46,417 bases of DNA from the NCBI GenBank assembly GCA_001600495.1, contig BCKE01000088.1, forward strand, positions 1-46,417, in the 5' to 3' direction. The translations under genes were made by a program, and so were the position numbers. The first letter of the stretch is position 1; every line of letters starts with the position of its first letter. The notes below the pieces were generated by a model. That model was not told the origin of the DNA. It did not search any database and saw only the letters and a program-made list of their open reading frames with translations. The DNA comes from Pilasporangium apinafurcum (lineage: Eukaryota > Oomycota > Peronosporomycetes > Pythiales > Pythiaceae). Below are positions 1 through 46,417 of the stretch, one piece after another.

Positions 1-337
1 CGAGGAAAGAAAGACAGTCCCGAGCAACTGACGTGTTTTGATATATGTAAGTGGAAGACGATTGAATGGTGGTGATGGTGAGGGGACGAGGGTAGAGTGT
101 AATGATTGAAGTCCTTTTATATCTCGACGTCTCTGGTTTGAATTCCACAAGTTCATATCAAGTTACGTATTTGATATCGATATGATTTCTACAGTTACGA
201 AAGGGTAATTACTGTATTTACGAAAGCGTAATTACAAGGTAGTCATTGCACGTTTATGTGTAAGGAAGAATGCTTGGTTCTTTGGCCAGTAGAAAATGGA
301 TGGTTAAAAAGAAAGAGACTAGTGCAAGCTAAAACAA

Positions 338-2652
338 TAATCTCACTTTCCAATTTACTTCACAACACTCAAGCATCCTTACACGTACTTTGTGATACGG
401 TATTGTTGCCGTAAACCGTATATCAATAATGTTTTACGCAAATATCGGGATATTGGGCGAATATCTGTGTTCATGATGATGACGTGCTCGTCACTCTCAA
501 GCTTCTAGTCATAAGGATTCATTCTGTTATCAAGCTTCATATTTCATTCTAGTATGTAACGTTGCTTAACGTTGTAGTAAATTTAGTATGATATTTAATA
601 ATTAGGTAAAGGTTTAGCTGTAAAGTTTGTGAGATTTGCTTTAGCTAGTTCTCCACTTTAACCATCTCAATTCACTTGACATTTTCTCAGCAAATACACA
701 AGATCTTAAAGCTGTCAATCAAATTATTTCCAGTCTCACTGAGCCTGAATACTTTTGGTTTCTCTAAACTATCGTGTGTGTAGCTGGCCCAGTTGCATGA
801 AACGTATTGGAAAGATCTCTCAAAGTTCTATCAAGTGTAACGAGACCCCAATCCCAATACATCAATTACACGTTAAGTGAGGGAGCTGGACGATTCGCGA
901 CCGAGTTAAAACTGTTGAGGCGCTCTATGTCACGTGTGTAACGTGTACCTGGTCTCCTGCGTACCTAGCACGTGGAAGCTCGAGGCATGCGTCCGACCTC
1001 GTGCTCGAAGCCAATCATTATCATACAGCCAAATGGATATAATGTAGGAAAAGAGTCAGAAATATACAGTTGCATGTTATACACGTGTAAAGGAAGGAAA
1101 TGTTGAAATGAGTGATGGTGCATCGTTCTCGCAATTAGTGTGAGGAACATCACTCGTGGATTGATTACTCTTATGTTTACGTATATTGATTGCGTATGTT
1201 TACGCTCACCGATTACGCATGATTGCGGGCAATTGTACACGTGTTAGATATACGGTATATGATTGGCTAGTTGAAAATTTCGTTTNAAATCAGAAATCAG
1301 AAAAAGAAGTCAAGTGACTAGGAGGCTTAGAGGTANCGCTTGTGAACTAAGGACCTTAAACAGAAAGTAATTCACTTCTCAGTTTTCCTACAACTACTCA
1401 AGTCAAGCCAGGCATCTCCGAGGTCCGTAATTCTGACTGCTTCGTGAACGGGTGTTGCATAAGTGACATAATTCCCGGTATCGTTGTCGGTTAGTTGACC
1501 CTTTGGTGTTCTGAGGTTATAATTCCTGTGAGAATACGCGCCCAGAATTTGCAGTACAAGACCGCCTGTCCCAGTGTCACGCGCAGCGTCTGTCTCCCAC
1601 GCAACGACCGCCGTCATGGTTGACGCTACTTGTACCTGATAGAAGGGATTCAGTTACATTCTAGGCTTGCATCTATAGTGTGGTTTACATTATGTTTTGC
1701 TTTGAACCGATCCGGTCCTAATAAAAACTCTAGGGACCGGACCGCGGCCAGATCAGCTCGAGATGTGGGTGAATAGCCCAAATCAGCTCGATATTATGTT
1801 TCGAAGGTTTATTGGTTATGACAGTTTTTATGTTGATAGGGATAATCCTTCTACTAATATATTTCAGAATTTGCCACATCCGGGATACGTGGCCTCCTTC
1901 AACGGTAAGAATTAGGCTAGAGCAGCAAGAAAAAGAGTGTCAGCTGCATAGCCTACTAGTCAGAGTAGGGAAGAATCAATAGCTTTGCCGGTGTGTTCTT
2001 GCGTGTTGCTTGCGAGTGTGTGCGTGTGCGGGTGCTGCGGGATCTGTCCTCACCCTTCATATCCCATATATCGGGAACTCTTGGCGAGGACCAGGAGCCG
2101 ATATTTCATATCAATATTTGTATTAGTGATAGAGAAATCTAAGCTAATACATTCTATATCCTTCTTAAGCGAGTGTTAACCTCTGGGTTTAAAAGGTGCA
2201 TACCCAGAGTAGTGTGTGTTTTGTGAGTGTAGGGTGACGGGTTGGCCCAGTACGAGAGTGCCTTCCCCGCCCCTTGACACGAATTAGTTTGAGTTCGGGA
2301 ACAGGAAGGTCATCCCTGTTCCGAACGATTGGTCCCACACCGAGCTTACGGTTCTCGGTGGTGGTAGACACGTCTAGAGCCATTAGGGAGTTGCTTGCAG
2401 ACGCTCCCTCCTGGACGAGTGAAAAGTAGTCTGCAGTATAGGGCTTTTGTCTAGAGCCCTATCAAATATCTAGACTTTTGTGTGTGTTTATATTAGTGTT
2501 TGTATATTGTATATTTTGTGGCTAAGGGAACTATCTCCTGGTACATTTCCGCATTGAACTGATCTAAAGAATCCCGTGTGGCAACGGGGATTGTAATGGG
2601 CCCTTATTGTAAGGTACTTAGTGGTTTTGAAGTAAATTGGAAAGTGAGATTA
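338..2652. repeat. 23-bp inverted repeat pair
   Basis: The 23 bases at 338-360 are the exact reverse complement of those at 2630-2652. The core reads TTGGAAAGTGAGATTA on the right copy. Similarity stops abruptly on both sides, so this is either a pair of short terminal repeats of a 2.3-kb element or two oppositely oriented copies of the dispersed motif in this region. No transposase is readable between them. Confidence 0.5.
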
Positions 2653-2884
2653 ATGACATTAAACGTAAAAGTCTGGTATTCTAGCTACTCCTGTCCATTC
2701 CTTTCTTTTAGCGCTCTAGAGCCACTCGTTTCTACTTAATGCGCAAACATNTAGTAAGTATACAAAAGATGTTAGGATGATGTGCTTCTCATCTCCACAA
2801 CCTTTATCTTTAACTATCCTTGAATGATGACGTGATGACTTNGTCAAAAAGAAGAAACTTGGCATACAATATGAATATATGCAA

Positions 2885-2957
2885 AAGTGTGCAATTGTGG
2901 GACTTGAACCCCGGTCACACACATAGCAGTCTAGGTGCTTAACCAGCTGAGCCAGCT
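2885..2957 (-). repeat. tRNA-Ser(GCU)-like SINE head or pseudo-tRNA
   Basis: On the minus strand there is a perfect A box TGGCTCAGCTGG (2943-2954) and a B box GGTTCAAGTCC (2900-2910) at tRNA-like spacing. Between them is a 7-base loop with U33 and anticodon GCU followed by A. The acceptor ends do not pair and the T stem keeps only three pairs, so this is not a functional tRNA. It is better read as the RNA polymerase III promoter head of a tRNA-derived SINE or a decayed tRNA-Ser. Internal promoter boxes could still drive transcription. Confidence 0.55.
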
Positions 2958-3016
2958 GGGATAACTAAAGGTTTTAGAAGTGTCAATGTATAAATGTCTT
3001 CAATCCTTACACTTAT

Positions 3017-3357
3017 CCATTACATAAGATGATGTAATGGAGCCTCACCCATTACATAAGAAGGTGGAATCTGATTACAGATTCGTGTGTCACAACACCA
3101 CCTTCTCTACNTACATTGTGGGTACGGAGATGAGATATTGTTTGCGCAAAACATATCCCACATGTACAGATGACGTCACTCAGTCATCTGAGTACGTCAT
3201 GAAGATCTCTGTACTAGTCAGTACAGAATGATGGTTCCTACTTTGGGAACAATGTTGGTAACGAGGACGATGCGTCACTGAAGATTCATACGCGTGGCTC
3301 CAGCCAATCACAGAGCTTCATTTGAAGAAGATTCTCTTCTTCAACTGACTGAAGAAG
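3017..3357. repeat. Cluster of inverted repeats / hairpins
   Basis: Several perfect or near-perfect hairpins lie within 340 bp. They are CCATTACAT/ATGTAATGG (3017-3040), a 31-base near-palindrome with ATGACGT/ACGTCAT ends and one bulged base (3170-3200), CTGTACT/AGTACAG (about 3209-3226) and CTTCTTCA/TGAAGAAG (3336-3357). The last stem is partly repeated in tandem just downstream. No coding potential is evident. A MITE-like or SINE-tail element is possible. Confidence 0.5.
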
Positions 3358-4473
3358 TTTCCCTACTTCAACTGACTGAAAGAAGTTCTCTAGGTTCAAC
3401 CTCACTTCCAGGAATGTACCCAAGGTTATATGTATCAGATTCATAGGTTTTATATCACTTTAGTAGGTTCATTGCATTTAGCCCCATAGGCTCCTAGTGG
3501 TTTTATATTTTTGGAATCATTAACATTTAATTCAGTTGCAGATTTTCCTTACACTGCTCAAGTCTCCTTCTTAAGCTTCTTCCCTCTCCTTCCAAGTCAG
3601 GAGTATTGCTTCCTCGTCGCACAAGCGTGTGTGTTGTGTTTTGGGATTGTTGTATCAGTCCCATTACAGGGATACATAACGTGTTGTAGAGACGTGAGTT
3701 TTGGACCCACGTTATCACATTCCTGTAGTGTTGAACCAGTCGCATTCTGTGTGTAATTCTGGTTCTGGTCTATCACGGTTTCTCTGATAGTGACACGGTG
3801 CTTTGGGTCCGCCCTAACTGTCTGTGTTCTTTGTTTGGAGTGTAATTCTGTGGTGTCATCGTCAGGTGTACCTTGGTGAAGCCCCTTTAGAAGAATATCA
3901 TTTGATTTATCGACATTCAACCGACGCATCCGTCCGAACATTTCAATAGGAAAGAAGTAGAAAGATGATCGCAATCAGGTTAGGAAAACATGCATTCAAC
4001 GGGAGCTTAGATGTAGTGCTAGCGAACTAAGTCGTCCATCTAATTCACTTTTCATTTTACCTTCAAGTTACCATCTCCGCCCACCAACATCCTACAAAGT
4101 TCCCATATTTCAGCCAATCATGAACCTCAAACTCATTTTTTGTCCAATCATCGTCTTTAAATTTCGTAAATACCACAAGGGGAGTCTACTTACTTTTCAA
4201 ACGCATCCATACGGTTAGTCTGTATATCGGTAATCGGCAAAAGGCAACTTTTGGGGGTTATGGGGCTACTATTGAAATGTATTTCTTATTGACTACAGAT
4301 TACAAGGATAGATAAGACTATGAGGAGAATGAGGTACCTCCGGTGCTGGTGCCGCGCAAATTTGAGTATTTATTCTTTGTATGAACCTATGAAGAAAACG
4401 CCAGAGGACGCATAGGACGTGGAGCATCACAGGATGGTAATCAGCTGTACCGCAATTGCTCCAGCCAGTCTGA

Positions 4474-4489
4474 TTCATTTTTCGACTTT
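4474..4489 (+). promoter_or_regulatory. Possible oomycete Initiator-type core promoter
   Basis: TTCATTTTTCGACTTT sits about 80 bases before the ATG of the zinc-repeat gene and resembles the oomycete Initiator plus flanking region (TCATTYY followed by T-rich sequence). This is a match by eye only. Confidence 0.35.
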
Positions 4490-4569
4490 GCGTCTTTTCA
4501 CCAGCTATCAGATCATTGCGGCATTCCTGATCTGTCTCTGCCTCGAAACAGCCTTCGATTCTCAAGACA

Positions 4570-5676
4570 ATGGAGACACAGGGTGTAAGCATCAGCGAGA
4601 TACTGAATCTACCAGAGACGATCGATTTGCTCAACGATGATGACTTTGAGAGCACAATGATGATGTTTGACAATGTTGCGACCCCACGAACTGCTTCCTT
4701 CCGAAGAGAATCGATCAGCGCGATGGATATGAACTTGGGGCTGGTGGATCTCTTTTCTCCGAATGAAACAGACTCCGCCGTTGTTGCCAGTCGCATTAAG
4801 GAAGAGAAACCAGCGCTCATTATCTCGACCAGTGCGTTCTCAAACACGGCGACTATGTACAACTCACCTGAGGTGAAGTTGCGCAACATTCGGCCATCAT
4901 TGCTTGGCCACGGCACCCCGGATACAGTAACCATTAAGCAAGAACCTGGAGCGCCAGAATTGTCTCCAGTAATGGATTCTTTCCTGCAGGAGTCCTGGGA
5001 TGACATTGTGGAAGGCAGCAGCAAGAAATCTAGCCGTTCATTGACGAAGGTGCTTTATGGAGGATTGCCGATCACAGGGTCAACGTCCACATCAACACCG
5101 ACAATACGTATAGCCCCACTGTCTCCTCATTATTTTGTCCCTAATCCACTGACCAGTCACATTCCGTCGAAACCCATCGTTGTTGCGCTTGTCCCACCTC
5201 CGAAACATTCTATTACCAAGCCAGCCGAAGAAGCGAAACAATCGAAGCCACCAAGACGAGCAAAGCAATGTGTGGCAGAAGGCTGCACGCGCAGAGCACA
5301 ATCCAACAATCGATGCAAGACTCACGGTGGTGGAGCACGTTGCCAGATGGAGGGCTGCACTAAAAGTTCCCAAGGTGGAGGGCTCTGCCGTGCACACGGT
5401 GGTGGCAAAAAATGCCGTGTACCTGGCTGCACAAAAGGTACCCAGCGTCTCGGCTTGTGCTATTTGCATGGAGGCATTCGTCGGTGCATGGCAGAAGGCT
5501 GCAAGAAGAAAGATCGTGGTAATGGGTATTGTATCTCCCATGGTGGCGGCCGACGGTGTGAGGTTATGGGTTGTGAACGATCTGTCCGAAAGGGCAATCA
5601 CTGCCAAGCACACCAGTGTTCAACCAGTGACAGTCCATTTAAGATTCGACGGAGCCAAGTGCTTATTTCACAGTAA
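4570..5676 (+). CDS. WRKY19-like CCHC zinc-repeat protein
   Basis: This is a single-exon gene of 368 residues that starts at the first ATG after an Initiator-like element. The N-terminal two thirds are Ser/Thr/Pro-rich with an acidic stretch near the start (LLNDDDFES). A basic patch then leads into about five tandem units, roughly residues 233-348, each of the form C-x4-C-x(9)-C-x2-HGGG-x2-C. These units give Cys/His sets suited to zinc binding. Proteins with these repeats are common in oomycetes and are often labelled WRKY19-like because the plant protein carries the same repeats, but no WRKY motif is present here. A nuclear or nucleic-acid-binding role is an inference from the basic zinc repeats. 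It is the only plus-strand gene in its neighbourhood and runs convergently into the temptin array. Confidence 0.88.
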   Translation: METQGVSISEILNLPETIDLLNDDDFESTMMMFDNVATPRTASFRRESISAMDMNLGLVDLFSPNETDSAVVASRIKEEKPALIISTSAFSNTATMYNSPEVKLRNIRPSLLGHGTPDTVTIKQEPGAPELSPVMDSFLQESWDDIVEGSSKKSSRSLTKVLYGGLPITGSTSTSTPTIRIAPLSPHYFVPNPLTSHIPSKPIVVALVPPPKHSITKPAEEAKQSKPPRRAKQCVAEGCTRRAQSNNRCKTHGGGARCQMEGCTKSSQGGGLCRAHGGGKKCRVPGCTKGTQRLGLCYLHGGIRRCMAEGCKKKDRGNGYCISHGGGRRCEVMGCERSVRKGNHCQAHQCSTSDSPFKIRRSQVLISQ

Positions 5677-5787
5677 AAGTAGCGCTCGTGCATTAATATT
5701 GGAGCTGATTTTATCTACCTACCGAAGCGTTGTAATATCAATAAAGAAAGTTGTATTGTGTCTTGGTCATATTTTTGGAAGTTAAGA

Positions 5788-6316
5788 TCAGAAAACCAGG
5801 AAAAGGAGTGTAATAGCAGCTCCAACAACAATCGCGAGAGCACCAGTAGCATTGACACCACTGGATGAAGCTGGACTTGCCGGTACGTCCGAGGAGACAG
5901 AGCTCGTGACGGTGGCGGCCCTAAAGATGAGTCACACGAGATGTCTGCCCACAAAGATTCATCCGAAGTGCTGGAGGCATCACCAGGATGGGAAACACCG
6001 GTGGTCCACTGCACTTTTTCGTTGGTTCCCACGACGAATTGACAGCAGGGATCTCCAAGTTCTTGGCCGTTCGTCTGTCCATCACCATCTGAATCTGCTT
6101 GGCAAAGCTCAGTTGTCCATGCGAATCCAGCAGCATCAAATGCTTGACCAAAGTCGTTTCTGGCGCCGCCACCGATACCGTTGACATGACCAAGGGCTGT
6201 GACACCCTTGACGTTAGCGCCGTTGGGAATACGCGCGACAAATTCTGGACGATTGGCTACTTCAAGCGCTGTGAGAGAAATGACCAGAGCTGCTCTGATC
6301 GTATTCGCTGGAACAT
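5788..6316 (-). pseudogene. Temptin-domain gene, copy 1 (two frameshifts)
   Basis: The central frame encodes the temptin domain: RPEFVARIPNGANV near the start, the acidic loop DSDGDGQTNGQELGDPCC, and GVSHPGDA. Both ends are broken. The only usable ATG (6314-6316), aligned to copy 3, is out of frame with the domain by one base, and the domain frame has no ATG upstream. After the domain, near 5915-5930, a second shift moves the reading frame off a Ser/Ala-rich tail ending in a hydrophobic stretch (stop at 5788-5790) that would have been a GPI-anchor signal. The core is identical to copy 3 over 318 bases. This is probably a pseudogene refreshed by gene conversion. Sequencing error at both sites is the alternative. 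Confidence 0.75.
5935..6252 (-). repeat. 318-bp identical tract shared with temptin copy 3
   Basis: Every base of 5935-6252 equals 9267-9584 (constant offset 3332). Sequence on both sides diverges at once. The tract covers almost exactly the conserved temptin domain and leaves out signal peptide and tail, which suggests recent gene conversion between the two copies. Confidence 0.85.
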
Positions 6317-6430
6317 TCTTTTGTATGCGTTTTTTTTCTATGGCGGAGTAATGATGGGAAATACTTGGTGCGCTTATCGTCAAAAATGGAAATACCGACT
6401 GTCGTTTCTCTTCCTCTTACAAAGAGCTTA

Positions 6431-7786
6431 ATCTATATCGAAAATAAACAACTTCGATGGAGTGGGATACATCTCATCCCAAGCTACATCGTGGGTTCAC
6501 GGAATGAACGCATTTAGTACTAGCCACATCTCATGTTGCTGTTCAATTTTATACTTTTAATCACACGTTCCTCTCGCAATGTACGAAATACCCAAATTTC
6601 AGGGTAGTTTTGACATATCGCCAAATCTAGAAATTTCTGTTGCACTGAGCTAAAAGGACAGGAATACAGTTTTCTATCTTCTGATCTTAATCTTGATGGG
6701 ATATTCGTTGGCTGCTATGCCAAGATTGAGAACGGTCGCTTTGAAATTAACCATTCCTAGCGGGTGTGCATGCCTCTTTCCAAGCTCATACAATTTGCTA
6801 TATATTTGAGATATTCCAACTACGTACTTAGTTGAAATAATACAGTATATTCTGTGCTGTTTGCGCTTAGTAGATGCAGTAGAGCATTTGCCAGCAGTCT
6901 CAGATCTCTAGGTTGAAGTATTCGAGGAATGGCGTGTGCGATACGGGTATATTGTAAAAAAAACTGATGTACACTTACAAATTAAGGTGGAATATGTGAA
7001 AAGCCATGCGTAAAGCGTTATAACTTGCTCAATTTGTGTGTGTGAGGCATGGAAATTCACTCGAAAATAGTTGTGGGTTGCTTCACACTTAGGGGAATAT
7101 CTCTGCAACCACAATGCCGAATTCAATATTTTTTCGCTTTTTTCATCTAGCGATATAGAGCTTCCATTGTATTAGCTTCCACTTGTTCACTGCAACTCCC
7201 GGATTTGACGATATAGGTAATCGTCACCTGGCGCTTACTGGTTGCAAGAGGAACGCGTGATTAAGTATAAATTGGAGATGAGGCACATAAGATAACAGGG
7301 TCAACAGTAGGATACGAGTAGGAGAGTGGGATTTTCCACACATTTCAGCACCCCCGGACTAGATCTTCAACATTCGTTTTGTGGATAAATGCGCCGGTCT
7401 GAGTTTTCTCATCTCATGAGAACGACTGGATCAACGCTAGGTTGTGAGTTTGACACACACATACGATGACTTCATCTGAGAATTGGATGCAATATCTACG
7501 ACGATATTTGCCATGGTTCTGCTCACACAAGGACCCGCAAACCGAGCTCTTTATGAAATGATCGGACAAGGTAAGAGCGATGACTTTTGATATCTTTGTG
7601 GCTGTGCTGTCAAATGTTGTGAACAACTACTTTTCTCCATTATGAAATACTTTGAAAACAAAGGAAGCTTGCGAATCAGTAAACCTAAGCTATGTGCTGT
7701 TTAGGATGTATACATTGGGCAAATAGATACGACATAAACCGACAACGTTATCGTGAGTGCATTCAATAGGTTAAGGGATCTTCATT
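6431..7786. other. Intergenic, between temptin copies 1 and 2
   Basis: About 1.35 kb, AT-rich. Only short open frames without domains are present, and I see no RNA gene or clear repeat. It should hold the promoter of the minus-strand copy 1. Confidence 0.5.
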
Positions 7787-8365
7787 TTAAACAATTGCCG
7801 ATACGAGTGTGGTAAGAATTACGGTAGTGATCGTCGCGGCGGTAGTTGTCTTCCTTGCGCTGCTTTCAGTAGGAGTTGGCGTTGGTGATGCTTTTTGTGC
7901 ATCCGCCTCTGTCGATGAGTCCACCGAAGAAGAAAAAGAGCCACTTGCAACGGTCGATGTCGATCCTGACGAAGCATTGCACATGATTTTCATCCACAAT
8001 GACTCATCTGACTTGCTTTTGGCATCACCTGGATGTGACACGCCATCAGTCCACGAGACTTGTTCATTGGATCCAACTACAAACTGGCAACAGGGATCAC
8101 CAAGTTCCTGTCCGTTGGTTTGTCCGTCTCCATCAGAATCTGCTTGACACAATTCAGTTGTCCATGCGTATCCAGCCTCTTCAAACGCTTTGCCAAAGGC
8201 ATTGCGAGGTCCATCACCCGCTGGATTCACGTGACCCAGTGCTTGGACCCCCGGAACATTTGCACCATTAGGGATACGGGCAACAAACTCTTGACGTGCC
8301 ACTACCTGATGTACAGCGAAAGCGATTGTGAGAGCCAAAGTCGTTTGTAATGGTCGAGAAACCAT
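7787..8365 (-). CDS. Secreted temptin-domain protein, copy 2
   Basis: This intact single-exon gene encodes 192 residues. It has an N-terminal signal peptide (hydrophobic TLALTIAFAVHQVVA, cleavage likely near residue 24). The temptin Cys/Cys domain follows, with QEFVARIPNGANV, the Asp-rich loop DSDGDGQTNGQELGDPCC and GVSHPGDA. A Ser/Thr/Pro-rich stretch and a hydrophobic C-terminal tail then suggest GPI anchoring. Temptin was first described as a water-borne attractant partner in a mollusc, and oomycetes carry families of secreted homologues of unknown role. This copy is clearly diverged from copies 1 and 3 within the domain. A cell-surface or secreted location is inferred from the two end signals. 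Confidence 0.85.
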   Translation of the reverse strand: MVSRPLQTTLALTIAFAVHQVVARQEFVARIPNGANVPGVQALGHVNPAGDGPRNAFGKAFEEAGYAWTTELCQADSDGDGQTNGQELGDPCCQFVVGSNEQVSWTDGVSHPGDAKSKSDESLWMKIMCNASSGSTSTVASGSFSSSVDSSTEADAQKASPTPTPTESSARKTTTAATITTVILTTLVSAIV

Positions 8366-9049
8366 TAGATGATACTTGAGATGCAGTGAACTGCGCTCTG
8401 AGTGTCGAATTTAGGAATGAACCACCTGTGTGTTGTAAAAGAGTTCCCATAATAGGCGTTTAATATGGCATATACTACGGCTGGATCCAATTTCCACAGA
8501 AGTTCAGTACGCGATCTTTGCTGTATGTGGCCATCAATTTTCGCCCTGATACCGGCTTTTTCTTGGAATGTTAAACTTTGTAAGTGACCCGAGCTTTCTA
8601 CAGTGCTCCATTTCTATGACGTCATTGGCGAATGTTGTGAGCACATGGGGTACGCCAGATCCAAAGTGGATGAAAGTTCAGATTCGCCGTCGAATGTGAT
8701 CGACAGAATGATCGCATAGAAATTGAGAGCCTAGATACATAATTTGGCGCATTGAGGCGTGGAAGACGAGACGGTGATAGCATATTGGATAAGATTGGGT
8801 AATTCATTCTTGCCTTACCCATGTCGAATCACATGGATTATCAACATTTAGTCCTTTTGATTAGATGGTGGAAGTGAAAAGGTAAGTAGACGAAGCAACA
8901 AGAATGGATTAAAGCATCGAATTTTTCGCATGCACAAGACTGAGGCTGCTGAGTGTAGAAATATGGAGTCTATTGCTCGTTCTTAACGAAAACAAGATGT
9001 TCTGTGGTGCCCTCCTAGAACATGTAAAAAATATGCATAGAGTCTGTAC
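8366..9049. other. Intergenic, between temptin copies 2 and 3
   Basis: About 680 bases with no coding frame or RNA gene that I can support. It should contain the promoter of copy 2. Confidence 0.5.
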
Positions 9050-9652
9050 TTAGGCAAGAATTGCTGTAAGTGTCGTGACAATTGCAGCGGTGATAGTCGC
9101 AGTCACAGCTGACGTAGCTGCTCTGTTCTCAGTAGGAGTCGGCGTTGGTGTCGTCGAGGTTACTTCATCTGCAGCAGACGTCGTGGACGTATCGGAGGTG
9201 GTAGAGGAAGACGTGGCAGTGGAGCCAGCAGATGTTGTGGAGTTGGAGGCAGAAGAAGCTGCATCGCACGAGATGTCTGCCCACAAAGATTCATCCGAAG
9301 TGCTGGAGGCATCACCAGGATGGGAAACACCGGTGGTCCACTGCACTTTTTCGTTGGTTCCCACGACGAATTGACAGCAGGGATCTCCAAGTTCTTGGCC
9401 GTTCGTCTGTCCATCACCATCTGAATCTGCTTGGCAAAGCTCAGTTGTCCATGCGAATCCAGCAGCATCAAATGCTTGACCAAAGTCGTTTCTGGCGCCG
9501 CCACCGATACCGTTGACATGACCAAGGGCTGTGACACCCTTGACGTTAGCGCCGTTGGGAATACGCGCGACAAATTCTGGACGAGCAGTAACCTCGAGGG
9601 CGGTGAACGCGATGGCAAGAGTCACAGTCACAGTAGTTGATCGTTGAACCAT
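9050..9652 (-). CDS. Secreted temptin-domain protein, copy 3
   Basis: This intact single-exon gene encodes 200 residues. The signal peptide (VTVTLAIAFTALEVTA) is followed directly by the temptin domain, from RPEFVARIPNGANV to about residue 130. That domain holds the acidic DSDGDGQTNGQELG loop and a CC pair. A long Ser/Thr tail, probably O-glycosylated, then precedes a hydrophobic end (AIVTTLTAILA) typical of a GPI-anchor signal. It lies in a same-strand tandem array with copies 1 and 2, and its domain-coding region is identical over 318 bases to that of broken copy 1. A surface-displayed role is inferred, and the ligand is unknown. Confidence 0.88.
   Translation of the reverse strand: MVQRSTTVTVTLAIAFTALEVTARPEFVARIPNGANVKGVTALGHVNGIGGGARNDFGQAFDAAGFAWTTELCQADSDGDGQTNGQELGDPCCQFVVGTNEKVQWTTGVSHPGDASSTSDESLWADISCDAASSASNSTTSAGSTATSSSTTSDTSTTSAADEVTSTTPTPTPTENRAATSAVTATITAAIVTTLTAILA
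9267..9584 (-). repeat. 318-bp identical tract (partner of 5935-6252)
   Basis: This is the copy-3 member of the identical pair and the likely donor, because its reading frame is intact at both borders. Confidence 0.85.
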
Positions 9653-10920
9653 GTTATTGATAGTTGAGAAGTAAATCGCGTGCCCAATTGGTGTCGAATT
9701 GGGAAATGAAACTCGTTGTATGCTCCGTGGATGAGCTCACTGTGGAGTGAGTAGTCAATGCTTCTCAACACGACAAGCGCTGCTGTTCGAAATTCGAAAT
9801 ACTGGAGTTTAGTATACCGCAGATGAAAAGGAATTAATGCTGATGGTGTGTATTGTGGGACCACCAGATTCCGTATGTTTAGCATCCGTAGAAGCAAGAG
9901 TCTTGCTACGTTAGCAGAGATGATTACATTCTTGGAGCAAATCCGTCGTTGTAATCCCATCACATGTGGTTGCGACATCTGAGAATGTTGTTTAGACGCA
10001 TAGGAGCCACAGGCGACAGATTGCGAAGAGGTGGATGATTCGTGAGAGCAACAAATTCCAAAAAATCCATTTTTCTCTGCCACTTGCTCACAGCTAATTG
10101 GATTCTAAAGTCTATGCATCAATTACTCCCATTTCTGTGGAGAGACGCACGACTCGTTCATTGGATTGGTTGAGAGATTTTTTATCACGGCTGAAGCAAT
10201 CAATTCGTTTGGGATTTACTTTACGTTGAAACTACCAAGGCTGTAGGATCTCTCGATACCACTTTATTTAAGATGCCAAGGAGAGAAGATGCTTTTTTTC
10301 GCCAGGCGTAGTTCACAGGATTGCGAGCCACATTGCTCAAATACTTGGTCTTTTAGTTGCTTCATATTCACCATAGCGAAAAAAAGATCCATCGTTCGCT
10401 AAACTTGAATCTGACTCTAGTGATATGCGTAAGCCTTATTTCACAGCAGGGCGATGACAATGCCAATGACAACCTAAAGTTGATGCTGATATTCAGTTGC
10501 AGTATATTTTAACCCAAACGATGTTTTATTACCACGCAGAAGAGTGGGAGTTGCGGCGCTTTTTTGTAGGATGTGGGCCATAATCCAAGCGTGGGTACCC
10601 ACAACTGAAGGCCGTAATCAAATACTGGACGACATAACGAGAAAAGTGTACGACAAAGCGATCCTGCACTGCAACGCGTAAGAAAATTTGGATCTCATGA
10701 TGGCCAACAGTTATATCGCGCATACCCACACTATGCCAGAAATTTTATCATTGCAATTAAAAGTATAAAAGGCGAGCAGCGTTTACTTACGGATTTTTGA
10801 TAACTCGTTCACCAACAGTCACATGCACAACAATTTCAAAATAAATCGTTTTTCCATTCAACATTTAGACACACCAGTAAGACTCGACCATCACATCATT
10901 AACCTTTATTTCCCACATCA
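9653..10920. other. Intergenic between temptin array and Fanzor locus
   Basis: I see no gene with supportable features. One open frame running back from about 10083 overlaps the start of temptin copy 3, begins at GTG and has no domain, so I treat it as chance. A perfect 12-base palindrome GTGGGTACCCAC lies at 10591-10602. The boundary of the mobile-element island could be anywhere in this stretch. Confidence 0.45.
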
Positions 10921-11007
10921 TTGTACCACGTGTGGTACAAATGGGAAAATAGTTACACTCATTCGTTCCCGGAATCATAACAGTGAGGACTTTTATCACC
11001 TCAGTTT
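10921..11007 (-). ncRNA. Candidate structured 3' end / guide-RNA scaffold of Fanzor
   Basis: Downstream of the Fanzor stop codon (11001-11003) a small stem TGAGG/CCTCA overlaps the stop itself. About 60 bases further on is a near-perfect hairpin, TTGTACCAC and GTGGTACAA around a 2-base centre (10921-10940). In TnpB/Fanzor systems the guide RNA scaffold is transcribed from the 3' end of the gene and its flank, so this is where it would be expected. That identification is positional inference. A Fanzor element end or an ordinary terminator hairpin are alternatives. Confidence 0.35.
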
Positions 11008-12871
11008 TTGATTTCGAGTACCAATTCATTCTCTTTCCTCGTGAACGCCTTGAGTCTCCTCTTTTTCTTCACTTGGTCGATGAATAGTCTCAAAATGTTG
11101 ATTGCGGCGTTGATGTCACGGTCCCACAATGTGCGATGACATTCACTATTTTTGCAGTGTCCCACACCATAAAGACCGTCACTGACAACTTTTCCGTCAA
11201 GGACGAACCCCTTCATCTTCTTGTGACAAGTACAACACAGAATGCTCGTCCTGAACTCGTCCACATCAGCAACACGACACCTGGAACCAATTTTCTTCTT
11301 TAGGGTCGTTGTAGGAACAGCAATGTTGCCTTTAGGCTGAGCTTGTGAAACTTGCATCTCCATATGCGATAACAATTCATTTATCGTCACCTGTAAGGTT
11401 CTTGACTACCTTCTCGTANGTCTNTTGNCGACGGANGTAGGNCNACCATCGTAGCCTCTTCATCCTCCTTGATGAATACACGTCAAGAAGACGATCCAAA
11501 TACACGAGACAAAATCTCACCCGTNNCAAATAGNAGNNAAGGTTNNCAANTTTTGCCGAAGGAAGTTTTCATTGAAGGTTTTGATGTCAGACTCAGCATC
11601 AATCCACTCTTTGGTCAACTTTGTTCGTCTATGGTAGCCGCACTCTCTGTAGAAACGACCCTTCGACCAGTGGATGACTTCATGTTTCACCTTCTCTCCT
11701 TTCAGTTTTTGCAGCGTAGCCATGCTTTCCTCTTTGTAGACAACAGCAGTGAAGATCTTCTTTCTTCCTGGGTCTAAATCGATGATCCGGTCTTCAAGAG
11801 AAAATCTCTCTTTTTGCTCTCTCGCAGGGAGCTTTGGACGGGAGATTGCCACACTGACATACTGTCGGTCGAGATGAAGTGCTCAAACTCCTTTCGCTGG
11901 ACTTTGGTCACAAGACCTATATTGAAGTACGTGCGCCATAACTCAGCGTTATCGGCGTAAAGCTCAACAGGCTCACCCAAAGCCTTAGCAAGATGTTCCA
12001 AGACGGTGGTGTTGATCTTGATGAAAATGGGTTTGAAGTGTTTCTGTGAAAGCAGATACCAGACTTGGCAACCCTTCATTCCATCATCCACGTGAGCTTG
12101 TATGTCTAACAACATTGTATGGAGAAAAGGCATGTGACGTTCCGGTGATTTGTTCAAGTCGAGTGGCAGCGGTCCGATCTCGTTTCTCACTCTATCCGAT
12201 AATTCTTGTATCCAAACAATTTCCGCAGTAGGGATGGGATACTTCTTGAACCTGGAGTACACGGGGATCAGGACGGATAAGCTATGCTGAGTTTCGGTGC
12301 TTGCACGGACCAGCAGTGAAACAGCACTCTTGGTTATCTTGCCTTGGTGCTTTTCAAAATAGTCACTGTTGTGAAGACGTATCTGCAGGCGCATCCACTT
12401 ACACAATCAGGAGTAGAACGTCAATCGGTTGCTGACTTGAAAATTCTGCCTTGCATGCTGAGCGATCAGGACCAACATCTGAGCCATGTGGGGTCTTCGT
12501 TCTGTCAGTTCATAATTCGAAGGATGTTGGATGCTGTAAAGGTCCAGACTGGTCTCCAAGTCAGAATGAACCTATCCACTGCCGGTCAAGTTGGCTATTG
12601 CAGATGAGCATCGATTGAAAAAGTTATTATCCAATGGAGGAAGTTCTTCGCTAGCTTCCAATAATCGCAGAACATGGACGGATGCCAGCATAGATATCTC
12701 ACATGCTATTCTTGAACAAAGTCGCACAGCCTCATCAATCTTTTTTGCTATTCTTTTGTCTTTGGAAAACTTTCTCCAGCCAGGCTTCACCGTTGTGTAG
12801 ACTATTTACTTTTGTCGAGCTTTCCGCTTTTTAGCGGTGTTCTCTTCAGTACCGTAGCTCGTTGATGCCAT
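11001..12871 (-). pseudogene. Fanzor nuclease (eukaryotic TnpB homologue), degraded
   Basis: Reading the minus strand from ATG 12871 gives a nearly full-length Fanzor1-like protein of about 600 residues. A basic NLS-like segment AKKRKARQK follows the start. In the C-terminal half come RuvC-I (DLDPGRKKIFTAV, about 11755-11790), the Fanzor-typical RRMKRLRW...Y.RRQ..YEKVVKNLTG segment (about 11405-11475), and the zinc finger C-x2-C...C-x4-C. RuvC-III DRDINAAINIL follows at about 11100-11130. Three in-frame stops (12806-12808, 12572-12574, 12407-12409) and at least two frameshifts (near 11860-11880 and near 11390) break it, and many Ns fall near 11420-11550. Fanzor proteins are established RNA-guided DNA nucleases carried by eukaryotic transposons. 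This copy is most likely dead, although the Ns leave room for assembly error. It faces away from the mariner transposase at 13192. Confidence 0.85.
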
Positions 12872-13135
12872 TTTATCACAACGTTCAAAAACAAGAACGC
12901 TTCGTAGCTTGTTTGATCTTTTCGATAATTTTAACTATACTGTTTCTCAAAGCTGCAGTTCTTTCTGCTTTGGCGAATAGTGTTGAAGCGACACTCAATA
13001 GATGGACATGAGGTGGTAAATACTTCAATTCAATATGGTTCGCTATTGAGAAGCCCAGTAGAAACTAACATTGTAAAACAGTGTGTACTTCATAGACTAC
13101 AACTCTACTTCCTCTAGTACATCAGGGGGAAAAAG
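12872..13135. other. Divergent intergenic between Fanzor and transposase
   Basis: AT-rich sequence with no coding frame. It would contain both divergent promoters if the Fanzor and the transposase once formed one element. Confidence 0.45.
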
Positions 13136-14065
13136 GTTATTACGGCTTGCAGTGAGAATGTCGCCTTTTTTATCCATAAAAATATATAGTCATGAAATCA
13201 ATTGTTGAACGACAAATTTGTTTTCATCTTCAGACCCAAAGATTCACCCTCAACAAGATAACTGAGATTCTTGATATAAGCAAACGAATCGTTCAACATT
13301 GGCTCAGTGGTGTTAAGTTTGCAGCACGACCTCTCAATCGATCTCATCTGCGAAAATTGAATGACAATCAGCCCAACCAACTTGTCATTTTTTTTCTTAA
13401 TCGTAATACAAGCACACTTGCTGACAGAGTTGTTTTCGTGAAAAATACGTATGATGTTGATATCTCTCTACGAACAGTTCAGCGCATCTTGCTAGAACAT
13501 AAAATCACGTACAAAAAGGCTTCNATTGCTTATCAAGAANNCTNTAGCACACANNAACNNCANTTTTTGTCATCANTGTCCAAANANACAGGGANAAAGT
13601 GGATAGCNTTGGATGAANCAGCATTCTTTCTCAATCACAGCCGAAAGTATGCATGAAGTGTGAAGGATCAGAGAGCTATTGTGAGAAAACCAGGACGACG
13701 AGGAAATTTACATTCGTTGATCTTAGCAGCATCATCCAATGGCGTTGAATGATGCTTGTTTTCAGGAAGTATGAACTCGGTAAGCAAGAAGCTGCTACCC
13801 GTACAGACGTGACCACAGAAGGAAAGCCAGACAATGGTGCTGGTAATAATTATGATCCAACTGCAATCTCTAGCGCAAGTTGATTAGCTTGGAGAACGTA
13901 GAAAGAATAACAAGTGTCCATGAGTGCCCACAAGGAGGCTCGTCTCTCTTTTAGGATATCCATACGCTGTGGCATTAGAACAAAGCCCGAAAGCAAATGT
14001 GAGGGAATACCTCAGGAACTTTTAGACTTTTTTAGGGTGACATTTTCGGTGCCTTTGGTAATTAC
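13136..14065 (+). mobile_element. Candidate Tc1/mariner-type element
   Basis: A decayed inverted repeat (20 of 30 positions match) joins 13136-13165 to 14036-14065. It flanks a mariner-like transposase at a size, about 0.93 kb, typical of this superfamily. The right arm ends immediately before the stop codon of the neighbouring PHD gene (14066-14068), so the element would have inserted at that gene's 3' end. The arms are short and imperfect, so the boundaries are tentative. Confidence 0.45.
13192..13790 (+). pseudogene. Tc1/mariner (DDE_3) transposase, broken
   Basis: The N-terminal half is intact: a first helix-turn-helix (TLNKITEILDISKRIVQHWLSG) and a second HTH/winged helix (ISLRTVQRILLEHKITYKKA). 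An N-rich stretch follows (13520-13620). The catalytic domain then begins with KWI.LDE, containing the first catalytic Asp. The phase continues after the stop at 13654-13656 as SVKDQRAIVRKPGRRGNLHS and LILAASSNGVE, with a second stop at 13750-13752. Both stops are TGA where the family usually has Trp (TGG), consistent with G-to-A decay. The C-terminal catalytic residues are missing. It is a dead transposase, divergent from the Fanzor pseudogene. Confidence 0.8.
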
Positions 14066-17000
14066 TTACAGAACACTGCTATCGTTGTTGGAAGAGTCAG
14101 GTGAAGCAAGCATTTGCAGCTTCTGCAAAATTGACACACCGCTTAGCTCCAGTTGGAAACTTCGAGCTTGTTTTTCCGCATGTTCTTTCCATACAAGGCG
14201 CTGGGCACCTGCGTCGACCGCTAATTCGCCATCTCGACTTCTCTCTGCAGCATTGAGATACAAATCTAAATGTCCGAGATGTCGAAAGGCATCAGCTAGA
14301 TACCACCATGCTCGCCGTTGCTCTTGAGAATCAATTGGAGTGTTTGCTGATGGGTTTCGTTCGAGAACATACAAGTAGAGACGACTTGTCAACAGATAGT
14401 GACCTTCTACCAACGCACGAAGGGCAAATTCTGTCACCATTTCCCACTTTAGCCGTGCTATGTGGGCTCCTTTGTCTAACGCACTCCCATTTGAATAACT
14501 CAATCCGTCATGGAAATGCAACTTTTTCACTTTCTTCTCCATGGTCCATTGTCGTAGCGCAGCTTTCCACGCTTCTTTCGCCAATCGACGGCTGAGAGCG
14601 GTTCCTATGCTTTCGTAACTAATTGCACACAGTGTGAGAATGTCTCGCTCCAAATATGGTGGCGGTGGAATATCCTGTAGATATTCCAGATACTTTACAC
14701 TCTGCTCCCATTCGCCCCGTTGTTGAAGTTGCACGGCGGCCAGCAGCAGCCACAGGGGGAAATCGTTTTCTTGGGAGAAAAATTCAATCAGTTTGGCGAA
14801 CATCTGCAAAGAGACACTGAAGTTTTCCATATGCATCATCACAATAGCCAGGTCTTGCAGGATGAAAGGATCAACTATCGATGCTGCATCTTTGGATGAG
14901 CGCTCTGATAGTGAATCTAATGCTTCACAGTAGTGATCATACGCTCGTTGGAGGTTAAACGCGTCATACGAAGTGTGCCACGCCTTGTGATGCGAGTACG
15001 CAAGAACAATTCTTCCATCCCAGTCGAGGGTGTCTTTACTGAGCACCCACATTCGTTCCAGCATCGAGGCTGCGTTCCAAAACTCTCCACGATCGTAGAA
15101 AGCCATTCCTAACGTGTAGAGAATGTCCTTTACACTTCCATCTGGATGATTCATTAACTCATTCGATGCAATATTCAATGCTAATGCAAGTGTGTATATC
15201 TGTACGCGAAGTTTCTCTTTTCTTGCCATGCGAGTGAGAAGCCAACCGCGAAAAAATCGTTGAACTTTTTTAAGTGCATGTTTTTCTAGAAGAACCCGCA
15301 ACTTCTCTTTCGTTTGGAAGTGTCGATACAGATGTTGGATCCGACTACACGCAGCGTTCTGATGCTTCTGCAGTGCTGCAACTGCTATCGATCGCCCCTT
15401 CCACAGCAAGTAAATTCGCTTCCACCATCGCATGATACGCCAAACCATCATAGTCTTCCTTGTCTTGACATATGGATGGACGCGTCGGCAAAAGAAGCGG
15501 CAGATCCGCTTTTTCGCCAGCGAATTCTGTTTCATGGCGTCATCGTAACTTGAGTTGATAGCCTGGCAATCTTCTGCTGTGTCTTGTAGCGTCAAAAGTA
15601 ACTCTTTCTTCACTTGGATTTGACGGAACTTCCGCACGAGCACCAATATAACACCAATGCACAACTGTAACATATGCAATGACATTAGTGCCTTTTGTTT
15701 GCGTTGGTTTAGCAATTCTTCGGAAATACGACGCTGCTCCTCCGCTAGCCGCTTCTTCTTCATCCTTTGGGATCGTTCCTTCCACCCTAGACAGACACGA
15801 TGGATAATTTTCGCAGCTAACTGTAGTTTAAATATGTTTCGGTGACTATCGTTAAGCCCCACACTTCCAGCTTCTATATCACCGGAGTTCACGTCGACAT
15901 CTTCTGCTGCTAAGCACAGAGACTCGTTCATTTCTATTACAAGCTCTTTCACTGTCAAGGGCTCGTCAATAACGTTGATCAATTTATCTTCACCATTCAC
16001 GATCTGGTTCTCTTTAAAATCTTCCATTAATAAGTTACATGGCTCGACGAAGTTGGTGTTCCGGAGACGTAGCAGTTTATACACATATTCGCCACGTTTA
16101 TAAGTTGAGTCATCAAATAGTTTCGCTATTTCCTCTTCCTCCAGCCAGCGTCGCTGCACCATTTCCTCCAATTTCATTTTGTCTTCAGGAGTCAGTACGT
16201 GCATCACATATCGTTTCTGTGGCGGCTGTCGTTTGACAAGTTCACGTTGACGCTGCTGCTGGAAGTGCTTCTTATCTTCAACAGAACCGTGCCAGAGCGC
16301 AACCGTTTTCTTCATCAATGCAAAAGATGCGGAATAATAAACTAGCTCGTTCGTACGTGCTACTTGACTCATACATTCAGAGTTCAGATGCAACTTGGTG
16401 TGGGTTCGTTGACGTTCCTGATCTAACACTTTAGCTGCTTTGGCTGACCGGAACTCGTGCCAGTCATATCCAGTTGTAGATATATCCCGCCATTGCTTTT
16501 GTACTGGATGTTGAATATCATCAACAATTTGCTTTTCTGGGGCGTTAACATCGACAGGAGGGTGTTTAGTCATGTAGTGAGCACTTTTGCGAGTTTGTCT
16601 TCCTGTTTTGCTTGACAGTGTAGAGATGATCACACGATTTCGTTTAGTCGGTGTGTTTCTTTCTGTTATGGATGGTACAGGATAATATGAAGGAGGATCA
16701 TCTAAAACCTCCGTCGATATGCATTTGTCGCATCGCCATCGAGCAATCATTTCCGCTGACGGAGGGAGGCGGATCTTCTTCCCACTAGATGTTTTTTGTT
16801 GGTGCTGGAACGCTGGATGCTGCTTGAGTGGTGGGGTGAAACAGTACAAATGACGACGAAACGAACAGGATGCGCAGCGCACAATCAATTTCCCGTTCAG
16901 GTCACTACAACAGCGGTCACAACATTTTGTATTCCACACATCTGCAGGGGTGCCAATTCGCTTTCGTCTCTTGAACATCGCTGTTTGTGTGAAGGCTGAA

Positions 17001-17404
17001 GAGCCTTCCAGTCCATCTTCACTGCTCTCGCGGGCATCTATGCTTTGGATATGATGCAATTGCTCAATATGGCTGGATTCATCGACTAATTCCGTAACCA
17101 CATTCGCGTCTCTAGGCGAATAGCAACGCTCGATAAAGGTTCTGTACTCTCCATCTACTAATATGGAATCCTTGTCATAGATCTCTGTAGAATTCTCATC
17201 ATTGTATAGAGTTGAATGCTCGCTCGTAGCAATTTCGCCATAAAATGAGGATGATGCTGTTTGAAGTGGAAATGCACCCGAATAGCAATCTTCCATGTCA
17301 TCATATTCATCTACAGGGCCATTTAGATCACCACAATTGCCATGTACTGCCTCATAAACATTCATACTTCGCTGACATCCATTAGATATTGCCGCATTCG
17401 CCAT
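14066..17404 (-). CDS. PHD finger / IQ motif / TPR protein
   Basis: This intact single-exon gene encodes 1112 residues. Residues about 150-230 form a PHD-like zinc module: CCDRCCSDLNGK, then C-x2-C, then HLYCF, ending RWRCDKC. A long charged helical middle region follows. Several IQ-type motifs come next (around IIHRVCLGWKERSQ, RIQHLYRHFQ and VQRFFRGWLLTRMARKEK), which would bind calmodulin or EF-hand light chains. The C-terminal third is a TPR-like helical array (for example LYTLGMAFYDRGEFWNAASML). The mix of a chromatin-type zinc finger with IQ and TPR repeats is unusual, so a simple functional label is not justified. A scaffold role is an inference. The stop codon abuts a probable transposon end. 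Confidence 0.85.
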   Translation of the reverse strand: MANAAISNGCQRSMNVYEAVHGNCGDLNGPVDEYDDMEDCYSGAFPLQTASSSFYGEIATSEHSTLYNDENSTEIYDKDSILVDGEYRTFIERCYSPRDANVVTELVDESSHIEQLHHIQSIDARESSEDGLEGSSAFTQTAMFKRRKRIGTPADVWNTKCCDRCCSDLNGKLIVRCASCSFRRHLYCFTPPLKQHPAFQHQQKTSSGKKIRLPPSAEMIARWRCDKCISTEVLDDPPSYYPVPSITERNTPTKRNRVIISTLSSKTGRQTRKSAHYMTKHPPVDVNAPEKQIVDDIQHPVQKQWRDISTTGYDWHEFRSAKAAKVLDQERQRTHTKLHLNSECMSQVARTNELVYYSASFALMKKTVALWHGSVEDKKHFQQQRQRELVKRQPPQKRYVMHVLTPEDKMKLEEMVQRRWLEEEEIAKLFDDSTYKRGEYVYKLLRLRNTNFVEPCNLLMEDFKENQIVNGEDKLINVIDEPLTVKELVIEMNESLCLAAEDVDVNSGDIEAGSVGLNDSHRNIFKLQLAAKIIHRVCLGWKERSQRMKKKRLAEEQRRISEELLNQRKQKALMSLHMLQLCIGVILVLVRKFRQIQVKKELLLTLQDTAEDCQAINSSYDDAMKQNSLAKKRICRFFCRRVHPYVKTRKTMMVWRIMRWWKRIYLLWKGRSIAVAALQKHQNAACSRIQHLYRHFQTKEKLRVLLEKHALKKVQRFFRGWLLTRMARKEKLRVQIYTLALALNIASNELMNHPDGSVKDILYTLGMAFYDRGEFWNAASMLERMWVLSKDTLDWDGRIVLAYSHHKAWHTSYDAFNLQRAYDHYCEALDSLSERSSKDAASIVDPFILQDLAIVMMHMENFSVSLQMFAKLIEFFSQENDFPLWLLLAAVQLQQRGEWEQSVKYLEYLQDIPPPPYLERDILTLCAISYESIGTALSRRLAKEAWKAALRQWTMEKKVKKLHFHDGLSYSNGSALDKGAHIARLKWEMVTEFALRALVEGHYLLTSRLYLYVLERNPSANTPIDSQEQRRAWWYLADAFRHLGHLDLYLNAAERSRDGELAVDAGAQRLVWKEHAEKQARSFQLELSGVSILQKLQMLASPDSSNNDSSVL

Positions 17405-17653
17405 TACTCGCCATCTCCATGCTTGTCAGGCAACAAAGTGCCGCCTGCATCAATGTTGCTAATTTTAGCAGATGCTGAGTTGTTTTACTCATTAGATTAC
17501 TTTCTTTAGACAATGCCTTGGGGGAACAATCAGCATTTTGCTCCTAGGGTATGAGCTCTTCATTCTTTCATTACTTGTTCTTCCTTCTACTTGGGGTCTC
17601 TATCAGTTGTCCAAAGAACAATAAACTGGGGGATATTCACTTCAACATGCACG

Positions 17654-20600
17654 CTACGCTGAAGCAGGATGAGCAATGTATCGCCAATCCCATCCTTCTC
17701 TCCAGAGCTCAACCGTCGGCCAGTAGTGATAGTCCGTCTTCAATGTAAACACTTTTGGCTTTGTGTTGATCGCAATGGTTTTCAGTCGCACCGAATCTCC
17801 AGTTCGTAATTTCTTCACAACACTTAAAAACTCATCCAGTGTTCCAGTTGTTTCACCATTCACTTCCACAATCCAAATCGTTGCGCGAAGTCCGTATTTG
17901 TGAGCAGGTGAACCATAGCACCATCGCGAGCAGTATACTCCACCAGCCTCTGGGATGTATCCCAGGCTAGCTACAGCGTAATGAGGGCTTTGCACAACAA
18001 GACCGCACCACACGATCACACGGTCAGTACCCATAGCTGACAACTGTGACGTCTGTACATGCACGGTAAGTTCCTCCTGATTTCGAAGCACGAGTACATT
18101 CAATTCTGATTTTCCTTCAGTCGCCAATTCCACGTCAGCATCACGAACAACGACCTGGCCGTCAATAGCGAGTAACAAATCCCCACTTTCTAACTTTGTA
18201 GCACAGTCTGTACCAGCAGCACACCGTTTAATAACAAGAATTTGGCGTTTGTCTTCATAACGACTCTCTAGTTTCTGGATCCACTCGTCGGAAAGCCCCA
18301 AACCTGAACGAGCTTTCGACAGTGAATAGGTAAGCAACTGTGCTGGTAGAATGTTCACAGAGGATGGAACATTGCCTGCTCCATTACGCAACTTCTCAAC
18401 GATCGGTCGAATAATACTGACTGGCAAGCCACGGAATACCTCTTTTCTTCCTGTTGCATCTTGATAACTGAACGAAAGCCAAAGAGCTCCCACATGCCCA
18501 TTTTCGTTGATGAACACACCACCTACTGATTTGGTGATCCGATCGAAATGCAACACTTCCACATTCGAAGCCTTATACCGAGGCGGCTGGAAATCTCGAA
18601 GCACCAAGCGATCAATCTTAGTCACAACAGACTTCATGGTTACCACCGTCCAGTTGCTACTCAGACCAATATAATCCGTCGTTTCTCCGACTTGCATGGG
18701 CTTTTCTGCAAACACAACGCTTTCGAGGTGTTCGGTGGCTGGTCCCAACTGCTTCGGATCGTACTGCACAATCGAATAATTGTGGACTGGATGGACGAAC
18801 ACAACTTTCGCTGGAATTTCAATAGACGCGGCAATGGTGATCAGTACGTCCCCAAGCGCGATTGGTACAGTATTTTGATCCACCAATACAAAACCATGAT
18901 TAGCATCGATTACGAGCCCCATGCCGTGGTAACTTGAGCTGGAGATTCCGTCAATCATATAAGGAATATCGAAGGAAACCATGACCAATGACAAAAGCAG
19001 CTTTTTCCCAAAGACGCTTCCTCCTGGGAAACTCAATGGTGCAGGAGAATATGTTGGAATCGCATTCGAGGAAGTAGTTTCTATTGCCTGTTCACAACAT
19101 GGATGCGCGTACCACACACCGTCTGTGTCGTCACGAATGCACATCTGCATGGGGAACCAGAGATGATCGACCATAATAAAAGCCGTGCGCACACGATGAC
19201 GGTCACGAATCATGAAATATCGCAAGACAGTCCGGTAGCCGTTCGGCAATGCAGCCATTACTCGCACGAAATCTTCAAGCGTTGGAGTTGGTTTTCCATC
19301 CACTGCTGTGATGATACATGGCTGCGTTAGATGTGCCTTCATGAACATATGCCCTGCCTGCGCCAGGTAAACGCCTTTCACTGGCAACGAAGCATTTCTC
19401 GCCTGTTGATAGGACAGCGAATGGATAATCCCACCTCCAATCTCCAGATACCGGTCAGGTGTGATAGTGTGCAGATCCTGAATGTCTATCGTTGCGGTTT
19501 GAGTGATACCTCCACGTTGGAACTCGATTTCCACCGTTTGACCCACATGCGAATCGAGAAACTCCTCAATGTTCAGGAACGTGGTTTCGTATTCTCCTGC
19601 GAATTTGATAAGCACATCTCCAGTGTGGAGTTTCTGATCCGCGGGACCATTCTGGATTACTTGATCGACTACCAGCATCCCTGTTTCTGAAGGGAAATGC
19701 TCGCGAACAATACTTTCAGTGGACTGTGTGAGTCCCAGGCGACGTACTTCGTCAAATGCCGTGTGCCGCAAAATTGCCTGCAACGTACCACGTGCGACTA
19801 GTTTCCCTTCTTGAATACATTTGAGTGCACGTACTACTCGATCTAACGGTAAATAAAAGGATGACGCTGCTTTCTTCGCTCCACCAGCGTTCAGTGCAAT
19901 GGCACATCCGTCGATATTCAGTACTGGAGAACCACTGGATCCACCGGATGTGCTGCTAGCTGCCGCATAGTAGAACGTATTGAAATCATTGTACGTTGAC
20001 GAACCATATGAAGGTGCTTCTCGGTCTAGCTTTGCTAGAATGCCGGGCAAGATGGACAATTTCTCTCCGGCATCGTTCCCGACGACACGAATCTCCACGC
20101 CAACTGCAGGTAAATGCACAGAAAAAAATAACATTAATTCCCCCAACAGATGCATCCCATACAACATATTCGAGGCTGCCTGTTCGTCACATACTCTTAG
20201 CTGCTTCCGGTCGCAATGGGATCTCATGGAGATCGAGAAACTTGACTTTTTCAGGATCAAAACGGAAAAATCCAAAGTCGTGGACAGGGTCGCTACATCA
20301 AAAGCAAACTAAATCAGGTCATGAACCTATAAAATAAGAACACTACGCTTCTCCAGATTCTGGGTCATACCGGTAGATGGGAACGAGATCCACTTCTTCT
20401 TTGTTGAGAAAGATCGCGTCAGCCACCACTGGTCCAGGCGTGACCACGTGGCGATTCGTCAGCAAAATCCCTCGCTTTCGATCCACAACGAAGCCCGTAG
20501 CAACACTAAACGATGCGCCGTTACCATCGAATGCGCGGACGCTGAGCAGACGGATGCTCACGATCGCGCGGATGCATTTCTCCAGCGATCGCAACCAGCG

Positions 20601-20765
20601 TTTCGAGTCGCCGCCTACAGCGCTGTGCGGATCCACATCCACGGCGCTCAGCTCCAACGGCGTTGCGCGCGGATCGTCCGCTAGCGACAAACGCTTCTCT
20701 GTTAAATTAGATTCGTCTCCTTCTTCTTCCATTTCCATTACAGGATCCTCTTCTTCCCGCTCCAT
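17654..20765 (-). CDS. NMA111: NMA111-type HtrA serine protease with PDZ domains
   Basis: Three exons (20371-20765, 20195-20292, 17654-20103) join to 980 residues, close to the usual length of Nma111. Both introns are GT-AG (78 and 91 bp), and splicing restores the conserved stretches [19 protein letters not shown] and [16 protein letters not shown]. The trypsin-like triad is visible: His in LTNRHVV, Asp in VHDFGFF, Ser in [10 protein letters not shown]. Several PDZ-type regions follow, and a second degenerate protease-like half is expected in this family. In yeast the protein is a nuclear protease linked to stress and apoptosis-like death. The N-terminus is acidic ([17 protein letters not shown]). 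It is transcribed in the same direction as its neighbours. Confidence 0.93.
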
Positions 20766-21079
20766 TCTGTTGCTTCAGTTGTACCCTTTCAGTAGATTTG
20801 TGAGGATTTGACCAAAGAAAAGGGAGGAGACAATATCAATATTCGTACTTTACATCGAACCATACAGTACTGTATATCTATTATCAGATTCCCAAATGAT
20901 TGAAAGATCTGTAGCAGGTGGGTCAACACATTTGTCTGTGAGTCTTATCACGTTAACTGCTGGTCCATTGACAATTGATCAACCTTACTCATCCCTACTG
21001 ATAGAAGAAGGCTTTTTTCTTTACTAAATCACAAATTCATATTTAAGAACATGCATTACTCTCTCCTTGGTCCTTCATG
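20766..21079. other. Intergenic
   Basis: About 310 bases between two minus-strand genes. It contains only short AT-rich sequence that must hold the NMA111 promoter. I see no other feature. Confidence 0.5.
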
Positions 21080-21949
21080 TTACTTGTTGTAGTTGTAGGG
21101 AGTCGTCTGCTCCTCCTGCGACTTGGCGCCTTCAGCAATCGCTTCTTCACGCGTCCGCTTCTTGGCTTCCTCCGTGGCACCATCGCCGTGTTTTGTGGGT
21201 TTCTTCTTGGGTGCTGCCTTCGCTGCCTCGTGGTGCTCGCCCAGACCTTCTGGTACTTTGCCTTGAGTTGAATCGCACTCTAACTGCTTCGACTTGCCGC
21301 CGTGAGACTTGGCGTTACGTGACTGCTCGATTTCTTCAGTCTTGGCGAATGGCGTGTTCTTCCACGCGTTCTCAAACTCTTCCTCCGAACCCACGCCGCT
21401 GCAGAGCGTACGGTGCTCTCCTTGCCCACCTTCCTCTTTCCGCTGCCAAATGGTCTTGACCTTCTTACCGTCGATTTCACGCTCATGCTCCGCCTTCAAC
21501 TGGCCCTTCGAGTCTTCATAGCGTCGGCGGATAGTCGACACGCGATGACCCTCGTTGTCCAACACCGTCGAACTGCTGTAGGAATACGAGGAAAACGAGT
21601 GGCGAGGTTCTGCGCTGATGCCTTCTTGATGCTTCGCATGGGTGTGCTCCTTCCCATCACTCTTCTGTGTAGATGTCGCTATCAGATCCTTGAAAAATTC
21701 GTCTTCACCTTCATGAGTGCGCGGGACTATCGCTTGCGAGAACGGCGTGAATGTCGGTGAAAACAGTCGATGCGCCTTCCACTCCAACTCCGCTAGTGAA
21801 TGTTCCAATGATGTCATTGGATACCAAAAATTGGGTCGAACGAGATCCCATGTCGCGAACATCATGCGCTCACTGTGCTGACCGGAACGTGAGTTCCGAG
21901 CGATTGCCACTGGGAGCATTTTGCCTGTCTGTACGACTCGCGACAACAT
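21080..21949 (-). CDS. Unrecognised Ser/Lys/Glu-rich protein
   Basis: This intact single-exon frame encodes 289 residues from an ATG at 21949. I do not firmly recognise it. The N-terminus is basic with few acidic residues (MLSRVVQTGKMLPVAIARNS), compatible with a mitochondrial presequence. The centre has SFSSYSYSSSTVLDNEG followed by a basic repeated-strand region, a pattern loosely like myeloid leukemia factor proteins (SSSSYSSYTGPDG-type segment, ending in a short E-F-x-x-A-W motif). The C-terminal third is Lys/Glu/Ala-rich and probably disordered or helical. The MLF resemblance is weak and is offered only as a lead. Confidence 0.65.
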   Translation of the reverse strand: MLSRVVQTGKMLPVAIARNSRSGQHSERMMFATWDLVRPNFWYPMTSLEHSLAELEWKAHRLFSPTFTPFSQAIVPRTHEGEDEFFKDLIATSTQKSDGKEHTHAKHQEGISAEPRHSFSSYSYSSSTVLDNEGHRVSTIRRRYEDSKGQLKAEHEREIDGKKVKTIWQRKEEGGQGEHRTLCSGVGSEEEFENAWKNTPFAKTEEIEQSRNAKSHGGKSKQLECDSTQGKVPEGLGEHHEAAKAAPKKKPTKHGDGATEEAKKRTREEAIAEGAKSQEEQTTPYNYNK

Positions 21950-22355
21950 CCTTTGATCTCACTGAACTTGTGATTAACCAACTAAAGCTTGGCTGGCTTC
22001 GCTTTGCTTCAACAATGAAAAACGTCAAATGCCGATATGAGGTGTAGATGTGTTGGCTGCTGAGTGCATTTATGCTATGCGACACTAGTCCAACTGTCGA
22101 ATCTACAAAGATTCCAACTGTCACATCCAACATAGCCACGGTTGTGATACGACGGTTGAACAATATCATCCAGTTTGTGTTATAACCTACTACCACCACT
22201 ACGCATTATCTCATGATCACACTCCTTCCACACTGTTCTCTACAAACGGCGAGGAAAAGAATCCATTTGTTGCGGCAACACAAGGGGAGTCCTTCCATTC
22301 GTCCTCACCTATGCGCAGCCTCTATCTACAACGCCCTGTATCCCCAGGACAGTGT
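21950..22355. other. Intergenic
   Basis: About 400 bases between two minus-strand genes, holding the upstream region of the 289-residue gene. I see no further gene or RNA. Confidence 0.5.
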
Positions 22356-25300
22356 CTAGTTTAGCAGTTTATTCCCGCATGTTCGGCAGAATCGAGCCAT
22401 TGCGGGGTTTTGCGTGGAGCACTCACTGCAAAGACCAGGAACAGCCGGTGGGGTTGGTTCTGGTGCTGGATGCTCAATCAAATACGAGCCCGGAACGAAC
22501 CCACGTTTGCCGTTCAGCTCCACTATCCACCAGCCATCGTCGTCCTAAGAACCATAACAATCAATATGTGCCATCAGCATCATCACACGGGGTAATGAGG
22601 GCAAGGAATGTTCCTACTTTTTGAAGAATTGCGACTTGTTCGCCTGGATAAATGGTAAGTTGCGTTTCATCCTACATTCATCCAAACACACCCACATGTC
22701 AGCTTAATTTTATAAAGCACACAGAGACTGCCCAGGTCCAGGACTAACCATTGCGTCAAACTGATAACCCACAGTTCCAGAGCCAATTGGCGCCAAGTTA
22801 TCGCTGCACAGACCACGCAGGATAGTTTAGTATCATATAACATGGTCAAACTTTCCAACTCCAAAGAATTGTGAACGTACGCAAATGTAGGTTGGACATA
22901 TGCAAGCGCGTTGTGCTTGCATCGAGCACAAACAGCCTGACCTTCATGCTCAAAGAAACTCTCTGCTAGACGCGAGAAGCAAACATTCGCCTTCAGCATT
23001 TCCATTGATAGCACAAAAAACCCCAGATATTCATCACCTGAAAGAGATGCACTGCACTGATAGCAGACAAAGCAATCTGGATGGTAAAGATTGTCTAATG
23101 CCTTTACGACCTTGCCCTTAAGAACCTGCGAGCATGACAAACAAGCAAAGCGATCTGTCATCTTGCTTAGAGGCATAGAATCGTCATTAAAGCACGTACG
23201 TTGGAGCAGCGGCAACACTTCTTTCCAAAACGCGCTTGGTAGCAATCTTGATGGAATGCCTATCAATTAATAACGAGTTTGCTGTCAGTTTTTCGGAATT
23301 CCACAGATTGTCGTGATTATTATCGTGTACCAACGTACCATGTTATCTTTTTCTGCATATCCATCATCTTCAGCAATCACGCGCCGACAATGACTGCACT
23401 TGAAGCACTACATGAAGCCACAATATAGTGTTATTCCACACGAAATGGATAGAATTTGAAGGTGAAACGTACATCGTAGTGGAAGTACTGGTTCAGCGCA
23501 CCCACAGCTTCTCCTTCCAGTACTTGTCCACAGCCACCGCACATTTCTCGGTCTTCATCATCGTCTGACAGATATTCTTCCTCTTCTTCGCGGACATATG
23601 GACGAGGGCCACCTCTGCCATTGTCTGTTGCGGAAGGACGACCAAGATAACTCTGACTGCGGCTGTTACGCCGAGCAGTAGCAGCCGACTCGATCGGTTC
23701 CACATCGAGCACTTGAGATAGACGTAATGAATCACGCCCATTGTTCGCAAACGAGTAGTCGCCTCCAAAATCCGATTCCAGGTCCGAGATTTCCGAAAGT
23801 CGGCTAACATCAACGTTTGTTGGCCCCAAGTCAAACTGATCCAGACTAAGACTTGTGACACTGGATCGTCGAGATTCGTACTCTCCATTCCGATTCCGAA
23901 GCTCTTCCTCTTCAGCCTCCTTTTGAGCCGCTGTAAGTGCTGCGGCTTCCGCTTCCCGCACCGCTTTTTCCTTCGCCTCACGTTCTGCTTTCTCTCGAGC
24001 TTCACGCTCCGCTTTCTCTCGAGCCTCCCGCTCCAAGCGTTCACGTTCCTCTTTCTCTTTCTTAGCACGTTCAGCAGCCAGCGCTGCTTCACGTTCTGCT
24101 TTTTCTTTTGCAGCTGCGCGTTCAGCAGCTTCTCGTGCCTCTCGCTCCTTCCGCTCTGCTTCTCGTCGTTGTCGCTCTTCTTCCTCTAATCAAGATTGAG
24201 AGTATCAGCTATCGCGCTATATCAGAACCAAAATAAGTAGAAGTTGATCTCACCTCTAATAGCGATACATTTCTTGCAAATAAGTGCCTCACTCTCCATG
24301 GCGGCTGCGCCTACAGGTCAGCCATGCATAATTTATTCGTTTATATTGCTCCATCAAGAAACAGATCTCAGATCATACTCACCTTCTTCGGCAACTTGGT
24401 TACAAACTGAGCAGATCATACAAAGTTTGTGGAAGCAGGCGTTGCCCACCTTATATGCACGCCCTAGAATCTCCTTATCACATGCACGGCAGTGTTTGAC
24501 TTCTTTCGCGCATTCGGCATGGTATGCCTATGCATACATTACTATAGGTCAACATCAATATCCCAATTCCAATGGGAGCACCGGCAATGCCTACCTTTTT
24601 TTTGATAAGTTCATAGTCCTCGTCTTCTTCAATTGGTTCACGACAGCCACGGCATAACAAACACTAACCAAATAATAACACACCGAATTAGTCGCGCAAT
24701 TGATTTACAATCCAAGTTGAAAATAAAACGTACGATTTCGTGGAAAATATCGCCCTTCGCCATCTTCGTGCGGCCTAAAATCGTTTCCTTGCAGGCGAAG
24801 CACTTTTTAAGCTTGCGCACCTGCTTCGGTTTGTCGTCTAGGTCTTCATGTGCTTTGGCGTCGGCACCACCACTCACTGGCGGCACAGGGGCCAGCGAGA
24901 GTCTGTCTACCCCCAATGACTCATTGTTTGCGCTGTCATTGCTGATGCTCGCACTTGCAGCCGCAGCTTTCGACCATTCCATGAAGCGCTGATTGGACGC
25001 CTCTCGTGCCGCGAGGATGGCGGCATCAGGCACAACCATAGCCGTAGGGTTGTCAATTTTGACATATGCTCCCGGGACGAGTCCTTTCTCGCCATCTTTG
25101 ATGACGAACCACCAGCCGTCCGAGTCTTTCCGGATCACTTCCAGTTCATCGCCCTTCGTGAGACGCAGTTGCGTGGCTGGATCCTGTGGAATGAAGTTAT
25201 ACAACGCCGTTGCCTTTTCCTTCACGCGTGGGAGCGGCAGTGCAGGTGTTCTGTAATAGATAGACATTAAATGCATTAGTCTACAACTAAACACATCATG

Positions 25301-25650
25301 AGATGTCTCTCTCCACTCACACCATCGCTTGTTGGTGCTTGATGGCGTCCACAAACGCACTGGGGGGTGCATTGTCTTTATCAGTTTCTTTCGTGGGGTC
25401 TTTCCATATATTTTTCTCCGCCGGCACCTGCACTCACATCCCATTTGTTCCTCATTAATCTACTATCACATGTCTAATATCATTTATTCGTTTCAGAAAC
25501 GCACCACTTTTTCGCCGCATTTGCCGCAGCTCTCCCTGTCGGCCAGCTCACCACACCTACGTTACACAGCACGCAAATATAGCGTAAGACACCACAAATC
25601 CGATCCAATCGAGCCGCTCAATTCTCCTACTTGGAACAGAACGACGGCAT
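22356..25650 (-). CDS. Multi-LIM, double-SH3, double zinc-ribbon scaffold protein
   Basis: Fifteen exons with GT-AG introns join in frame to 759 residues. Exon starts and ends, from the 5' end, are 25650-25631, 25556-25505, 25427-25321, 25250-24734, 24663-24595, 24527-24383, 24310-24254, 24185-23473, 23407-23339, 23259-23200, 23125-23038, 22965-22881, 22803-22749, 22671-22618 and 22544-22356. The domain order starts with an N-terminal zinc ribbon ([16 protein letters not shown]) and SH3 (ALYNF...DGWWFV...GLVPGAYV, about 69-125). Two LIM-like modules follow (about 210-320), then an Arg/Glu/Ala coiled coil (about 323-410) and an acidic Ser-rich linker. Two more LIM modules (about 538-670), a second SH3 (DGWWIV...GFVPGSYL) and a C-terminal zinc ribbon (CSEC...CRTC) complete the protein. 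It has no enzymatic domain, so an actin- or signalling-scaffold role is inferred. The near mirror symmetry is striking. Confidence 0.88.
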
Positions 25651-26139
25651 CACAATACTTCTGTCGGTTGTGCGGCGTTCTTAATTGTCGACTGCCGCGT
25701 GTGAGTGTGTGCGTGTGCATCGTCCGCATCAGACGCACTCCCCTTATTGCGCAACATGTGTAACGCTCCCTGTCAAAACGGATCCCTTTACAACGCCGTG
25801 TTGTGTGGCTAGCTGGTAAGGACCTTGCTACAAAGGTTGGTGTAGGATACCGAGAGGTAGTGTCGCCAAGTCGTAATGGTCTCTGAAGTACTCGCATCAA
25901 CAATTAAACCTCCGTCTTCATGTCATACTGCCATCCTATCAACTAAGAACTTTTATATTTCCCCCTTGCAACATGGTTGACCTTTAGGTGTGCGCTACCA
26001 ATGTGTAGAGTAGGGAACCACCACTGTTATGTGGCAAATTAATATTCTTGTTAAGTGAGACAGATCCCAACAACCCAATTGGTTACAGGAATTATTCATT
26101 TATCTGATTTTCGCCGATTGTGAATACCTCATGTGGGTG
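25651..26139. other. Intergenic, promoter side of LIM/SH3 gene
   Basis: About 490 bases upstream of the LIM/SH3 start codon. Open frames here look like chance extensions of the 5' untranslated region. I see no RNA gene. Confidence 0.5.
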
Positions 26140-26457
26140 TTACGAATATTTCAGTGTCTTGAACCTGATAGACACAGCAGCGAAAGCTTCAGGTAGTTGA
26201 ACATCCCATTCGCGAAGAGCGGGAATATACAATCTGACACAGGCACGCTGGTACGTACGTAGACAGCGGCACCAAATACGGTCCCACCACTGCGTTGTTC
26301 CTTGTCAATACCCTTTTCCAGCAACTGACAAATTGCCAAGTACCTAATACTCAGAATCAGATAATCTGAATCCACTTGACTTTGTGACTCAGACCCGTAG
26401 TACCTTACCAATCAATCTGTTGGAAGCACTCACTGGAACAGAACGACATGGATCCAT
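26140..26457 (-). CDS. Possible small unrecognised two-exon gene
   Basis: Exons 26409-26457 and 26140-26300, joined across a GT-AG intron, give 69 residues with no stop. The second exon contains a coherent aromatic and basic stretch (TTQWWDRIWCRCLRTYQRAC, then RLYIPALREWDVQLPEAF). No family is recognised. Its ATG lies inside the palindrome ATGGATCCAT (26448-26457), which also carries the start codon of the divergent PUS10 gene, so the two coding regions would overlap by 10 bases. That arrangement is odd and lowers confidence. It may be the 3' part of a gene with another start, or chance. Confidence 0.3.
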
Positions 26458-28561
26458 TACAGGTGATTTGCGCGAGCTCCGTGGCCGCTGAGGCGTATGC
26501 GACAGCACTACAATTGGGAATATGTGTGCGCTGCTGTTTGCGCTTTGCCAATGTGCAAAACTTGGACGTCTATACGTAAGTTTGATGGTAAATGTTGGCC
26601 ACACGAAGGCAGCTCATTTATCTATGCATTGCACCCTCGTAGCTGTTCCGAAGAAAAGCTGAACAACGCATGTCGGCAGTATTTGGAGGACAATGGAGTC
26701 AATACGGCTGAAATATTTCAGCAAGATGAAGGTTTATCTGCTTCTGTTGATGTCTGCCTGAAGCTTTGGCGAGACTTCTTATTTGAATATTTGTCTCGAA
26801 CAGGGGTCTGCACATGCTGTGCTGGCGTCTTGAATGCGAATTTTCAGGTGCTAGCACTCACTGAAGTTCGTCGCCTTGCAAAAGAGAGGTATGCTGATAG
26901 TGTTCAAACATTGTATACTATTGTCTACTGCTGTTACTGAAAAATTTTATTCACTTGCAGCAACTACGATGTTTCATCGTTCGGTCTTAACATAAAACTC
27001 CCGAGCTCCGTTCTACTTCGCGAGTATTCACTGTTACAATATCTTCGGCAAAACCTCAGTGGCTTTCCGACCAGAGCTCCGTTCGATTTGAAAGATGTGC
27101 TCAAGGTATTTAAAATGCAGCTGTTGCGTCGCATCATCCTCCCAACCTTCTCATTTGCTTGTACTTGCATAGTTCCTCATCACAGAAGAGATAGCAACGG
27201 CGTTCAACCAGGCAGATTGCTCTAATTCAAGCGATTTCGCTGTTCTTATTGATGTAAAACACGAAGAATCTGTCGATGAGGTCAAGCAGCTTCCAGCTAT
27301 AAAAGTAAGTAGCATTGGTCGAGATTGCATGTGGAGTCCAATTTTTGTTTTCTAATTTTCTAATTTTCATTTGCAGCAACAATTAGAGTCTAGTAAGAAG
27401 CGCCGACGTGGCCCTCAGCCTGTATTTGATGGGTTTGGTGCTGTCAGTCGCGCCATTTCTGCACTTTCAGCAATACCCGACACCGTCAAAGTTAGTATAG
27501 AGTACTCTTTCTCCTCAAAAGCAACTACACTGACTCCATTACTTTCTCTTTTTGTAGTGTCCTCCATCGCGCCTCACCACCTTCCCCATTGGAGAGGTCA
27601 CGTTGGAGCGGGAGCCAGTATATCTGCAGGGTCGATACCTCAAGTACAAGCGTGGGCTGAGTCAGACGCCATGGATTCTGGATGGGGTGCGCATGGGTGA
27701 ATCTTCAGTGGAAGAAGCCATCGGCGATATCGCCCTACCGTTCTTCCGCGGAAAAGGCTACAAGTTCCATACGGCCGGACGAGAAGATGTGGATGTGCGA
27801 ATGCTGGGGAACGGCCGTCCATTCATTCTAGAAATCCTCGGTACGTTATAAGTACTGAATTTGTTGTCTGATCCTACTCACTCTGTTACCGTCGGCTGGA
27901 GTGTATTAGATGCTAAAAAGGCGAAACTAACCCCGGAAGAATACAAAGCGATCCAAAACGCCGTCAATACTGTGAATGATGGCGCTGTAGAGATTCGCAA
28001 CGTAAAATTATCGACAAAAGAGTACTTTGCTGGCCTTCAAGCTGGTGCTGACTCGAAGAAGAAGACGTACTGGTAAAATATTATTCCATTCTTTGCTCGG
28101 TGGATTCACGACTGCTTTCTATGTGGCTGACTCTTGGTCATTATGGACATGCAGTTGCGTCGTGTGGTCACAGGCAGAGTTAACGCCTAATGCAGTGGCC
28201 AAATTGGACGCCATTCATGATCTCACAATACAGCAGCAAACTCCCATTCGCGTTCTCCATCGTCGCACTCTCATGACGCGACCCAAAATCATTCATGACG
28301 CCAAATGCGAGGTTTTGAACAAGCATTACATGCTGCTGCGACTCACAACGTCAGCAGGAACATACGTCAAAGAGTTTGTGCACGGCGATCGAGGACGTAC
28401 TCAACCCAATGTCTCGTCGATCTTGGTAAGAAGATACCCATTACATGTGCGAGTCATTCCTGGATTTATGTGGTCGACTAAGAGTCTAATGCTGTTGTTT
28501 ATAGGGATGTGACGCTGATATTCTCCAACTGGATGTTGAGAATCTCATTGACGCACAATAG
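26448..28561 (+). CDS. PUS10: tRNA pseudouridine synthase Pus10
   Basis: Nine exons (26448-26575, 26643-26888, 26961-27105, 27173-27304, 27377-27490, 27558-27840, 27910-28072, 28155-28425, 28505-28561) join to 512 residues, and all introns are GT-AG. The N-terminus carries the Cys-rich element CVRCCLRF with a later CTCC pair, matching the THUMP-containing zinc region of the family. The catalytic core is clear: YLKYKRGLSQTPWILDG, then GREDVDVRMLGNGRPF, whose Asp is the family's catalytic residue. The end, TYVKEFVHGDRGRTQPN plus SILGCDADILQLDVE, is diagnostic. Pus10 makes pseudouridine 54/55 in the tRNA T-loop in archaea and some eukaryotes. It is convergent with MOT1, with 64 bases between stops. 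Confidence 0.95.
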
Positions 28562-28625
28562 TTGAACCTTCCTGATTACTGAAAAACAATAGAACAGTTT
28601 TTGGTGTTTACGTGTTGTCGCACAG

Positions 28626-31600
28626 TCATTGTTCTTGTACTGCTGGGAACGCAAGCGAGTCGTATTCAGACTCGTCCCAGAGCTCACCCAGTTGTCCCAA
28701 GAGCTCCGTAGCAGCATGTGGCAGGAACGCTGCTTCACTGGGCACTTCACCATCATCATGCTTTGATTCTTTAAGCGCTGCAGCAACGTCTCGTGCTTTG
28801 ATAGTGGCCGACGACTCTTGTAACAAGCCCAGCACTTGTTTTGTGTTGACGTTCATGCTACTTTCAGCACCACTGACACTCACCACAGTAGTGGCAACAC
28901 GCTCTTTAAACAATTGTAGGTTCATAATGTGCTCCTCTAACGACTCCTTCATAATTAATCGGAAGACGCGCACAGTCCGTTTCTGTCCGATACGGTGGGC
29001 ACGATCCATTGCCTGTAAGTCCACAAAAGGATTCCATGAATGCTCTAGGAAGATAACCGTGTCTGCTCCAGTCAATGTCAACCCGAGCCCACCAACCGCA
29101 GTGGTAAGCAGTAAAATATCGATTGATGGGTCTTCGTTGAACATCTTCACTATCTGTGACCGCCTTCCCTGGGTAGTTCGGCCATCTAAACGCCTAAACA
29201 TCACTCGCGGCAGCGCATCTTTCAACATTAACTCCGTGAGGTCCAATGTCTCCTTCAAATGAGCGAAGATCAGACAGCGATGTTGACTCAGCGGCACTTC
29301 ATCTTCATTTGTTTGTGCATTTTCCTGCCCATAGCTAGCAATGTTACACGAATCGACCAGAAGATCTCGTAACACAGTCATCTTCCCAGAACTTCTCCAA
29401 TCCCATAGATCTTTCTTCTCTTTCGATGGTAAACGGTCCATAATTAGCTCTTTCGCAACCAGTGCTGGATGGACACATATCTTTCGCAAGATTTGAAGAT
29501 TGGTGAGTACGCTGGAGAACTGCTGATCCTTACCATGTAGCACATTCCCATTCGTTGAAACAGTGGTTGCCAGAGCGTATAAGCGTTTCTGAAGTGGGGA
29601 GAACGTGCCCAGGATGTTGGTGATGATCTTTGGTGGCAATTCTTTCAGAACCTGTTCTTTTGTTCGCCGCAAAATAAACGGAAGCACTTTCTGATGCAGT
29701 CGCGTGATCGCTAGTGCAGCGATTTCCTTTTGTTTCGTGGTTGCATTTCGTTCTTTTGACGCAGAAATCGGTGTCACAAAATCTCGCCGAAACGTTGGAA
29801 AATCACCCAAATACCCTGGCATTAAGAATTCGAATAGCGACCAGAGATCCGCGACGTTATTCTGCAAGGGAGTGCCACTAAGTGCCAGTCGATGAGCGGC
29901 TCGAAGCTGCTTTATCGCTTGGAAGAGCTGGGTTGTCGGATTGCGGATCAAATGCGCTTCATCCAACACCACAAATGAAAACTCAATGGCATTTAAGTAT
30001 TGAATGTCTGCGCGTAAAACCGAGTAAGTAGTGACAACAAGCACTGACCGATAGTCCTGACGAGAAGATGATAATGCTGGCAGCTTCCCTTGATTGCGTA
30101 ATGTCTTTCTAGCAGCTGTCGAAGCCGAATAGTCCACAATCTCGTCAAATGCGTGATGAAGACACTTTTCGGCTTCGGTGATCCAATGATCGACAATGAT
30201 TGGAGGGCAAACAATCAGGCACATTTGTGGCTGATCTCGCTTTTGTTCTGTGTGTTTGGATGACTGCTTGATGCTCAATGCTTTTGCCATGGCAGCCAAA
30301 GTTTGTAACGTTTTGCCCAACCCCATGTCATCTGCCAAAATCCCATGCAGTTGATTCTTCACCAAAAATGAGAGCCAATCCACTCCATGTTGCTGGTATA
30401 ATCGCAGTGAAATACCGTCCGCAAGTAATGCACTCACATCACTATGCTGTACGCCTTTTCCGTCCAAGAGATTTTCCAGAAACGTTCGAGACACCTGGTT
30501 TTGGTTTACAATCGCTCCTAACGCATCTGACATAATGCCATTCGGCTGAGTTTGGTATGCCATTGCGGATTGCAGATCCATTTGAAGAGGAATCAATGGA
30601 ACAAGATCTGCAAACGCTCGGGCTGCCAGGGTGCGAACATCTTCATATTGTGAGTTCATTATCATCATAGCGAAGTGAACCAAGCTGGGGACGTATGGCG
30701 TTAGTGCGCCTTGCATACTGGCCACCATGCAATCCAAAACAGTAACAGCACCTAGTAGTTGATTCTTATGTACACCCTCACTCTCCATAAATGAAGCAAA
30801 TACGGTTTGGTAGACGATCAGCATTGCTTGTTCTTGATGTGATTTTGCATGTTTGCAAATACTGGCAATAGCATTCGCGATGGCGCGTCGGACTTTGCTC
30901 TCTACATATCGACCAATCAATCCCGTTGTGCCTTCAAGCCAACTTAAACACTTTTGTAAAGCACTTTTGTGAACGTATGGCGTCAGCAAATCAACCAGAT
31001 GCATGCTTTGCTGCACAACACGCTCCTCTGCCACAGTTTCTTTCCAAGCTTTACATATTGTTTCTTCCAAGATAGGACATAACTCAAATATCCCTGGGAT
31101 CTTAACGATAGTTTTCAACACATTTTCTGCTCCATCCACGCGAATCTGGGCACATTTTAGCGCGTCGGTCGACACAGATTGCTTTAAAAAACCAGGAACT
31201 TGAACAAGCGCTGTCGCACTACTGCATAGGTTGGAAATGATTTTGGAAACACACTTGCGCTGAACTTCAGCTTGAGAGACCACAAAATCAGACAGAGTCT
31301 GCGCAAACAGACGTTGGAAGTCGGGGTTTTCTTCCCGCTTAATCGAATCCATCAGTGATTTGACTAAAAAACCACTCTTCTTTGGAATAGCGAGCAAACT
31401 GCAAAATGCGCAGCTTCCAAGACCCTGAACCCGATGGTAAAATAACGAGAAGTTTTGTTGAATGGATTCGTCCACAAGGAACAAATCCTGGCGCTTAAAG
31501 TGCGCTAATTCATACTCCGTTGCATGATTTCGGAGCTGTTCATACGGAAACGTACTAACGTGCTCGGCGATCTCTCGAGAAATATCAGCAGCAGATAGAA

Positions 31601-34419
31601 AGCCTGAGGATGAAACAGGTTTAACTTGCAATCCCACTGTCGAAAACAAGTCGACAATACGTTGATGCATCTTTTGAACTCGATGTAATGGCCCCTTCTG
31701 TTCCGCATAATAGACCGTTGGTTCTTCTCCTTCGTTTGGTTTCACCACCCATCCATTACTTGCGTACGAGTCGAGCTCCACTCCAATCGTTCCAAGCAGA
31801 TGATGGAGCCGAATAAGTTCACCGTCACTGCTAAAATTAAAGTGTTGTTTTTCATAGAAAGCCCATCGCGACACCATAAGCAGAACACCACACTGCCGTT
31901 CTCCAGAAGTGGAATGCATTTCAGAGCTAATGGTTTCTGTTATCACATCGATAGATGAACTGAATAATGGAAGAGCAGCAGCCAGAAATCCTAAAGCATC
32001 AGCATAGGCAACTCTGGAAGCAGTATTTTCCCATGTGTTAGCTGCAAGTAGCACCATATCTATCCAAGCATCAGTTTCGTTTGCATCACTATTTGCACTT
32101 TCACCACGCACGCTGACATTGAGGTGATGGAGATCTCTTGTTGACCACAGCAGCTCCATCCATTGTGAAAGCTTGCCGGACACAAGCTGAACCAAGCTGC
32201 TACTCCTTGCGCAAGTTTCCACCACACATTTCCATGCAATGAGCAACTTCTCTCTGATATTTTCATCTTCTTCTCTAAGCAACTGAAGTAACAAATGAGG
32301 CAGGAGGCAATTCAAGAACGGCAATTCTGCAGCAACAGACGAGGTGGTGCCACTGGGAAACATCGCGATGATGCACGCAGATGATGCTAGGCGAACTGAT
32401 TTGGCATGCTGATGTAGCAGTGAGATCATGTATGGCAAATTTGTCCATCTTCTCGACGAAACTTCTTTGTTTGCCTCAATTATTGTTCGAAGAGGTGAAT
32501 GGTTATACCACGCGCTCAGTGCTTGAATTGAACTTGCCGGTACCATACCATTGCTTCGCTTGTATGCCAGTGCATCCCAAAGCAACTGACACGCTAGCTG
32601 GAGCTTGTTAGCATCAACATCGTCGATGTGATCAGTAAAATCCTCCAGCATTGTGGCTGTCAACACTAACACCTCCTCTTCTGCAGATTCTAGGGCAAAT
32701 GCATGCGTCACATCGTCAAAAATGAGTGGAATCAAACTCTTTGCGTGAACTTTGTGAGCTTGAATAAGGTACTTTAATCCCAACAATCCACCATGACATG
32801 CGTGCCAAGTCGCTCCCTCTAACAGGCTTCGCAATACACGTAAGTACTTAATCAAAAGTCCCTCACTAGCCAAGTTCCCCAAAAGAATACCAAATACTTG
32901 TGCGCATACTTCTCTCACAGGAGAGACCGAGCCATCAGCAGAGTAGTCTACGAATCGATCGAGTGCCAGCACACAAATGCATCGAACGATGCACTCTTCT
33001 ATCCATCTCTCAACATGCTCTTCTTTCGCTGCTTTGCATGTTTCCAGTGTCTCAATTAGCCGCGATGAGAGGAATATCTGACGTATAGCTAGCAGTGCTC
33101 CATGACGAACTTCCCATTTGGAATCAAAAATGCACTCAAACAAATCTGCTAATAGATCCGCGACGATGCCCAGACAAGTCTGTGTGTCATTTCCATCACT
33201 ATCAGAGCTCCAATATTCATTGACTATGGGCAAAGAGCCAGAGGATGATGCTTCTTCCATAAGCTCAAGCTTCCGCCTCTTCGTCCTGCGGGCAGAGCCA
33301 GATGTTGCTGCGCTTGCGTTCGTCCGTGCTGTAATATTGAGTATCTCCCCTGCTGTTTGTTTTCGTTTTTCATCCGCTTTATTTGAAGGTAGACCGACAG
33401 TCTTCTCACTCTGTTCAATATCTTCAGCTATATCTTTCACGTCTGCACAGAAAAACATTGATTTGCGATCGCTAAAACAGAAAGTATCACAGAAATTGTT
33501 CCAATGTACGTACGATCCAAATTGAGCTGTGGCAACATCTGCTTGGCGAGTGAGTCTTCTTTTGTCTTCCAGAGCTGATCAGATGAACCGCAGATCCGTT
33601 GTAAGAGTAATCGCCGTTGTTTGATGGCCTGCACACGCCGCTCCTCTGGGGTAAGATTCGTTTGGTACTGATACTCCTATAAAAACAAACACAACAACAC
33701 AAGTGACCAAAGAAGCGAGGCGGTGTTGATCACGTGGACCCACTCAATAACCCTAGAATGCATTTAATGTTCGCACTTACTTCACCGCCACTACGCAAAA
33801 GTGACTCGCCCTCATGAACAACTTGTCGAATGTTGACTGTCTGGAAATTAAGGCAGTGTGAAGAACTTCGTCCACCCACTACAATCAGCAAAAATGCCAC
33901 CTCCATTAATATCAATCACCAACAGCTATAGACAGATAAATAGAAAAAGCAAAACTTACGGGACGTAGTGGCAAACTGCTCAGCGAGAAGTGCGCCTTCA
34001 TGACGAAGCGAGCGCGCCACTACGGCAAGACATTTGGACGCCGCCACTCGGATCTCCCATGCGTTATCCATCATCAACGCACGTACCTAATAGTGACACA
34101 CAGACAAAGATTGAGAGTTAATGCAATTTGTGGTGTTTACATCACACGTATACAAACATATACCTGCGTAATAATCGCCTGACAAGATTCCGTGGACTGC
34201 AACGCGACTTCACCAAGTTTCTCGGCAGCATTCTCACGAATTTCCGCACTGCTGCCGTCTGAATATACCAAGAAAACACGAGATAACCTTAGAAGAAGAC
34301 GCTCTTTATCGTTTTCTGGTTCTGTTGCTGCATACAGTACCTCGAACTAGGAGAAAGAGGCTCTCAACGCGCGTCTTCTGCGCCGTGTTCGTGTTGCTGT
34401 TGCCTGTTGCATTGCTCAT
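28626..34419 (-). CDS. MOT1: MOT1/BTAF1 SNF2-family TBP-removing ATPase
   Basis: Six exons (34341-34419, 34164-34258, 33960-34086, 33781-33836, 33514-33676, 28626-33442) join to 1778 residues, close to the roughly 1850 expected. The N-terminus (RVESLFLLVR...AAEKLGEVAL) starts a long HEAT-repeat array that in this family grips TATA-binding protein. The C-terminal Swi2/Snf2 motor has Walker A ILADDMGLGKT (about 30310-30345), the DEAH box VVLDEAHLIRNP (about 29950-29985) and the final helicase motif DRAHRIGQKRTVRVFRL (about 28970-29010). Mot1 uses ATP to strip TBP from DNA. The first acceptor of exon 4 was chosen because only that AG keeps the frame. Confidence 0.95.
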
Positions 34420-34619
34420 GATGAAGAATCAGATGATTGATGTCCACTAAGTTCGTGATTGCAAGCTATGCGAACCTACGGGTGAAAATCATTGTATCGA
34501 ATATTACAATATAAATAACAAATGTTTCGAATATTGATATTTGACGATGTCAGTTGTTTGTGGGATATCTAAAACCTGGTGCTGCGCATTCTAAATGGAA
34601 CACAAGACTGGTATTGCTA

Positions 34620-35085
34620 TTAAAAGTTCTGACCACAAACGCAAGATAAAGCAATCTCCTGCTCCAGTCTCACCTGATTCGCCAGTAGTATCCTCATGAA
34701 CGAGGAGAACGTTTTAATGACTGCTTCGGCAAGCACATTGTTAACTAACCTGAACTCCATCCAAATTCATGCGTTTCATAACCTATCGACAGCATGCGCA
34801 AGGACGAAGGATTGAAGATGCTCTCCGTTTTATCAATGATTTTTACATTATTTCACCGTGAGCAATTGGGCAACGTCTGCTCTGCGGTTCTGTGCACGCA
34901 CAAGAGCCCAACAAAGCAGTGATTCAGCTGCTCTGAAAAGCTTTAGTCCTGCTATCCGCGTAATATTTCCATCCTTGTCCAATAGCTCCTAGTAAAGTTG
35001 CTGGAGCCACGTTGCTTAAGTTGCGTAAACGCAGGTCACACCAGACTTGCCCATCCTTGACTGCCAAAGCTGAATTGGCGCACCA
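34620..35085 (-). pseudogene. Possible BACK-like (BTB-associated) fragment, frameshifted
   Basis: Three successive frames on the minus strand read as one coherent helical sequence: VWCDLRLRNLSNVAPATLL, then ELLDKDGNITRIAGLKLF and RAAESLLCWALVRAQNRRAD, then LVNNVLAEAVIKTFSSFMRI. Two one-base shifts (near 34988 and 34750), and perhaps an intron near 34783-34856, separate them. The pattern LLELLDKD...A.ESLLCWA...LL resembles the BACK domain that follows BTB domains, but this is a weak match by eye. Alternative splice choices give a short intact product of about 75 residues from ATG 35093. A decayed gene is my preferred reading. It lies head-to-head with dolichyldiphosphatase. Confidence 0.33.
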
Positions 35086-35121
35086 TCAAGCATCTGGTCT
35101 CTCTCAATCTCTCAATATCCG

Positions 35122-36031
35122 ATGGCTAAGCTGAAGGAATTTGAGCTCACATGGGTAGTCTACGACCCCGCGGATAGCTTTGGGATAATTTTGGCGCTAG
35201 TTACGCTATCACCAATGTACGCACTCGTCGCCACTCCAGTCATTCTGAGACATACTGGGCTGACCAAGGAACTTTGGTGATGTCAGTTTTATTATGGTTA
35301 TGTACACTACGCTCATTGGCTTCCAGCGTGATTTGGATATCATCGCCATGCTGACTGGGCAGGTACGTCACAAGTGCTAATAACTGCTGGATCCATTAAC
35401 ATCAACTAATTCATCGAGTATTTTGCAGCTTCTGAGTGAGGCTGCCAATCAAATCCTGAAACGAACAATTAAGCAAAATCGACCAGATGGCGCACACAAA
35501 AGCGGAGCAGGCATGCCTTCTGCGCACGCGCAGTTCATGGGCTTCTTTGCGGCCTACGTCATCGCCTACACATACAAGAGGTTTGAGTTATGAACATTCA
35601 GATAACACTATACGTTGTCCGTCACTGATATCTAGGCGTTGACAGGTTGAACGCTCATAGGAAACTGGAGCAGCTCTTTGTCATGGTCGGTGTCGCATTC
35701 CTGGCTGTGCTGGTGTGGATCTCTCGCGTGCGCTTGGGCTACCACACCCAGGAACAAGTACTTGTCGGAGCTGTCGTCGGCATAATTTTCGGTTTGGCGT
35801 GGCACCAATTCGTCTCCATGGTATGCCGTCAGCGTATCGCTGCGTTTCTCATTGCTACATGCGCCTTATATCTATAATGCTTTGCAGGTGTCACCGTGGC
35901 TGTTTCCACTCATTATGGAGACCAATATCGCCAAAATCCTCTACCTCCGTGACATTTCTCACATTCCTGATCTCATCGTCCACCAACACCAGACTTGCCT
36001 TTCAGGATCATCACACGCAAAGCAGCAATAA
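35122..36031 (+). CDS. DOLPP1: Dolichyldiphosphatase (PAP2 family)
   Basis: Five exons (35122-35216, 35287-35362, 35429-35580, 35646-35820, 35888-36031) join to 213 residues, near the family size. The first intron (AAT/GTACGC to GTCAG) was chosen because it restores the conserved LALVTLSPIFI...TTLIGFQRDLD stretch. All three PAP2 phosphatase motifs are present: K-R-T-I-K-Q-N-R-P (68-76), G-M-P-S-A-H (85-90) and S-R-x5-H (134-141), set among about four membrane segments. The enzyme removes phosphate from dolichyl pyrophosphate on the luminal ER face, recycling the lipid carrier for N-glycosylation. It ends convergently with the PX gene, 181 bases away. Confidence 0.93.
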
Positions 36032-36212
36032 TAGTAACAACATCAACTCGCTTTCATGGATGCACACGCACAAATTTACGCACGTTTGTCATTCATCATC
36101 ACACTCTCAAATATGAAAAAAAAGCTCCGTTAATTCCAAATATCATTCATAACTTTAAGCAGCCACGGACTCATCGTAGCTTCATTGTAGTAATAGCGTT
36201 CACTTGGCGAGT

Positions 36213-37475
36213 TCATACTGTCTGCCCAGGCGGCAAATTTGTGTACTGCACACTGGAGCGTCTAAAGTTCTCTGCCCACATCTTCTCAAACAATTCACGC
36301 TCATGACGCGGTTGTGGTGGACGTAGCTCCTTCGGAAGTTGCGCAGCAGGTCGGTTTGCACCAGGATCCGTTGGCCGAGCGTTCACTTTGGCATTATATC
36401 CACCCAGGAAATCGATCAAGATGGATGGATCGCTCGACTCATACATTAGCTCGCGCATAAAATTCTCCAGTGTAATACATTTTTGATGTAAATACGACGG
36501 CTCCAAGCGATTGAACCATCGCGTATCAATGCATTTCCACGCTTCTTGTGTGCGTGGGTAACGTGTTGTCTCCAATTTCTTTGTTAGCTCACCAAACTCC
36601 GAATACCGCCGCCAATCTGCATACAGTTCCTTGCCTAGCTTCAATGTGATTAAATACTGCGCATGACGATCCGATCCTGCACGCGACTGCACAATTCGAA
36701 ATTTCGGGATTGAAATTGAGGCGGATACGACTTTGCTGTTGCCATCTGTGACGATTGTAAACGTCTTGTGCGCCGCTGTGATTCGTGTGTTAGTTTGCTC
36801 GTCGCCAAGCACGTGGACAGATCCACCGACATCGATTAATCCCAAATCAGCACTTAGCCGCCGGCGAAATGAATGAGTTGATCCATCGCCGCCCCAACTC
36901 TCACTACTCGAATCAATGTCGGCAAACCACCCCCATTCTGCACTCGATTCCTTCCCACCAGCACTCATAATGGAAGACGACGAACGAATACGCGATGGTG
37001 GTCCATCTATTAAATGAAAAACATCATTGTAAGTCAATATTTCAAAATAAACCGATAGAGACACTTTTTCCATATGGGTGATCAGCGACTTACTACGTGG
37101 AGATGCAAAATGCGCATGCGCGTGCAAGAGATCGGACTTGACTGTTCGGCTGTCGGTTGTGTTCATGTACGTCGCGATCACATCTACGGCCGGCCGACCG
37201 CGCGGCGTGTTGGTGACAAGCGTCGTCGACGGCACAGAATACGATACGGACGTTGGCAGATGGGTCTCTAAACCAGGAGACGACACCGAATCGGCAGTCG
37301 TGGCTGACGACGCAGCAGAGACGCGCCTGTCGGTGATCAGGTGATGCTCAAAGCCAAAAACCGCACTAGCGCAGTCACGCTTGACATAGGGCAGCGACTG
37401 GACCGTGAGTTCACCGTCATTCGGCCGCTGTTGCTTCGGTTTAAGGAGATCGAGTGTCTCCATTTCCGTCATCAT
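36213..37475 (-). CDS. PX-domain protein
   Basis: The open frame extends further upstream but has no ATG before 37475, so I start at MMTEMETLDLLK. Unspliced, it encodes 420 residues. The N-terminal half is Ser/Thr-rich and probably disordered. The C-terminal half holds a PX domain: ISIPKFRIVQSRAGSDR, QYLITLKLGKELYADWRRYSEF, and the tail LENFMRELMYE..DPSILIDFLG. PX domains bind phosphoinositides, typically PtdIns3P on endosomes. The usual basic RR/Y-SEF signature is present (WRRYSEF). A canonical intron of exactly 87 bases (37007-37093, GTAAGT to AATAG) lies in frame without stops, giving 391 residues if removed. Confidence 0.85.
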   Translation of the reverse strand: MMTEMETLDLLKPKQQRPNDGELTVQSLPYVKRDCASAVFGFEHHLITDRRVSAASSATTADSVSSPGLETHLPTSVSYSVPSTTLVTNTPRGRPAVDVIATYMNTTDSRTVKSDLLHAHAHFASPRSKSLITHMEKVSLSVYFEILTYNDVFHLIDGPPSRIRSSSSIMSAGGKESSAEWGWFADIDSSSESWGGDGSTHSFRRRLSADLGLIDVGGSVHVLGDEQTNTRITAAHKTFTIVTDGNSKVVSASISIPKFRIVQSRAGSDRHAQYLITLKLGKELYADWRRYSEFGELTKKLETTRYPRTQEAWKCIDTRWFNRLEPSYLHQKCITLENFMRELMYESSDPSILIDFLGGYNAKVNARPTDPGANRPAAQLPKELRPPQPRHERELFEKMWAENFRRSSVQYTNLPPGQTV

Positions 37476-39500
37476 CGTCTGACCGACACACCTGCTGAAC
37501 GGGTGCGAATATTGCTGAAGACAGAGAGACTGCCCAATTTTGCTGTTTTCGATCTCTCTTCTCACAGTTCCAACCAACGGCTCTCTGATTTTCACGTTGG
37601 CAAACGGACCGAAACGACGAGTGGTTTCTCTCCTCTCTTGGAAGAACAACAGAATTCCTCGTAACTTGAAGAAACGGCACTTTGCCCTTCTTCCTTCGTT
37701 CCTTCCTTCCTTAAATGAACCAGTTCCTTATGCAGCACTTTTTCTATTTCTGTAAGGCTGCATAGGGTTAAACCAGCCTACCTCAGCCACTGAGGTTTTT
37801 TAAGAGACAAGTGTGATAAATACGTTTTGATTGGTTAAAATTACTATGACTGACAACGGTGGCATCCGTAAAACCCTAATTTTACAGTATATGTCAGAGA
37901 TCTTGTGTTGGCAACTGTTATGGTGGCGTACGCGACAGCGAACAGCCATCAACACTTATATGGCTAACATAGTGTTGATGGTGGGACCTTTCTGCTTGAT
38001 TTATTTAGCTAATCACGATTGTGAACGACTGAAGCGAATGTTCCACACTATTATAAGCAGAGCACACTCACTCTTTGATTACTTCCTATGCTAATTTACT
38101 ATGACACGAACCAGCACAACGACACGAGGTTTTTTTTTGTTTTGTTGCTTCCATTGCGCCTGAATGTTCTTGTTCTAAAGAGGTGGATTGAGGGGTAGGG
38201 TTTACAAGTGCATGTTTCGGGGCATAAAAGCACCTTGAAGTTGCAAATCGTAAAAAAATATGGGTTTTTGGGTTTTTGAACGTTGATTGGGTGGAAGAAG
38301 TAGCGGCATGACAGAGACGACGTCATTCGCCACCCAATTCTTTGCCAGCCATTTTGGATATGGCGCATGTGCATACGTCATATCTTCTTCAGTAGTTGCT
38401 TGAGGCGATAGATACCGAAAAGATCGATTCGAACAACGACTGCGGATCTTTCTTTCTTCGTGAGAAGAAAGTGAGTGAGAGTGACCTCGCGAGTCAAATC
38501 TCTCTCTTTCAGAGGTCGCTTTTGCTGATTAGAGGATGCGCTCGTCTGCTATTGCAAATTAGCAAATTGTACCGGAATGCTTCTTTAGCTTGGTGGATAA
38601 AGCCAGGAAATAGTTCTTTCATGCTTAGCTTTCTATCACGAATAAGAAACTTGATAGCTGTAATGCTTGGTTCTATGGTGCATTAATGAGCTACCAATAA
38701 TGCGACAAGTGTGCACGTGACTCTACTTCCCCTGACCCTGTGCACGCTATGCAGTTCCCTGTGCACTGCTGTCTCAATTTGAGCTCGAAAGACAATTACA
38801 AGTGAGTATTGCTCCAATTCTCTTTCATTCTCTAATTCAAAAGTTGTTCCGCTCTTGCTTTGTCCGTCTCACATCCACCATCTTCCCTTTCTTCCATCCG
38901 CTGCATACTGTCGAAGTTTAATTATGCAACATTTCTCGAATGCTTTCCTGTGCGATTTGCAACAGAAGAGCGTCTGCCTTGCTTAACCTCTATCTCCCAT
39001 TTCTCCTACCTATAAGATACGCTTTGACCTGTTTTTTTTAAAGCGAACAGATCCACTTCGATAGAAACAGAAGCCTGTTTCGAATTCTTTGCAATGAGCT
39101 CTTTTCAGCGCTATTCTTTTCAAGAACGGATGTGAGGAGATCCATCTGATTGCTAAGTTAAAGTGATTGTCTAGAAAGCGTGGCAGGGTAGTACTGGTGC
39201 GAAAGGAAGGCAAAGATCTAGTAGAAACATTTTTCTCAAGAATGAATACTTACTCATCGAGTCTAGATATCGAAGATGTCTATTCCGTGGCTATCTAGTC
39301 TTAACTAGCTTTCGCTGGTTGAATTGGACCCAAAGAAAAAGCAGGAGCTCCTCCCTGAGGTACTTGTACTTTGATATCTCATGTGATCTTGAGCATAACT
39401 ACAAGAGAAGAGCATTGGGAGGGAGAGGACATAACCACATGGGTACGTTTTTCTCTCTCTCTCTCCCTTCGGCGCCTTGGGTTGAAGCAACGACTTCAAC
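37476..39500. other. Long intergenic stretch
   Basis: About 2 kb without a supportable gene. It includes the PX gene upstream region (T/C-rich near 37690), AT-rich sequence, a perfect hairpin at 38452-38471 and a CT microsatellite near 39452-39468. Decayed transposon material is likely, given the Fanzor relic immediately to the right. Confidence 0.5.
38452..38471. repeat. Perfect hairpin with GTGA (GNRA-type) loop
   Basis: CTTTCTTC and GAAGAAAG form an 8-bp stem closed by GTGA. If transcribed on the plus strand this would be a stable GNRA tetraloop. No associated gene is evident. Confidence 0.5.
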
Positions 39501-39545
39501 CGCTAGCAAAAATTGGTCGATTTCATGATGAAGACTAGGTTACTC

Positions 39546-39564
39546 CAACTCGCGAAGCGAGTTG
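39546..39564. repeat. 8-bp perfect hairpin downstream of Fanzor relic
   Basis: CAACTCGC and GCGAGTTG flank a 3-base loop. It lies about 90 bases past the stop codon of the minus-strand Fanzor relic, the position where a guide-RNA scaffold or element end would be expected. Confidence 0.45.
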
Positions 39565-39655
39565 CGCCTACCAACTGGCTACACCTAGAATACGGGTTGT
39601 ACCGTGCGAGCAGGTTCAAGTCCGAAGACCCCGAGCTCACGCTTTTTTTGCGCTT

Positions 39656-39808
39656 CTACAACTCACTTGATTCTCGTTGCAAGTACTCTGGTCTTGCTCG
39701 ATTGTTGAAAAGTTCTGTCGTCACACGCATAACATTCAGCGAAGCGTTCACGTCGCGATCCCAAAACATCTTGCATTCACTGGATTCACAGTGCAAAACG
39801 GATCGAGA
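39656..39808 (-). pseudogene. Fanzor C-terminal relic (zinc finger half and RuvC-III)
   Basis: The minus strand reads HCESSECKMFWDRDVNASLN followed by VMRVTTELFNNRARPEYLQ, to a TAG at 39656-39658. This matches the C-x4-C and DRDxNAxxN (RuvC-III) end of the Fanzor at 11.0-12.9 kb: HCKNSEC...LWDRDINAAIN there, HCESSEC...FWDRDVNASLN here. An in-frame TAA stands at 39809-39811, and only a very degraded Cys-containing segment can be guessed upstream, so this is a truncated remnant. The two copies differ at many residues, so they are independent old insertions rather than a recent duplication. Confidence 0.75.
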
Positions 39809-40208
39809 TTAAGATTTCGAGGTAATTCGTTTGTCAGGTTTTCTAGTCAGTATGACAGATTTGGCCAGACGGACAAAATGGAATCTCAGACGTTTTTCGC
39901 ACGGACGGACAGCTTGCGAAAATAAGATGATGGAGATGGTCGACGAGACCGGAGTACCGTTGAAACGCTCTATTTTTATTTAGGCGCTATCGACTCAACG
40001 CTCATATTTATTTCACTCCAGATGTAAAATAAGATGCTACGTTTCGTTAACGCGTACTCACACAGCGCCTCTTGCTGCAAAGACACACGCCCGATCAGAT
40101 GATGATCTTTTGACCGTTGGTGGAGAGTTCTTCTCTGTATCATAAACGTCACATACACCAGAAGTGCACATACACGCACCCACCCAATATCTTCAATCAC
40201 TACTCTTC

Positions 40209-42014
40209 ATGGGTTGCGTGGTTTTGGAGCCACGGATGAAGTTGGATGGTGAGCGACGCGCTGAACTACCGCTAGTTCTTCCGCACTGTTCCTGTGACGA
40301 AAACTACCTCCATCGGTGCGCCTACCACCAGGGCGAGCATCACGGCATCAATTTCGAACTCGTCGATGAATTCACCGACCTGAAACACTTGCTGCAAACG
40401 ATCCACAACCAAGAAGAGCGCCGATATGTCTACCAGGACACACAAGTAGGCAAAGTAATCGAGTTTCTCTCGCTGCGGCATTTCCCTATCAACCATGTGC
40501 AATTAGACGCCATAACGACGCTCATTCATGACCGACTGAGTCATATTCGCTCGTTGCATCTCACAGACACCATGGACGTGGCATTTGTGCGCAAGTATCG
40601 TGTGGTGTTCCGTCGCTTCTTCACTGCGGTATTCGCTGTCGACTCGTTAAATAAATTCAAGGCAACTGTCACTGCATCAGAAGACATGCAACCGTTGATA
40701 ACAGACCTCCGCTTCCGCGAATGTGCACTTGGTAGCGCGTTCTTTGCGAGTCTTGGGTCAGCATTGCACTATTGTCGAGCAGTGACGAAGCTGCATTTAG
40801 AGCAGGTACTGCATCTCTCAAGGGACGTCAGTAGCGAGGACTTGCAACGCAGTTGGGGATGGATCGTCTTCGGATTGTTCCATCCAAACTCTACCGCGCA
40901 AATCAATCACTTGCATTTGTCTCGAAATATGTTACGAATGGAAGATATTCGCACCATTGAAGGTGTCATGTCTGGTGGTCACCCAGCCCATGTCCTACTT
41001 GTCCCCGAGTATGCTGCTGCATTGCAACGATACGGTCGCACGAGTGGCGATCGTGTTTTACGTGATGAAACGAAACACACATTGCTGAAGCACATCCCAC
41101 GACGGCGAGTATTTGCTCTGATCCGCAAAAGCACGACCGTCCGTCACTTGCCCGCTTCGTCCTCCACTACCACACACGCCAACAAAGTCGCGGAGCTCTT
41201 GACGGAAGACGAGCGATTAGAGATCTTTTGTCTTTTGGATAAGTGGCTTTGCGTGGTTATTCCTGGGTTTGGCCTCGGGTGGGTCGCTCGTGACGCAGCA
41301 ACAGAGATGACAGAAGTCGAGCTTTCCTCACGAACTTGTTCGCCAGCGTTACTGATGCGCTCCATTACATTTCATCACATGATGGAGTGCCACGATGTAG
41401 AAGGCATGATCATTCCCCTCGTTACGTTGTTCCTGCAGCTTACAGGCGTCTGCGCGCATCTGGAATCGATCAATGTCAGCCACAATCGGATTGGCAGTCC
41501 GGATGAATTCGGGATCCCAGGCACTGAGATTCTACATCGGTTGGTGCATTTCTCACCGAAATTAACAGCGCTCAACCTCTCGAATTGCCAACTCATGGAC
41601 ATCTCGCCGATTGTACAGGCGTTCAAGAAAGGTCGTTGTCGTATTAAGAAACTGAATCTGGATTCCAACCACTTGGGTTTCCGTGGTGCATTCGACCTTG
41701 CCATGCTGCTGATCAACAATCGCTGTTTGTCGGTTCTCACGCTACTCTTCAATGATATCGACGCCATCGGGATCCGTGCACTGTTGGAGGCGCTGCAGTT
41801 CAACTCGCATTTGGAGCGGCTTTCAATTGAGTATGGTAACACATTCCCACTTGAACTGGGTGATTTTGAGTTCTCGGGCGATTCCAAGACTTGGCATGAG
41901 AACTTTCTCTTCGAGCGTCTGGCAGTGCTGCGCGTCTTCGAGTCGTTCTCGGCCGGTGCATCACTGGACGCAGAGATCATGTACAACATGTGGGAGTTGC
42001 TTGGCTTCCAATAA
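40209..42014 (+). CDS. Leucine-rich repeat (RNI-like) protein
   Basis: The frame is open upstream to 40164 but begins there with GTG. The first ATG, at 40209, gives 601 residues in one exon. The C-terminal half has LRR units: HLESINVSHNRIG, KLTALNLSNCQLMD, IKKLNLDSNHLGFRGAF, LSVLTLLFNDIDAIGIRALL and HLERLSIEYG. These resemble ribonuclease-inhibitor-type repeats. Single weaker repeats occur earlier (INHLHLSRNMLRMEDIRTIE). The start MGCVV offers Gly2 and Cys3, which could be acylated, although position 6 is Leu rather than the usual Ser/Thr. No signal peptide or kinase domain is seen. A protein-interaction role is all that can be inferred. Confidence 0.82.
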   Translation: MGCVVLEPRMKLDGERRAELPLVLPHCSCDENYLHRCAYHQGEHHGINFELVDEFTDLKHLLQTIHNQEERRYVYQDTQVGKVIEFLSLRHFPINHVQLDAITTLIHDRLSHIRSLHLTDTMDVAFVRKYRVVFRRFFTAVFAVDSLNKFKATVTASEDMQPLITDLRFRECALGSAFFASLGSALHYCRAVTKLHLEQVLHLSRDVSSEDLQRSWGWIVFGLFHPNSTAQINHLHLSRNMLRMEDIRTIEGVMSGGHPAHVLLVPEYAAALQRYGRTSGDRVLRDETKHTLLKHIPRRRVFALIRKSTTVRHLPASSSTTTHANKVAELLTEDERLEIFCLLDKWLCVVIPGFGLGWVARDAATEMTEVELSSRTCSPALLMRSITFHHMMECHDVEGMIIPLVTLFLQLTGVCAHLESINVSHNRIGSPDEFGIPGTEILHRLVHFSPKLTALNLSNCQLMDISPIVQAFKKGRCRIKKLNLDSNHLGFRGAFDLAMLLINNRCLSVLTLLFNDIDAIGIRALLEALQFNSHLERLSIEYGNTFPLELGDFEFSGDSKTWHENFLFERLAVLRVFESFSAGASLDAEIMYNMWELLGFQ

Positions 42015-42218
42015 TTTTATGGAATTAGAAACACATAAATATCATTTGTAAGTATAGCTGCCTTCATCATGAGCATGTGCACACCAACCACGGAGACGTT
42101 GAAGATACAGTTCAACATAAATATCGGCATTAAGTTCGCATTTCCTTTAAGTTCGACATTTGACGACGAATCCGCGAGTTAAGTACGCATTTTCATTACC
42201 TTTTTTCCAAGGACAATA
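42015..42218. other. Short intergenic spacer
   Basis: Two hundred bases separate the LRR gene from the small membrane-protein gene. A TTTTCATTACC stretch just before the start at 42219 resembles an Initiator-type core promoter. Confidence 0.35.
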
Positions 42219-42905
42219 ATGGGAAGGAAGAAAACGGAGAAGCAGTATTTGCTGCTGCTGTTTTTCCTCGGTGTCGCCGCTAAAGGGCTTGTCAAGGTAC
42301 ATAACTGGAAATTAATGGAAAGTGAGACGCTCATGTAGTGATTTTGGTTAATGATGGTGGATTCTTTACGTTTGTAGTCGACGTTTGGATCAAATGTGTC
42401 GATTGCACTTTTGCTGGGCATTGGATTATACTATTGGCGAACGAAGCGACGCAGTGAGACCATTTATGACGATATCGCGCGGAAACAACTAGAAGCAGCT
42501 GCAAAATTGGATGCGTTGCACGGCGTCGGCGATGGGAAAGTGCCGGAAATGGCGTACGCCGTCAGAAAAACGCATTTCCAATTGGAAGCGGCAGACGTTG
42601 GCATAGTCACGTAAGTCTCTATGTGCAATTTTTATTATTCGAAAAGCCAAGCATAGCTGACATGGATAATACTTTACAGGGATCGGATGCATAAATATTC
42701 ACGGATGCTCGGGGGTACCCGCGCAGATCGACAGAAATTTTTGAGGAAAAACCGGAAGAAGCGAGCTGATGAGATCGATATTAACGACCCCTCAAATCAA
42801 GAGCAAAGCGAGACTATCGCGAGCAAAGCTGCGCCTTCCCAAGTTCAAGAAGAGAAGAAGAATATGGAGCGGATAGTAGAAGAAGCGATCAATGAAACTC
42901 TATAG
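42219..42905 (+). CDS. Small two-helix membrane protein, unrecognised
   Basis: Three exons (42219-42296, 42378-42610, 42680-42905) join across GT-AG introns to 178 residues. Two hydrophobic stretches near the N-terminus, YLLLLFFLGVAAKGLV and VSIALLLGIGLYYW, suggest membrane insertion, each followed by basic residues (WRTKRRSE). The rest is hydrophilic, with a Lys/Arg cluster (FLRKNRKKRADE) and a Glu/Lys-rich end, and looks cytosolic and partly helical. I do not recognise the family. It converges on the CDP-DAG synthase gene, with 61 bases between the stop codons. Confidence 0.78.
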
Positions 42906-42966
42906 AGTATTTGTGACATTAAAACCCTTAGTTATGCCTTTATTCGATGTTTTACTATTGCTGTAT

Positions 42967-44033
42967 TTACAAAGTGTCCAATGGAACAGCAAAACAACTA
43001 TAGAAATAGAGGAAAGGTGCCACGAAGAGAAAGCTGTCCATACGATCAAGACATCCACCGTGGCCAGGAAAGAACGATCCTGAGTCTTTTACATTCGCCA
43101 TTCGCTTCATGTAGGATTCAATCAGATCGCCAAGGATACACAGCACACCCACTACGAGCCCCAGCACTACCTGATGAGTGATAGGTACAATTTCTGTGGA
43201 TGGAAGCAACTCATGTGCGTATGGCAGTACATGTGAAAGTGAAAACATCACCAGCACAGTCATAATGCTGGAGACAAGACCAGCCACAGCTCCCTCGACA
43301 GTCTTGCCTGGGCTGATCACAGGAGCGAGCTTGGCATGACCAAAGAAAGAACCCGCGATTAATGCGCCAGTATCGCAGACCCATGCACAGCTGAGTCCAA
43401 GGATCTGCATTCCAAATCCATACTGAACAGTGTACCGGAGCAGAATGGCGTGGCTGAAGCCGTTGACAATATAGCAAAGTGCGAAGAGGTCTAACAGGAG
43501 CGACGTCATCGCTGTGTTTGGTGATATATACACACAAGCGAATGATCAGCATAAAATCCGTGCACAAAATTGGCATTTCAAAACTGCATATGTACCTCTC
43601 TGATCAAGCTTCTTGGTCCGTAGGAAATGCAACAATATAATCCCTAGCGTCGTCGCCATCATCACTGCGTCTACATACAACACACAACATTATTGCATTC
43701 CAATATTCGGGCAGAAACAATACTCAACAACCACTTACCACAAACAACTTTCTTTCCAGTCCACGATGCTCCACACACCACAATACCGGCGAACACAACC
43801 ACCAGCGAATGCCAAAATGACGTAAAGGCACTATTGCTGCTGGTAGTTGAAACAATCCGTTTACAGATAGTGGTCTCAAATTCCCACAACGAGAGCCCAC
43901 AGAGCGTCGAGGCCAACAAAAGCATCCCTACATCCGAACTGAGCAGCTTCAGCGCCGTGGGGATCCCCACAATGACCGTCAAGATGCGTCGCGGCCAGTC
44001 CACTCTGCGCTTCTTCCCGTTGGTCGACGACAT
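42967..44033 (-). CDS. CDS1: Phosphatidate cytidylyltransferase (CDP-DAG synthase)
   Basis: Three exons (43739-44033, 43596-43670, 42967-43511) give 304 residues from the first ATG (MSSTNGKKRR). The frame before it starts only at GTG. Several hydrophobic segments indicate a polytopic membrane protein. The family signature near the C-terminus is complete: SYMKRMANVKDSGSFFPGHG followed by GCLDRMDS. Upstream stands SPGKTVEGAVAGL. The enzyme converts phosphatidic acid and CTP to CDP-diacylglycerol for phosphatidylinositol and cardiolipin synthesis. At this length it resembles bacterial CdsA or plastid-type forms more than the roughly 450-residue animal CDS enzymes. It diverges from the N-acetyltransferase pseudogene. 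Confidence 0.92.
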
Positions 44034-44139
44034 CAACAACTCAAACTGTTGGTGTGTTGTTGCTGTCACAGTTACTTCGTTTTAGTGACTATGTTGTTGG
44101 CTCAATTGTATCCAATGCTGTTGCTGCCAAATTACGATA

Positions 44140-44570
44140 CATGCGACTTGCAACATTCAGATTTTGAAGATGCTTGCGTAGAGCACTCCATCTGAATGCA
44201 CTTGAGCATTGGCAGCTGGATAGTGGGGTCCACCTCGCCCTGGATAAACATGGTGATTACTATTTTCAGCAAAATCCCTTCTTGCTGTCCGTTTTACGAG
44301 TGCTTGGGCTCACCGTTCACCCAGGGATCGCATACGTAATGTAATGCAAAGACAACGCACTGCCGTATGAAGATTTTTCACACATTGTCCTTTTCGTAGC
44401 GAATCCAACCATGTATCACATCTATGTGGTGGACTATGGCTACGGTAGGAATGGCTTAGGAATTCCAGTTGAACTGACACATGGTGCCAAAGTCGATTGT
44501 TCTGATGGAGAAAAACACAAGCTTGTTCAAGGTGCATTTACACAATTGCTCAATATTTCAATTTTTCCAT
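44140..44570 (+). pseudogene. Arylamine N-acetyltransferase pseudogene
   Basis: This stretch aligns with the intact NAT gene 600 bases downstream. Parallels include LSVLRVLGLTVHPGIA, the IPVELTHGAKVDCSDGEKHK segment and YVVDYGYGRNGL. The catalytic Cys codon is replaced by TAT (Tyr) at 44261-44263 (DYYFQQN here, GYCFQHN in the live gene). The family's Cys after the catalytic Asp is also Tyr. An in-frame TAA stands at 44342-44344. A frame change is needed before about 44240 to reach an N-terminal remnant near 44140, and similarity fades after about 44560. It is a dead tandem duplicate. Confidence 0.82.
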
Positions 44571-44858
44571 GCCAGATTATACTACAGCAAGACCACTACA
44601 GATTTCATGAAGGTAATGTTGGGCAATCTCTCCATGCAATTACTGATCATTAATTAGCATGTGACATGAGCAAAGTGCGGGTTGCACTTTTGGAAGTTGA
44701 ACGCATCCTTAGATTTAGTACGAGCGAGGATCTATTAATACTTTTACGCAATCCAAAGTCCTACCCATTCCTTTGCTCTACCATCACTCCCACAGGAAGG
44801 ATACATTCGTTGCAGCTCACTTCTCTAACTACGCTCTGTGTGATCAACATCTCTCACC

Positions 44859-45791
44859 ATGGCCACCTCTTCCTTCGTACAAACCTCGGGCTTCGTCACA
44901 TTGACCAGTGACCAATTACATCAATACCTATGCTACATTGGGGTAGATCCACATCTCACACAGTCACCGAATCTGCGTCTACTGCAAGATATCCATCGGC
45001 GTCATACACTTACTATTCAATTTGAGAACGCGCGGTTGTTGCTGCTTAAAAAGCCCATATCGATGGAATTGCGTGACGTTTTCCAAGATCTGGTCGTGGA
45101 TAAACGTGGTGGCTACTGCTTCCAGCATAATACGCTGATGTTGTCTGTCTTACGAGCGCTTGGGTTCACAGTCCACCCTGGTATCGCGCGTGTTGCTTTC
45201 TGGAAGGACGACGCGATGCACTACATGGGTGCGTCGCATATGATTTCCTTTGTGACAGATCCAACCACGCAAAATGTCTATTTGGTAGACTGTGGGTTTG
45301 GTGGGAACACCTTAATGACCCCGATTGAACTAGTCGATGGTGCTGAAGTTGGTTGTCCTGGTGGCGAAAGCCACAAACTTGTACGAGGTCCATTAACAGA
45401 GTCACTCGACGATGGTTTTTATCTGATGCATCGCCGAGCACCAGGCCGCGAAAGCGCAGATGGAGCAGACACTGACGGCTGGACGCCTCTGTACTACTTT
45501 GACACAAAGTGTCTCATATTTGCCGATTACCGCTTGCTCAATTACTTTACGTCAACGAACCCGGAATCCATTTTTACCAACGAGTTGGTGATGGCGCTGG
45601 GAAAAGAGTACGGACGTGTGACACTCTTCAATCAGTCGTTCCATCGACGCCATGAGCAGCTGAACAAGTGCGAATCTCGCGCGATTGAGACCGTGGACGA
45701 AATGGTGATGCTGCTAAAGGAGGAATTTCATATTGATTTGGCGAATACAGAGATCGAAGTGATGACTAAACATCTCTTTAGCGTTTCGTAG
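44859..45791 (+). CDS. NAT: Arylamine N-acetyltransferase
   Basis: This single-exon gene encodes 310 residues, in the usual NAT range. The catalytic triad is clear: Cys87 in KRGGYCFQHN, His127 in SHMISFV and Asp144 in VDCGFGGN. NAT enzymes transfer acetyl from acetyl-CoA through the Cys to arylamines and hydrazines and act in the cytosol. The N-terminal (LQDIHRRHTLTIQFENA) and mid segments (GFTVHPGIARV) match family positions. A GCTCACTTCTC sequence at about 44815-44825, roughly 40 bases before the ATG, resembles an oomycete Initiator. A dead copy of the same gene lies directly upstream on the same strand. Confidence 0.92.
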   Translation: MATSSFVQTSGFVTLTSDQLHQYLCYIGVDPHLTQSPNLRLLQDIHRRHTLTIQFENARLLLLKKPISMELRDVFQDLVVDKRGGYCFQHNTLMLSVLRALGFTVHPGIARVAFWKDDAMHYMGASHMISFVTDPTTQNVYLVDCGFGGNTLMTPIELVDGAEVGCPGGESHKLVRGPLTESLDDGFYLMHRRAPGRESADGADTDGWTPLYYFDTKCLIFADYRLLNYFTSTNPESIFTNELVMALGKEYGRVTLFNQSFHRRHEQLNKCESRAIETVDEMVMLLKEEFHIDLANTEIEVMTKHLFSVS

Positions 45792-46417
45792 AAACCGGAA
45801 GTATTTGACAAGCAGGATATGACATGGGAGCACTGTTGGTAGAGCTTTGCATATAATAAACTGGTCTCGGCAGTCTTCGTCAATATGATTTCATGCTATC
45901 CCAAAGTAGAAAATCAATGTGAACTTTACGCCAACGCATTGATTCTTGGTTCTCACTTCTTCATCCATTGCAGCGTATGCAATGTGCATTTTCTTCTATC
46001 CGTCGGAGTACGCTAAGCGAATTCGTATGTGACGCGAGATGAATGCCCCTCGAATCTGACTACCTTTGTCAGGTCGCTGCAGTTTGGTATCATCTTATCA
46101 GTTGCTGGAATAAGTCAAATGAGGCAACCACAACAATCCAAGACACTGGTAGTCATAACCCCGTCATGCGTTCAACGATGCGGAATTACCAATAATTGGA
46201 GTACATCTCTCATTATGGACACAAGTGGCGCTTTCTGATTGAGCAACTAGAGTTCTCGGCAAGAGCGACGACACTAAAAAAGTCCATACTGCTCTGACAC
46301 ACCAGATGAAGTATATCACTATTTAACAAGCAATCCGCGAGCCAACGGTGCCAGTTTTCAGTTGTTTTCCTAAACTCAAAAAATCCGCAACTGCCTTTTA
46401 GCACATAATATTTTGGC
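45792..46417. other. 3' terminal stretch without recognised gene
   Basis: I see only short open frames without domains on both strands. It presumably contains the NAT 3' untranslated region. A gene continuing beyond the window cannot be excluded. Confidence 0.45.

Follow-up and report, generated by a model that had tools for sequence, protein, structure and literature searches.

We have identified a decayed Fanzor gene in the oomycete Pilasporangium apinafurcum, and place it in a large family of DNA transposons whose insertion sites carry a one-sided flank motif. The gene lies on the minus strand of contig BCKE01000088.1, at 11001–12871 of the 46,417-nucleotide stretch that was analysed (the window), as established by translation and Pfam profiles. 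It probably belongs to a dead copy of a multi-copy transposon that had no transposase of its own, carried a Fanzor1 gene and, when functional, made use of a guide RNA, a TAM and copy-back. We base this reading on the match to PF07282, the profile match to SpuFz1, the DPG and E-x6-CxxC motifs, the copy number, the count of a terminal 18-mer, the matching target-site base, a fold shared at the right end, the T before the left target site, and the depletion of stops in shared variants.

The gene spans about 633 codons, from an ATG at 12871–12869 to a TGA at 11001–11003. A sequence-only reading had reported Fanzor motifs on the minus strand, and all of those it named are present where it placed them. 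The RuvC-I segment DLDPGRKKIFTAV sits in frame 11517–11852, with its DPG at 11766–11774, and the RRMKRLRW...YEKVVKNLTG stretch spans the N positions. Frame 11001–11390 encodes both the zinc finger and DRDINAAINIL, with the finger (CxxC, 23 residues, CxxxxC) and the RuvC-III DRD at 11115–11237. At 11256–11258, six residues before the CxxC, lies the alternative-position RuvC-II glutamate. With 30.5 bits, the C-terminal piece passes the Pfam cut-off of 26.3 for PF07282 (TNB, OrfB zinc ribbon); the score on the full TnpB model NF040570 is only 29.7 bits (cut-off 100). No family exceeded its cut-off for the two window pieces upstream of the C-terminal piece, nor for the N-terminal frames of the relatives L056 and L046; variable N-terminal halves are described for Fanzors (PMC3627910). 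Within the window, 29 of the 34 Ns fall inside two transposons, at 11419–11550 and 13524–13618, which suggests that reads of different repeat copies were mixed during assembly. Re-sequencing the N positions, as had been proposed, would thus settle little.

Fanzor1 is most likely the best class for this gene, judged by a profile match to SpuFz1 and by the alternative-glutamate signature. A family profile built from nine fragments (seven copies and two window pieces) was compared with 177,635 PDB sequences, and its sole match at E values up to 10 was SpuFz1 (8gkh, E 0.0024), with the family's DEFRTSxxCxxC placed on the DEYKTSxxCxxC of SpuFz1. This E value indicates that the family is very diverged from SpuFz1. 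Among the same sequences the profile gave no match to the Fanzor2-like L79 (9b0l), and PDB searches with single fragments returned no Fanzor and nothing relevant. According to PMC10711439, Fanzors are told from ordinary TnpBs by a RuvC-I DPG and by a glutamate six residues before the CxxC. Both features occur here, the DPG in the window and in the relative L021, and the glutamate ahead of the zinc-finger CxxC. The same paper gives a search pattern for Fanzor-related TnpBs, with 120–160 residues from D to E and CxxC x12–18 CxxC, and the family departs from its spacing, with 172 residues from D to E in L021 and 23 residues before a CxxxxC in the window. As the pattern is a search for Fanzor-related TnpBs, we do not take these spacings as defining Fanzor1. 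The profile search that had been suggested as a check on Fanzor identity thus places the TNB domain above the Pfam threshold and the family profile on SpuFz1, and the DPG and alternative glutamate agree with it. Of four pattern matches on viral contigs none proved to be a relative, and phage records contained no match.

Copies of this gene are numerous. In the assembly of 36.5 Mb and 136 contigs, the middle piece of the protein (210 amino acids) matches at least 152 stretches, the window included (150 scored of 311 candidates), a figure that overcounts copies since some appear in two pieces. Among the matches listed, the other stretches share 52–88% amino-acid identity with the middle piece, most of them 70–85%, and a few near 53–54% look like an older subfamily. 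The 30 best-scoring loci, chosen by Fanzor match, were read (the window, L021, L031–L038 and L039–L058, these last 20 as widened stretches). The Fanzor frame is open throughout in none of them, and the longest open frame runs for 549 codons (L056), about 65 of which precede the start. The suggestion that intact relatives may exist elsewhere in the genome is thus not supported by these 30 loci. L038, which nearly duplicates L037 and has many Ns, was excluded from alignment and flank counts. The 29 aligned copies have a mean pairwise identity of 89.8%, and none is free of stops and frame-breaking indels (medians of 2 stops and 1 such indel). Measured against its relatives, the window copy is interrupted by 4 in-frame stops and by 3 indels that break the frame (lengths 4, 1 and 1; an additional 27-base indel preserves the frame), where three stops and about two frameshifts had been counted; it exceeds the family medians, and its decay is not as slight as had been claimed.

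Variants found in single copies are near neutral, with 182 synonymous against 168.4 expected (p 0.10) and 20 stops against 23.7. Among variants in three or more copies, stops are depleted (6 against 16.0 expected, p 0.0035), and the 122 synonymous variants are no significant excess over the 111.0 expected (p 0.12). Variants in two copies show neither effect (64 synonymous against 71.2, and 12 stops against 10.8), and single variants resemble shared ones in their codon positions (p 0.94). These data suggest to us that copies decayed once they had inserted and that their sources were obliged to avoid stops, and we regard them as weak evidence for selection on the Fanzor protein.

The gene is enclosed in a transposon of 2,234 bp (10903–13136, minus strand), delimited by sharp homology limits of the copies, with the ends CCTTTTTCCCCC... 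and ...GGGAAATAAAGG in the Fanzor sense. The sequence-only reading had delimited the gene and missed this transposon, together with its structured right end and an adjoining mariner-like element. In copies with intact ends, homology stops sharply on both sides. In the Fanzor sense, typical copies run from CCTTTATTCCCCAC... to ...GTGGGGAATAAAGG and have TTAN on either side, and each end, left as well as right, is a near-palindrome; the left end of the window copy is a shorter variant shared with L049 and L054. Genome-wide, the outer 18-mer TTANCCTTTATTCCCCAC has 127 hits and its reversed control 0; the 127 are not an element count, as some are inner arms of the palindromic ends. Paired ends only 0.7–1.6 kb apart mark shortened derivatives at C12:620825-621509, C96:35165-35856, C1:874524-876049, C29:327609-329133 and C95:51390-53005, indicating that internally shortened forms spread or persist without the whole gene.

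In the window the right target-site copy is TTAA (10899–10902), read directly and supported by the fourth-base match in relatives. The left one is apparently a remnant (T + TA, 13137–13139), split by the mariner-like element, whose own duplication is TA. Both ends could be read in 17 copies, and in 15 of these the fourth target base is identical at the two ends (permutation p 0.00075), including T/T twice and C/C once. Because this base is duplicated as well, a TTAN duplication is favoured over plain TA, and we rejected a TA target site of the Tc1/mariner type; the TTA at the right end is inseparable from conserved element sequence, such that only the last base of the duplication is truly tested. 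TTAA is present in 34 of 43 left flanks and 14 of 21 right flanks, and 3 of the 43 left four-mers depart from TTAN (TCAA, TAAA and TAAT). Transposons of the piggyBac type duplicate TTAA and have CCY terminal repeats, and the repeats of the Fanzor transposon begin CCTTT. The piggyBac-type DDE_Tnp_1_7 has 3 matches in the genome, with the closest of the 100 ends listed among the 127 exact ones about 14 kb away. No transposase bounded by the ends of the Fanzor transposon was found, and the element itself carries none.

Directly beside it, at 13140–14061 on the plus strand, lies a Tc1/mariner-like (IS630-like) element in its own right, bounded by terminal repeats of its own (TTAC...GAATGTC) and holding a broken transposase in frame 13192–13656. 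Family matches of this frame are below cut-off, it has 109 matches in the genome, and the element is 91% identical to a copy in L059. Since the two pieces abut at 13139/13140, and since a pairing of Fanzor with mariner is already known (PMC3627910), one might regard them as a single composite element, like PUl-1 of Pythium ultimum. This is very improbable, and we rejected it. The mariner-like piece has terminal repeats unlike those of the Fanzor element and separate copies, and 37 of 40 scored matches at its far end stop at 14062 (the element end plus the T of TA), with one more stopping at 14061, one at 14050, and the window alone running on. Moreover, its TA duplication is nested within the TTAA of the Fanzor element, and on the far side the bases are TT rather than TA, an arrangement from which we take the mariner-like element to be the later arrival. 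Most likely it inserted into the target site of a Fanzor transposon that was already in place.

Further Fanzor/TnpB lineages are present in this genome, as indicated by at least 150 matches to PF07282 (150 scored of 852 candidates). A second lineage consists of L005 (G000 C135:16686-18401), open over 572 codons, and L001 (C7:592604-593131). These two are 88% alike, with otherwise few short pieces close to them. They have the RuvC-I DPG, an alanine at the Fanzor alternative-glutamate position and, roughly where ordinary TnpBs have theirs, a glutamate (IIFLEKFESQ). Eukaryotic cases of this kind are regarded as misannotated bacterial TnpBs in PMC10711439. As L001 lies on an 875-kb contig (C7), near a transposase-like frame recognised by eye, this lineage may be a true exception. 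An inverted repeat of about 460 bases, 76% identical, flanks the L005 gene and a mariner-like piece (468–926 and 4121–4582 of the joined L005/L060/L061 sequence). A third lineage (L002, L003, L004 and L008) has the Fanzor-type glutamate, in E[DH]YT[TS]KTCSxC; L003, the one of the four that was scanned, has a 504-codon open frame scoring 147.6 bits on NF040570. Elsewhere in the window, three similar predicted proteins lie in series on the minus strand (5715–6383, 7787–8365 and 9050–9652), of which the third, the sole one scanned, matches Temptin_C (E 1e-33). A predicted protein on the plus strand (4570–5676) has repeated short Cys/His units close to its C-terminus.

From the stop codon to the right end, 19 of the 30 copies share a consensus fold of three stem-loops; the excluded copies have the right end deleted, shortened or missing. 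On the minus strand of the window, the putative right-end RNA would comprise stem-loop 1 (10984–11003), stem-loop 2 with a GNRA-type loop (10952–10981), and stem-loop 3, which is the palindromic right terminal repeat (10907–10951). In stem-loops 1 and 2, 96.8% of 285 cells are paired, and the covariation score is 0.121 against 0.102 in shuffles (reached by 2 of 500). Changes on both sides occur in 3 of 15 pairs (reached by 37 of 500 shuffles), with 12 further pair types (139 of 500). The terminal hairpin is paired in 90.7% of 439 cells, with both-side changes in 7 of 25 pairs (5 of 500 shuffles) and in 18 cells against 6.0 (0 of 500), a covariation score of 0.141 against 0.088 (0 of 500), and 16 pair types (211 of 500). 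Relatedness of the copies alone can exceed the shuffle values in such covariation measures. One pair (27–54) is broken in 5 of the 19 copies, and the window copy alone folds modestly better than its shuffles (z -2.0, 10 of 200 as good). Mean difference from the majority is 0.060 in the region of stem-loops 1 and 2, against 0.048–0.068 in the coding region, and 0.215 in the more variable terminal part, in an alignment that includes cut-off copies. The terminal hairpin may have been kept as DNA rather than as RNA. Rfam gave two matches in 10300–14100, both below their gathering scores. In the Fanzor1 transposon of SfAV, a three-stem right-end RNA takes in the terminal repeat and the target-site duplication (PMC10711439).

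By analogy with Fanzor and TnpB architecture, the variable flank past the right end is where a guide should lie, presumably at 10879–10898 on the minus strand in the window. A second copy of the flank 10300–10899 was not found. The flanks of the L044, L048 and L053 insertions are similar, through one repeated host sequence or a duplication, and their presumed guides would thus be alike.

The left flank carries a one-sided signature. Immediately ahead of the left TTAN, 35 of 43 copies have T, 6 have C and 2 have A, whereas in the parts of the window that lie outside both elements 70 of 260 TTAA sites follow a T (27%; binomial p 1.5e-13). At the corresponding right-hand position 8 of 21 copies have A, near background (p 0.32), and left and right differ (p 0.0013). 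The other nine flank positions are weaker, the next being A at the third base past the right four-mer (12 of 21). Left ends were recognised in 24 of the 30 loci and in 20 extra end stretches, giving 44, or 43 without L038, and right ends in 21 of the 30; the pattern missed the left ends of L033, L039, L042, L054, L058 and the window, of which L033 reads TTTAA by eye and was not counted. The counted T of L055 becomes G if one inserted base is assumed, and the similar flanks of L044 and L048 may not be independent. Gene or end similarity decided which copies were taken, and because the search for the 20 extra ends used a query starting within the four-mer, the flank base had no part in the choice. 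We describe the T before the left TTAN as a TAM-like TTTAN signature. The tested Fanzor1 GtFz1 requires a TAM of TTAA(N) (PMC10432273, PMC11423790), which resembles the motif inferred for this family and makes a motif of target site plus one base plausible. In literature searches that left out subscription papers and most preprints, no title or abstract opening among the papers listed dealt with this family or with a flank-derived Fanzor motif.

The mechanism that we propose for the functional element starts from movement in trans. A separate transposase with a TTAN (mostly TTAA) target and CCTTTATTCCCC ends would probably have mobilised it. A transcript reading through the stop codon into the right end would supply a scaffold RNA of three stem-loops and, after it, some 20 nt of right flank as guide. 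On excision, the re-joined empty donor site would present TTTAN (the flanking T and the target site) and, next to it, the flank that matches the guide; the RNA-loaded Fanzor would recognise and cut this site, favouring copy-back of the element. We propose tentatively, as less than an even chance, that the flanks of this dead family preserve the TTTAN motif of an extinct Fanzor, with motif-bearing insertions re-cut and copied back, such that the nuclease shaped which copies persisted. The one-sided T could instead be the target preference of a transposase with unlike ends, oriented to T-TTAN, with no role for Fanzor. We regard this as possible rather than probable. The left and right ends differ further in, which would allow an asymmetric transposition complex, and the TTAN target is not always palindromic; however, the outermost 13 bases are the same at both ends in typical copies (CCTTTATTCCCCA), and the preference concerns a single base on one side only.

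To our knowledge, the role of Fanzors for their carrier transposons is unsettled, and the Fanzor might have been a hitch-hiker without a role in spread, in an element that multiplied as an ordinary passenger while its gene decayed freely. The absence of undamaged copies from the alignment, the neutral appearance of singleton variants and the shortened forms on C12, C96, C95, C29 and C1 are all consistent with this. We nevertheless think it rather unlikely, given the depletion of stops in variants common to three or more copies, and copies picked by Fanzor match cannot show how common full-length forms are. Several results do count against our own reading of a Fanzor1 transposon with RNA-guided copy-back: the search for a transposase with these ends came up empty, stem-loops 1 and 2 show no greater conservation than the coding region, and two structure measures are weak (both-side pairs in stem-loops 1 and 2, and pair types). 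The codon-position null and the non-significant synonymous excess, the terminal palindromes possibly kept as DNA (the left end being palindromic too), the persistence of shortened forms without the whole gene, and the single-sequence PDB searches without a Fanzor also weigh against it.

The flank signature is the most useful part of this transposon family. With many copies in one small genome, insertion statistics by themselves allow motif, scaffold RNA and guide position to be inferred. Should the one-sided T persist across all copies and be lacking in passengers of the same transposase, it would count as natural evidence that a eukaryotic RNA-guided nuclease affected the survival of insertions. 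Otherwise, the element in the window is a fossil of an already known kind.

Oomycete transposons with Fanzors have been on record since 2013 (PMC3627910). That study names Pythium ultimum (6 entries), three species of Phytophthora and Albugo among the genomes that bear Fanzors, and describes Fanzor1 in Mariner elements both with and without a transposase. Like the window element, PUl-1 and PUl-4 of Pythium ultimum are described there as Fanzor1 genes in inverted-repeat DNA transposons; by that description they are Mariner elements with TA duplications, whereas the present family has TTAN and no transposase was found. The SfAV Fanzor1 transposon likewise lacks a transposase and has a three-stem right-end RNA, which here is a predicted fold, but it is viral and has two copies in that genome (PMC10711439), whereas this family is large, resides in a 36.5-Mb genome and has palindromic ends. 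SpuFz1 and GtFz1 share with it the RuvC domain with a DE(Y/F)xTS glutamate segment, the TNB zinc finger and a structured 3' RNA, in our case a predicted fold alone; those proteins are intact and experimentally tested, whereas the genes of this family are broken in all 30 copies read (PMC10432273, PMC11423790). Thus, the gene and its element are an additional member of the already known Fanzor1 transposons.
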